DNA from: Branchiostoma floridae
Taxonomy: Eukaryota > Chordata > Leptocardii > Amphioxiformes > Branchiostomatidae
Direction of reading: 5' to 3'
DNA length: 64,000 nt
NCBI RefSeq assembly: GCF_000003815.2
Contig: NC_049990.1
Coordinates: 18,159,865-18,223,864, forward strand
The position numbers were made by a program, and so were the translations under genes. The notes below the pieces were generated by a model. It was not told where the DNA came from and made no database searches. It saw only the letters and a program-made list of their open reading frames with translations. Shown piece by piece: positions 1-64,000 of this stretch (its first letter is position 1; the number at the start of each line of letters is the position of its first letter).

Positions 1-22
1 CTCCCTTGCATTGTCCCCTCAG

Positions 23-3000
23 CTGGAGGAAGAGAGACTGGCTACCATCGAGAGAGACAACCGCATCCTTCTGGAGAAGATGTCTCACATCATGCGCACA
101 AAGGGCCGCGTGGACAACCGGAACGAATACGAGCACCACAGGTCAGGGGTCAAGTACTGGGCTTTCTGTTAGTCACTATTTTGGGCATCTGACTCTTGTA
201 CATGTGTGAAGTGGACTCTAAGTGTTGCTCTCCTTGTCCAGGAGTGTACCCCTGGTACAGGAGTGTACTTACATGTAATTCAGGGGACAAAATGAGATGA
301 GGTCCAGTGTATGTGAACAAATCAAGTTAACTGTAGGGACACAGAAGCAGAGGCTTGTATACATAGTAATAGAGAAAATGACCTTGGTTGAATTGTTTTG
401 TTCAACCTTTTTTCTTGCAATAGCTTCATGCATGGCACATCTGTACTTTATTTGTGGGGTAGCCTATATCCATTGCTTTAAAAACAGCATAATTCGGGAT
501 ATTGTGGAGTTGACGGTGGTTTCAAATTGCAAGATTTTCAATATATAGAAAATGGTACACATTCAAACCACTGTCTGTCCACTTGCTATTCCCTGATTCC
601 TTGTTTATCATAAACAATGGATATAGGTTTATCCCTGGATAAAGGTGAAGTAGCATTATAGTAGTAGTAGGCATCTATTTATGTATAATCTTGGATGTAC
701 AACCTTCCCCATTGTAAAACAATCAATGTCTGGATGCTATTTTCAATGCACAACTCTTGCCCAACTAAAACATGACCCACATCTATTCTAACAACAGCCT
801 GATATTTTTCTCACAGTCTGAACCGTGAGAAACGCCAGCGGGAGTTGATGCGCATCACCAAGGAGAACCAGGAGATCCTGAAGCGAATCATGAAGCGGGA
901 GCCGGAGTACGATCACGCCAAGTGGCAACGGGAGTGGGAAAAGAACGAACAGTTCATGGACAACATCGCACGCTACCCGAAGGGCTGGTACGACGAATGG
1001 AAGGGTGAAGAAGAAAAGAGAAGGGTAAGTAAAGTGCTAATGGCATGGTTAGACTACCCAAGAGGCCTATCATGAAAACTTGGAAAAGTACATGTAATGT
1101 TAATGCTAGTTCACCTTTATCCACGTGTTAACTATAATGCAGGTAGGATGCCAAAATGTTCTGCGAATAACTACAATATTTTGAGCCAGAGTTGATTGGT
1201 TAATAACAGCACTTCAGCACCAAGGAGAGTACTGATTGGTCAGATCAGCACCAAGGAAAGCTCTTACCAACAGTGTCATTTTATAACTTTTGATAAACCT
1301 CTCCCTCTCTGCGATAAATAATCATGAATAATGTGTACAATATGATAACTTAGCTGACATAGTAAAGTATAATCAGAAAATAGTAATAATTAGCATAATT
1401 CCAAATGTAAAAGAAAAAATACTTATGGCTTCCCTTTACATTTACATGCAGTCCATGTCAAGAATGAGCTCTGGTAAAAAATCTGGCCGCAAATCCCAGG
1501 TAACGTCAGGAATAATGAATAACCTTGCACTAAACTACGCTGGTCTAAAGACTACACAATTTTTTTTTAAATCATTTTTTTGCCACAACGATTATAAACC
1601 AGCCCTACAGTTAGAAGCATTTTTCATTTCCTTAGCACTAGGTAAAGACGTGTTATGATGATTGTAAAGGAAGACAGATGATAAAATTTTCCCACACTTA
1701 CGTCATTTCTTTATAAATGTTGTATAGATTAATGCATTACTAATATTCAAAAGTTATCAGCACAAGTAGAATGCGATCTTAACAATCTAGATATGTTGAT
1801 TGTAACTGAAAGTATCCCTCTCTACTGGTGTGTAAATCTCTTTAGAATTGTGCTTGATGTTTCTGTCAATCAATCAGTCAATCTGTCTTATAATTTCTGT
1901 TACTGCCTGCATGTACCTATCTACCTAACTTCCTACCTAGTCCCTTGACATCCTGATCATTGGGGGGACAAGGTAGCTACTGTTGCATATTACTGTTACC
2001 GTTACTACCTGTTACTAATGTGTCTAACCCCTGTAAAGGGTGTTCCTCTCTTTGTGCTTCAGCAGGACTTTACACCGGTGAGTGTGTAGTGTCAAGTGTG
2101 TAGTGTCCTTCTGTGTCTTAACACTGTAACCACCTCTTCTTCAAGACTTACTTTACAATCTTACGCTAGTTTACCTTTATCAACAGGGTAACATTTTTCT
2201 GTTATGTGTCTTTAAAAATAGTATCTAGGGATATCTAGTCAATGGACAGCGGTTTCAAACTGCAAGATTTTGAAAATGTTGCAATTTGAAATTACCATCT
2301 GTCGACTTGATATCCCGATATACTGTTTTTAAAAGCAACGTATATAGATCACCTCGTGGATAAAGATGAACTAGCATTATACGGGAATTATGAATACATA
2401 GCAAGGATTTCTTTCTTGTTTATCAATCTTGCACATAAATTCACAAATTTCTTACCATACTGCATGCATAAATATAGTTTGCTTTAAGGTATGAACTGAT
2501 AAACTGATGCTTAAAGATTGTACTTCCTGTGCTAGTGTAAAGAAAAAGAAAATCAATGTAAATACCCTAGTCCATTGAACAATTAGTAGACTAGGACTTC
2601 CTTGTAACTTGATTGACATATGGCGGAACATTTCTTGCATGCAGCGAGCCAAGCCTCCCCGAAGTGGCCAGTCCCCAGGCAGAACTGGCAGAACTAGCCA
2701 GATCTCGGGCAGAACTAGCCAGGTGTCGGGCAGGCTTAGCCAGTACTCGGGGAGATCTAGCAGGATATCGGGCAGGTCTAGCGCTATGTCCTGCCAGTCC
2801 TCTGTTAGCCAAGCCCCCCGGAAAGGTCCTTCCCGTCAGGTATACAGACAGGCTTGTAGACCACAATGTATAAACAAAAGCACTTGGCATAAGATTTAGA
2901 GTGTAGCTCTTTTAAGAATTCAAACAAATTAGACAATAACTAGAGCAATAGGCACATGGCATTAGATTTAGAGTAGTTTTTAAAGGCATTTATTAAAAGA

Positions 3001-4188
3001 CAAGCTTCTAGACTAGACAGTCAGCCCAAAATGCGTATTTACAAAGACACTTAGCTTGGCATATAAGATTTAGAGTGTAGGCCTTTAAAAATGCAAACTA
3101 ATCAGCCCACAGCAATAACTACAATAGGCACATGGCATTAGATTTAGAGTAGTTTTAAAGGCAATTATTGAAAATGGCAATAATAAAAATGCAAACTACT
3201 AGTAGTCACCCCACAAAGCTAAAAGGCACTTAGCTAATCAAAGTAGTTGAAAACAAGTCACATGACAACAAAGTAGCTATTTTAAATGTACATTGGTGTT
3301 ATGTAAATGTTGCTTTGTATAGAAAATAAAACGCAAATAGAAATATACATTGGTGCTAAATACATGTTCTGTTTTGAATCGCAAATTAAATGCAAATAGA
3401 AAAAATAGTGCAAATAGAGAAAATTAAAGAAAATAGTGCAAAATTATGTCAATTTCTCACCCTTGTTTCGTTTTCCAGTACAAATGGAGCTAAGTCAGTC
3501 AGACATAGCTGCTTCCACCAGGTATGGGAACCGATATGCTTGGTGCCAGCCGATATGTTCAACTGGCTTGTCATCCATATCCCAACTTTGTTCCTGTAAC
3601 TTTCCCATGATTTGTGACCCTATAAGATGGTAAATGTTACAAGGACGCAAAGTTGGGTCCAACAATTATTGTTTATACAGTCGAAGCCATTAAACTGCAC
3701 ACCCCATTTGCCAACGCATTTCCTGTGATTATCTGAGCCGTGCAGAGATGCGAAGTCCTAACAATGACGTGAATCGGTTTGGGATTTGGGGATTCCGTGC
3801 AGTTAACAGAAGTGTGCGGTAATCCGTTGTGCAATTAACTGGCTTCTACTGTACTATGAAAGACAAAACGCCAATGGTTAGCACAAAAATCATGTTTGTT
3901 CTATGATGTAGTGTCTCCTCAATAAAGAAATGTTTTCTCATTTTACAGCAAAAATCTCGCGAGACATCCCGGCAGTCTACAAGACGTTCATCGGAACAGA
4001 CCCCACGGAAGAAGAGCCGAACGAAATCAGAGAGGAAGGAGAGCACCCAATCAGAAGACAGAAAAGAAGATGCCGACCAATCAAAAGATGCAAAACAAAC
4101 TGACGAACCAGAGAAGCCAAAGGAAGAAGAGGGGGCAGCAGGAGGAGAAGAGGAACCCAAGAAAGAAGTAGAAGAAGAAGAAGAGTAG
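23..4188 (+). CDS. CFAP97D1: CFAP97-domain protein (CFAP97D1/D2 class), 3' part, multi-exon
   Basis: Exons read as 23-141, 817-1024, 1452-1499, 2063-2077 (15-nt microexon, less sure), 2645-2839 and 3949-4188 (stop TAG). All junctions are AG/GT and the reading phases agree. The gene starts upstream of the window. The first two exons carry the CFAP97/hemingway core, with RDNRILLEKMSHIM and RVDNRNEYEHH followed by SLNREKRQREL, ITKENQEILKRI and IARYPKGWY. Members of this family are axonemal and needed for sperm flagella or cilia (family knowledge). The C-terminal half is unlike the short vertebrate proteins: exon 2645-2839 is a Ser/Gly/Arg repeat (SGRTSQ-like heptads), and the last exon is Lys/Arg-rich, then Glu-rich, ending in a run of glutamates. 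D1 versus D2 orthology is not settled by sequence alone. An AKAP14 gene, also ciliary, lies next to it tail to tail. Confidence 0.85.
441..660. repeat. Foldback MITE, family 'TTAGTTCACCTTTATCC', copy A
   Basis: This imperfect palindrome of about 220 bp ends in ggataaaggtgaagtagcatta and contains the shared core (ggtttcaaattgcaagattt and its inverse). The same core is found at 2161-2381, 11149-11360 and 14823-15040. This copy is diverged at its left end. Confidence 0.6.
2161..2381. repeat. Foldback MITE, family 'TTAGTTCACCTTTATCC', copy B
   Basis: The left end ttacgctagtttacctttat pairs with the right end ataaagatgaactagcatta. The inner palindrome is caaactgcaagatttt...aaatgttgcaatttgaaa. A fragment of the same left end lies at 1101-1135. 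Confidence 0.75.
2645..2839 (+). repeat. In-frame heptad (21-bp) repeat inside a CFAP97D exon
   Basis: This 65-codon exon contains about six copies of a seven-residue unit of the form SGRxSQx or SGRSSxx, seen as TGRTSQI, SGRTSQV, SGRLSQY, SGRSSRI and SGRSSAM. The DNA shows a matching 21-bp periodicity (cgggcag-like cores). It is flanked by a good acceptor (catgcag) and donor (cag/gtatac) and is phase 0 at both ends, so it can be skipped without a frameshift. Confidence 0.75.
2876..3222. repeat. Tandem duplication, about 176-bp period
   Basis: The motif ggcacatggcattagattta occurs at about 2951 and again at about 3127. The preceding stretch, cttggcat..aagatttagagtgtag, is likewise repeated. 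It lies in the last CFAP97D intron. Confidence 0.7.
3676..3853. repeat. MITE of Tc1/mariner type (TA-flanked)
   Basis: The left end TACAGTCGAAGCCATTAA and the right end TTAACTGGCTTCTACTGTA are inverted repeats with few mismatches, about 178 bp apart. The outer TA dinucleotides fit a TA target. It lies in the last CFAP97D intron. Confidence 0.7.
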
Positions 4189-7100
4189 AGTAGAGAAATG
4201 TGCAAAGATGATAGTTTCAACAGTAGAGGTGCAGATAAGTCTCCCATAGTGGCAAGATATACCTAAAGAAGCTAGATACATAATGCACAAAAGATAAGTT
4301 ACTCAAGCAACTGGACAGATTTTGTAAATGGTCACATTTCAGGTAGCATCCATTACCTTTTGTCAGTCACTGACAAATAGAAATAGTAGGTGTCAGTTGC
4401 TTAGTAAATTTTATCTTGTGTATCTTGGATATCTAACTTTCATTGTTGTGAAGTCTGTCTTTTCCCTATAGCCAAATCAGTGAAACATTTCTTGTTCATA
4501 GGGAAGAATTAACAGTATTTTGAAGTGCCTTCACAATAGAAAATTTCTGGTCTGTGCCTCTAACAAAGGCAACTGGTACACTGAGACTAAGTAATGTGGT
4601 CATTGTACATGTAGTAGTCTTTTAGATACCATCAAAGAAAGGATATTTGATTTGATTAACATGTATTTGGATTTACAGCACACTACGTTTGATAACTTCT
4701 CCAGGCCTAACATGTATTAAGAGTATGTACAAATAGGACAAGTGAAACCAGAAGCTTATGCTGCTACAACGTATATTATAGTGTGAGAGTGTATGATTTA
4801 GTTAACCTGGTATATTGAATACTGTGACATATCTTGACATAGCTTGTGTATCATAGCATAATGCATTTGTATGACATTTTCTGTCAAAGATATCCAACCA
4901 AAATGTTATAACAAACATTAATCTATTGTTAAAGACTAAACATCCTAACTGAATATCTGTAGCTGCTGTTTGTTTTAATTGAGTAAAAAAAGAAGTCAAT
5001 ATACATGATCATGTACACGTCTGTCCAGTGCATTGTGTGTTACATGTACATGTAAGTCAGTGACTTACATGTACATGTAACACACAATGCACTCAGTTTT
5101 GTAGGGTTTGGACACTTCAGCCGTTAACCAACTTGGCCCATGGCTAAAAAGACCAACTTGGCCCAACACCCTTACCTGACCGAGTTGACCAGCTAGGGTG
5201 TTGGGACAAGTTGACCAGTTGGTAAAGGGCTAAGTTGTCCTCATCCCAGATTTGGGGGATTACACTATGTTGAACTAACTAAACACAATGGGTGGTAGAA
5301 AGAATGGATGACTGATGAGACAACAGATTAACAACTTGATGGATGTGGCTCATGATGACAAGACAAATCCTCTAAACTACAAGAGGCATCATCAGTCATT
5401 GTAGGATGTCACACGAACAATAAAGTTTGTGTGACGGGTATAGATGGGTCTTACGTCATGGTATTTTAACGGTATTAAGTTACCATTCATGTTGTCAAGA
5501 AGATTTGAATGTTTACGTGTGGTGAAACATGGTGCTTTCACAAGATGGTGATAAAGATGGCCTTATTGTATCAATGTGAAACTGAGTGAAAAATGAACAC
5601 AAGAGAAATATGTTATGTCTGCTTACTGTTTATGGTCTAGGTGATAGCCAGTATGAGGGTACAGTACAATTGAAGGAAATGTGTGACAGGTGACACTATA
5701 ATTCACTACAGCCTACTTCATTCTGGAAAATCTTATTTGCTACAAGCTTACTGGATGCATGAGTTGATGACTGTAGGTTTGTTGTAAGACATAGAAACAA
5801 AAATGTCTAGGGTAAAGGAGTCTCAAGGGACCAATTCTGTGGAATTCTCCAGACTTCTGGCCGAGAGGATCCCAGAAATCCACTAGAATTGGGGGACAGT
5901 TCCTACAATGCTGGAACCATACCTATATGTCATCAGCTAATCTGGCCAGTATACTTCGAAAAAGATTTTCCAGAATAAAACTGTCCAGAATTAACGTCAA
6001 TAGTGTTACCTGTTAGATATTTGATATTGAAGACAGATTTATCAACTAAGGAAAGAAAAGTATACTCAGTCTGGTCATTCCAAATAGGAATAGCTGTAAT
6101 TATAGAGCAGCATATCCAGAAGTTGGTGGGGTCTTGGTGCCTTATCTTCTCTACAGTGTATCTTCTCATTACCATTCACAATTTGCCTGGATTTCATTAG
6201 GGACATTTTAGAAGGTACATGTAGATGACAAGATTGTAAGAAAGCAAAATGTGTTCGTGCCAACACCACAGTGAAACTACAGTATTGGTGGGCAAATGTC
6301 ATTGTAACAAAAAGCTTTAGTTTGTAGTTTGTGAGATCGTCAATCAAAAAGTTTTTGGGGGGTACCCTCTCTACCAATGTTTCAACAGCCTGTCCACTGT
6401 CCTAATAAGGGCAAAGTAAACTTGTCATGTCGTATTGTTCTTGGTCAATCAATGCCTTTTGCCCAGACAGGCTATTGAAACATTAGTAGAAAAAGAAATA
6501 TGGTTGTATATCTAGGAAAATTACGATGTCAGTGTATTTTGGAGGTTGTGAGAAACTTTTATCCCTGTGAATGGATTATAATGGAAGACAACACACATAG
6601 CATTGTACAAAGTTACTACTAGTTACAATGTACACTGTTCTACTGTTTTTTTAACACAATAGTCTAACAGCACTATGAAGATGTTTTTATTGGCATACAA
6701 AAGAAAATAATTGATATGTGTTATGGAGATACATGTATGTGATATATATGACACAGTGTACATATGGTTTTGTATGGAGGATTGTACTGGTATTCTACTG
6801 TAGGTGTGCTCAAGAGAGTGGCATTTTTAATAAACACAACAACTGACAATAAAGTGGACGTTTCATGTCTTTAATTTACTTGAAAGTTTTCGTACAGTCT
6901 TGTTTCAAAGGCATAGTGTCTATGGATTATCCAATAGAGGGGAAATGTTTGGGACAATAAAAATATTTCTTTGAATTAAAATTATAGGCTAGTTTTTCTT
7001 AGCAAATACACATGTACAGCACAGCATGGCCTACTTTTGCCCTGTTACAAATATTTACATGGACAGCAAATGATTTTGCAAGTTCGCTAAAGGGTGACAA

Positions 7101-7286
7101 TACCAGAAAGGACCAACCTGACTTAAAATATCTCACAGTTTTAAGACAATGTGGTTCTTTCAAGCAAGACAGGTTCTGCCAAATAAAGCATAGGAAATTT
7201 TTTGATGGTAAAAAGAAGTCTGTCTTGATCATGACCCCTAAGTAGTGTCCAGAAATTTAAGCTCAGGTTTTCCGTCAACAATGTCC
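4189..7286. other. Intergenic / 3' UTR region between CFAP97D and AKAP14
   Basis: No coding region is seen. Plus-strand AATAAA signals lie at 5419-5424, 6829-6834 and 6848-6853. A minus-strand signal (TTTATT on the plus strand) at 6686-6691 could end AKAP14 transcripts. If the distal signals are used, the two tail-to-tail 3' UTRs would overlap. The region also holds a perfect palindrome (5027-5093), a foldback fragment at 4305-4395 and an imperfect inverted repeat built from caacttggcccaacaccc at about 5120-5240. Confidence 0.5.
5027..5093. repeat. Perfect 67-bp palindrome (33-bp arms, 1-base centre)
   Basis: The left arm agtgcattgtgtgttacatg...taagtca is followed by a single g and then by its exact reverse complement, ending ...taacacacaatgcact. 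There are no mismatches over 33 base pairs. The inner part of each arm (tacatgtacatgta) is itself self-complementary. A one-base loop argues against a microRNA precursor, so this is a cruciform-type palindrome or a very compact foldback. Confidence 0.95.
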
Positions 7287-10200
7287 TTAAAAATTGACCA
7301 TTTCCATGGCGATGATCTTGCTCTCGATGATGTCCTTCAGCCATTTCTCGCGGAATCTTGACTGGCCCGGTCTGTAAGAATCATATAAAACACTGTCACT
7401 TCTTTCTTGCTCTCTCACAATGTCAAATGTCCAAAGCTCTACTAAAAACACACAATATCAAAATTGTATTTCTGATATCCAAATTACATAACTTTAACAT
7501 TATAGTAGATCTAAATCACTTAATTGAATTGAATCATTTAATTGATGTTTTGGTGGTTCATTGATGACAACAACCGATGGATGGTTTTGTCCGAGGTGCT
7601 GAATTCTTACATTAACAATACCAAACAACTGACTTACATCAGTCTGTGTTAGTGAAACGCTTGTTCACCATGGGGTAATCTTTACCCAAATTTGTATTTC
7701 TGATATCCAAGTCCATAACTTTAACATTATAGTAAATCAAAGCATACCAAAGTTGAATTTCTGATATTCCAGTTGTACAAGTTCAACAAACTGAATCAAA
7801 ATAAAAACTTTGCATTTTTTATATCCAAGTTGACAACTTTAACACACTAAATAGATAGAAAACTAAATTTGTATTCTGACAATACCAACATCTTTCAAAT
7901 AGTCTATCTGAAATAACTTACGGTAATGGAACTGTAGCTACCATCCAATGCCATAGCTTCTGTTTTGCAGGCCTGCACAACACCACGACTTTCCCCATTT
8001 TAGATTTGTATCCATCTTTTTTCTCTGTCCTCTTACTTTAACCGATATGGCCAGAAGGAGTAATAATGTAGGAAATGATATAATTGAAATCATACCTGTG
8101 GACAAGCTTGTTTGTCTCAAACACATAGTACACCTGGACTGGAAAATGCNNNNNNNNNNNNNNNNNNNNNNNNNNNNNNNNNNNNNNNNNNNNNNNNNNN
8201 NNNNNNNNNNNNNNNNNNNNNNNNNNNNNNNNNNNNNNNNNNNNNNNNNAAGTAAACGTACCCATGGACAAATTGAACTTATATTAAGTGTTTTTTTTAG
8301 TTATTGGTAGAGGAATGACAAATATGGAGCAAAAAAATCATGCCTGCAGTACCATACTGTGGCCTGAACGTAGCACCTTAGACTGCTCGGCCATCCTGAC
8401 TCGGTTATGCAACAATGGCTTTTAAAAGGGCCTTTAGAATGGCTCGATAAGATTGACCTACAAAATGATCCATCCAAACCAAACAATCCGTCCAAACCAA
8501 AGTTTGGTCCAAACAAACCACGACAATCGATTCAAAAAGTGTCAGTCACTGCCCACACCCCTAATGCATATGAAGAGGCTTCACCATCAGCACATGGAGC
8601 AAATATGTAACAAGAATGGGCACACATCCTGCCCCCAGGCACAAGTGAATTGCCTGTGTCTGACAAAAAAAAAAACATTTCCTGCCTTCCTTGCTTGATC
8701 AACAAAACAACTGGATTAACGGATATAGGAAATTTTTCCCACTCTATAATAAACTGTCTGCATTCTGTAGAAAAGTAATTTCAAGATAAGATTGCAGTCT
8801 TCCTTCTTCAATGATTCAGTTGAATAGTCATGAAAATCTGTTTCCTGCTGAACAGTGTGGAATCCTACATAAAGGGTACCTCACCAAAACTGTGAATGTG
8901 TTTTCATTGGCATCGTCACTGTAGCAAACGGTTTGACAGAGTGCTAAACAAATTTTATTGATAAAAATAAATCTTTTTACACTTTGCATGTTTTGTTGTC
9001 ATTTTAGTCATACTTGCACATTGGCATTGTTGTTGCAGCAAGTGATTTGACAGAGAGCTCAACGAGTTTCATCCATAAAAACAAATCTTTTTACACTTTG
9101 TCAGTTTGTGTGTTTTGTTGTCATTTTAGTCATACTTGAGCATTTTACATGACCAAAAAATGGGTGACAAAAATTCAATCTACAATTCAGCATCAACACC
9201 AACATAGTTCAGTCCAGTGAGAGACCCCTTTATCCTAATACCTGTCACAGAGCTGACATGAAGAAGATATACTAGTATGCTTGGTGTACTCTCAATCAAT
9301 GTACGTATTTTCAAAAGATCAGCCGATATTTGAAGGTCCCTAACATTCAATGTGATGGGGAAGAGTTTTAGGTGAAAAATATGGTTGAGTCTCGGACGAA
9401 TTTTTACTTTCGGTGCCTTGTGCCATTCAAAAAACAAATAAAGCTTCTTGACTTCTAGATAGGGCCTTATGTACATTGTATGACCACAGGAGCTGCCCTC
9501 ACCTTGGGTTTGATTTTGGACACCTCGATGGTGAAGTAGACGCAGGCCGTCGCACGCGGGATGGGTTTCCTCCTGGTGGGGATGCTCCAGCGTACGCGGT
9601 AACGATACCGCTTGTCGTACTCGTGGTCTTCCTCCTGCAGGAAGTCGATGCAGTACAGCCAGCTGCCTTCATAATCCCACGTCTTTTGGAAAGGATAACA
9701 AGTAAACGAATGTAGATTAATAAGTAAACAAATGTACAAAAACAAGTAAACAAATGTATCAGGAGTCTAAAGGGAAAGAAAGTGGACGTGACAAGGATCC
9801 AATTCAGCTCACTGAAGAGCTATTGTTCCACTGGTGGTGACAGATACTATGTACAGTATTTACAGGTTCATTGTTTGTTTGTTTGTACCAGGGAAATTCC
9901 CCTGGCGCTTTCCGACAAGGGCAATAAAGAGTGGACCAGACGACCAGTCCTATGGACCCTTTCCTGTAGTGTGCATGTCAGGTGAACAACACAGCCAGAA
10001 TCAACCTACTAGTAACTGCTCCTAGTTCCAGAGGCAGTCCTGCTGGACCATGCACACTATGTGATACCCTGAGAGTTTTGCACTAGGATTATTCTTAACG
10101 ACTCATAAAAAATGTATCATGTCATTTTAGTGATTGTAGCAATGAACAAGCTTGTAGGTAGGAAGGTGTCTAGGTGTCCTTGGGACGCCCTTCACTAAAA

Positions 10201-12432
10201 AAGAAAACCAGAAACTGCCTGAAAAGCAATGCAGCGACCAGAACACATGTTAATGTTACTATGCAAGACATAGTTTGAAACAAAATCATACCCTTTCTTG
10301 CTAAAAGTTGAATTTCAACCTGTCTACAAAAATATTTAAAGAAAATATTTTGATTGAATGTACAGACATAAAAAAGTGTAAACATGTCTACCTTAATAAA
10401 TTCGTTGATCTTCTCGTCCCCTAGTTTGATGTCAAACTCCTCTGCCTTAGGCCAGGTGATGTTTTTGACGGCGTAGTCTTCCTTGTCTTCTAGCATCAGG
10501 TAGTCATAGTAACCATACTTCTGGGTCTGAGGTAGGAATGGTAAGTATGGTACAGTCATGAAAGATGTAGGTGTCTGTCAGACACCATCATCAGGGTTAA
10601 AATGACTGGATCTACTTCTACGTATAGCCGATGTAGGTACATATGTAGGTGGCCCTGAAGCAGCAAGAATGCTGTCCCAAACGTGACTCAGTTTGAATCC
10701 CCCCTCATCTCTATTCACTGAATTCTATAAACTGAGTCACAAACATTTTCGGATGGCATTCTAGCAGCTAGCGCCACCTACCTATGGCTATAAGTAGCAG
10801 CAAGAAGTAGTTTCCAGTCATTCTAACCCTGATGATGGTGTCTGACAGACATCAAAACGTTGGATGTGAGTACAATTCTGGTTGTATTTACAAGAGCTTT
10901 ACCATGTACCAAACATTTTCTAAACATTAATAAACAAAAAAAGGAACGGTTGTAAATGACAAGGGCTCCCCTGAGACATTGTCATAAATACATTCACTTA
11001 TAGTTATACACATTCTAATTTCTCTCGTACAGCAAAACTTGAAGGCAGGGAAAAGTGAGGATTAGAAATATCTAGCGTTAAAGAAGGACACAGAAGGAGT
11101 TTGATAGCAGATAAAGTGGGATGATCAGTATTAAGTTGGAACTGAAAGTAACGCTAGTTCACCTTTATTTGTGGGGCAACCTACATTCTATATTCATGGT
11201 TTCTACAAAATTTTAGGGATATTACATTGACGGACAGTGAATTCAAATTGCAATATTTTCAGAATAGGCTACTTTGAAAGAACAGCCAGTCAACTTGATA
11301 TCCCTAAATACCATCTTTAAAACAATGGGTCACCCCTAAGAGAAAGTTGAACTAGTGTTAACTTTATATGATATTGAGTTGACAGTTGTGAACTTACCCC
11401 AGCCATGGTGCCATTCACACCAGTAGAAAGTGCACTGGGAGATAGAGGTTTGGGAAATGCTTTAGAGAAAGAATAAACAAAAGCAAGGGCAAAGCTGTTC
11501 TTGTACTGCCAAGAACAAAAGTGTTCTAGAACTTCTTGTTGAAACATCTACTTTGAACTAACAATGGAATCACTACCTGATGACATAATAAACAATGTAC
11601 AGATGTGTCATTTGACAAGCATTGTTGTAGAACACATCATTGTTATATGATAAAAAGTGACTGCTGAAAAAGGCATATGAAAAATATTTAAAGAAACTTT
11701 GCAGAATGCCTCTTGTTTTCCAGATGCTCCGTAATTATATTGTATGTAAGAATCTGAGGATTTTAGGCAAGCTGTTAGAAACTGAATCAATTTGGTGACA
11801 ACAAATGTCATGAAACCTGGCTTTTTTGCCTGTACTAAGTCTAAGTTTACTAGACCAAAAGTTGATACAAAGGTGAACGTAGAAAGAGTAAGATATGGGG
11901 TGTTCAGATACACAGATCGATGATACAATTGCTCTTTTGAAATCTCTCTATATGACATCAACTCTCATAATTCCACCACAAGCTACATAAAAAAAATAAA
12001 AAAAAGTAACCACCATATGAGAAAAAAATACATGAATTTAAACTGATTTACAGATATGTAATCATGCTGCATCTCAGTAATCCTCACGAGGTATATACTG
12101 TGACTTGTGATATTTAGGTGTTCAACTTCAAGACAATCTTGAGAAGGCCTTTATAACAATTTTTTATGTGGAGGTATTATGGCACCCGGTGGAATTATTA
12201 TATGAGAGTTGATGTACTTTTGTAATGTCATGATCAGAGAAATGCAAAGTCAACACTTAGTGCTTCTACTAACCCCCATCACAGCCTCCTGTGCCTGATG
12301 CTCAGCTTCCTTCTCTTTCTCCTCCTCGATGAGCCTCTGTTTGGCATTTTCTATCACCATGTCCACCAGAGCATGGGCCTGCGCTTCCATCTCTGGGGAG
12401 CCCAGCATAGGGGGCGTTTCTGGCTCCGACAT
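7287..12432 (-). CDS. AKAP14: A-kinase anchor protein 14 (AKAP14/AKAP28), complete, five exons
   Basis: Coding exons in transcript order are 12274-12432, 10392-10526, 9503-9682, 8096-8133 and 7287-7371. All junctions are GT-AG and the phases agree, giving 198 aa, close to the usual vertebrate length of about 200. AKAP14 tethers PKA in the ciliary axoneme. Exon 1 holds the likely RII-binding amphipathic helix (HALVDMVIENAKQRLIEE). Exon 2 has KNITWPKAEEFDIKLG, and exon 3 the hallmark YRYRVRWSIPTRRKPIPRA followed by ACVYFTIEVSKIKP. Exon 4 has VYYVFETNKLVHR, and the last exon RFREKWLKDIIESK. For exon 4 the acceptor tccag just before GTG was chosen because it alone keeps the frame. The 100-N gap lies in intron 3, right beside exon 4. 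Start: the ATG at 12432 is the only one that includes the helix. Confidence 0.95.
7450..7890. repeat. Degenerate tandem repeat in AKAP14 intron 4
   Basis: The phrase tgtatttctgatatccaa followed by cataactttaacattatagta recurs at about 7467, 7693, 7762, 7820 and 7866 in decaying form. The spacing is irregular. Confidence 0.5.
8150..8249. other. Assembly gap, 100 N
   Basis: One hundred unknown bases lie in AKAP14 intron 3, starting 16 bases beyond the acceptor side of the 38-nt exon 4. The round number indicates a scaffold gap of unknown true length. Confidence 0.99.
8900..9145. repeat. Tandem duplication in AKAP14 intron 3
   Basis: The stretch aaatctttttacacttt...gttttgttgtcattttagtcatactt occurs twice (about 8970-9017 and 9085-9138). 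The preceding ggcat..gtagcaa..tttgacaga stretch is also repeated, with a period of about 115-130 bp. Confidence 0.65.
10572..10851. repeat. Foldback element, 280 bp, almost entirely palindromic
   Basis: The terminal 39-bp arms (10572-10610 and 10813-10851; tgtctgtcagacaccatcat...) match with one mismatch. Inner pairs continue the fold: ctacttct..tatagcc, gtaggtggc with gccacctac, and gtgactcagttt with aaactgagtcac. It lies in AKAP14 intron 1. Confidence 0.85.
11149..11360. repeat. Foldback MITE, family 'TTAGTTCACCTTTATCC', copy C
   Basis: The ends taacgctagttcacctttat and gaaagttgaactagtgtta are inverted relative to each other, and the internal core is shared with the other copies. It lies in AKAP14 intron 1. 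Confidence 0.75.
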
Positions 12433-13642
12433 CTTGGAAATGGGTGGTATGTAACTACAGTACTAATAAGAAGAAAGAAAAAAAGAGTTTAAAAACATTC
12501 GTCAAGAACCCATATTTCCGTTCGGTGTAAAATGACCAGCTGCTGCCACACCGCGTGCCTGCGAAGCGAAGGGCTACTATATATACCGGCTACATAGATA
12601 CAGATACGTACAAAGGATTTGCACTAGCCGCCATTTTCCCTTACGTATAAGCTGCAATCAGCTGTTTTACATATTTCATACTTTGATCAATCTGATTCTC
12701 CGTCAAGCATGATCGTGTATTTATCGTCCTTTTGATGTATTATTATATTAGAGAGAGAGAGAAATCAGCAATTTAGATTTGTAACATAGAAAGTAGCCTG
12801 TATATATGAATTCACCACCCGATACATGGACATGATTTGATGACTATTTGCATCTTTGTCATTTTCAATAAAAAATTTCGTGCTTTATTGTCATTTATAT
12901 GTTCATGCACTGCAGCTCTAATACAAGAAACCATGGAGCTTTTATACTTGAAGAAACAGGTCACATTGTAGTAGCTGAGTGTCTCCATATAAAATTGATA
13001 CGGAGATGTATGATATTACAGAATCGACAACACATCTGGCTTTTACATAATGATATGAATGAATATTAATAAAATTGTGTCCCATTGAGGTATCTAGTAG
13101 AAGGAAGAGTAGAGTGACATCAAACTTTTTGCACCTGCCATTTCTGATTATATTTGCTGATCTCCAACATAATTTCCAGCAATGCCCTAAGGAAACTCAG
13201 ATTTTGACAGTCTACATGTAGTTCTGTACAAAACTTTCTAACCAGTTTTGAGTTTGTGTCTAGAATCTGTGTCTACATGTATCACTATGAAAGCAAGTTG
13301 AATTGATGAAAGCTCCTTGGTCTATAAAACGGCCTTCAACAAAACAAGAAGGGCAATTTCGGCCCTATCTTCACATTGTAGGAGATCGTTATTGCTGCAA
13401 AATCCATATTTCAATACACATGCATGGGGAAATAACGATAAAACGGTAGAAACGAAGTAAACTTCCCAACCTTTCCACCGCCTCCACTGCCTGCTTGTTG
13501 TAGTGATTGTTGCTACCGGACAACCGGAAGTAAACTTCTCTCCAAATCCAAAGGAACCAATCACAGATGAGCTTACATCCCATCAACAGGAATGAGGGTC
13601 TGTGATTGGTTAGATTCCCACATGTAACCTTTGACCCTCAAA
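12433..13642. promoter_or_regulatory. Divergent AKAP14 / CDC16 promoter region
   Basis: This 1.2 kb separates two head-to-head start codons. On the AKAP14 side GCCGCCATTTT (12627-12637) is a YY1-type site in AKAP14 orientation. On the CDC16 side are an ETS-type ACCGGAAGT (13523-13531), two oppositely oriented CCAAT boxes (about 13556 and 13605) and AAAATGGCGG overlapping the CDC16 ATG, again YY1-like. GTTGCTACCGGACAAC (13509-13524) resembles an RFX X-box, plausible because AKAP14 is ciliary. No TATA box is seen. These are motif matches, not proof of function. Confidence 0.5.
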
Positions 13643-16600
13643 ATGGCGGGCGATGAAATTATGGACTCAAATTTTGGGCAAATTTTAGTGAATTTGGACA
13701 AATTACGGACACTAGTGAGGCAATATGTTGATGCGGTAGGTGTATCAAATGTTTATATGTGTATTGAAGTCAAAATTTTTAATTCTATTTGTATTTCTAG
13801 TCCTCGTTGCGCGTTGTAAGCTTTCTAAGAACAGTCATCGCACAGAAAGAGGGAGGGGGGGGGGGCTATAATATTTAAAACTTCTCCATACAAATTATTT
13901 TACGTGCCATTTTAGTCTAGACATAATGGCCGAGATTGAAGCAGAAATCTGTTGTCATTTTTTGTTTGCATTCACTCTATTCTTTTTGTACAATTCTTAG
14001 GGTTAGCTATTGACAGGATGCCCATGTTAATAGTGTGTAAAAAAACGTGTTGCTATTGACAGGATGAGATACTGTATAATTTGGCTCACTCGGTAGATTC
14101 CCGTAGACTCAGCAGAGTCCACTACTGACAGGATGGTCTTTTCAATGGTGGAAAAATTCATACCATTGACAGGATGATACTTCAGCACTTAGAAAAATTT
14201 GCACTGTTGACAGGATCATAATATTATATATATCATAATATAGGATCATTATATTACTAGTAAAGTAGAGTAGAGAGTAGAGTAGAGTAGACTTCTTGGC
14301 TATAGCCACTTCTAAAAATAGACAGGAACATGTTGTTAATAACCTTGGCCTTATCTTCATACTGTTAATTACCACATCTAAATTTTATTACCTTTTCCCC
14401 ACAGCATCAGTACAGCTCTGCACTTTTCTGGGCAGACAAAGTTTCATCCCTTTCAAATGGTGAGAATATGTTTTATGTTTGCATCCAGGTCTTGGCTTTT
14501 CTTAAGTTAATGTTGTGTCATTTGTTGCTATGGCCACTTTTGTCAAGTTGTCTTCTTTTTAGATAAAAATATTTAGTATTTCATGTACCACTGCTGCTAA
14601 ATGTATTGCACTCTTTTAGCATCATTTCTCATAATCCGTCCGGTTGCCTCTGTAGTGACTTGCACAAATGTGTGGCCCAAGGGCTTCAGAAATGGGGATG
14701 GGCACCACCCCTAAGCATCAGAACTGGTGTACAGGCAACTTTAACTTAAACTTAATCCAGAATGCAGTAGCCAGTGTAGCCCGATAGAACTGGAAATGGG
14801 CACAAGTTCCGCACAACTCCTATAACGTTAGTTCACCTTTATCCGCCTTTAACCTATATCCGTTGAGTTACTAAACAGGGTATCCTGGGGTATCAAGTCG
14901 ATTTACGATAGTTTCAAATTGTACTATTTTCAAGATATTGCAGTTTGAAACCACCATCTTTCGACTTGATATCCCTAAATACATTGTTCTTAAAAAGAAC
15001 GGATAAAGGTTACCCTACGGATAAAGGTGAACTAACGTTACAGTGAAAGGTGTAGGAAGGATTTTAACATGTTGACATGCTTGTTCCAGGAGAAGGCCAG
15101 GATATCTATTGGCTGGCCCAGTGTATGTTCCTGACAGGGCAGTATCACCGAGCCTCTCATCTCATCAGGAGTAAAAAGTTAGACAAGGTAATTCTAAAGA
15201 TTTATACTGCTGGCAACTACTGATAGTGATAGTGGCATTGGTGTGGCGTAAGTGGTAGAACGTTTGGCTCAGAACCGTGGGGTTCAGGGTTTGATACTCG
15301 CCATGCCCCCATCATTGTGCCCTTGGGAAAGGCACTTTACATTACTTTTCCTTACAGTGGAGTGACAAACATCAAGCCCCATAGTTAATTTGTCAAACAG
15401 TGTGCCGAAAAATACGCACAGATTTGGTGAGCTAATGTGCCATCATGTATATGCCAACATTTGCCACCGTAAAAAAATTGACCAATGGCATTTTGAATAA
15501 TCTGATCTGCTTTAGCCTGAGCCTGAGCCCTGAGTTACAGATCCAGATATTGATATGACCATGGGCATATTTCTGATAGGTACATGTACAGGGTTCTGAT
15601 CAGGCTTTTAGCCAGGCAACCGTACAGGCGTACATTGTACGGCCTGTTAAAAAAATAACTCAAATTGTATGCCCTTACACTGGGGAGCACATCCACTTAC
15701 AAGCATGAAATTCTGGTTGACCAGGGATGCTACAGGTCACATGTGGCCTGTCTGACAGTAAATTTACTTCATTCCCCCAAATTTGCACCTCAAGATGTGG
15801 GAAATGGTGTTTCAGGGAGTTATAAATTTCAAAATTTTCTGAGTGAGGATGTCCCCAGACCCCCTTCAATACTCGCACCAGCAGCGCTCGCCGAACGGCA
15901 AGAAATTTGGATACCCTATGATAAAATCCTGGCTAAAAGCCTGGTTCTGATTACTTGTGCCCCCTCCAAACATACAAACACACACACACAAACACACACA
16001 AATACACACACACACACGCATGCACACACACACGCACACTCACACACTCACTTCAATTCCATCCCCAGGCTTTTATGTATATTATGGTCACACCTTATAT
16101 TACTAGTTTCATACCTACCAAGAAGTACTCCAAAAAGTCAGGCCCACAATGTAAATGTGACACCAAATTACTTTATTCTATTAATAAAATATATAAATAG
16201 AGGCAAGTTCAAAATGCTTATATTGCAAGCTAGTGGGAAGATACTTGTAAATGAAGAAGAGACAACATTACTTTACAAAATAATGTGAACACATGTACTT
16301 GGTACGTGCACTTAGTTTCTTACCAAGCCTCTTGTCATTTTTTAAGTGAATTATGTGCTATTTCATACTAGTAATAGTGTGTAGATAATGTCCTTTAAAT
16401 CTGCACATTCAATTTTTGCAACATTTTCATTGTCATACATGTATGAGTATGCAATATTAAAACAGTAATCTTTATCCTCTTTCTCTTTCTATGCAAACAC
16501 ATTTCAGAAACACTTGTTTCAACTTTCTAATACATGAATTGTGGATATTACCTGTAATTCTAAACATTGTTGAAAATAAAGCAACAACATTATGAAATAC

Positions 16601-19600
16601 ATTACATGAAAATACATACAAACACACAAACGCACACAAATCAGCTTGAAATGTAACTGATCAAAGCAAGATTAAGAATATGAGTTGCATCTACTTCTCT
16701 ATATATGTCAGATCATGGTAAACGATAAAAGGCAAAGTACTTTAATTTTCTAGGTACAGTTTTAAGTAATGTGGACTGTCAACATTCCCAAATCAGGGGA
16801 TAGTACAATACTTGAAAAGTTGCATTTACGGTGCTCAATGCATAACTTGTATTATGTCATACCTAGGCAGCCATAACATTTGATACAGGTGTTATATGGA
16901 CCAGGTGATGATGTATGACACAGGCTTCTCAATTGTGTCGCGCAGGCTTCCATCTTCCGATTAAATAGAACACACTCCAATGCAAGCAAAGGGAGTTCAA
17001 ATTTTTCTCAAAATTTTGATGTTCTTAAAGAATATAGTCGTTGGCGCAGGTTAAATAACCTTTGGTCATCAGGCGATCCGACGCGCGGCCGGGCTGGTAC
17101 CTTGGTTGATGCGGAATACACTGTGTTGTATTCTACATTTACGATGTAGTAAAATGTTACTTGGTGTACTACATGCCAAAAGGATGCCAGTTCCTAAAAT
17201 AATCCCTTATTACTTGAAGATATTTATGTGATTTAAGAAAGGAAAGAGCTAAACCATACCCAAAATCCATCAGAATGGAGCCCTCAGCTGTAACTTGTCC
17301 TGGTGTGATGAATATACATTGTATATATATACATGTGCATAGAAAAATACACATTGACTGGGTATGACATAGCACTGTCATTGCACAATCTATGTGTATT
17401 ACAATATGCTATAAGTGAACATTTTGCTGTTCTGTATGTCCATGGATCATTATAAGTTTCCCTATATGGTAGTGCAGTGCTATTAAGGCAAGCCGAGTGA
17501 GAGACTATTACTAGTAGTATGATGTAAGTTTTTTCTTTACCATACACGCGTGTGTATACTGTCCCTGGATGATATATTCAGTTGCTCAATTGAAGGCAAC
17601 CCTCATACAGCAAAAAGGCTCATCTGCCATAGAAAGGCACAGGTGGGTTCGAAAACAGTCTGCCTTCTGCTGCTTGCACGAACCTGAACTTCACGTCTAA
17701 CACACTATATGGGAAACCCACTTGAACTTAACACAAACGTCTTTTTCTTGTGGGAACAATGGCGCTGTGACCCCATGCACGGTGGTGGGCCTGCCCTTAC
17801 CTCGGTATGAAAAGCATACTACTTGGTCACATGTACTGGCTGATAGTAGGATTGCCAATCAGGAAGCCTCAAGATTTTTTTTTTTTTTTATTGATCTTTT
17901 AGGGTAGTCCCTTCAGTTAACGTAGTAACTGATTTCCAAGGGAGCCCTATATACATGTTCGCACATGTTCGCACAACGACGGGTTATGCCGCCCCTTACG
18001 GGGTGACACACCCGTCCGGGTGAATGATGTAGATCACCATGTGGCTGATACGAGACAGAGGTTCGCCAGGCCTCCATCCGGGTGATTTGAAGTGAATCAC
18101 CAACTTCCGACAGAAGGATTTGCACCAACGCACACCGCACCATCGCACGTGTGGGGGTTCTTTAACGTGCATGGGTTATGGCTCTCCCCATACACGGGAC
18201 CTCCATTTAACGTCCTATCCGAGGGACGACTCATTTTTCACTTGAGTAAAGTGAGGAAAGTCGTGTAAAGTGCCTTTCCCAAGGGCACAAGACCGGCAAC
18301 ACGGCAGGCGGATTCGAACCGGCGACCTCTCAGTCATGGGCCGAATGCACTACCACTGTGCTACACTGCCCCATTTTAACGTAGAATACTCTAAAATTCC
18401 ACATCATCCCCCACTAGGCCATCCCACTCCCTTCCAATGCTTTCCTTTAAAAACCTAGAAGAACCCTGCTTGTGTTTGGATCAGGGAGAAATTGTGCTGA
18501 GGGTACAATATACAGTCAAACCTGTCCATAGCGGCCACTCAAGGGACCGGACAAATGTGGCCACTATAGACAGGTGGCCTCTGTATAGAGGTGGCAACTT
18601 GTACATAAAATACCCAAGGGACCGACAAAAAGTGGCCACTATGGACAGGTGGCCCCTCTGTAGAGGTGGCCCCTAATACAGGTTTGGCTGTATTCCAATG
18701 TGTCTGATTCACTGAAGACACAAGAAGACCTAATGTAAAGATACAGTAATACTTTCAGATACAATACACCACAATATTTGTATCATTCGTCTTTTGATAT
18801 ATATTCTAGTTTTGTGTAGAGCACTCTGAACAGTCACAGCTGAAGGCTCCACCCCTGATGGGTTTGAAGTATTTAGTCTCCATTTCAGCTTGTCAATAGC
18901 AGGATATGGTTAATTTTATGTTGTTAAACTGGCTCCCTGTAGCATGTAGCAGTTTTGTACAACTGAATGATGCAAAGTGATCTTTTAGCAATTATTGTGC
19001 TCAGAGAAGAGCTAATCTTCCACTGGTCCTACATATTAGGAAAAACATATATAGATTACTGTAATTCCTGATATTTTCAATGTACTGTTATGTTCACGGT
19101 TTTCACGGTGACGACTGTAACGTGAACTTATCATTACTGATAACAAATAATTCACAGACTTTTTTTATGTGCACTTGCAGCAACAGTGAACATTTGGTTA
19201 CGAGAACAAGTTAAATTTTCTCAGACCATGAAAGTTTGGTACCGAGAAGACAAAGTGAATTACAGTATACAGTTCTAAGGTTGACATTGATCTGGAGAAA
19301 TTCCCCTTGCATGTTAATTGTCAAGTGCAAAGAACTGTTGACCATGGGTTAGCATCCCGTCATGAAGACTGCAACCCTTTTCAGCGTCCAGTGCGGTGCT
19401 TGTCAGCAAGCAACAACTGCCAGGATTCAAACTGCCATCTTTCAGGTCCATAACCACATGATGCACACTACTACTACTACATGTAGATGTTCACTTCTTT
19501 TTTTTTTGGCTGAGCTCCAATTCAAACCGGGCTTGAAAGTGTTCTTCACTATTATTAATTCAATACTTTACACATTTACATAGTATAGATGATGAACATA

Positions 19601-22600
19601 AACGTCCATTGTCCGAAATATGCTGCTATTAAGTCAATACTTCATACATTTGCATGATGTATATGATTTACATAAATTCTACAGAATTAGTTCTAACATT
19701 ATATATGGTTAATTCACAAAATCTATAAACAAATGCATGGTTGATAAAAGTTCAACTACTACTTCAAACCTACAATGTCTATAACAATGAATTATACAAT
19801 ACTGATGTACCTGCAATCAGTAACTCATAATTATTAAGACTCTAACAATGGATGCAAATGATATGCTTAAAAATGTGATAGTTTCATTCAGCAGATACAG
19901 TTGGCAGTAGATTTGAGATTGCACTGCAATCAGGGCTTTAGCCAGCTCGAATTTTTTTTCCGTCAGCCAATTCCAATCGTCGTGAAAACCGCGAAAATGA
20001 ATTTTCCCTATGACACTACAAAGTAGTAAATGTTGCCATTGAGACCTTGAAAAACCGGTTTTAATGAGATTATCGTATTCAAAAGAGCGCCGACACACAT
20101 TGGCAGCAATCATAGTAATAGCAAAACAAACAGTGTGTGGCTTTCACCGCCGTGGACGGCGTCCCCAAGCCGCCTGTAGCTTCCACCAAGGATTTTTGTC
20201 CATCAAGGTTGACGGATTGGTTTTAAAATTTTTCCGTCAGACGCATCAAATTTCCGTCAACTGACGGAAAAACGGACGCTGGCTAGAGCCCTGACTGCAA
20301 TGTACACCAATGACACTGGAATATACAACAGTTCCTGACTACAGGCAACTGACCTGGCCACAGGAATCAAGAACTAGAAGTATGATGATTTGTAGAATAG
20401 TAGCAGTCGTAGTTCAAAAACAGAAAGGCATATAATATATATTTTGCATAAAATCTATGCTCATTGAATAATTGTGTTGTCGCTGAATGTAATCAAGAAA
20501 TGTTGAATTTTTTATAGCATAGATGTAAATGTAACTACACTGTACGTTAAAGGGACATAATGTAAAATTAAAGTCATTGTTTTCAGTCATTTCTCTACAT
20601 AATGAGTTGAGTCTACCTTATTACACTGAACAGCAATATTTACAACGCATGACTACGACTTTGTTGAGCCGTGAGGATGTCTTGAAATATGCGCACTTCC
20701 CTTCGCCGCTTGAGTTGTCCGCCATTTTATTCAACTCGCCGGCGAGCCAAATTGCGCTTTAGAACGCGTTCGGTGGTTCGCTCGAATCATTACTGAAGTT
20801 TGTTGAAAGTCCCGCTACGCTCCAAAGATCTGCGACCGCAACGGTCGATTCGGAAATCTACGGTTGGCTTACTTCCGGTAGGCTACCCGGAAGTAAGTGA
20901 ATTTGGTCGCGGCTTACTTTGACGTTGTTAATAAGCACTAGAAATGTGATAAAATGATGCAGATAAGTTAGAAATAAGTTCAGAATATTTGAAATTTTGG
21001 CGCCATATTTCTACATTATGTCCCTTTAACCTTTGCACTCCTGAGGGGGCCTATTGGTACATGTACAAACCTCTGGGATCCCAACCTGTGTGTGAAAAGA
21101 GTGGTCCCTTGCTTGATCAATGATCTATGTAAGCCACAAGAGCACTGATATTTTCATGTTGTTTTTTACTTGTGAAAATATTTCTAGATTTAAAAAAAAT
21201 TGACTCAAATGTTGCCACTAAAAGTAAAAACGTTGTTTTAGATGGACATAAATGAAAGAAAACAAGTCCTTTGTTGCATTCCAAAGAAACTTATGTCACT
21301 TCTTCCCAACCACAAGGGCTAAATACCAACCAAAAGTTTTGACCATATCTTGCAATTGTTTGTCAGGTCACCAGATATCAAAATGGGAAGTTCCGCTGCT
21401 AGGGGGCCCAAAATGTAACCTTTTCAATGTCTCATCAAGACATACCCACATACCAAGTATCAAGACAATCCATCCTGATATTCTGGACTTATTGTGTTGA
21501 CATATGGACAGACACACAAATACTGCCGAAAAATTTTGATTAAAGAAGGCTATATATATTTTGGATTCTCCTGTCGATTTGACAGATGAGGAGGCAGACA
21601 GGCATTTGCCTGTTTGCCTGACCTGCACATGACTTTTTATGGTGAAGGAGGGGTGTGCAATTCCTTCTCCACCCTCTCGTCTATTGGAGTACTAAGTCTC
21701 ACAGGGGCAACTACATGTATATGCCACGTGTGAGGCGGCTCCAGCAGATGCAGCTTTGTTGTTCGGCTATGTATATTATACATGTGTTAAAAACCTGGAA
21801 AAACAGTTGTTGTTGTTTTTTCAAAATAGAATGGGGCTACTGAGAAGTTTCAACATCTAGTGAATAAGAATTTTTTTTCAATAAATGACATTTCCAGTCA
21901 TATTCTGTTTACTCCTGTTTGACAATGTAAAAAATTGTCCAGTTGTTGCTGTACACAATGCTCCAATGTTATCACTATCGTAATATGGATAAGGGACATA
22001 CGAATATGCATGGAGAGATGAGGAAATGCCCGTTCCCTCAGGCCATGGAAAACTCTTCTTCCTGACAGACTCATTTCCAGACATCAATTTTCAGCCATAC
22101 CATAAAATGATGAGATGGTGCCTTATGTTTTATTGATGGACAGGATATCATTTGAAAGCCGAGAAAGAAATTTTGGGACATTTTTGTTTTTTCATTGTGT
22201 GTTTTATAATGATAATAGGCATGCATTAATTTTAAACGAACCTTGTTCTGACCAAATAAATCTGCTGATGAAATGCAATCTTGAAGTTAAGATAGCCAGT
22301 GCAGAGACAGGTTCATGCCATGGTGTGTTATGGGTTAAGAGCAGCGTTCCCGCCAGGCATACGTCTTTACGTCTTTGGACGCATTTTTTTCTGGAAAGAC
22401 GCACTCGGCTCGGCTGAATGCGTCCATAAAAAAATCTGTAAGAAAGGCTGACCTGTACCACCAGTGTACAAAATGTATCTGGAATCTTTTAGAAAATCTG
22501 TCTTTATAAGAAGGAATCGTACCTTTACTATTTATACTTCAAATTGTTCACTTTCCGGTCATCCCATGGGGCGGAGCGCGGCACGTTGTACAACTAGCAG

Positions 22601-25600
22601 ACCCATGTGCAACACACCCAGCCACGCGCCAGTGCTGTCTGTTGCGCAATATAATTATTTGTAGTCCGTGAAATAACGTTACATCTGACAGCCAGCATTC
22701 TGTAACACTACTAGTACTGGAAGAAATCTTATGCAGATTTTATATTCTGATTTTAACATGATACTTACTTGTCCTCATTTTCATGTATTTGTTAAAGATT
22801 TGTGGTTAATACTAGTATTGAACAAACAAACTGTTCTGCGCGAGTGTTGCACATCTCAACAAAAGTTCTCACGCTGTGGGCAGTTGATTGGCAGTCGGTT
22901 TCTTTGACAACAGGCCGCCGGCGCCAAGCAGTCTAGGTCCAAATCCAATCATCTTAATAACCAATCAGCGTTTGATAAATGTAATGATGTACTCTGTGAT
23001 TGGTCACCGGAGAAAATACAAAAGTTACAGAGTATTAGCGCACGTGACGTTGTTTTGTGATATTGTTAGGCGCCCGTGTCGTCTGGCAAGTTTCTTCCCT
23101 AGCTGCTAACAATTTACTATTAAAGTTTCCCCATTTATCCAAGTTAAAAAAGCGGTGCGCGGTAAATAAGTGAAGAATCCAAAACTATACACTTTATTTC
23201 TTATTTCCAAAATTTCTTTTGTTTCAAAAAGACAAAATTTGTGGCAGAAAAGGGGCCGCAATATTGTTGTCAAGCGTCGATCGAGTCGGCTGTGCACTGG
23301 CGTTGGCCTCCGTGGCACAAGGTGCGGCACGCCCCCCTCCCAAGACGGACCGTCGATCGCAGCGCCCAGCACGTTGGAACGTCTTTCTGGCTACTAGTTC
23401 AAGGCTACCCCGGCACTGATCACTGCCAAAGAGGCAACAGATCGTCCTCCTTCGAGTAATGTATAACGTTCTTGGTCTATTTAAAAATAAATCCAGCCAA
23501 AGATTTCACGCCGAAAACGGGGTTACCTGAGGTCGCAGGAAACAAACGCACGCTCGTGGAAAATGACAGCACGGCCTTGTAAAACCCCACCGATTCGTGA
23601 GTGTGATGTCGTCGTTATTTTATCGTCTCGGAAAACTATTTGATGAGGGAGGGCGCAACATCGATCGCACGAGGTCGACATTCTTTTATTCAATGACGGA
23701 AGAAATTGGCAGAATTTTTCCATGGGCTGACGAACTGGCTAGAGCCCTGTTGCGAAGCATAAAAAATCCAAAAATTTTCGTGTCTGGAGAAATTATCCCC
23801 GGGCCAGATCACTGACGGCTGATTCCCCGTGCTGAGAGAGGGCGGTTGTCGATTACTGAATTACGGGAGTAAAAGAGGCAACCGACATCCAATCTCAAGC
23901 GCATGATTTTCCTCTCAAATTGCGGGAAATTGTGTTTTAGAGGGTTTGAAAATCCAAATTTTACCGGGGGAGCATGCCCCCGGACCCCCTAGAATGCGAG
24001 CGCCTGCGGCGATCGTCTCGCGCCTCCGGCGCTCAATACCCCCCTCAGAAATATTTGGACGCATACTTTCAAGAACCTGGCGGGGACGCTGGTTAAGAGG
24101 GAGGGACGCCCGCCGTGATGTGTTGTAAGATTGTATCTCCCATGGCCAGTAGGTATTTGGTATTGTAAGTGGGAGGGACGCACGTCGTGGTGTGTTGTAA
24201 GATCGTGTCTCCCATGACCAGTAGGTATTTGGTATGGTAAGGGGGAGGGACACCCGCCGTGGGGTGTTGTCAGATCATATCTCCCATGGCCAGTAGGTAT
24301 TTGGTATTGTAAGGGGGAGGGACGCCCGCCGTGAGGTGTTGTCAGATCGTATCTCCCATGGCCAGTAGGTATTTGGTATTGTAAGGGGGAGGGACGCCCG
24401 CCGTGAGGTGTTGTCAGATCGTATCTCCCATGGCCAGTAGGTATTTGGTATTGTAAGGGGGAGGGACGCCCGCCGTGAGGTGTTGTCAGATCGTATCTCC
24501 CATGGCCAGTAGGTATTTGGTATTGTAAGGGGGAGGGACGCACGTCGTGGTGTGTTAAGGGTTCCCTTCCCAGGAATCTCCCATGGCCAGTAGGTGTTTG
24601 GTAATGTGGGGAGGGATGCGTGCCGTGGTGTGTTGTAAGATCTGATCTCCCATGGCCAGTAGGTCTTTGGTATTGTAAGGGGGAGGGATGCTGTACGGGT
24701 TCCCTCCCCTTGAATCTCCCACGGCCAATAAGTGTTTGGCAATGCTCGATCCAAAGGGGCTTGGAAAGGTGTGTTTTGGGCTCCCTCCCCAGCTGAGACC
24801 ACCTGAGACCAGTTGGTGTAAGCCTTTCTATATGTACCATGACGGTACCTGTTTCCCCTAGCCACTCCATATGTTTGAAGAAGCCTGTCAACTGACTGGT
24901 TACTGTATGTAGCAACACGACAGCACCTGTCTCCCCTAGCCACTCCATATGTTTGAAGAAGCCTGTCAACTGATTGGTTACTGTATGTAGCAACACGACA
25001 GCACCTGTCTCCCCTAGCCACTCCATATGTTTGAAGAAGCCTGTCAACTGACTGCTTACTGTATGAAGTAGCCTTTCTGTATGTAGCAACACGATGGTAC
25101 CTGTCTCCCCTAGCCACTCCATATGTTTGAACAAGCCTGTCAACTGACTGCTTACTGTATGAAGAAGCCTTTCTATATGTGGCAACACGACGGTACCTGT
25201 CTCCCCTAGCCACTTCATATGTTTGAAGAAGCCTGCCAGCTGACTGGTTACTGTACGAAGAAGCAACATTGCTGTCCAGATATGTTTGTGGGTTTTGTCT
25301 AGTCTTTGTGACTGTAGGAAGGGACGGCTCTGATACAGCACTGTAGAAGCGAATGTGTTCATCATCATCATCGCTGTCTGACTCTAGGGTGTTTGGGAGA
25401 CCAGGCAGGGGCCTCTGTGCAGCAGCTAAATGATCGGGAATATCCCAGTAGGTGTTTGGGAGACCAGGCAGGGGCCTCTGTGCAGCAGCTACAAGATCTG
25501 GAATCTCCCAGTAGGTGTTTGGTAGACCAGGCAGGGGCCTCTGTGCAGCAGCTACAAGATCTGGAATCTCCCAGTAGGTGTTTGGTAGACCAGGCAGAGG

Positions 25601-28600
25601 CCTCTGTGCAGCAGCTAAATGATCAGAAATCTCCCAGTAGGTGTTTGGGAGACCAGGCAGAGTCCTCTGTGCAGCAGCTAAATGATCGGGAATATCCCAG
25701 TAGGTGTGTACTGTACTAGTGTCTGAGCTCCCATGATAAATAGACTGAACAGTTTGGAGGTTTGCAGGCAATGACCTACAAGAGACAATACCTCCAGGAG
25801 GTGTCTGGAACGAATGGTCTCGTGGGCTCTTGTTTCTTAACTTTTGTAGGCATCTGCTCAGAAGCAACCCTGCAAAGAGTAAGACTAACAAAATCCCCCC
25901 TGTAGAGACAACAACTGGGATGACAAGAGTCTCTGGTGCTGGGGTATTCTGCTGAGGATTCGCCTGCATCGTAGACATTGATGCCATCATCGTCAAAGAC
26001 CTGTGCTCTTCCGTATTTGGGGGCCTGGTTTTAGGTTTGGATGTTCGAAAGCTTGCTTGATCTGTCGTTGTGTCACCGTTATATACAGGACATTCTTTGT
26101 GGACCTTCAAAGAGAATTTAGGAATGTTGATGAAAACTGGTTGGCCATATTTAGAAAGCAGAATGCAGGTTAACTGCTGTGTATTGGTAGTGGGTGTATG
26201 GAAACTGCTGTGATTCTGACTGGCTTCTGAATGTGTGGTGCTGACTGTCCGTGTATCTGGTGTGTTGTCAACCATTATGGCAACATCGGCCTGGCTTGTG
26301 TTCCCCACTCCCATAGAAACCAGCTGTAAGATGGAGTTATCAGGCTTCAAGGCTACCGTAATGCCCAGGTTGTGTTCCCACACCTGCTTGCACTTCCCCT
26401 CGTAATAACGTTCCATTTTCTCTGGATGGCCATGAGCCGCAAAGACAACAAAAGGTGGCTGAGTGGTGATGCTTCTCTCAGAACTATCCCCAAAATGCAT
26501 GAAACATACACTGGGCCCTTGGTTCTTCTGTGTGGGGCGAGGTACTGTCTTCACAGAATCAAACTTCCATCGAAGTTCGAGAGATGTCTCACTTCTTCGT
26601 TTGTCCTTTTTGACACAGAGGAAGAAGTTGGGCACCTCAACAGATATGACTTGTCTGTATTGGATAATTCCATCATGCAAGGCAAGGCTCCATCCCATTC
26701 TATGTGGCATTTCATCATGTACTGTTGCCAACTTGTCACCACTGACATAGAAGGTTGACAGTTCCTGCTGTTGCCATATCCCTGATGCCCCCCAATCCAG
26801 ACAAGACATAGCGCTTCCCTGCATGTAGAACTCGTCAATTTTCATGCCTTCGAATATGGTCTGGGGAAGGCTCTTGATGCTATTGCCCCCCAAGTTCAGG
26901 TATGTCAGGTACCGGTTTGGGCCATGGAGCCAGGCAGAGTCTACAACCCGTAACTTGTTGTTTTGTAAGTTCAGCCATCTAAGCGTTGTCATGTTCCTGA
27001 AGCACCCTGGGTCAATCTGTTCTATCCTGTTATTGGACAAGGTCAGGAAAGTGAGCTGCAAGCCAGTGAACCAACTCTCTTTGACATGTGTCAACCTGTT
27101 GAAATCCAAGCCCAACCTAGATAGCCTCCTAAACCCACTGAAGGTGTTTTCCCCCACTTCTTCAATCTCATCATCTATGAGAACTAAATACGACAGACTT
27201 ATTCTAGAAGTAGAATAGTGTAAGGCTGACAGTTTCCTTGCTGATAGAACACCAATTGGATTGCGTCTTAATGCAAAAGCATGCATTTGCATCTGAGGCA
27301 AGCAAGATTCAGCAGGAATATTACTGACAGGAACAGCACTACCTTCCTTACCATTACATAAGATGCATACGCTTTTGGCATTGTCGCGCCCAAAAGGTAT
27401 GATCATGGTGTCATGCACACAATTGGACCAAGCATCTCTGTTACAATGGGGCCAGCAGAGGCTAGCTGAAGCTGTACATGCTGTCAAAAGTACCAAATAA
27501 TATAGCATGATCACAGAAGCACCCATTCTAAAAGACATTATGATTAAGATACATCTCTTTGTAATCATAGATATCACTATTATCACTAAATATCAGGTGT
27601 CTGTATCAATGGTGGGGATGTCCCGATAGCTCAACTGGTAACAGTCTTACAGTTGAGCTCCTGGTTCCAATGAGTTAGTAACTGGTAGACTCGGTTCAAT
27701 CCTGGAAAAGGCATCTCAGTTGGGGCTGCACCCATCTTTTGGAAGGGGCACAAAATGAGGGGTATGGGTCGGAGAAGTTGCCTCAAGCAAGTTAAGGAGA
27801 AGGGCTGGGAAACCCTGCCTGCAAAAATATACCCTGCTACTGAAACAGCAAGGAAACTTGCTGCCCTGTGTGCCACTAGGCAGTACAAGGGTCCGAACAA
27901 ACTATCACTTGGCACTAACCAGTGTTTGTCTGTCTGTCTAGTACTGTAATGTAACATCACAATTTTTTAAAACAGAGACATACCTTTCGGTAGAAAACAT
28001 TGAAGATCCCCTTCCAGTCAGAAAACGTGGCTCCTCCCAATGCAGCTGTGCCTGTTCTGGCCTTGGTGTATGCAAGGTCTGACTTTTAATGATCACTGTG
28101 ACACTGTGCGTTTTATTTTAATATGGATTAGGCACATAGAAATATGTGTGGTGTCACAGAGGAATGCCAAATTCTCCAGGCCTCGGAAAACTCTTCTTCC
28201 TGACAGACTCATTTCCAGACATCAATTTTCAGCCATACCATGAAATGATGAGATGCTGCCTCATGTTTTATTGATGGACAGGATATCATTTGAAAGCCGA
28301 GAAGTAAATTTTGGAACAATTTCATTTTTCCATTGTGTGTTTTATACTGATAATGGACATGTATTTATTTTGAACGAACCTTGTTCCGACCAAAAAAATA
28401 CTGTTGTTTTGGTTGATGAAATCCAATGTTATTTAAGTTAAGATAGCCAGTGCAGAAAGAGGTTCATGGTGTGTTTTGGGTTCCCTCTCCAGGGAATCAG
28501 GGACAAACGCATGCTGTGATGTTTAGGTCCCCACCCCCGCCCCTGGAATCTCCCATGGCCAATAGGTGTTCGGTAATGTGGGGAGGGACGCACGCCATGC

Positions 28601-31600
28601 TTTTTGGGTTCCCTTCCCTGGAATCTCCCATGGCCAGTAGGTATTTGGTATTGAAAGGGGGAGGGACGCACGCCGTTGAGTATTGTAAGATCGTATCTCC
28701 CATGGCCAGTAGGTGTTTGGTATTGTAAGGGGGAGGGACGCACGCCGTGGTGTGTTGTCAAATCGTATCTCCCATGGCCAGTAGGTATTTGGTATGGTAA
28801 GGGGGAGGGACGCCCGCCGTGGGGTGTCATAAGATCGTATCTCCCATGGCCAGTAGGTGTTTGGTATTGTAAGGGGGAGGGATGCTGTTTGGGTTCCCTC
28901 CCCTTGAATCTCCAATGGCCAAGAAGTGTTCGGCAATGCTAGATCCAAAGGAGCTTGGAAAGGTGTGTTTTGGGCTCCCTCCACAGCTGAGACTACCTGA
29001 GACCAGTTGGTGTAAGCCTTTCTATATGCAGCAACACGATGGTACCTGTCTCCCAGAGCCACTCTATATATTGGAAGAAGCCTGCCAGCTGACTGGTTAC
29101 TGTATGAAGTAGCACCATTGCTTTCTAGATATGTTTGTTGATTTTGCCTAGTCTTTGTGATTGTAGGAAGGGACGGCTCTGCTACAGCACTGTAGAAGTG
29201 AATGTGTTCATCATCATCATCACTGTCTGACTCTAGGGTGTGGGGGAGACTAGGCAGGGGCCTCTGAGCAGCAGCTAAATGATCTGGAATCTCCCAGTAA
29301 GTGTTTGGGAGACCAGGAAGGGGCCTCTGAGCAGCAGCTAAATGATCAGGAATCTCCCAATAAGTGTGTGGGACAGAAAGCAGATGGTCCTGAGCAGCAG
29401 ACACAGTACTAGTGTCTGAGCTTCCATAGGAAATAGACTGAACAGTTTGGAGGTTTGCAGGCAATGACCTACAGGAGACAATAGCTGGAGGTGTCTGGAC
29501 TGAATTGTCTTGTGGGATCTTGTGGAGGCAATTCCTCCGAATCAACACTGCAAGGAGTAAGAATAACAGAATTCCCCCTGTCGAGACAACAACTGGGATG
29601 ACAAGAGTCTCAGGTGCTGATGTGTTCTGCTGAGGATTCGCCTGCATCGTAGACATTGATGCCATCATCGTCTGGATACTCTGGAACTGGTTTGTCATGG
29701 TCAAAGACCTGTGCTCTTCTGTAGTTGGGCTCCTGGTTTGAGGTTTGGATGTTGGAAAGCTTGCTTGATCTGTTGTCGTGTCACCTTTATACACAGGACA
29801 TTCTTTGTGGGCCTTCAAAGAGATTTTAGGAATGTTGAAAGAAATTGTTCCACCATATTTGGAAAGCAGAATGCAGGTTAGCTGCTGTGTATTGGTAGTG
29901 GGTGTATGGAAACTGCTGTGATTCTGACTGGCTTCTGAATGTGTGGTGCTGACTGTCTGTGTATCTGGTGTGTTGTCAACCATTATGGCAACATCTGCCT
30001 GGCTTGTGTTCCCCACTCCCATAGAAACCAGCTGTAAGATAGAGTTATCAGGCTTCAAGGCTACTGTAATGCCCAGGTTGTGTTCCCACACCTGCTTGCA
30101 CTTCCCTTCGTAATAACGTTCCATTTTCTGTGGGTGGCCATGAATCATAAAGACAACAAAAGGTGGCTGGATGGTGATGTTTCTCACAGAACTATCCACA
30201 AAATGCATGAAACATATACTGGGCCCTTGGTGCTTCTGTGTGGGGCGAGGTACTTTCCTCACAGAATCAAACTTCCATCGAAGTTCTAGAGGTGTCTTAC
30301 TTCTTCGATTGTCCTTTTTGACACAGAAGAAGAAGTTGGGCACCTCGACAGATATGACTTGTCTGGATTGGATAAACCCATCATGCAAGGCAAGGCTCCA
30401 TCCCATTCTATGTGGCATTTCATCATGTACTGTTGCCAACCTGTCACCACTGACATAGAAGGTTGACAGCTCCTGCTGTTGCCATATGCCTGATGCCCCC
30501 CAATCCAGACAAGACATAGCACTTCCCTGCATGCTGAACTTGTCGATTTGCATCTCATTGAAAATACCTTGAGGAAGGTTTTTGATATTATTTGCCCCTA
30601 AGAATAGCATATTGACCATGCTTGTACCAAGGAACCAGGCAGGGTCTACAACCCGCAACATGTTGTTTTCGAGGTTCAGCACCAACAGGTTAGGGAGACC
30701 TGCGAAGCACTCTTGGTCAATCTGTGCTATTCTGTTATTGGACAGGCTCAGCACACCGAGGTGCACTAAGCCAGTGAACCAACTATGCTTGACATGTGTC
30801 AGCCTGTTGAAATCTAGGCCCAACTCGTGCAGATGAGAAAATGCAGGCTCATTGTGATCATTGTCAACCTCATGAGCAAAGAAGATGTGATCCTCCATGT
30901 CTGTGATTTCAGCATCAATCAGAAACAAAGACGACATAGAATTATCAAAGTCAAAAGACTCCAGTTTCTGCACTGATAGAAAACCAAATGGATGGCCTCT
31001 TATCGCAAATTCTTTTTGCATGTGCAATACACAGTCTGAATCAGGGGCAGAAGTCATCCTAACAGTTGTTACATTCCTTCCTAATTCCTGACACAAAATG
31101 CAGGGGTCCTCTTTTTCTGCAGTAAATGTTGGGACTTTTGTCTTCTGAATACAGTTGGACCAGGGAACACTGGAACAACCAGGGAAGCAGCATTTAGCTG
31201 GGGCTATAGTGGCAGTTACGATCACCAAGACCAGGCAAAATTGCTTGATCTTTGGAGTATCCTTACTAACAGCCAATAGATTCATCTTTCTGACAAGACA
31301 AGGATAGGATTTCATATCATGAGCCCAACTATGGCTTCTTACAGTGCTTGCCTTTCTGTTTGTGGGTATGATTTTCCCACTTTGTTACAGAAAGAATTTC
31401 ATCCATTCCCCTTTGACAGGCAAAATCATGACATAGTCATCAACTGCACTACAAATCTTTTTAAAAGATGAAGCACTAAGTCTTGTACTTACTACATCAG
31501 ACAAAATGCTCTCTCCACTTCTGACAAAATACAATCACCACTTCTGACAAAATGTACTGACTCTCACTACTTCTAACAGAATACAATCACTGATTCACTT

Positions 31601-34600
31601 ATGACAAAATGAATCACTACTTCTAACAGAATTACACACAAACAATTGCTAATTCTTGACAAAATGCACTCACTTCTTACTGACAACATGCATTTGTCAG
31701 CATCTCTGAGTTCCAGCAAAATGCTTTTACTAAAAACTTCTGACCAAATACACACACTATCTCTGATAAAATGTACTCACTACTTCTAACAGAATCACAC
31801 ACAAACAATTGCTAATTCTGACAAAATTTACTCAATGCTTACTGATAAAATGCACTTGTCAGTATTTCTGAGTTCTGACAAAATATTTTCACTACCAGAT
31901 ACTAATGAGCAAATGCACTCACTTCTTTTGAAAAAAAAATACTTCTTCTGACAAGATGCACTCACTACAATTTTCCCCTCAAAATACAATCATCACTTCT
32001 GGCAAAATGTACTCACTACTTACTGACAAGATGCACTCAGTATTTCAGAGGTCTGCCAAAATGCTTTCTCTACAACTGACCAAATGCACTCACTATCTCT
32101 GAAAAAATGTACTCATAACTTCTGACAAGATGCACTTACAAGTACTACAATTTGCTGCTCAAAGTACAATCACCACTTCTGACAAATTGTGCTCATAACT
32201 TCTAACAGAATACAATGTTGTTATCACTCATTTTGAAAAAAAAGTACTCAGTACTTACTGACAAAATGCACTTGTCAGTATTTCTGAGTTCTGACAGAAT
32301 GCTTTCACTACCAGATGCTGATGAGCAAATGCACTCACTTCTTTTGAAAAAAAATACTCACTACTTCTGACAAGATGCACTCACTACAATTTTCCCCTCA
32401 AAATACAATCACCATTTCTGACAAAATTTACTCACTACTTCTACAATCACTTAGTCTGACAAAATGTACTTATTACTTACAGACAAAATGCACTTCAGAG
32501 TATTTCAGAGTTCTGCCAAAATGCTTTCTCTACAACTGACCAAATGCACTCACTATCTCTGAAAAATTGTACTCACTACCTCTGACAAGATGCACTCAAA
32601 ACAATTTTCCCCTCCACATACAATCACCACTTCTGACAGAATGTACTCACTACTTTTAACAGAATAACACTCAAACATTTGCTTATTCTGACAAAATATA
32701 CTCACTACTTACAGGCAAAATGCTCTTGTCAGTATTTCTGAGTTATGACAAAATGCTTTCATCATTATTACTAAAAATGCGCCCAGTATCACTATCACTA
32801 TAAAAATTTACTCAGTACTGACAAAATACACTCACTACAATTCGCCACTTAACATGCAATTGTCACCTCTGACAAAATACACTCAGTACTTCTGAGTTAT
32901 AACAAAATGTCTTCACTACTAGATACTAGTGACCAAATGTACTCACTACATGTACTTCTGAAAAAATGTACTCACTACTTCTGACAAGATGCACTCAATG
33001 TCTACAATTTTCCCATCAAAATACATTCAGCACTTCTGCCAAAATCTTCTACTTCCTACAAAATGAGATCACTACTTCTGACCAATTTATGCACTCACTA
33101 TCTCTGAAAAAATTTACTTCCTACCTCTGACAAGATGCACTCACTACAATTTTCCCCTCAAAAAACAATCACCACAGTCACTTCTGAAAAAACATGCACA
33201 CTACAATGTACTTCTAACAGAGTACAATCACTGACAAAATGTACTCGGTACTTACTGACAAAATGCACTCAGTATTTCTCAGTTCTGACAAAATGCTTTC
33301 ACTACCAGATACTAATGACCAAATGCACTCACATCTTTTGAAAAAAATGTACTCACTAAATCTGACAGAATACAATCACTTAGTCTGACAAAATGTACTT
33401 GCTACTGACTGACTAAATGCTCTCAGTATTTCTGATTCTGACAAAATGCTTTCACTGGTACTCCCCAAATGCACTCACTACTTCTGAAAAAGATGTACCC
33501 TTTTTGACAAAATGTATTCACCCCCATTCTCCTCTCAAAATGGGAATAGTTCAAAGGAAATTTCCTGGAGGGGGGGGGGTGCCTCCAGACACCCTTAGAT
33601 TTCTCACATCACTGGCACCCAATGCAAAGCTTCACTTTGTGTACCAAAATTGAGAACTAACAAATTAGAGCTAGCAAAATACCCTTACTTGCCTGAGAGT
33701 TCAAATGTTGTGCATCAGAATCAGTCGGATGCTCGTGGACTGAACACTCTTCTCTCCCTCACCTGCAGTAAAGATGCTCTTAACATGTGTCTCATCCCTG
33801 TACATCAGTGCCTGACCATACTGCAGTATGATGCGTTGGGAGATATGGCTGTATTTTGTGTAAATGTGTTATATAAGGGACACAGAAATATGCAATTAAG
33901 AAAAAGATATCAATTCCCCAAGGCTGTGGGGTACTCTTCTTCCTGATACTAGTAGTCAGACTAATTTCCATTTGCCACTGGTCATCTGATGATGAATTAA
34001 ATATTTTTTTGTGAAATGGCCAAGCTAGTAACACACAGTAACGTTACTTTACTATAATCATTAAAAGAATAAGAATCGTATGTAAAGAAAGAAATTAAAA
34101 AAGCTGAGTGTTAAAATAACCTCCTTGGTCAACAAACGATGTCCTGTTTGAAGGTGAAAGCGTTGTATATATAAGATAAACGTCTAAAATTAGCAAAAAG
34201 AAAAAAGAATATATAAAATAAGTCCCTCACATTGGACAAGAACTTTCGTTCTTCAGCTTCATATACATGTAGATGGTAGCATTAATGACAGCATAGATAA
34301 TTGAGGTACTGGCATCTGCATTACGTAATGGTGACTTTTATGCTATATAAATTAAATGCTTTAGCCTATGTCACAGTAACAACACAGGCACCATTTGCAC
34401 AGAAGGGTGTACATGTACAGAAAAGTAGTGGCCACCATGAGCAGATGCTCGCCGGAATAAAAACACACTCCACAGTTCAATTGTTGTCCATTTCAATCCA
34501 TGAGTATTTACACTATTAAGTTACATATTCTTAGAATGTATCGTATACATTGTAAAAAAGTGAAGGCAGGAATGGCAGAGTGAATGAAAAGCGTAGATTC

Positions 34601-37600
34601 ACCACGCAAACCACAATCAGAATGGGAGACAAACATTAACACGTTTGATGACGTCAAGAGAATAAACCTGAATATATGCAACTAACTTGACAATTTTCCA
34701 CTGTTTTCCAGAAAAATGCTGCTTGCCGGTACCTTGCTGCAAGATGCCATGTAAGTAACTTTTTATATCTCAATCATTGCTATATACTGTAATTGAATGG
34801 AGGCAGCCAGGCACTATTCAATTGTAAGTACTAGGTAGAACCAAATTTAGCCCTTTGTTGCAGGCTAAAGGTAAATGAGTCACATAGGAAAATCTGTCCA
34901 ACTACATAAAATGTAATTTAGCTAATATACATTTGTATCCAGAGCACATGGATTATGCAACTCCACAGGCATGGAATTCACCACTTTTACTGGTGAAAAC
35001 CTCGGCCAAGAGTGAACTTTCTGAGTTAACAGAAACTGTGACTTCATGGCCATAGGCTTACCACTAAAAGTGCATGGTGTCTGGACAAACCTGTCTCATC
35101 ACCATACCTGTCTACCTTCTACTGTATCTTTGAGCACAGGACAGAATAGTTAGGGATGTGCGTAAGGTAACAGTTACTCCACCAACTGGATAGAATTGGG
35201 AAATGGTCAGACGTTTCAGGCATTATCCGCTGTCTTTCTTCAGTGACTGGGATGTCAATGACATTCGTGATGTCCCGCCACTGATGAAAGACAACGAATG
35301 CTGTCTGAAACATCTGACCTTTGTCAATTTCTATCCAGTTGCCGCAGAAACTGTTACGTGCATATCTACCTGGATGTTTAATTTGGCAGCCTAGTATTGA
35401 GTACCATGTTGGCAAATAGAATCTACCACACAAGTGTCACTTGTACAGATACCAAATATAGTTTCAAATCAGGAGCTACTTTGCATAATTAATGAGAAAA
35501 TTTAAATCCACTACAATTCATGATAGGACTCTCATACATGTAACATATTTTAACTGATGTGATGTTATGTGTGTTGCAGGCAGAGGTGAGAGAATGGCAG
35601 CAGGCCCTTCACATCCTGGACAAGGTGGACCTGGAGGCGCAGGTGGGGCCGCAGGTACGGCCCGACGACGGGAAGGACGACAAACTGCAGTTTGACTGCG
35701 GGATTCCCCAGCACAGGGTATGTCTGCAGTACCAACGTGCTGTAAATTTATATTATTTTCACACTGACTAAATTTCATGGAAGAAGAGGAAAGGAGGTTT
35801 TCGCAGTATTATAAGTTCACAATTAAGAGAATTCTGTAATACAGTCATGATACATTGGAAACACATATTTACAGTATCATGAATTTGGAGCAAAAACTGT
35901 TTCGACATTTGAAAATTTCAACACCTCAGAATGGGAACTAGCAAATACAATATAGCACATAGCGCAAACTGCAGAATAACTACCTTGAACCTGGACCTAT
36001 TGGCAGTTAGCATTCATTAATGAGAAATATGTCAAAATTTTATTATCAGTCAGATGTCAATGATATTATTCATACTTTGTATTGTACAGTTACAAACATG
36101 GAACATGTACCAGCACATCTAAAAAATGTAATAAAAGTTTTATCGGAGTTACATTTAATACATACAACTAAGGAAATGAGTGCATGAAAGAAATACTTCC
36201 TTTACAGTTTGTTGTTTTTTTGTTGCTGTGACTTACAGATAGAAAGCTCCATTGCCCTGATGCGAGGTAAGATCTTCGAGTCCCTTGACAACCGTGACCA
36301 GGCGACGGAGTCATACCGGACGGCGCTGAAACTGGACGTGTACTGTGAGGAAGCCTTCCAGCTTCTCGTGTCCCACCACATGCTGACTGCTCAGGAGGGT
36401 GAGTGGAGCAAACTTTATTTGTCTTCTTCATAAACTACAAAGGATCTAAGTTTTCCGTCTATTTTACAAAGAAGTACACACACCGTTAGGGTAGTGAGCT
36501 GACCGTCACTTGTCTTACTTTTGGTTCCTATTGGACTCTCTAGAATTTGTCTTCACCTTCTTTGCGTATCGATTCATAGTAAGGGTAATTAATACAAAAC
36601 ATGCTTATCAACAAATCTGCTCAGAATCACTGACAAAAGGTAGTTGATGCTACCTGAAACGAATGACCGTTTTCATAATCATATCCAGTTGCTTGAGTAG
36701 CTGCTATTTGGCATATCTTCTTGCCTGGATGTCTAACCGATTGATTGGTTCTCCAAGTCCATTCCAGTGATACTTAAGAAGATGATGAATGTCACTTGAA
36801 ATGTCCGAAAGTAATCTCTGTATCTTGTCTAGTTTTGAATTATCTTTGAATTCAGTTTACTGTGTAATTGTAACATGGTTCCCATTATTTTCCAGCACAG
36901 TGATTGGACTCAGATGCAGAATGATGCAGAATTAGAAGAATTGTACAACATAAGATGCATGGTTTACCGAAATGTATATCACATTCTTAAAGTTAAAAGG
37001 TTAATGTTGCATCAATTTCAGAACGTGAGCTGATTGAGTCGCTGCCGTTTGCCAAGCAGTGTCCAGAAGAAGAAGTAGAGTTGGTTCGACTGCTGTATGA
37101 AACCAAGCTGAAAAAGGTTTGTACACACAACTTTTTGTGTTAGAAAATAACACCATTGGTTGTTTGGACATCATGTAGCTTAGCAAGCCAGGGTGTTCTT
37201 GTGATGTACATGTAGCCAACCAGCCCTTTCGGTCTCAACTAAGTACTCGCACTAAGTAGATAAGCCAATCATCACGAAAGGTCTCTCTGTCTTCATCCCG
37301 CTTTTGACACCATGCATTTGGAACAGATCCTCATTTAATACATGAGTCCTTGGGTTCTTGATGCTTGTACATGATTGTGTAATATGTACTTCAAACATTG
37401 ACGCTGTTGCAAACATTGGCAATAATGCTTTATTCTGCTCTGTCCCTCAGCAAATGTCTGTTGATACAGTAGCTGCTAACCAACACCACATGATGATACA
37501 GTGTCCTTGTCACACCTCTTACAGTATGACAAGCCCAGAGAGCTGGAGATCCCGACCAGTCTAGACCCGCTACATGAGAACCTGGACGTGGTGGTGAACC

Positions 37601-40600
37601 AGGCAGAGAGAAACTACTACAACTGTAACTTCAGAACTGCCTACAAAATCACTTCTAAGTGAGTTCACTGATTTCTTTCTATCACAATCTGTAGTGAACA
37701 ATAGCTACGAATTAGCACTATGTTGGTATGCACACTACAGGCTAGGGGTACAGACACTACTGGGGGTATGGACACTACATGTATGTTGGTATGCACACTA
37801 CAGGGGTACAGACACTACAGTGGGTACGGACACTATTGTGGGTATGGACACCACTGAGGGTACGAACACTAGTGGCCTGGGGAATACAGACACTACTTGG
37901 GCTACGGACATTACTGGGGGTACGGACACTACTTGTCCGTTTGGGTACGGACACATCACATGAAGTACAGATACTACAGGGCCGCCATCACCACAGGGGG
38001 TAGGGACACTACAGAGTGTAGGTTATAGCTAGGCAGTAAGGACAGTACTGTTGGTATGGACACTACCAGGGTACAGATGATATCATTTCGTTGTACATGG
38101 TGTTACATGTATTTTAGAAAAGCTGTTCATGACAGCCATGGTGTTTTAGTGGTAGTAAACCTTTCTCTTTCATTTTTCAGAGTTTTGCAACAGGATCCAT
38201 ACCACAACACATGTCTTCCACTGCACGTAGCCTGCCTCACCGAGCTCAAGAAAACAACAGGTGAATGTCTCAATTATGTGTTTATGTCTGCTTAGGAAAT
38301 TTAAAACACAGCTTTGATACACTTAATACATCAATTGGCCATTAAAGCAACTTTCCCCACTATATAGGTGTAAAAAGAGGTACCTGACTTTTGTTGTGGA
38401 GGTGGTGGAAGGAGAGGGATGGACTCCACCTTTTAATACTGTAACCTAGACACAGTGGATAACAACCCACTCCCCTACTGCTTCTATTTCAAAAAGACTA
38501 TGGGACTATCTTCCCCATTACCTAACATTGCATAGAATGTGATAAAGCTTGGTTTTTGATTATCGGTCTTGTTGTTTCAGAGTTGTTCTATCTTGGCCAC
38601 AAGTTAGTGGACCTGTATCCCAATGACCCTGTAAGTACTGTTTTAACAATGTACAGGTTTTTTCTAATGTTTATCGTGAATTCTTCCCTTCTGGAATATG
38701 CTTGTTTTGCAGTACCAATGATTATTCCTAGGAGGCATTCCTACACTGTAGCTTACAGTACCAACTTCATTCAAATCATAACAGCAATATGTGCGTATAG
38801 CAAAACTTACAGTGTAGGCCATAACCAGCAATGTACATTTGCAAGATATCCTAAGAAATGATATTGTTTTGTGTTTAAACTGTCTATTTGTGCCTTGTTT
38901 TCCCAGGTTGCTTGGTTTGCTGTTGGTTGTTACTACTTGACAGTGGGGGGAAAGCATGACGTGGCCAGGAGATATCTCACGTAAGAATCATGACTCAACC
39001 ACACAGCTTAACAACAGTTAGAACTCTCAATGATTATCGTATCTTCATTAACTTGTAAAATGTTGGATTGGTTGCATCATTTTACTGCCCCACAGTAAGT
39101 TCAATGCCTTTGCAAATGTTTTAATCTCTTCCTTCAATGAGTACTCAATTACATGTTAATAATGTGCTTTTACTAACAGACTAAGCCTAAAAGTTTTATA
39201 CCTGAGTTCAAGTCTATTCTGGTACTGTATAGTAATCAGTACATTGCTATTGGGTATTTTGACCTGTACCTACATGTAAATGATTTTCATCATCATCATC
39301 TCGCGCGAGTCGCCCAAACCAAGTCTAGCCTCTCTATCCAGATGTTTCTGTCCCCCGTAACATTCTACGATGATTTTCTCCGTAATATAACTAGTACCCA
39401 GTACCGGTACACATCCCTACTACAGAATGGTCACACTGCAGTATTTCCATGCCTTGTCCCACAGGAAAGCCACCACCCTAAACAGAATGTTTGGCCCTGC
39501 CTGGCTGGCGTTCGGACACTCCTTTGCAGAAGAGGCAGAACATGATCAGGCCATGGCGGCCTACTTCACCGCTGCCCAACTTATGAAAGGGTGAGAAATC
39601 AACACCTTCATTCAAACTTTTGTGTGAAGAAAACTGTTATGGGAATATGCCAAATAGCAATTATTCAAGCAACTGAATATGATTTTGGAAATGGTTACAC
39701 ATTTCAGGTAGCATCCAATACCTTTCGTGAGCGTCACTGACAAAAGGTAGTGGATGCTACCTGAAACGTGTATCTTATTACCTGGATACGGGAGATCGTG
39801 CAGCGCATTGGGCTCAGGCCCAAGAGGTCCCAAGTTTGAATCCTGTCGTATCATTGATCTGGTGTCCTTGGGAAAGGCACTTCATACGACTTTCCTCACT
39901 TAACTCAGGTGTAAATGAGTACCTATCTGCGGCTTGTGGCAGTGACAGGCCTTTGTGCAGAACTGTTTGACCATATGTAGAAGATGTTGATGAAGCAAGG
40001 ACATATGATGTTGTCAGAAATGACAGTGACCATTTTCAAACTTACCGACTTGCTTGAGCAACATTTATACCAAGCGTATGTGGAAAAACTTGTGGAAATG
40101 CTGTTTTAGTGTATGACAATATGTAAAATAACATCCATCACACAGACCTGTGCTAAAGATCAGATGTTTTGCCCCCCTCCCCACCCCACCAACAGTTGCC
40201 ATCTGCCAGTGCTGTACATTGGTCTGGAGTACGGCATGACCAACAACCTGAAGCTGGCCGAGCGTTTTTTCAAACAGGCACTGAACATCGCTCCCGAGGA
40301 CCCCTTTGTCCTGCACGAGATGGGCGTGGTGGCCTTCCAAAATGGAGAGTGAGTCAACTGTAAACTTGTAACTATTTTTTTCCAAGTGTGTATTCTCAGT
40401 AATTCAGGGTTGGATACTTATTTTGGGGAGCAGGTCTACATGTAGGTGCATTGGAAAAGTTGGAGTGCACAACATAGAATAAAGTAGAATGTCAGCAGAA
40501 CCTGATCACAAACCATACTTCCAGTACATGTACATGTACATGTATATCTATTCAGGGTATCATATTAATGTCTGAAAATAAACAATGCCCTGTTTGTGTC

Positions 40601-43600
40601 TTCAGCCTTGATACAGCAGAGAAGTTCTTCATGGATGCATTGGAAAAGGTTCAGGCCATTGAAAAGGAGGTAAGCCTTGTCAGAAGGACAATCCCAACTT
40701 TCTATCAGTTTCTAGAGATTACTATACATGTTACATTCCAGGAGAATATTACCCTTGCTTGGTACAGTAATTCGCTGCTCTTTCATTGTTGTCTTTTTGT
40801 ACAGCTTTTCATTGTCATATAACAGCTTTTAGCTGTAACGTTGTTGTTTATTCCAGTGTCATTTCCAAACAAACAGTGATAAGAAGGTATCTCGACCTTG
40901 CTGGTCATTTTACCTAATGAAGTTATGACCTTGAAAGGTCATCAAACATCTAAGGGTGACACAGATGTCTTGCAGCATCAGCAATCATGTATTGGGATAT
41001 AACCTACTTTTGTCTGCTTACTGGAACAGGACTTGATTAGAACTTGTTCTTCCTGTTTTATTGCAGATGCTGACAGAGAAGTGGGAGCCACTACTGAACA
41101 ACCTGGGGCATGTGTGCAGGAAGCTGGAGTGAGAGCATGGTTTTTTTGGGGGGAAGGGGGAGGGGTCAAAGAACAAAATAAGAAGGAAAAACTTGGGGAA
41201 CCATCCAACAGATAATATAATAATAATAATATTAATAGTACACATTAAAGACTTGTATACAAGAACAATGCAAATGATAAACAGATTTCAATCTAACCAT
41301 AATAATACGGAACATAAATTCAAAAGTAATACAGTCAAACCTGTCTATAGCGGCCACTCAAGGGACCGGACAAATTTGGCCACTATAGACAGGTGGCCTC
41401 TGTATAGAGGTGGTAACTTGTAGATAAAATACCCAAGGGACCGACAAAAAGTGGCCACTATGGACAGGTGGCCCCTCTGTAGAGGTGGCCCCTAATACAG
41501 GTTTGACTGTATAACAGTCATAACAGAAGTTCAAATATAACAATGCTTAAGCAACTGAAGGTATTCCAATTTAGATAATGCAAATGCTGATAACGCAAAT
41601 GTTTATTTGCACAATATAGAGCAAAATACAATCATATCGCATTACATGAATAGTAACAGACTTTTATGATCACACAGAAAAAAAACCCATTCACCCATTC
41701 ATTGCCTTGATTTTTGGTTTCTGATTAGCACCTAGTAAATGCTGACATGTATGATCATTACCGCCAACCCCCCTCTAGTCTGTTGTCTGACCATGACTGT
41801 CGTTCCCCCAGACGTTATGAAGAGTCGCTGACGTACCACCGGCAGGCCCTGGTGCTCTGTCCGCAGAACCCCTCCACCATGGCCGCCATCGGTTTCGTGC
41901 ACAGCCTGCAGAGTCACTTTGACCTGGCCATTGACTACTTTCACAAGGTACACCCAGTGTAGAACACTTACATAGTAGATCTTGTATTCACTCCATGTCG
42001 TGAGTCAATGTACATGTATTACGTAAAACAGGGCTGTCTCTAGGACCCGTCCTTATGTCCTGGGATGGAAATTTGCTTGTTGGGACGGACCAAAAAATTT
42101 GACCCCATCCGCCCCACAAATGACATGAAACTGTTGAAAATACACCTCCGCAAATTTAAAATGACATATTTTACCAGGAAAATCAACCACATGGGCTTCC
42201 AAACAATTAGTTGGATGGAAAAAAATGTTAGGCTGGAGACATAAGTACACTGTTTTTTTCCCTTTCCAAAAACAATAAAGTTTCTAAGAAAAGAGAATTG
42301 GTTTACCAATCTTATTAAACGATTTCTAAATATATCACATAGAATTAAAAGATTTGTTTGGAACTACGCTATTCTTTCCATTGAAAAATAGACCTGTAAT
42401 TTGCATTGAGTATCCATTGTTTCTTTCGTGTTCATGATGAACTCCCTTCCACCATGTTTTTATTTAGACTTATTTGTCCATCATTCTTTTTTTTACTGCA
42501 AAGTATACGATAAGATAGAAACAATTGGAAAAGAAGTAGATTCATTCTTTTTACTTTGCAGGGGGGGGGGCGACCAACTTGAGGATTTGTCTATTCCAAA
42601 TTGAGGAAGGAAGCAGTGAGACATTATGCTCCATTTAAGCAGGGTGGATTGGCTTTACGCTAAATTTAGACATCAGTAAAGCAAAATGCACCAATTACTC
42701 AAATTGGCAAATTATGGTAGAGCGGTCTAGCTACAAATTACGTTGAATCAGAGCAGCTTATTACACTCCATGACTCCATGAAAAAGACATGCATCCCTAT
42801 TTAAGCTTGCCACCACCACCGCCCAAATGAAAAAAGTGTGTGATGCAGAAAAAAAAAGGCTAGTCTTATGTAAAGAAAATACTGTAAATGCAGTTAAATT
42901 CGCAAAGAGTGTTCATGGTGGTTTTAAGTTTGCGGTAGCACCATAAACTGTAGTCACATATTATTATGGAAAAATGTTTGCGGTGGTTTTAAGTTTGTGG
43001 CAAAGTGGTTACTGTGAAAATGTAAAGTTCAACATAAAACCACCGCGAACATTTCTGCGTTTACAATACTTGCCACACAGTTCCTACTTCTTTGCACATT
43101 GTGCGTAATAACACGTGCAGTTGACAGCATACAAAGTATCCAAGAAAAGATTATTTAATATCTTCACAGGTCAGTATATTCTACTGACAAGCCCATATGG
43201 CATCCTAAAGAAAGCCAACCGATGGCTGAACAGTCTCAATCTCAGGCATTTCTTGTAATGATTTTTTTACAATGTTTTAAATGGTAGATGATCAGGTCTG
43301 CCTCCATGCCCGCTGCCTGACTTTAAAACTGAAGACACTGTTGAGTGGCACATTTCCCGAGCCAGACAGCAATCAAAATTAGCATGATTTGAGTAATCCT
43401 TCATTTTATAATTAAGATATGATGCGCAATCAAAGTACTCACAGAGTTTTTTTGTTCATGATAGGATAGGGGAAATGATGTTTGCACTGTTCAGATTTGT
43501 CATTGAAATGATGAGGTACATGTAGTATGGTAGTTTTAAAATTTTTGAAATAACGTTTGTGATGTCTTTTCATGATTTGATGTCACTACAAAAGCCATGA

Positions 43601-44442
43601 AACAAAAGCAATACAACTGTTTCACAAGTTAACATTATAATTTTTCTCAATCAGACTTCTGCTCCCCAATGGTTTGTTGTTTTGCCACAGGCTCTGGGTC
43701 TGAGGAGAGACGACACCTTCTCTGTCACCATGTTGGCTCAGACTATAGAACTGTACATAGGGGAGATGAAACCTTACGAAGGTTGGAATTCATTGTCTCT
43801 AATGCAATATTACTGTACTCATGTTTCATGGTAGCGTGAGAGAGATATGCTGTAATTATATATTGCCTTGTAGATTGATTCTTACTTTTGTGAATATTGT
43901 CAATTTCAAAGGCTCTTGATATCAATGCTGAAAGATTATAATATCAATACTGAAAGCTTATGATATTAATATGGAGCACTGGGAGAACCTTTCTAATGAC
44001 TTATCCTGATGGAGATACGATCTGTCTCTGCAGAAGGTAAACTGATGAGTAGTACAGAAGAAAAGCGTATCCGCAGAAAAGAAATCTGCAAAGAACCAAG
44101 TCGGCTTTTATATGTACCTTATGTTACACCTGATACCTGACTGTCTTTCTCAAATAGCACTGTTTGTTCATAGCTGATGCTAGCTGTCAAAGCTGTAAAA
44201 AATTTTCATCCATCTCATGATATCACAAACATTTTCTCCTTCCAGGCGCAGAGGAGCTGCCTGAGAAGTTTGAGGGGATCCCCCTGCCGGAGTATAACGT
44301 GGCTGACGTCGGCGAGGTGAAGCTGGGAGACGTGACAGCCGAGCTGAAGCTGGAGGGTGACGGACCCATGATGTTAGAATCCTGGGGTCAGGACGCCAGC
44401 ACATCTTCACTGGATATAGAAGTGGAGATGGAGGATGGCTAA
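13643..44442 (+). CDS. CDC16: CDC16 (APC6), anaphase-promoting complex TPR subunit, complete, 18 exons
   Basis: Exons: 13643-13735, 14405-14459, 15090-15187, 34712-34750, 35580-35717, 36239-36398, 37022-37116, 37525-37658, 38181-38260, 38581-38630, 38907-38980, 39465-39590, 40196-40348, 40606-40669, 41067-41128, 41812-41947, 43691-43781, 44246-44442. All have AG/GT borders and the phases sum to 1845 nt, 614 aa plus stop, close to the vertebrate protein (about 620). CDC16 is a TPR scaffold of the APC/C ubiquitin ligase that drives mitotic exit. TPR-type helices run through the whole chain, for example LYIGLEYGMTNNLKLAERFF, FVLHEMGVVAFQNGDLDTAE, LLNNLGHVCRKLERYEESL and YHRQALVLCPQNPSTMAAIG. The acidic C-terminus ends EVEMEDG. 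Intron 3 spans 15188-34711 and contains two antisense LRR genes. The start ATG has no in-frame ATG upstream before a stop. Confidence 0.97.
14009..14217. repeat. Five spaced copies of TTGACAGGAT(G) in CDC16 intron 1
   Basis: The undecamer TTGACAGGATG (or a one-base variant) occurs at about 14010, 14056, 14125, 14166 and 14207. It is preceded by ctat, acta, ccat or actg and separated by 40-70 bp of otherwise unlike sequence. Confidence 0.7.
14823..15040. repeat. Foldback MITE, family 'TTAGTTCACCTTTATCC', copy D (best preserved)
   Basis: The ends taacgttagttcacctttat and ataaaggtgaactaacgtta are perfect inverted repeats. The interior is also palindromic around the caagatattgcag centre. It lies in CDC16 intron 2, about 50 bp upstream of exon 3. 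Confidence 0.85.
15238..15405 (+). mobile_element. tRNA-derived SINE
   Basis: It begins with an A-box-like ggcgtaagtggtagaacgtt. A B-box-like gggtttgatactc follows about 45 bases on, then the family core tgcccttgggaaaggcactt. The same core is present at 39870 and, inverted, at 18270. It lies in CDC16 intron 3. Confidence 0.65.
15601..15943. mobile_element. hAT-type non-autonomous element with 8-bp target duplication
   Basis: The ends CAGGCTTTTAGCCAGG and CCTGGCTAAAAGCCTG are perfect 16-bp inverted repeats. The flanks gttctgat (15593-15600) and gttctgat (15944-15951) are an exact 8-bp target duplication, the hAT signature. It is 343 bp long, without a transposase. The right half (gtccccagacccccttcaat, then a gcg-rich stretch) also resembles the end of the 22342-24091 element. 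Confidence 0.9.
15967..16050. repeat. (CA)n microsatellite
   Basis: An interrupted cacaca run with aaacac, tgcac and cgcac variants. Confidence 0.9.
17874..18372 (-). mobile_element. tRNA-derived SINE, long form, with A-tail
   Basis: Read on the minus strand it begins ggcagtgtagcacagtggta (A box), followed by ggttcgaatcc (B box), then the core cccttgggaaaggcacttta. A long tail ends in poly-A, seen as the poly-T at 17876-17890. A 3' fragment of the same family lies at 61866-61945 (gtcccttcagtttac...aactgatttccaagg). Confidence 0.75.
18511..18692. mobile_element. Tc1/mariner-type MITE, 182 bp, copy 1
   Basis: The ends are TACAGTCAAACCTGT and ACAGGTTTGGCTGTA. The interior has nested ggccact..gacaggtggcc palindromes. 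It is nearly identical to the copy at 41330-41511. A degenerate copy is visible at about 50385-50475 and a trace at about 61770-61825. Confidence 0.85.
19931..20293. mobile_element. hAT-type MITE with 8-bp target duplication
   Basis: The ends CAGGGCTTTAGCCAGC and GCTGGCTAGAGCCCTG are inverted repeats with one mismatch. The exact 8-bp duplications actgcaat lie at 19923-19930 and 20294-20301. It is 363 bp long with no transposase. The right end also appears alone inside the 22342-24091 element (about 23739-23754). Confidence 0.92.
20551..21025. mobile_element. TTAA-flanked MITE (piggyBac-like target), 475 bp
   Basis: The inverted ends agggacataatgta and tacattatgtccct are flanked on both sides by TTAA (20547-20550 and 21026-21029). 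The interior is GC-rich relative to its surroundings. TTAA target duplication is typical of piggyBac-type elements; no transposase is present. Confidence 0.8.
21980..22335 (-). other. Displaced 3' flank of the first LRR gene
   Basis: This stretch is closely similar to 28121-28480, which lies immediately 3' of the second LRR gene. Both contain ctcttcttcctgacagactc, ttttattgatggacaggata and agatagccagtgcagagaca-type phrases. TTTATT at 22128-22133 and at 28267-28272 gives AATAAA on the minus strand in both copies, so it is the likely 3' UTR and polyadenylation region. Here it is separated from its gene by the 22342-24091 insertion. Confidence 0.8.
22342..24091. mobile_element. 1.75 kb hAT-type element inserted at the 3' end of the first LRR gene
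   Basis: The ends CAGCGTTCCCGCCAGG and (inverted) CAGCGTCCCCGCCAGG are terminal inverted repeats with one mismatch, and the gacgcat motif inside them is also mirrored. The exact 8-bp target duplications gttaagag lie at 22334-22341 and 24092-24099. Only small open frames are present, so it is non-autonomous. It carries a nested end of another hAT family (ggctagagccctg, about 23740) and a block tttaccgggggagcatgccc (about 23960) related to dispersed repeats. Confidence 0.9.
23915..24274 (-). pseudogene. In-frame continuation of the copy 1 tail beyond the stop codon
   Basis: Directly behind the TGA at 24275-24277 the same frame stays open to 23915. It begins with three further repeat cassettes, two of which keep the tyrosine core (TYWSWET, TYWPWEI). 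It then crosses at about 24091 into the hAT-type element, so the last 50-odd residues (from about NQRPRQVLE) are transposon-derived. Before the insertion the frame would have ended a few codons after SLPLN, because flank and repeat rejoin as cccataa. It is translated only if the TGA is read through or is absent in other alleles. Confidence 0.7.
24103..24700. repeat. 72-bp coding minisatellite (YWPWEI units) of LRR copy 1
   Basis: The units read, on the minus strand, as SLPLTIPNTYWPWEI followed by RSxNTxRRA. About nine are present, including those behind the stop, and three consecutive ones are virtually identical. The unit length is a multiple of three, so the frame is kept through copy-number change. 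Confidence 0.9.
24275..27586 (-). CDS. LRR type I membrane receptor with repeat-rich cytoplasmic tail, copy 1 (intronless)
   Basis: This is a single open frame. The first in-frame codon is GTG at 27586, and real starts are ATG 27568, 27538 or 27526; 27526 gives the cleanest signal peptide (ASVIMLYYLVLLTACTASAS). Numbering from 27586: a Cys-rich N-cap (about 43-95), four to five LRRs (about 130-265, such as LSRLGLDFNRL, LTFLTLSNNRI, LRWLNLQNNKL, LTYLNLGGNSI), and an unrecognised ectodomain of about 280 residues with paired cysteines. A membrane segment follows at about 552-574 (VIPVVVSTGGILLVLLFAGL), then a tail of about 530 residues. The tail has five TYWEIPD units (21 aa), five YSxQSVDRLLQTYG units (26-32 aa) and seven YWPWEI units (24 aa). 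The ORF stops at a TGA inside a repeat, with more units in frame beyond. Ligand unknown; an immune-type or adhesion receptor is an inference. It is nested antisense in CDC16 intron 3. Confidence 0.85.
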   Translation of the reverse strand: MIIVISMITKRCILIIMSFRMGASVIMLYYLVLLTACTASASLCWPHCNRDAWSNCVHDTMIIPFGRDNAKSVCILCNGKEGSAVPVSNIPAESCLPQMQMHAFALRRNPIGVLSARKLSALHYSTSRISLSYLVLIDDEIEEVGENTFSGFRRLSRLGLDFNRLTHVKESWFTGLQLTFLTLSNNRIEQIDPGCFRNMTTLRWLNLQNNKLRVVDSAWLHGPNRYLTYLNLGGNSIKSLPQTIFEGMKIDEFYMQGSAMSCLDWGASGIWQQQELSTFYVSGDKLATVHDEMPHRMGWSLALHDGIIQYRQVISVEVPNFFLCVKKDKRRSETSLELRWKFDSVKTVPRPTQKNQGPSVCFMHFGDSSERSITTQPPFVVFAAHGHPEKMERYYEGKCKQVWEHNLGITVALKPDNSILQLVSMGVGNTSQADVAIMVDNTPDTRTVSTTHSEASQNHSSFHTPTTNTQQLTCILLSKYGQPVFINIPKFSLKVHKECPVYNGDTTTDQASFRTSKPKTRPPNTEEHRSLTMMASMSTMQANPQQNTPAPETLVIPVVVSTGGILLVLLFAGLLLSRCLQKLRNKSPRDHSFQTPPGGIVSCRSLPANLQTVQSIYHGSSDTSTVHTYWDIPDHLAAAQRTLPGLPNTYWEISDHLAAAQRPLPGLPNTYWEIPDLVAAAQRPLPGLPNTYWEIPDLVAAAQRPLPGLPNTYWDIPDHLAAAQRPLPGLPNTLESDSDDDDEHIRFYSAVSEPSLPTVTKTRQNPQTYLDSNVASSYSNQSAGRLLQTYEVARGDRYRRVATYRKASSYSKQSVDRLVQTYGVARGDRYHRVATYRKATSYSKQSVDRLLQTYGVARGDRCCRVATYSNQSVDRLLQTYGVARGDRCCRVATYSNQSVDRLLQTYGVARGNRYRHGTYRKAYTNWSQVVSAGEGAQNTPFQAPLDRALPNTYWPWEIQGEGTRTASLPLTIPKTYWPWEIRSYNTPRHASLPTLPNTYWPWEIPGKGTLNTPRRASLPLTIPNTYWPWEIRSDNTSRRASLPLTIPNTYWPWEIRSDNTSRRASLPLTIPNTYWPWEIRSDNTSRRASLPLTIPNTYWPWEI
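24826..25262. repeat. 78-96 bp coding minisatellite (YSNQSVDRLLQTYG units) of LRR copy 1
   Basis: Five units on the minus strand. The two middle units are 26 residues and nearly identical; the outer ones carry an extra YRKAS/TS extension. The paralogous gene has only one unit (about 29030-29110). Confidence 0.88.
25388..25715. repeat. 63-bp coding minisatellite (NTYWEIPD units) of LRR copy 1
   Basis: Five 21-residue units on the minus strand (TYWEIPD followed by HLAAAQRPLPGLPN). The paralogue has two clear units at about 29240-29360 plus a degenerate third. Confidence 0.9.
27612..27950 (+). mobile_element. tRNA-derived SINE immediately upstream of LRR copy 1
   Basis: The A-box-like gatagctcaactggtaacag is followed by a B-box-like cggttcaatcc (about 27692). 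The tail phrase atataccctgctactgaaac is shared with the SINE at 55655-55945 (ataccctgctacagaaacag). Only about 45 bp separate it from the first ATG of the receptor gene. Confidence 0.8.
28523..31315 (-). CDS. LRR type I membrane receptor with repeat-rich cytoplasmic tail, copy 2 (intronless)
   Basis: A 930-residue single open frame from ATG 31315 to TAA 28523; an internal Met at residue 11 gives a tighter signal peptide (KQFCLVLVIVTATIAPAKC). The order of parts is as in copy 1: Cys-rich N-cap, LRRs (LHELGLDFNRL, LGVLSLSNNRI, LLVLNLENNML, and so on), conserved non-LRR ectodomain, a membrane segment at about 569-591 and a repeat tail. The tail is shorter: two TYWEIPD units plus a degenerate one, one YSNQS unit, and five YWPWEI units plus a decayed SWPLEI. 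The frame ends cleanly after PWEIPGAGVGT. The membrane-proximal ectodomain is almost the same as in copy 1, while the LRRs differ at many positions. No intron is needed. It is nested antisense in CDC16 intron 3, about 0.9 kb upstream of copy 1 in transcription order. Confidence 0.88.
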   Translation of the reverse strand: MKSYPCLVRKMNLLAVSKDTPKIKQFCLVLVIVTATIAPAKCCFPGCSSVPWSNCIQKTKVPTFTAEKEDPCILCQELGRNVTTVRMTSAPDSDCVLHMQKEFAIRGHPFGFLSVQKLESFDFDNSMSSLFLIDAEITDMEDHIFFAHEVDNDHNEPAFSHLHELGLDFNRLTHVKHSWFTGLVHLGVLSLSNNRIAQIDQECFAGLPNLLVLNLENNMLRVVDPAWFLGTSMVNMLFLGANNIKNLPQGIFNEMQIDKFSMQGSAMSCLDWGASGIWQQQELSTFYVSGDRLATVHDEMPHRMGWSLALHDGFIQSRQVISVEVPNFFFCVKKDNRRSKTPLELRWKFDSVRKVPRPTQKHQGPSICFMHFVDSSVRNITIQPPFVVFMIHGHPQKMERYYEGKCKQVWEHNLGITVALKPDNSILQLVSMGVGNTSQADVAIMVDNTPDTQTVSTTHSEASQNHSSFHTPTTNTQQLTCILLSKYGGTISFNIPKISLKAHKECPVYKGDTTTDQASFPTSKPQTRSPTTEEHRSLTMTNQFQSIQTMMASMSTMQANPQQNTSAPETLVIPVVVSTGGILLFLLLAVLIRRNCLHKIPQDNSVQTPPAIVSCRSLPANLQTVQSISYGSSDTSTVSAAQDHLLSVPHTYWEIPDHLAAAQRPLPGLPNTYWEIPDHLAAAQRPLPSLPHTLESDSDDDDEHIHFYSAVAEPSLPTITKTRQNQQTYLESNGATSYSNQSAGRLLPIYRVALGDRYHRVAAYRKAYTNWSQVVSAVEGAQNTPFQAPLDLALPNTSWPLEIQGEGTQTASLPLTIPNTYWPWEIRSYDTPRRASLPLTIPNTYWPWEIRFDNTPRRASLPLTIPNTYWPWEIRSYNTQRRASLPLSIPNTYWPWEIPGKGTQKAWRASLPTLPNTYWPWEIPGAGVGT
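28545..28890. repeat. 72-bp coding minisatellite (YWPWEI units) of LRR copy 2
   Basis: Five intact minus-strand units plus one degenerate unit, homologous to the array at 24103-24700. The sequence tctcccatggccagtaggt recurs at each unit. Confidence 0.9.
31440..33535. repeat. 2.1 kb higher-order minisatellite upstream of LRR copy 2
   Basis: The base unit is about 20-24 bp, of the form cttctgacaaaatgcactcacta, with variants (tgtactcac, aacagaatacaatcac, gacaagatgcactc). Longer cassettes repeat as well: tttctgagttctgaca...atgctttcactaccagata recurs at about 31860, 32280 and 33275, and caattttcccctcaaaatac recurs at about 31968, 32387 and 33152. The first pair is spaced about 420 bp. It starts about 120 bp upstream of the receptor start codon. 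Confidence 0.9.
33540..33650. repeat. Fragment of a dispersed element with a G-run
   Basis: The sequence aaatttcctggagggggggg followed by tgcctccagacacccttaga resembles blocks within the hAT-type elements (gtccccagaccccctt at 15860; gcatgcccccggacccccta at 23970). Its ends were not found. Confidence 0.4.
33850..33990 (-). other. Third, diverged copy of the LRR-gene 3' flank
   Basis: The phrases ataagggacacagaaatatgc and tactcttcttcctgatactagtagtcagacta align in order with 21980-22090 and 28130-28230 (ataagggacatacgaatatgc, aactcttcttcctgacagactc). No LRR coding sequence is attached, because the minisatellite occupies the adjacent ground. Confidence 0.5.
35170..35395. repeat. Foldback MITE (caactggata...tatccagttg family)
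   Basis: The arms ccaactggatagaattggga...ggtcagacgtttcaggca and tgtctgaaacatctgacc...aatttctatccagttgccg are inverted copies. Related half-elements occur at 4303-4395, 36615-36725, 39660-39772, 40010-40062 and 47283-47350, with the shared phrase ggtagtggatgctacctgaaa. Confidence 0.7.
37724..38085. repeat. Minisatellite in CDC16 intron 8, about 18-21 bp unit
   Basis: About fifteen imperfect copies of a gggtacggacactact-like unit (variants gggtatggacactac, ggtacagacactac, ggtatgcacactaca). Confidence 0.88.
39771..39925 (+). mobile_element. tRNA-derived SINE, same family as 15238
   Basis: A-box-like gatcgtgcagcgcattgggc, B-box-like agtttgaatcctg, then tccttgggaaaggcacttca and gactttcctcacttaactca. 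It lies in CDC16 intron 12. Confidence 0.7.
41330..41511. mobile_element. Tc1/mariner-type MITE, 182 bp, copy 2
   Basis: The ends TACAGTCAAACCTGT and ACAGGTTTGACTGTA are perfect inverted repeats. It has the same length as, and very few differences from, the copy at 18511-18692. It lies in CDC16 intron 15. Confidence 0.9.
42031..42240. mobile_element. Possible truncated hAT-type end
   Basis: CAGGGCTGTCTCTAGGAC at 42031 has the CAGGG start of hAT ends and heads a distinct block (ggatgg..atttgcttgttgggacgg). No matching right end was found. Confidence 0.3.
42880..43069. repeat. Palindromic MITE, 'TACTGTAAATGCA' family, copy 1
   Basis: It begins tactgtaaatgcagttaaat and ends accgcgaacatttctgcgtttaca. 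Inside are gcggtggttttaagttt-type repeats. Diverged relative to the copy at 47354-47556. It lies in CDC16 intron 16. Confidence 0.75.
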
Positions 44443-44985
44443 TCTACATGCATATCCTCCCCTGCTCACTACAGTCTACACAATTAGATAATGTGGTCAC
44501 TGTCGCATTTGTCTCGTCACGAATATGCAAATGAGCTTGCTTCGATTTCACAACACAAATTGACTTTGTGGTCATGATATCAGAGCAAGGTCATTTGCAT
44601 ATTGGTTGTGAAATTGGAGCAATGTTATTTGCATATTCGTGACGAGACAGTAACCGATAATGTCAGGAATCTCCTTGGTGCTGAAATGTGTGGCATTGCT
44701 AGTACATAACCATGAGATGGAAACCTTCCTCTCAAGATTGTTTCTTTACATTGGACATCTTTAAAATTATTAAAAAATAGATATAGAACACAAGTGGAGA
44801 TTGAGGACGGTTGATCTGTAAGCGTATACTCCCCTGCTCACTACAGTCTACATCACGAGATAATGTCAGGACTCTCCTTGGTGCTGAAATGTGGGGAGCT
44901 ATTGTTACATAACCATGAGATGGAAACCTTTCCCTCATCATTGTTTTTTACATTGGACATCTAAAAAACTGTCAAAAATAGAGAA
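44413..44985. repeat. Tandem duplication of the CDC16 terminal codons and 3' UTR
   Basis: The stretch from gatatagaa (44413) through the stop codon and UTR is repeated from about 44780, with shared phrases such as cccctgctcactacagtcta, ctccttggtgctgaaatgtg and cataaccatgagatggaaac. Copy 1 (367 bp) is longer because it holds a 161-bp MITE. Copy 2 no longer reads in frame. An ATTAAA at 44769-44774 could serve polyadenylation. Confidence 0.88.
44495..44655. mobile_element. 161-bp foldback MITE with 8-bp target duplication
   Basis: Target duplications gataatgt lie at 44487-44494 and 44656-44663. The inverted arms are ctcgtcacgaatatgcaaat and atttgcatattcgtgacgag, and the outer ends are ggtcactgtc and (inverted) ggttactgtc. 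The tandem duplicate downstream carries the uninterrupted site gagataatgtcagg (about 44860). Confidence 0.9.
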
Positions 44986-46629
44986 CATGGTGTATTCCCC
45001 ATCACCCTAGGTACCGCAATCATTTGAACATTAGATATTGATAAAAGACATAGACATAGACCCGATATTATTATAGTTCTGTGTACTTGTGCCACGTAAT
45101 CTGGGTTGTACCTTATTTCTTTACGAGGCAGTGAACTTACTGATCACCCCTTGTAGTTTTTACAAAAAGCCCTTTTGCAATAGTAATAGTATGAAAAATT
45201 TATGGTTGAAATTTACCACAGATGTCTGCTCTTGATATCTGCTCTTCATCTCGCAATAGCATCTTGTAAGACTTAATTATACAAAGGCTTACCTTTGTAG
45301 GTACATTGTATCAATGTCATGAAGGAACTGATACAGAGAAGACTGTTACAGAGGAAAGGTAAAGAGTGTAAGTTTGTAATCATTAAGATACAGTGGGGAT
45401 TGAACCCACGACCCTTGGACCAGGAGTCGGATAGTTAGTCCACAAGCTAGTAACAGAATTCAAGGCTTCTAAATGTATTTAATGAACAGGGTGGAGTTTT
45501 AGTTTGATTTGCAATTGCTCAACAGTTGAAAGTCTTTACTAAAGATGTGAGCCAAGAGGGTTGGATCAGTCTAAATGTTCCTTACATCTAGAGAGAGATA
45601 AAGAGGGACAGAATTTCCTGTCTTTAGCAAACGTAAGACAAACATCAGCAATTTATTCAAAACACACTAAAGCAGGGTTCATATTTCTCCTGAAATACAT
45701 TGGTAGAATGTTCAGTCAAAAAACGTACAAAACAAGCTGTTGTATGATTAAGAAGACACTGATAATATTTTAAAAGCTGTAACATTAATGATATAAACCA
45801 AAAGTGTAGGACTACATACATTAGTGGTGCACGGTGAGTAATGCTTGACAACATTTTATTATGTTTCAACGTCAGTATTGCATTTTTTACAACCGATACC
45901 ACTGGCTCAATTCCTGGGAATCTTTCCTTTGTCTGTCATATAGATTTTAGATAAGTAAATCTTAAGTTGGATACCAACGATTTGTCTCTTTATTTACCAT
46001 AGAAGTAAAATAGTTAAACTTTTATCACAATGTCTCTTTACATACATACATGGACATAATAATTATGCTTTTTCAGCATATGTCAAAGGTGTCTTAGAAC
46101 TGTATACAACACTTAGTATATAACTGTAACTGCACATTTACTAACCGCTCCATGTTTTTAAGAGCTAAGTAAAGTACTTGCCCCTTTCCAGCATACAATA
46201 TATGTTAATGTAACATATGCTTCTCAATGTAGAAAAGTTCTAGACAACCCAACTGTTACTGAAAGTGAAACAGTGCAGGATTTCATCAAAAACCATGTAA
46301 CAATCTTTAGTCAGGATCAACGTCTACTAAAACTGGGCGTCATTTCAGATACTAGTTTAATGCCACTTGTGTTATATACATGTACTTAAAAGTCACAAGC
46401 TTTTGTATCACGTGCAAGTATATGTACTGTACATTTGGACATTTTCGCACAATGTTTTAAGTTTGTGGTTTTCACTGTGTGTGACCTATTCCTGCAAAGT
46501 CATCACAGCCACAAACATGTCTTCTCTCTTTGCTTGTGCAAATTATTACAGTGTTTAAGCCACAAGGTCAGAGATACAGAAAATTCTTGATATTCCTTTT
46601 CCAGCAAGATCTAAGTGTTGCAAACGTCA
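44986..46629. other. Intergenic, no gene recognised
   Basis: AT-rich sequence without a convincing coding exon. At 45395-45445 the minus strand reads cgtgggttcaatccccact, a tRNA-type B box, but no complete cloverleaf could be drawn. It is probably a tRNA-derived relic. Confidence 0.4.
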
Positions 46630-46919
46630 ATCATTCTCTTGCGCAGAGACATCCGACGGCGCCAACAAACCGCCTTTTGTCTGTACTCTGCTTTCTCAAC
46701 CGTCACCATCAGCTCCTGAGGGCGTCGCCACAAACCAACTGTCAGCCAATCAGAGAATAGGCCTTTCAATTTTCAAAAGGGATCTCGCATATATAAGGGT
46801 AAGCTCGTTGATATATATGAGCAGGGCGGTCAAGAACTGATGGTGACGGTTGAGATAGCAGAGTACAGACAAGAGGCGGTTTGCTGGCGCCGTTGGATGT
46901 CTCTGCGTAGGAGAATGAC
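46630..46919. repeat. Large inverted repeat, about 83-bp arms, 124-bp spacer
   Basis: Arms 46630-46712 and 46837-46919. The inner 69 bp pair with four mismatches (left arm cagagacatccgacggcgcc..., right arm ending ...ggcgccgttggatgtctctg). The spacer contains agccaatcag (CCAAT-type) and catatataagg (TATA-type), 40-odd bases apart. It ends about 60 bp downstream of the stop codon of the MGC-start gene. Confidence 0.88.
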
Positions 46920-46980
46920 GGCAATGAATTTGCAGCAGAATTTTTAGAAGCGACCTAAGAAAACGCCAAGGATGTCCCAC

Positions 46981-49900
46981 TCAATAGAGAAGGACTTTGC
47001 CTGCCATCTCCTGCCTTGTTAGGCTACTTGCCCGCAGTTCGTCGTCGTTATTGTCCTCTTTTGTTCTTGTGTCGCTGTCTTCGGTGTTCCATTCATTTCC
47101 GGCCATGGTGCACAAGCTCCATTCCGAATACACGGTCACGTCCGAGTCTGTCGATGTCTGGTGAGGCACATGTAAGGTGCAGCGAGCTGATAAGACAAAG
47201 AAACAACATTGTACGATCATTACCAGAAGACAAAGCGAGTACATATGGGAGATAAAGACAGATCTTGCTCAGTGTCACATACAAAAGGTAGAGCATGCTA
47301 CCAGAAATGTCTGATCATTTCCAAACTCATGCTTGAGTAACTGCTATGTGGAATACTGTAAATGCATTTAAGTTCGCGGGGATTTAATGTAGTGGTAGCG
47401 GGAAAAAGGACTTTTCGCGGTGGATTTAAGTTCGCGGTAGCACCATAGACTGCAGTCTAATACCATGATAGAAAAATATTCGCGGTGGTTTTAATTTTGC
47501 GATGAAGTGGTCACCGCGAATATTAATCCACCGCGAACATTTCTGCATTTACAGTATTTTATTACCTGGAAACCTTCATTGACGGAGATAAAGACAGTTT
47601 TGAGGTATATCATTATCATTTTTGTTGTTCTGTGTTCATAGGGGCATAGCCTGATATTAATCTGTATCCTGGTCCCTATCAGACAACCCTATTTTGCAAT
47701 GGATGCTGGGTTAGGGTAACAGGTTCTGGATTAAAGCAACAGGTACTGGAGTAGGGCTACCACGGTAAGGAAATTGGAGAGACACCAGGATATTTGTGAC
47801 AATTGTGAAAAATGTGCTCAATGATGATTTTTTTCATCACTATTAAGTTTGGGAAGAGCATGAGCACCTGAACATTTAACAGATAGATAGATTTAACAGC
47901 CATCAGTATTGAACAGCCTTATGTGGACCTACGTATATGAAGTCTAACTCGAGAGAGCGGTACGTTTTGCCGGACATATCTACAAAGTATGCACAGATGA
48001 TAAAAATTAGATCGATAAGTATACTCACGAAATTGCACACTATTCAGTCACTACAATTGATAAGTAAGCTCCCAAAGTTGCACTGTATTCAGTAAAATTG
48101 CTGCATATATTACGGCACCCCAGTTGACGTTCCCTTTTGAACTACACACCAGTTTGTACGACCTTTAACAGAGTCATTGATCAGTTGTTTATAGAAATTA
48201 TGTCGATAAATATAATCACGAATTTGCACACTATTCAGTCACTACAATTGCTAAGTAAGCTCCCAAAGTTGCACTGTATTCAGTAATATTGCTACGCAAA
48301 TTACGGCACCCCAGTTGAAGTTCCACTTTGAACTACGCACCCTTTTGGACGGCTTTAACCGAGTCAGTGATTAGTTATGTAAAGACGATTATGCTCATTA
48401 AGGCGTAGATCTATCCAACAGTTTGATGTGCATTTCCAAACACTGAACAACAGACGGCGTCGTCATGAAGCCAGCTAACCATCTGTCTGCCTAACCGTTC
48501 ATTTTCTTTCCTCCTAATCGGCGGATTCACACTCCAGATGATGGCTTGTGAGGATCAAAGACCAACTGTCATCACCACTCAACATCAATGACGTCATCCG
48601 CGGTGTGTTTGTGTGGTTGCCATGGTTTCGTTTATAGTCATATCAGTTCGTGTACAATATCACGGAGATTATACAACATATTCATTGGCTAGCTTCGCCT
48701 CCCACACAGTGGATAGAGTCAATTGCATATTACTGTGTGGGTGTTTGTTGCCTTTTGTTTTGACATTTTCGAAACCTTTGTGAAACATTTCGGAAATACT
48801 TCAGTGGGCTGGGAAGAGAGCAAGATCATATATCCCTGCATTTCGCGCAAAGTACGAGGAAATATGCCTGGATGGCATGCCACGCATTGACGGGCTATAA
48901 CCAAAATCACAAAAATCAACCATTTGAAAGCAAATGATACAAATTGTTAGAATCTGTTCTAATAGTGAGAGAGAGAATCACATAGATGTTTGAAAACTGT
49001 TAACGTTCTAGATAAACATATATTTTTGCAATTAATTTCGAAATGTTTTTTAATGTACAAATACGTTTAAACATGTTCAAACCTTTATTTTCGATTTTTT
49101 TAAATAATTCATAACTATCTTTAATGAAATATTCTCTTATTTGAAATGGTTATAATTTATTGCAATGTAGGATGTGGAATGATGTATAGTTGGCAAGCAA
49201 TATAGATAGGAATTACATGTTTTGTCAAGGAGAGTTGACACGTCTCAACTCTTATGTTGTTTGTAGAAAGCATTCGCCCGAAATTGGCTATTAGTTTATT
49301 TGACATGAAACACACGAAAATTACTCTGCTCTATCCCCTCAACCTGGTTATCTTAATGTCTTTGATGGTTTCGGGACAGTATGTATTTTGCGGTCAAGCT
49401 GTGCGACCTATATCAAATACAATTCTATCTGCAAACATTGGTCTTAATTCGGTGCGCATCTTTTTGTATACATGTACTCCCAGCTACTGGTTCCAATTAG
49501 TATAGTTGGTAACTGGGATCGGTTCAAATCCTGGGAAGGGCATATTGACTGGGGCTACATTCCTCTTTCGGATGAACAATGGAGATCTCATATTCGAGGA
49601 GGTGCCTCGATCACGAAACTTCAATGTTACATGTGCTTTTCCTGCTTAGCACTCAGCATTTGGGAAAGAGTATGGTAGCTGAACACACACCACTACCAAT
49701 GGGCTAGCCCCCTGCTGTAGCGATTGCACAAAGCTTTGCGGCCCAGGGCTACAGAAACGAATATTGGCCGATGCATGCACCATTTGGTGCGGGAAGGACT
49801 TTTTTCACTATGTGCCACACTAGGTACTACAAGGTGGACAACTACGCGATCATTTACAGATTGCCGAGATGTCATTGGAAGAGAATAGCTTTGCGTTTCA

Positions 49901-51059
49901 GGAATACAATTTTATTAGTGGATAATGAATATACTTTCCAGAGCCGATCATATAGCTGACAACTACGTGTATTGTTAAAACTCAAGATTCGTAGGAAACC
50001 ACGGGAGTTTCACAATTGCAATACGTATATTCAAGTCCGTGTGGGCGCCGTATTGACATTTTGTTTTGATTAGAAAAAGTTTGCAGGGAAGAAACTGTTG
50101 TTGTTCTTTACTCTGACCCATCGTTGACCTAGCCTGGTTATCGAATAAAAAAACGACTTATTCAGTCGCAAACCAAAAAAGTCAGACTTGAATATACTCA
50201 CACGTGTGAACTATTGTAATCCAGAAAGAACCTACCTCCTGATGTGGATTTCTGTCTCCTCTCCGTTAGCGACTGGAAGGTGCGCACTAGTGACAAAAAT
50301 ACCAACACCTTGCATTAGTACTTTCTATCACACTACTGTTCAAAAGTTTCTTACGAATGTATGTTATGTCAAAACTGCACAAGTAGACCACAACGGAATC
50401 CGACCATATCTTGTCTCTGTGGACAGGTGGTCACTACAGTATAAAGAGGTTGTCACTTGCACAAGTTCGGCTGTACTGGCATCTTGAGCTTTTATACCAT
50501 CCTGCCATCTAAAGCTCTTCAATCGTAGTTTACCAATCGGCAAACGGGTAACCGTATAATAGATACATATATAGCTCCTGGTAATGTTTTGGTCACAATT
50601 AAAAAAAGAGCCCCTACAGGCGGTTTACGGGCTTTCCTTTTGCACATTCGGGCGTGACCCCAATGTGGGACACAATGTAGCCGCCGGGCTATTTTCGGGC
50701 ATAGCCAGCCCCGGGATGTTTTTAACTCGGAATTAAAATCAATCCTGGATTCCGTTACAAATAGATGCCGTGAGAACACCGAGAGGTACTCGTCGCTATC
50801 CGGCAGTCCTACGGGCACCAGTGCAAATGTGACCGAAGAATAACTGACCTGAGCACGCGCTGGCGTTCCCGTCCCTCCCGTCCGGCACACCCCTGTCAGC
50901 CTCCTCTTCTTCCTTCTCTTCTCCCTCCGTCACCGATGGCTGCAAGTCTTCCCCTGCTGTGCCCAGGTCCACTAGCTGGGTCACCAGCCTGGGCGTCACG
51001 AAGAACCGAAGGGGACTGTCGGGAGGGGAGGAAGAATTGCAGGAGACCGCGCAGCCCAT
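46981..51059 (-). CDS. Unrecognised 138-aa protein with dual-acylation type N-terminus, two exons
   Basis: Exon 1 is 50849-51059 (ATG at 51059, donor ctcag/gtcagt) and exon 2 is 46981-47186 (acceptor ttatcag, stop TGA). The phases match (1 + 2), giving 138 residues. The protein starts MGCAVSC: Gly2 fits N-myristoylation, and Cys3 and Cys7 fit palmitoylation, so it is probably anchored at the inner face of the plasma or ciliary membrane (inference). A hydrophobic stretch (PLRFFVTPRLVTQLVDLG) is followed by an acidic low-complexity run (EGEEKEEEEAD). Exon 2 is polar and acidic (EWNTEDSDTRTKEDNNDDEL). No domain was recognised. CpG and CRE-like sites lie upstream. The 3.7 kb intron holds a tandem duplication and a SINE. 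Confidence 0.65.
47354..47556. repeat. Palindromic MITE, 'TACTGTAAATGCA' family, copy 2
   Basis: The ends tactgtaaatgcatttaagt and catttctgcatttacagta are inverted over the outer 13 bases. The inner phrases ttcgcggtgga and tccaccgcgaa pair. TA borders are compatible with a Tc1/mariner-like target. Confidence 0.85.
48000..48380. repeat. Direct tandem duplication, 191-bp period
   Basis: The stretch ttgcacactattcagtcact begins at 48033 and again at 48224, and the rest (aagctcccaaagttgcactg, ttacggcaccccagttgaag) follows in both. It lies in the intron of the MGC-start gene. Confidence 0.88.
49475..49880 (+). mobile_element. Diverged SINE of the 27612 / 55655 family
   Basis: The stretch ctactggttccaattagtat, then ggttcaaatcctgggaaggg and gactggggctac, parallels the SINE at 27612 (ctggttccaatgagttagta, ggttcaatcctggaaaaggc, gttggggctgca). 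The right border is unclear. Confidence 0.5.
50385..50475. mobile_element. Degenerate copy of the 182-bp Tc1/mariner-type MITE
   Basis: The phrases gtggacaggtggtcactaca, gtataaagaggttgtcact and aagttcggctgta match the right half of the copies at 18511 and 41330. Confidence 0.6.
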
Positions 51060-51790
51060 GCCGAGCCTTCACCAGGTAGCCTTGAACGTTGTACGACGTA
51101 CAGCTGGGATGTGGCGCGAAACCGCGGACCTATAGCCGCCTTACTCTGACTCTACATTGCTTTATACCTGCTCCTACGTCACGAATGACACCTATTGAGA
51201 TGGAACGTATCCCCATAGGGAGTTCAGTCACTGATGACGTACGCACCGGTGCTGCTTGATGTTTGCTGCAAATTTTCCGTCCGTCCCTCAGGGTACGGTC
51301 TTGACTTTCCGACAAATTTACGGATTCTCGTATTGACAGTTGCTCTACACAAGGAGGTTAACCTCCACGCTCTACAGATCCTTTTAGTGTCAGTTCCAGT
51401 TGTTCGATTCCCCTTCTGTTCTTGTCACCACCATGTATGTACGGACGGTGGAGAACGGACAAAACCCTTTGTGGTAGCTGACTCTCGCTTGCTTGGCTAC
51501 GTAATGAGGAAAATTACCGCCATGACGACGGGGAAGTAAACCGTGGCACGACAAGTGGTAACCACGGCATTGATATTCATGACGTCACCACTAGCTGTAC
51601 ACATCACATTATATCATACACTTCGTTGTTCATTGTGCTATGTATGTTAACGATAGAAATACCGTATTTAGCTGAATTTTCGACTGTTTGCAAAATCTTT
51701 TTTCAGCTGTCTGACTCAATCGCTGTGGACACGTGACTTTCTGGAAGTGCGACGTCAGCAATGGGTAAAAGTTGTCGGAAGTCGGTGTCG
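51060..51790 (-). promoter_or_regulatory. Putative promoter region of the MGC-start gene with CRE-like sites
   Basis: Upstream of the minus-strand start codon lie TACGTCAC (51175), TGACGTAC (51235), a full TGACGTCA (51580-51587) and GACGTCAG (51751). Another full TGACGTCA is at 52843-52850. The density is high for 8-mers of this kind. No TATA box was identified. Confidence 0.35.
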
Positions 51791-54255
51791 CCTCCCGTCA
51801 CGGTTTAGGGACGTTTGCTGTCCCCGGATGTATGCAAATTTTATAAACAAGGAAGGAAGTTCTTGACAGCTTGTTGGTCTTCTGAAGAAGGTCAGTAGAT
51901 CAGTGGAGTCCAGATCTAATATGATAATTAAAACACTCTCCGCTGATGTTTCCTGATTTCACACTGATCCTGTTAACAACAGATTGACACATCAGAACAC
52001 ACACAGGCGCGTGTACGTCAGAATGGCCTGATCTTTTCTGATTTATTGTAATCTTTACTGCTACCATTGTTTTAACTGGCTTCCCTAAACATAGTAGATG
52101 GGCGGTTCAAGATTTCTAAGATAGAACAAAATAACACAGGAGGTTGGGACAGATTAGATGGTTCGGAAGAAAGGACATCAAAGCCATGTGTTCGTTTGTC
52201 TGATGTGATGCCAATGATCGGTCGCTATATGGCGAATGATTAAAGGCCCGTTATGTGACAACACAGCAAAGTAGATTAGGCAACACGGCAAAATTAGTAA
52301 GGACAATACAGCACATTAGATAATTTTCCAACTATTTCTGTACATAGTACGTTCGATCAGCCATTTGAAATTGTCATTTAGAATTGCCAGAAAATCTATA
52401 TATACATACCCTGGAGCGTGCCTAAATTACTAGTCCACTTATGCCCAAGAATTCTTCCAGTGTACAGTATGTTGTAGTCTATTTTGAGATGGTGTCAGAA
52501 ACTCAGTGGACCTTGCACAGCTTGATTTTTCACGATTCATAAACATCAGAAATACCAATTAATGGCGCAAATATGTTGGACAATGGTTGCACATGTAACG
52601 TTAATGCTGCACTTGATGATTTGGTCTCGAGAATATTTCTAATTTTTTGGCCAAAATCTAACATCTTTAATTTAAGTCTCTTTAAATTGGTTGATGTTGT
52701 TCTTGCCTTCTTTCCTTACCATGATTAACCTTCATCCCACTACCATACTATGACGCTAATACAAATCTAGACAGGGGCGTCATAGACTTTCTACAACTTA
52801 TGACCCACTGATCACCGAGTCACGTGTTCCATCGTCATGACGTGACGTCACAGAAGCAGTGGATTGCTCATTCCCTGACTGGAGTTGTGGGTCGAAAAGG
52901 TTACGTCCGATTAGTTTTGGAAATTACAGTACAACTTTGATACAAGAAAAATCTAGTGTGGCACTCGAAGAGTGTTGATGGGCAAGGATGACGCGTTATA
53001 GTGGATCTGAGAGGGACAAAAAGAAGTCTATAGATAAATTTGAACTTGTATATTCACAACAACAGCAACAGCATGTGATTAGAAGACCCATAGTGAATGG
53101 TATTAGCAAAGGATATTCTCTAGAGTAACATTTTGCCTAATACATGTATCTCTATTTGTGACAACTCCGGAATCATATTTACGTTTTAATTGTTTATCCA
53201 AGGCCAAAAATCGACCAGTTCAATACGCGTTGAACTTCAAGTCCGGAGCAAAGCTTATTTGTAGACACATCCCAGGTTTTCAACACATTCGAGCAGCGCA
53301 ACTACAACGTATTTGTACTGTATGACCATGTATGTCATAGGTCGCTATTGAACTTCTTAGGTAATAAATCTACCAAAACATTGACTTCTAGACATTTCCG
53401 ATCCTTTCATGAGGGCTGCATTTCCCTGGTAAACATCCGGTATTGACGTAGAACGTTTCTCCGTTGCTCCAGTATCACATTTCCTAACAAATCTTCAAAC
53501 GTTTGCGGCTGAAACCGAAGCTTCTAGAACTCAACTGCACGGCGTTGTGTGTGCTAAGCTAGTATTAGGCCACAGCATGTAAATCTTATGTATGACATCA
53601 ACGCTTTTTAATTCTTACCTGATTTCAGGGGGGAAAAGCTATGTTTTCCTTCTCCGGAAATGGCCAACATGACGAAAAAGTGTCAAAATATGTTGTGTTG
53701 TAGCCTAATGATTGTACTTGCAGAAGTGACACTAACGAGGTAGCCATGACTGTAGTTGCAGGAGTTAAACCAGTTGGATATTTGTAAAAGTTGCAGAACT
53801 TTGGCCGTCATGAGTGATGCCAGTCTGCCACACAAGTGTCACTTTTACTACAAATAGTTGACTTTTTGAATACAAGCATGAATGACTTGTTGTCTGTAAC
53901 ACCATGTTTTGTCCCCTCAATTCTTGTTACAACGTTTATGATGTCTATTTTCAAAATTTAGCCTTCTTTTTTCTCCCTATGTCATCATTTTTTTTTGCAG
54001 TCTGCAGAGGATGTCACCCACAATATTCACTTGCTGTGTCCTTATGGTGTGTTGAAACTGAGTCTGATTGACAGGACACCCAGATGAGCAACATGTGAGA
54101 CTTTGCACTTAAACCAATATACGTCATCAAAAGGCCAAAGAGACATTTCATTACGTAATACACCAGCTGCCAAGCCGCGTGCTTCTTGCATTAGCGCAAC
54201 CAGGTACAGTGATATATACATGTTACTAGGCACATCGTAAGGTTTAATGCCAAGT
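51791..54255. other. Intergenic, no gene recognised
   Basis: No ORF above about 60 codons and no repeat unit was recognised in this stretch, apart from scattered TGACGTCA-type sites near 52.84 kb. Confidence 0.4.
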
Positions 54256-54259
54256 TCAT

Positions 54260-54835
54260 GAGCTTAGCTGTAGTATAGGACATGGTGAACGTTCGTCCGA
54301 ACGTACGAAGGCCCGAAGCGATACAGCGAAAAATCTTTTCCAGACTATACAGTATTCCCAAGCATCGTCCGGTCCCGACGTACGAAAGCCCAAAGCGACA
54401 CGTGCAGCGAGAAATTGTCTCCACACACTTTCCAAGCATTAAAGAATTTGTAAATACTGTACATCTAAGGCAGTGGGAGACGAAACACATTTTATTTCGA
54501 AATGTTCATTCAACGAAACCGAAAGAATCACTCTGTTTAGAGAAGCCACAACGACTTATCCGAACTTCCCCACATTGACAGACGAACAGAAAGCCACTTT
54601 TCTCTTGAAATTGCAGAACCCACAAATTTTAGAAAAGGTGGGGCTTTTCGTCTCCCTCTGCTTCCAAAAAAGAAGCCAAACCCAACCTGTTTAGAAATAG
54701 CCAACTCTAGTATTACAGTAGAATATTGTTCATAACTGTCCATTGCCACTTGTATATCTACTATGTTTATACCATGTACTTGCAATTAGCCCTCAGGCAC
54801 GAACTTGCAAATAAGCTTCTTTATTATCCAGACGT
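54260..54835 (+). mobile_element. Decayed LINE 3' end (reverse transcriptase C-terminus and 3' UTR)
   Basis: Two frames together read a non-LTR polymerase C-terminal region: ETHFISKCSFNETERITLF, then PNFPTLTDEQKATFLLKL and a KVGLFVSLCFQKR ending. This is the usual layout after the Cys/His knuckle of such proteins. At least one frameshift is present (near 54.47 kb). The tail phrase gcaattagccctcaggcacgaac (about 54785) also occurs at about 63828, so it is the 3' terminus of the same family. Confidence 0.65.
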
Positions 54836-55654
54836 GTCTAAATTCTTCTTCAAACCTATTTCCAAACAAACTTTCTCCAATGTATCCCATTCCAAGCCTT
54901 CTCCAAATGAAAAACAAAGCACACGATTCCTAAGCATTCCAAACCCATTTCCAAGCTTTCTCCAAACCATGTTTGAGGTGCGATTCAATAGCTATCGCGA
55001 TTGAAAGATGTCCTTGGCACAACAAGGCACCATCGAATGCTTCTTTCTTATTGGCGAATTCGCATTTCAGATGGACGTCCCTTTTGATAGACATAAAGAA
55101 AGATACGGCCATGACGACGACCAGGTCCCAATGACGTGTTTTCTTTCCGTGCATTCCCCTACGAACCTGCGTCCTCAAACTCCACTCGGTTTAGAGGAGT
55201 TTCTACCGACTCAGCGCTGCACAGGAGAATGTTTAGGTGCGGAGTGCGGCATATGACAAGATTGTCACAATATTTCTCACCAACCTCTGCTTTGAGAGCC
55301 GTGACCGATCGCTGACTTGTTTCCTTTGTCGCTAGGGTTCTTGTTACAGCTATCTTGATGGTTCATGTGTGGCTTTATTGCTCATGAGAACCTCCCTCAC
55401 AAATGAATGAATGAATGTGGCACAAGGATTATCAGAAAGCCAAATAGTCTGTCTTATACTGTTTCGTAAAATGCGATACACCAACCGCTTTGCCTTTGCA
55501 CTTAAACGAACTTAAATCATAATCATCTAAAGGCCAAAGCGATTTTTTTTCTGCCGTTTTGTTGTGTAATACAAATGTATATCATGCGCCGTGCCGCATG
55601 ATTTTGATTTCGTTTGGGCGACCGGATACAGTAATATGACGTAATCAGGTACAT

Positions 55655-55945
55655 GTAGTCGCTGAAGCTCAACTGGTAGCCTCATAGTTGAGTTCCTGGT
55701 TCCAATTATATAGTAGCATAAGTAAAATTTAGGTATTAAACTGATAGACCCGGTGTTCAATCCTGTGTAGCGGCTTCTTTCGAAAATGAGGGTTCCGTGT
55801 TCAAGGTGGTGCCTAGAGCACCGTAAAAGACGAAGACCTAGAAACCCCTACCACCTATCTGTAGAAATATACCCTGCTACAGAAACAGCAAGGGAACCTG
55901 CTGCCCTATGTTCCATATAAAGGCACTACAGGGTTTTGAACGAAC
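55655..55945 (+). mobile_element. tRNA-derived SINE, same family as 27612
   Basis: gctgaagctcaactggtagc (A box), ctggttccaattatatagta, ggtgttcaatcctg (B box) and the end phrase taccctgctacagaaacagc parallel the SINE at 27612-27950 throughout. Confidence 0.8.
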
Positions 55946-56789
55946 GAATGAAGGTACCATAGTCACTTTCTGATGTACCCGGCGGAATAGCAGGGTCCAT
56001 GACCGCCAATACAAAGTTTGTCTGGATATTCAGGTGATTACGATGTATAAAAGCATATCTCGTATTTTAAATGTAACAATTTTCCACCTAGCCAAGGAGG
56101 TTACTAGTATATGGAACCTATAACTCAGACGTAAATATCAGCGACAGATAGCGTTCTCAACCGTTTTGCGAACAATGCCCTGCCCTGTTTACTGAGAAAT
56201 AAACATTTTTTTATTGAGAAGTTGGTTCGTTGGTTGATTGATTAGGATTGTCGAGATTAAGATATGTTATTGATTCAACATCCAAATTCTGATGCATTTC
56301 CTCTGCGTAGAAAACGTACCATGTCGTGAACATGTGTATTTTCACATACTGACAGGGCCCGAACAACCATTAGCTCAGTGGCACTGCAGTACTGAATATA
56401 AGTGTTAGGGGACGCTGTGACAACGTACGTGCATCCAAACGCTGCTTTGAAAACAACTACGCACGTGGATCTTATGTTTGTTCTTCGCTCGTCACGCAAA
56501 CACCCCTTTTGACTAGCTTCCTTTGCAGATTTCTTGAGCGGCGGCGTTTTTTTATTATTGGGGGAGCGCTCTTTCGAGATAAAAGTGGCGACTTGGGTTG
56601 TCAAAAACAGATCCATGTGTCGATAGCCTACTGTTGACCCAATGTCTGGAACAACCTTCCGCCAGACACACATACGGTCCCATGTCCAAATCTGACCTGC
56701 TCTTGGAGTAAAAGAAATGACCAAAACGAACGGACAGGGACTACGAACGCCGAGCATTCTCTCTGCTAGTGTTTTGTACAATGTATATG

Positions 56790-56958
56790 TAACGTTAGTG
56801 ATATAAGTTGATAGATTTATTAGGACTTGATGTAATCTGTTTCTCTGTTATATCTTATCTGACTTTTACCTCCCTCATGACCTAAATGAAAAGCGGCCCT
56901 CAGGCCGATTTGAGTTTCTCGTGAATAAATAAAGTTCAAACAAACAAACAAACAAGTG
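56790..56958 (+). mobile_element. LINE/SINE 3' tail with (CAAA)n end
   Basis: gcggccctcaggccgatttg, then tcgtgaataaataaagttca and a run of caaa units. A second, shorter copy of the same tail is at about 60518-60562 (ctgcaggccgatttgagctttcatg...aaggttcaaaag). Confidence 0.6.
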
Positions 56959-57244
56959 TCAACATTTTTTACCTGTCTTTCTCATCCCTGTTAAACATGA
57001 AATAGACATCTAACATTCATCTACAAACCACAAACGTTCATCAAATGATGACAGTTATGATGTTTATCTTTTCATCTGGTTGTCCTTAACAGTGACTGCT
57101 TGAAGCAGAGCAATGACACAAACCGGGACTGTGTTTTACTCTAGATCTTGCGTCCAGAGCCTCGAAAAAAGTCTCTTTGCAATATCCGTGCTACTAACAT
57201 ACATGATATAACGTCAGCTATGGAACACTTTTTCAAAGTACATC

Positions 57245-57665
57245 GATACGATTCGTGCATAGTTTTACTTTTTTTTTCAACCTTTATTTAACCTTGATAC
57301 ATCATTCGGCCTGAGCCGTTTTTCAAGATTTCAAGGGTGGGGAAGGTCAGAGGTCTAAATACCTTCTAAATACAATGCAGTACACAAAATATACAATTCA
57401 ACATTCCATAGATTCTTTCGTATTCAACATAATTTCAGTCCATCTCATAGTCCATAGTTACATAATTTCTAGTCGAGTCAAGTTCTTAAACGACGATAAA
57501 GAGGGCGCCTGCCTCAAGTTCTGCCTCAGACTATTCCACAGAACTGTGCCTGAATACGTCGTTATAGACCTTCGAAACGCTTCTCTGTGGACCATGGGTA
57601 AGTATAGTAGGTTGGATCCGCTGGATACTGGACAAGTATGCACTTTAGACATATCGGACGTTTCG
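57245..57665 (-). mobile_element. LINE 3' end, minus strand
   Basis: The minus-strand frame ends YSGTVLWNSLRQNLRQAPSL and SSFKNLTRLEIM, the familiar C-terminal pattern (LWNSLP..LR...SLSSFK) of non-LTR reverse transcriptases. Downstream the tail reads cttgaaaaacggctcaggcc and a T-rich end near 57270. The upstream part is lost or replaced. Confidence 0.7.
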
Positions 57666-59739
57666 CAACATGTAGCTGTAGTGCGCAGTCAATATTGCCC
57701 GGAGGAAGGTGACAAGTGGTCACCGAAAAGTACCGTCTCCAGTCAGAGGTTCGACTCCGGCTGTCTTTGCCATGTTTTAATAAGTTTTCAGTGTCGGTGT
57801 TTTGATTTTTCTATGTTTTCTTCATGTCAGCCTAAAATAGAAAGCCCCACAAAAACGCTAAGGATACTAGTACGTAAAAAAACCCCAACCGGATCCGAAC
57901 CTCTGTTTGGAGAGTATACGGCAAATGAACGCCAGCTTGGTAAAAACAAGGACTTTATATAAGATAACGTCCTTGGTAAAAACAGTTAGTTATATACTAG
58001 TACACAGAACAATGCTATCAAAAGCACGTGCCAATCGACGACCGGCACCAGATATTTTTTTTAATCAGTGCAGGAAATACTACTGAGAGATGACATAAAG
58101 TTGAAGCGCACACCGTTACACTTGTTTATTACGCTAGCTTGTTTGCCGGCCGTTGTTGACGACTCACAGCTACTGGTATTGAGCGCGCCCAGGACAAACG
58201 TTGCTAGGGGCGGGGGTCAAGGACGCGACCAGGTCTCGGAACGTCCCATTCCATAATGGGTGAACTTCATGGCACTAAAATCATCTTTATCACTTCTAAA
58301 TTCTGGATTAGAGGAGAAAAATGTTCTTCGAGGTACTCTTCACACATGCAGTGACGGGTTATAAGTTATTATCTTACTTTTAATCGAATGAGAAGTCGAT
58401 ATAAATACGCCCATAAAAACACTCTTGTGGAAGTCTGAAATAGTATGGTTTCTATGCAAACCATCCATAAAAGTTGAGACCTGATTACACTGTATATACG
58501 GCCCACATGTTCCTCGGCCCGCTAGCCCTCTGAGATCCACCCGGCAGGATACACATGTTGCCCGGGTCACGCTCACTTGACCACCCGCTGCCTGTGTTTG
58601 TTTTTCGCAGAGCGACGCCACACGAAGGAGAACTGATTAGCTAATCAGTCATAATTAGGGGGCACAAATGTGTCCCACTAGGAGGGCAATCTGTCTGCCC
58701 CGCCCCGGCTATTACCGGTTTGTACCCCCGCATGTTGTCAGAGCCCGATCTCTAAACAGACCTCAAGCGGTCAGGGGTTAGTTTAGTGTTTTGTTGGCCT
58801 TTTGTGAGCCCATATCTGCGTTTCTACCACTCTTTCTATTAAATGTCGCTCGCTTTACGTATACATGTATAAAGAGCAAAGTAAACACACAGAAAATACC
58901 ATTAAAAACCAAATTGATAACCCCCCGTATATTTCTTTTCTTGGAAATTACTATCCTACATATATATCTACCTATAATACCAGTAAAAGAGCAAAAAGAA
59001 AGTGCAACTCCAGGTTTGCACACTATAAGTATGACGCTACCACACCAACATCTAACATTATATCTACATCTACAAAGAAAAGACATACAATGTAATGCTC
59101 GTTGTCAAAGATACAATGTAATTGTATTTTGTTTTCTATGTGTACTTTATGATATGAATGCAAGTGCAATCAATTTTAACTCACAGTAAAAGAAATCTAA
59201 GCTTTTCGACTTAAATACGCGTACGAATTTATTGTATTCCAGACGCCCTTATAGTACGTTAGCGGTCAAAGGGCAAGTCTGTACGTGCTGCTATGATTCT
59301 TTTTGCAGCCCTCCCCACATATGGGAGAACTTCTGCAAGAAAACATCTTTGAACTTCACAGGATGAAGAAATGCAGGTGTTCTTTTGTGAGCGAAGATCG
59401 CACAGCTAAAAGGTGCAGCTAATTTTCTCAATCGGTGCAAAACGAGACTGTTATATAAAGAAACCTTTGCAATATATCAGTTCCGGGAAAAACTCGGAAT
59501 TGTTTACAGGAATCAACTTGTTCCTGAAAGAAAATGCGTGCTTCAAAAAACACGGTATGTCCCCAGTAGTGGTGCTGGAGTAGCAGGTTGGTTAACCACG
59601 GAGGCTGGCTTGAGTTGTACCCGCTAGGGACGCCCGGAACATCTGCATGCCTGGCGCGATTGTTTAGTTTTTCCCCCAAGGTTACTGTTTGAAGTTGAAC
59701 GTGAACCATGAACCTGAAGTTACCTCTGACACCTCGCCG

Positions 59740-59871
59740 CCGGACTAGTGCGCATGGTCAGGAGTGATCGGTGCTGCCGCTCGGTTCTCCACGCCTCTCC
59801 GCCCGCCTCAGACAGACCACGGACACCCCTGGGGGACACCGCCGTGCGCAACTGCCGTCTACAGCCCCAAG
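59740..59871 (+). promoter_or_regulatory. CpG-rich block with a possible non-coding first exon
   Basis: The sequence becomes CG-rich (cctcgccgccggactagtgc, ccgctcggttctccacgcct) and ends at a good donor, ccccaag/gtaaga, at 59871/59872. High CpG continues to about 60.1 kb. It may be the 5' exon of a plus-strand gene whose next exon is the one suggested at 62029-62218. Confidence 0.35.
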
Positions 59872-60119
59872 GTAAGATTTCACCGCCGTACCACCTCTCT
59901 CTGTGCGCGCAGCGGTAGGGTGCTTACCCGCCATGTCCTCACTAAGGGGAGAAACAGTCTCGTGTGACGGTGGGGGAAAGTGAAAGTGAACGTGACCGTG
60001 GGGGGAGTGTCCGTTGTCCTCGCGGGGTGGAGTCCCCCCTACCCCCACCCTACATTCAGGGACACTACCTGACGCTTAAATAGCACTAGAGAACGAAGCA
60101 ATGGCGGCTGTAGTGGTGC

Positions 60120-62028
60120 TATATCCGGGTGTAGAAGCTAGGTGTGTTTTAGTTTTAACGATCGGTGGGAACGTACAGAATGCACGGCAGGGAAAGTGTG
60201 AAGCAAGACGTGTGGCGCCCAGACACCGACCCAGACGGGTCCTGATTTGCATAATCAAACGTACTGCGTCTCTTTGGTCTATCTTGGGGGTGCATCTACA
60301 AAGTCTTGAGAACCACCAGTCAAAAATACACACCTGGTTACCTGCTATTTTTGTAAACAACACCTCAAATATGACTTATCTAATATTACAGCTACCAGAT
60401 ATTTTCCCTGTTAATTACCATGATCGAACTCTGTATTGATAGTTATTCCCTTAGAGTTTTAAATGGATAACCTTGTTCCCAATGGCTTTAATGTAAAACT
60501 CAGGGTTGCACCTATATGACCTGCAGGCCGATTTGAGCTTTCATGAAAAAAACAAAGGTTCAAAAGTTGCCATAATTGTAACATCAGAAGAAATTGATAT
60601 GGAAGTAAAAGTATTGGATATATATCATACTTTTCTGATACAAGTAACAATGCAATTTCAAAGAACTGAATGTCCCTCAGTAAATAGACAAAAGTACAAT
60701 ATTATTTTGACAAATTTATAGCAATAAAGATATATAAATCAATAAAAAATAGACGGGTTCATAGATAAAGCTATGACATTGATGACCAAACGACTATCAA
60801 TGTTTAATGAATAAAAGAAAATACAACCCTATTTTATTCACTGTATCCATTTTCATTTTCATTTCTTCTAACATCATACAGTCCATACATTGAAAATAGT
60901 CAGCCTGTAAACCTGTAATGTTGTCATGGCAACTTGTTACTATGGAAACTTGCTGCATATTTCATGGAGTTGCTCAACAAACTGTCAAAATACTAAAATC
61001 TTCCATCATCATACAGTCTTATACCATGCGTGTATGATAGTTATTTATGCACTTAGGATATTGTTATTGATAACTATCCTGTCCTTGTCAAATTCCATTT
61101 GCATTGTCAGCAGGGCTAGCCCTTTGTAATAGCCACAGGTTAGTCGGGCAGCCCTGGCTGTGCGTACTGAACAGCCAAACCAAGAAAAAAGATAACATTA
61201 AAATCTTTTCTCATTTTATTCACTAATACTGTCATATCCGAATATGATTACCTTCGTGAAGGAGGGTCACCACCTGAAGGAGGTATTGTGGTTGGTTGTG
61301 TTCATACATTCCCATTTGCTGCATCTGTATGTAGTTTGGCATGACATCTGCTAGTATGTGCGAGATGATGCACATTATTCTTTGAACCGTAGCTATTTTT
61401 ATAGGTATCCTATTTCAGAAACACCTCTTTTTTCATGGAATTGTGGAACGAGTAATTAATGTCGTTGGATTTTGTGGGTCTGTATAAATTGAGTTACTAT
61501 ATCTCCAAGCAGATGTTGGGTTATGTGTTGTTTTAACATCCTTTGTCTAGTGGCTTGTTATTTTCTCTCCTCTTACTGGCAATGATACATAAGAAATGAA
61601 CATAATGAGTGCTATTGCACTATATGTTCTATATGACCTCTCAACATAAATGCATTGTTTTCTACAAGTTTTCATGGCTTATATCGAAGCTGTTTCTCAT
61701 TCAGGTCCTACGGTCTGCACTGTTACAGGTCAGGTGGTAAAATCAGACAGGCATGAAATTATCTGCGTTAGACAACCTCACAGATATAAAACTGTCCGCA
61801 TGGACAGGTGGCCTCGGAACTTACAACGGGTTATACCATTGGCAGGGAGGGACAACACAATTTTTTTATAATTCTATTAATCTTATAGGGTCGTCCCTTC
61901 AGTTTACGAGAAACTGATTTCCAAGGGACCCCTTATATACATGTATTTTCCAACTCTCTTTCTCCTCATTTTCTTCTATATTGAACATCTCTCCACATTT
62001 CCATTTTTCTAATTTTACAATTTACAGG
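60120..62028. other. Intergenic or intronic, no gene recognised
   Basis: Contains the short LINE tail (about 60518-60562), two adjacent X-box-like sites (60920-60950), a trace of the 182-bp MITE (about 61770-61825) and a SINE 3' fragment (61866-61945). Confidence 0.4.
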
Positions 62029-62049
62029 CAGCGATTTCTATTATCACAA

Positions 62050-62218
62050 ATGGCAGGCCCTGGCCTTCACTTTTTGAACGAGACATGCCCAAAGGTGTTT
62101 CTGTCTGTTCTGTGGGAGTTTATTGATTATTCATTGCTAGATTTAATAGCCAGCTACAAGCACAAAGCTGTCTGGTCGGACTTTGCTAAAAGTCTTGTAA
62201 CCGAGGGGTATTATCCAG
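62050..62218 (+). CDS. Possible first coding exon with a SANT/MADF-like helix pattern
   Basis: An acceptor (tttacag, ending 62028) is followed by 21 bases and an ATG (62050). The frame reads MAGPGLHFLNETCP, then LLDLIASYKHKAVWSDFAKS and LVTEGYYPG, up to a possible donor ccag/gttctt at 62218. The spacing of leucines and tryptophan resembles the trihelix, SANT or MADF DNA-binding fold of Harbinger-related and regulatory proteins. The domain is incomplete here, no continuation exon was found within the window, and the assignment is a weak pattern match. Confidence 0.28.
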
Positions 62219-64000
62219 GTTCTTTTCAGATGCCGCAAAAGACTAGCATGTCAGGGATAAAGAACGGACACAGAGACAGGGCTTTTAGTACACTGGGCAT
62301 GGGAGACTCAACAAGGCAGGCAGTCAAAGATTACATGCTATTGAGCTGGCCACAACTAAAGTTCTCTCTCTACTCTCACTCTGTCTCTTACCTCCTCCTC
62401 TGTTCAACTCCAGGTCAACTCACTGCCTCAGAAATCTCCCGTCAATTTATTCTGTTATTCCACACGCATAGCTAGACAATTGTCTATGGCAATGCACGGC
62501 ACTATTTATTACATGTACCTGCTATTGGTCCGTTTCATCTTCAATTCATTACAGAACAATACAAAGGGTAACACCTTGTTGACACCTAGGCCATGTCAAT
62601 TTGATTATATGGATGACATCCTCTGGGAACCCAAAAACTGATGCAAGTGTGCAAATAGAAAAAGTTTGGCCAAAAAAAAAGTTGCCTATGAAATCTAAGT
62701 GGTCAGGAAGGTTGAACAAATGACTGAACACACAGAATATGGTATGCCAAATGATAGATTCTCTTTTTTTGTTCTTTCACATCTTCTTTTACATTTGAAT
62801 ATTCTATGATATTCTTTGAATATTCTAGGAATGGCAAAAACGAATATAATTGAGTTTAGGGTACAAGCCACAAAATATTTAAGAAGAAAAAAAACTGTCG
62901 TTGTATCGCCTTCTAACTCCCATTTTGAAATGCGGAGGTTACATAACTACAGCTGGCACTCACTAGAAAGGCAGTTACAAAATGGACGCATTTTTACATG
63001 AAATAAAAGACTTTCACATATCTAAATCATACAGTCTAAAAGTTGACACCTTGACCACGCAGCACAGGTTATATCTGGCTGCCTCTCAAATAAGGCTTTC
63101 TGCCTCTCTGTCAACAAGTTTATCCGTATTACTTTTATGTATCTGCATCATAGATCCTGGGGGTCGTGCATAAATGCTTTGTTCTGCTACCTTGAGCAGA
63201 AAATAATGTACTATGAAAATGGTAACCTAAAATCTGTCATGAAGGATAGGGAGACTTTCTTCGAGGACAACAATGATGTCATCTAAGAAAGGTGACTGAA
63301 CTGAACTTCCATGAAAAATATTATATTGTATGAGCGATGACATTTACAACTAGAACTCCGAAAATCATTGAAGCCTTGATTATGATGTATTGTGCAAAAG
63401 AATGAGAATAGAGGGTAGATTGGGACAAGAGAGGATGGGGTATAGATCATAGAAAGATGGATGAAAACTGTCTTGAGTTTTGCAGGTTTGCGGAATGAAT
63501 CTTAGAGTGTGGGTGTTATTGTCGACATTTTTGTAATCACTCTCTGTCTTTAATATATATATATCATCCATGAAAATGCTCTTGTTAGACAAAAAGTAAC
63601 GTCAGGGCTTAAATTACCAACTGTAACTCCATATGATCATCTTTATGAAGCTATGACCAAATATCTCCTTTATAAAATACATATTTCTGTCTTTATAAAA
63701 AATTGCAGTTGTAATACATTTGTTCATTCAGTTGAAAAGAGTTTAGCTATATTCAGTAGTCAAGGGGCTTTTATTGGTACAGATGTTGTTTACTATACTG
63801 TTTACCATCATTTGTCTGTCATTTTGCAATTAGCCCTCGGACAAGAATGTGCAATCATTAATATCATTGTTTATATCAATTATTAATATTATTATATTCA
63901 CATGATATAATCATAAGCTATTCTATTATTGAGAAAGATAATAATCAAGCAACAAGTGCTGCAAATGATACAATAAAGTAATTTTCAGAATACACCAATA
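62219..64000. other. No gene recognised to the window end
   Basis: AT-rich sequence without convincing exons. The phrase ttgcaattagccctcggaca (about 63826) repeats the LINE 3' terminus seen at 54.78 kb, so about 63780-63865 is probably another truncated LINE tail. Confidence 0.4.

Follow-up and report, generated by a model that had tools for sequence, protein, structure and literature searches.

The tyrosine of FAK lies in the context YAEI. FAK carries tandem docking sites for the SH3 and SH2 domains of Src (PMC4140816), the SH3 site being 363-QKEGERALPSIPK-375 and the tyrosine Y397 (PMC6528292), and the sequence pYEEI is bound by the v-Src SH2 domain, which captures the isoleucine at +3 (PMC3507883). 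In amphioxus, the type I LRR receptor BbLcLRR (699 aa; LRRNT, LRRCT and WSC by SMART) has several tail tyrosines and is phosphorylated by Lck; three mapped tyrosines lie in the ITIM or ITIM-like sequences DDYATV, HDYSEV and HDYDDP (PMC8211107). FrLRR, a further amphioxus LRR receptor, is associated with Grb2; it has a folate-receptor domain, LRR of the Slit2 type and a predicted GPI anchor (PMC10199209).

We analysed a stretch of 64,000 nucleotides from Branchiostoma floridae (NC_049990.1, positions 18,159,865 to 18,223,864; hereafter the window), which contains two LRR receptor genes on the reverse strand (Table 1).

Two window genes and their family

Open reading frames, Pfam LRR_8 matches (E 3.8e-39 and 5.2e-21), hydropathy and TRF agree with the initial annotation that both genes encode LRR membrane receptors with three-array tails. 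Its copy numbers for arrays A/B/C, 5/5/7 in gene 1 and 2/1/5 in gene 2, were reproduced, the single array B copy of gene 2 being degenerate. The length of gene 1 (1103 aa) is counted from an upstream GTG; the first ATG is codon 7 (27568). The left edge had been placed at 23915 and has to be moved: gene 1 stops at 24275, at a TGA within an array unit, the corresponding codon in adjacent units being CGA, and 23915-24253 consists of post-stop array and a dispersed repeat. The latter was scored at 40 places with 90-100% identity, window copy included. An overlapping frame across the gene 1 tail runs for 487 codons without a stop, a length equalled in 0/300 synonymous shuffles; it was not counted as a second protein because shuffling destroys the repeats.

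Table 1. Features of the two receptor genes and their surroundings (positions within the window)
Feature	Position	Strand	Basis
Gene 1, single-exon LRR receptor ORF	24275..27586	-	ORF, Pfam, paralogue alignment
Gene 1 presumed signal peptide, hydrophobic core	27479..27496	-	judged by eye from sequence
Gene 1 LRR region	26822..27187	-	Pfam LRR_8; span by pattern
Gene 1 post-LRR ectodomain, conserved Cys and Trp	26081..26806	-	no PDB sequence match, Pfam matches not credible
Gene 1 membrane segment	25859..25924	-	hydropathy; span by pattern
Gene 1 array A, 5 x TYW[ED]I[PS]D and 4 x RPLPGLP, 63-bp unit	25394..25705	-	TRF, pattern
Gene 1 array B, 5 x Y[GE]VARG, 78/96-bp units	24854..25219	-	TRF, pattern
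Gene 1 array C, 7 x TYWPWEI alternating with RxxSLP, to in-frame TGA	24278..24733	-	TRF, pattern
Array C of gene 1 continued past TGA, two more YW units	24092..24274	-	pattern; TRF row ends at 24094
Dispersed repeat adjoining gene 1 array C, outside the gene	23800..24091	-	query ended at 23800; true far end may lie beyond
Gene 2, single-exon LRR receptor ORF, 930 aa	28523..31315	-	ORF, Pfam
Gene 2 presumed signal peptide, hydrophobic core	31211..31228	-	judged by eye from sequence
Gene 2 LRR region	30530..30928	-	Pfam LRR_8; span by pattern
Gene 2 post-LRR ectodomain	29789..30514	-	same searches as gene 1 counterpart
Gene 2 membrane segment	29537..29602	-	hydropathy; span by pattern
Gene 2 array A, 2 x TYWEIPD with RPLPGLP and RPLPSLP	29243..29365	-	TRF, pattern
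Gene 2 array B, one degenerate copy, YRVALG	29051..29068	-	pattern
Gene 2 array C, 5 x TYWPWEI and degenerate TSWPLEI, 3 x RRASLP	28547..28927	-	TRF, pattern

The two genes had been described as a pair; they are members of a much larger family, intronless-looking throughout. A 55-residue tail fragment matched this genome at 92 or more loci, spread over 19 contigs, and gene 2 as query gave 113 matching pieces. The DNA pattern for TYWEIPD occurred at 46 places and that for TYWPWE at 315, against 0 for the backward control of the former and 0 for the control of the latter, so that the array motif matches are beyond chance. Most counts below refer to 41 of 44 loci, with L002 (the gene of L035), L004 (the gene of L017) and L043 (split over frames) excluded; one count kept L043 and covers 42 loci. 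The paralogue alignments comprised 31 of 35 listed ectodomains (A2) and 27 of 29 (A3), members with masked stretches being excluded from A3.

As far as each stretch reaches, the members read have LRRs, a Cys-containing region, one membrane segment and the same type of tail. LRR_8 was matched in 31/31 members scanned and a strongly hydrophobic 19-mer was present in 41/41 (mean Kyte-Doolittle 2.1-3.4). Judged from their sequences, with the signal peptide assigned by eye, the proteins have the features of LRR type I transmembrane receptors. Net charge was more positive inside than outside in 32/41 members and did not follow the positive-inside rule in 9/41; N-glycosylation sequons were only moderately rarer in the tails (0.62 vs 1.04 per 100 aa).

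Pfam gave no match to LRRNT, LRRCT or Ig in 31 ectodomains (E up to 1) or in the two full window proteins, and none to WSC in the family ectodomains scanned or these two proteins. Membership of the VLR or LRRIG groups was therefore rejected for want of caps and Ig domains, and that of the Toll-like receptors because neither full window protein has a TIR domain by Pfam. The post-LRR region gave only stray matches in a Pfam scan of 27 members (best E 0.0084, in one member), and its profile had no match among PDB sequences at E up to 10. AlphaFold models of the two window ectodomains reached a mean pLDDT of 35.9, with 57/577 residues at 70 or above; blocks at pLDDT 70-80 fall within the LRR part. 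A tblastn search against phages gave no match. No paper describing this receptor family was found in the open-licence literature, and it may still be described elsewhere.

Conservation of tyrosines and proline ligands in the tails

From 41 tails, 68 RPLPx[LFIV]P sites were collected and the flanking residues were read by distance, not by motif. Position -12 was a tyrosine in 67/68 sites. Counted from this tyrosine, isoleucine occupied +3 in 67/68, an acidic residue +2 in 62/68 and aspartate +5 in 66/68, while +1 was free and -2 was mostly P, H or N. The tyrosine that follows RPLPxLP at +3 from the last proline was kept in only 44/68, and the module is often directly followed by x-T-Y-x-E-I. 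This fixed YxEIPD-(6 aa)-RPLPxLP module and the RRASLP serine sites are the most telling part of the tail, and the part that the initial annotation left out.

Motif enrichment was determined for the 41 tails, with 680 tyrosines, against 100 shuffles. Y.E[IVLM] was observed 112 times vs 5.9 in shuffled tails, RPLP.[LF]P 65 times vs 0.1 (present in 38/41 tails) and R..S.P 212 times vs 15.2. The latter two excesses are also expected of an adhesion or cytoskeletal scaffold whose tail clusters SH3 and 14-3-3 proteins at membrane contacts, with the tyrosines as a secondary switch. However, the upstream tyrosine and its +3 isoleucine are fixed as strongly as the proline motif, which points to a central role for phosphotyrosine binding, and we regard such a scaffold as very unlikely.

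The tyrosines might instead be YxxPhi sorting signals, repeated AP-2 sites that set how fast the receptor is endocytosed, with no phosphotyrosine signalling involved. YSEI, YWEI, YCEI and YAEI each fit YxxPhi, and Y..[ILVMF] was found 182 times vs 132 in shuffled tails, but this excess can be explained by the YxEI-type sites. Sorting signals of this type make no demand for an acidic +2, Pro +4 or Asp +5, so that the near-fixed acidic +2, Ile +3, Pro +4 and Asp +5 exceed what the explanation calls for; nor does YWPW of the arrays fit it, and the RPLPxLP at fixed spacing is left unexplained. A sorting function is therefore an unlikely reading. YWPW is the most numerous tyrosine motif (205/680 tail tyrosines) and, to our knowledge, fits no known SH2 ligand class.

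PI3K, STAT3, Crk/Nck, NPxY, ITIM, ITAM and ITSM motifs were also scored, and none was enriched like YxEI. ITAM gave a small count (5 sites in 5/41 genes vs 2.5 shuffled). Grb2-type YxN showed little enrichment overall (42 vs 32.4); Y[VTIML]N[VTIAW], with 22 sites in 22/41 genes vs 2.5, may on its sequence be a further docking site. Inhibitory ITIM-type receptors recruiting SHP/SHIP phosphatases have a possible precedent in BbLcLRR, an amphioxus LRR receptor that has ITIM-like motifs and is phosphorylated by Lck (PMC8211107). In the present family, however, the pattern [IVLS]xYxx[ILV] occurred 14 times (10/41 genes) vs 30.7 in shuffles, ITSM 3 times vs 5.5, and position -2 of the module tyrosine is unlike that of an ITIM. 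Membership of the ITIM inhibitory receptors was rejected on the depletion of the pattern. Since the BbLcLRR motifs also have no Ile, Val or Leu at -2, an ITIM-like use retains some probability, and we rate it as quite unlikely.

Array units, recognised by at least four core residues with the tyrosine excluded from scoring, contained the tyrosine in 226/231 cases across the sampled loci; badly decayed units are under-counted by this threshold. Such regularity could arise in passive coding minisatellites, expanded by slippage and homogenised, whose motifs have no function. All array periods (63, 78/96 and 72) are multiples of 3, the array core DNA is conserved at synonymous sites too, the frame is shifted in some units of L023, and in gene 1 array C contains an in-frame stop and passes directly into a dispersed repeat. 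Yet core and spacer, which are under the same slippage, differ in pN/pS within genes, 0.27 (0.21-0.33) vs 0.83 (0.77-0.90), as they do between genes (0.41 vs 0.88). For the modules, the values between genes were 0.25 (0.17-0.34) and 0.31 (0.20-0.43) vs 0.68 upstream and 0.89 downstream; a best-match control accompanied the comparison. The modules hold their tyrosine and isoleucine despite widely divergent synonymous sites (pS 0.66). The pN/pS contrast already weakens the passive explanation, which we hold to be highly improbable. The codon TAC makes up about 90% in the array core vs 54% in ectodomains, and this synonymous bias implies that part of the core conservation is shared descent or homogenisation.

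Taken with the module tyrosine, these data bear out the earlier proposal that the tyrosine motif is selected and not merely repeat-borne. The opposite pattern, repeats that stay while tyrosines go, was found only locally: several units of L023 are out of frame, and the tyrosine is replaced in single units of gene 2, L025 and L027.

Copy number and a proposed docking mechanism

The most frequent length of the C-terminal array unit is 28 residues (24 in gene 2). Sixteen close pairs were hand-picked from the 25 most alike, L007 and L021 remaining unused. Copy number varies among close relatives: the tails of L032 and L040 differ by a dS of 0.13, yet have 9 and 4 YWxW units. Of the initial interpretation, tyrosine selection and the copy-number difference between paralogues thus stand, and the notion of a pair falls.

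RxxSxP is a 14-3-3 site motif. Our preferred reading, which we judge somewhat better than even, is a scaffold tail of YxEI and class-I SH3-ligand modules with FAK-like docking of Src, followed by an expandable RRASLP/NTYWPWEI array. The LRR and conserved post-LRR regions would face outward and the tail inward. One to several Y-x-[E/D]-I-P-D-(6 aa)-R-P-L-P-x-L-P modules would each combine a pYxEI SH2 ligand with a class-I SH3 ligand, the two set a constant 12 residues apart; the C-terminal array would bear R-R-x-S-L-P and N-T-Y-W-P-W-E-I in each unit. When ligand binds, kinases of the Src family would dock via SH3 and phosphorylate the tyrosines; binding of their SH2 domains to pYxEI would retain and activate them, as FAK activates Src. 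The RRxSLP serines could recruit 14-3-3, and additional units would offer additional docking sites.

A further step is possible but doubtful, namely that minisatellite length genetically sets signal gain in some 100 or more lancelet-expanded receptors. Each unit would contribute two docking sites, one serine and one tyrosine, slippage would outpace ectodomain change, and individuals would differ in sensitivity.

If the docking reading holds, about 100 receptors of a chordate near the vertebrate base would have tails in which a Src docking module like that of FAK is present in multiple copies, a design not found in the open-licence literature searched. They would form a natural series, graded in the number of phospho-docking sites, in which the effect of multivalency on receptor output could be tested. 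They would also be candidates for a recognition system in an animal that lacks adaptive immunity of the vertebrate type, with the post-LRR ectodomain as a structural target.

Comparison with known systems

The family resembles ITAM/ITIM immunoreceptors in its repeated YxxI/L tail motifs, but differs in its ITIM depletion, its low ITAM count and a Tyr-to-Tyr spacing that is most commonly 21 residues with an intervening SH3 ligand. Like FrLRR, which is linked to SH2/SH3 adaptor signalling, it comprises amphioxus LRR membrane proteins; FrLRR differs by its folate-receptor domain and predicted GPI anchor (PMC10199209). BbLcLRR is likewise a type I amphioxus LRR receptor with several tail tyrosines, yet it has LRRNT, LRRCT and WSC by SMART, to none of which the present family has a Pfam match, and no arrays are reported for it in the sections of PMC8211107 consulted. 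The likeness to FAK lies in the docking sites: the FAK tyrosine, too, has an acidic residue at +2 and Ile at +3. Together with a nearby class-I proline ligand (RALPSIP), the tyrosine site of FAK serves to recruit and activate Src (PMC4140816, PMC6528292), and by sequence the lancelet tails likewise have a class-I SH3 ligand beside Y-x-acidic-I. FAK, however, is a kinase of the cytosol and has a single site of this kind, whereas the family places several modules in a receptor tail, and Pfam found no kinase domain in the two full window proteins. The order is also reversed, since within a module the tyrosine precedes the proline ligand by 12 residues, and the SH3-to-Tyr spacing of 23 in FAK is nearly matched (24) at only 17/68 family sites.

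The two receptor genes of the window

Both single-exon LRR receptor ORFs, genes 1 and 2, were present as the initial annotation had described them. They can be aligned across most of their length, and LRRs are the sole matches above the Pfam cut-offs in either protein. The copy numbers given for the three coding arrays of the tails (A, TYW[ED]I[PS]D; B, Y[GE]VARG; C, TYWPWEI units) were also right, 5/5/7 in gene 1 and 2/1/5 in gene 2; the latter includes a single, degenerate array B copy, and one further degenerate array C copy lies beside the five counted. The edge of gene 1 had been misplaced at 23915: the ORF ends at a TGA at 24275, where adjacent array units carry CGA, and two further YW units follow in frame before a dispersed repeat. 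This repeat occurs at at least 40 genome places, window copy counted (40 of 1144 candidates scored), and may have replaced the original 3′ end of gene 1. A second open frame in the gene 1 tail is expected because the repeat-unit lengths are multiples of three.

Between the two genes, dS is approximately 0.8–0.9 from the N-terminus through the LRRs but falls to 0.11 beyond them. The two halves therefore differ in age, for which the simplest explanation is gene conversion or recombination close to the point where the LRRs give way to the post-LRR region. A comparable dS step, 0.24 versus 0.01, was seen in L005/L006, two family loci.

Features of the window
Feature	Position	Strand	Description
Gene 1	24275-27586	minus	ORF of 1103 aa counted from an upstream GTG; codon 7 is the first ATG
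Gene 2	28523-31315	minus	ORF of 930 aa
dS step	high, 26806-27586; low, 24275-26806 (gene 1); corresponding regions of gene 2		dS comparison
Dispersed repeat	23800-24091		adjoins array C of gene 1; genome search, 90-100% identity
Alternative frame of gene 1 tail	23989-25371	minus	460 codons open from ATG
Short tandem arrays	31500-33147		many, chiefly 23-bp units; upstream of gene 2
Tandem array	37719-37933		58/18-bp units
Tandemly duplicated unit	48000-48376		191-bp unit in two copies
Rfam tRNA match	18302-18370	minus	36.7 bits, without ARAGORN call; perhaps a tRNA-derived element

Extent and architecture of the family

Genes 1 and 2 had been taken for a pair; they are two members of a large family. 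The genome searched comprised 513 Mb in 431 contigs, with the window on contig C12. Degenerate DNA patterns for TYWEIPD and TYWPWE matched 46 and 315 places, respectively, compared with none in the backward controls. Gene 2 as query gave at least 113 matching pieces (49 of 1634 candidates scored), with listed frames of 825–1315 codons and stops in nine of the 113. Pooled, the hits of the TYWEIPD pattern and the gene 2 query and the listed TYWPWE places fall into at least 70 clusters, spread over 18 contigs. With a 55-residue piece of the L044 tail as query, at least 159 matches were obtained (150 of 206 candidates scored); those listed, reduced by hand to one per gene, form at least 92 clusters on 19 contigs, a lower bound on locus number that may include pseudogenes or gap-broken copies. 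A few frames among these matches span just 266–534 codons, and the reading of L043 is split across frames.

Open frames were read at 44 loci and then at three more (L045–L047) picked from divergent or clustered places; the sequences of L001, L003 and L005–L008 start inside the gene. All three added loci have the ectodomain and the tail modules (YxEIPD, six residues, RPLPxLP) of the rest of the family. The C-terminal array of RRASLP and NTYWPWEI repeats was also seen in L045 and L046, while L047 stops short of it. Median pairwise ectodomain identity is 34%.

A hydrophobic N-terminus is followed by an N-terminal Cys stretch, LRRs, a post-LRR region, a Thr/Ser-rich stalk, a membrane segment and the tail. 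Post-LRR region and stalk together span approximately 263–309 residues. Among 27 members the post-LRR region has 11 invariant columns, three of which (CLD) served to select these members; it gave no match to PDB sequences at E up to 10 and nothing credible in a Pfam scan. Tails measure 254–616 residues within the available stretches, most of the L021 tail and part of the L007 tail being N-masked, and the Tyr fraction is twofold that of the ectodomains (0.037 versus 0.019). The MAFFT tail consensus begins SCRsLPa..., continues with tY.EIPD..AaAqRPLP.LPhTYwEIPD and later contains fYaaaae, Yg and the array rraslpl.t.PNTYWPWei.

Conservation and turnover of the tail units

With positions picked by distance and the motif ignored, a Tyr was found 12 residues before RPLPx[LFIV]P at 67 of 68 sites. 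Counted from this Tyr, E/D occupies +2 in 62, Ile +3 in 67, Pro +4 in 63 and Asp +5 in 66, +1 being free; another Tyr lies three residues past the last Pro at 44 sites. Across 42 loci, the open position was Tyr in 203/203 cases of [NSDK][TS].WPW and in 151/152 of.WPWE. Repeats persisting with their tyrosines lost had been named as grounds against selection on the motif. The array Tyr is kept in 226 of 231 units, which were identified by matching four or more of the remaining six core positions. Weighing against selection, single Tyr-replaced units occur in gene 2, L025 and L027, and several units in array C of L023 lie in a shifted frame, reading YLTxTGHGRY for NTYWPWEI, before the normal frame resumes.

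In windows selected by amino-acid match with flanks left unrealigned, which favours the contrast, pN/pS within 39 genes was 0.27 (bootstrap 0.21–0.33) for the array core and 0.83 (0.77–0.90) for the spacer; between genes it was 0.41 and 0.88 (40 genes), and for the module 0.31 (RPLPxLP part) and 0.25 (HTYWEIPD) compared with 0.68 upstream and 0.89 downstream (41 genes). In a control with three source genes, these windows came out highest when every 15-residue window of the tail was ranked (approximately 12/15 matches versus medians of 7.3–8.7). The codon bias of the array core exceeds ectodomain usage, and homogenisation therefore contributes to the likeness of the units. Region-wise dN/dS in close pairs is mostly 0.3–0.8, which indicates that the family genes are constrained; the exception is L005/L006 (0.85 in the LRR part, 2.48 beyond, at dS 0.009).

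The reported difference in copy number between paralogues extends to the family: YWxW counts, clipped at the sequence end in L005 and L006 and lowered by the frame shift in L023, were unequal in 11 of 16 close pairs and equal in five. Examples are L032/L040 (9 versus 4 units, tail dS 0.13), L024/L026 (7 versus 4, tail dS 0.18) and L015/L017 (2 versus 9, dS 0.77).

Tail motifs and relation to known systems

Scored over 41 tails against 100 shuffles, Y.E[IVLM] (112 versus 5.9), RPLP.[LF]P (65 versus 0.1) and R..S.P (212 versus 15.2) were enriched, and the ITIM pattern was under-represented (14 versus 30.7 expected). RxLPxLP is the class-I SH3 ligand consensus, RxxSxP is that of 14-3-3 sites, and Y397 of FAK lies in the context YAEI. 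A TYVNVTD stretch, which resembles a Grb2 SH2 ligand, recurs in family tails (e.g. L033, L040, L044); Y[VTIML]N[VTIAW] is present in 22 of the 41 genes.

In FAK, docking sites for the SH3 and SH2 domains of Src stand in tandem, and Src loses both of its inhibitory contacts on binding to them (PMC4140816). The SH3 site is 363-QKEGERALPSIPK-375, with Y397 23 residues from its last Pro (374) (PMC6528292), and v-Src SH2 binds pYEEI, capturing Ile at +3 (PMC3507883). Against the 23 residues of FAK, the distance from the last Pro to the following YxxI-type Tyr in the lancelet tails is 24 at 17 of 68 sites and within 15–30 at 27. Given the motif enrichments and the FAK and v-Src SH2 precedents, we lean slightly towards the tail being a multivalent docking platform for Src-family kinases, to which the R..S.P serine sites would add another input. 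This docking reading is weakest in the part it gives to NTYWPWEI, since we know of no SH2 class that YWPW fits.

Pfam holds no described family matching these receptors, and no published description was found in the open-licence literature covered. BbLcLRR demonstrates that Lck can phosphorylate an amphioxus LRR receptor, and in Jurkat cells this receptor has an inhibitory effect on signalling (PMC8211107), but its domains and motifs are different from those of the present family.
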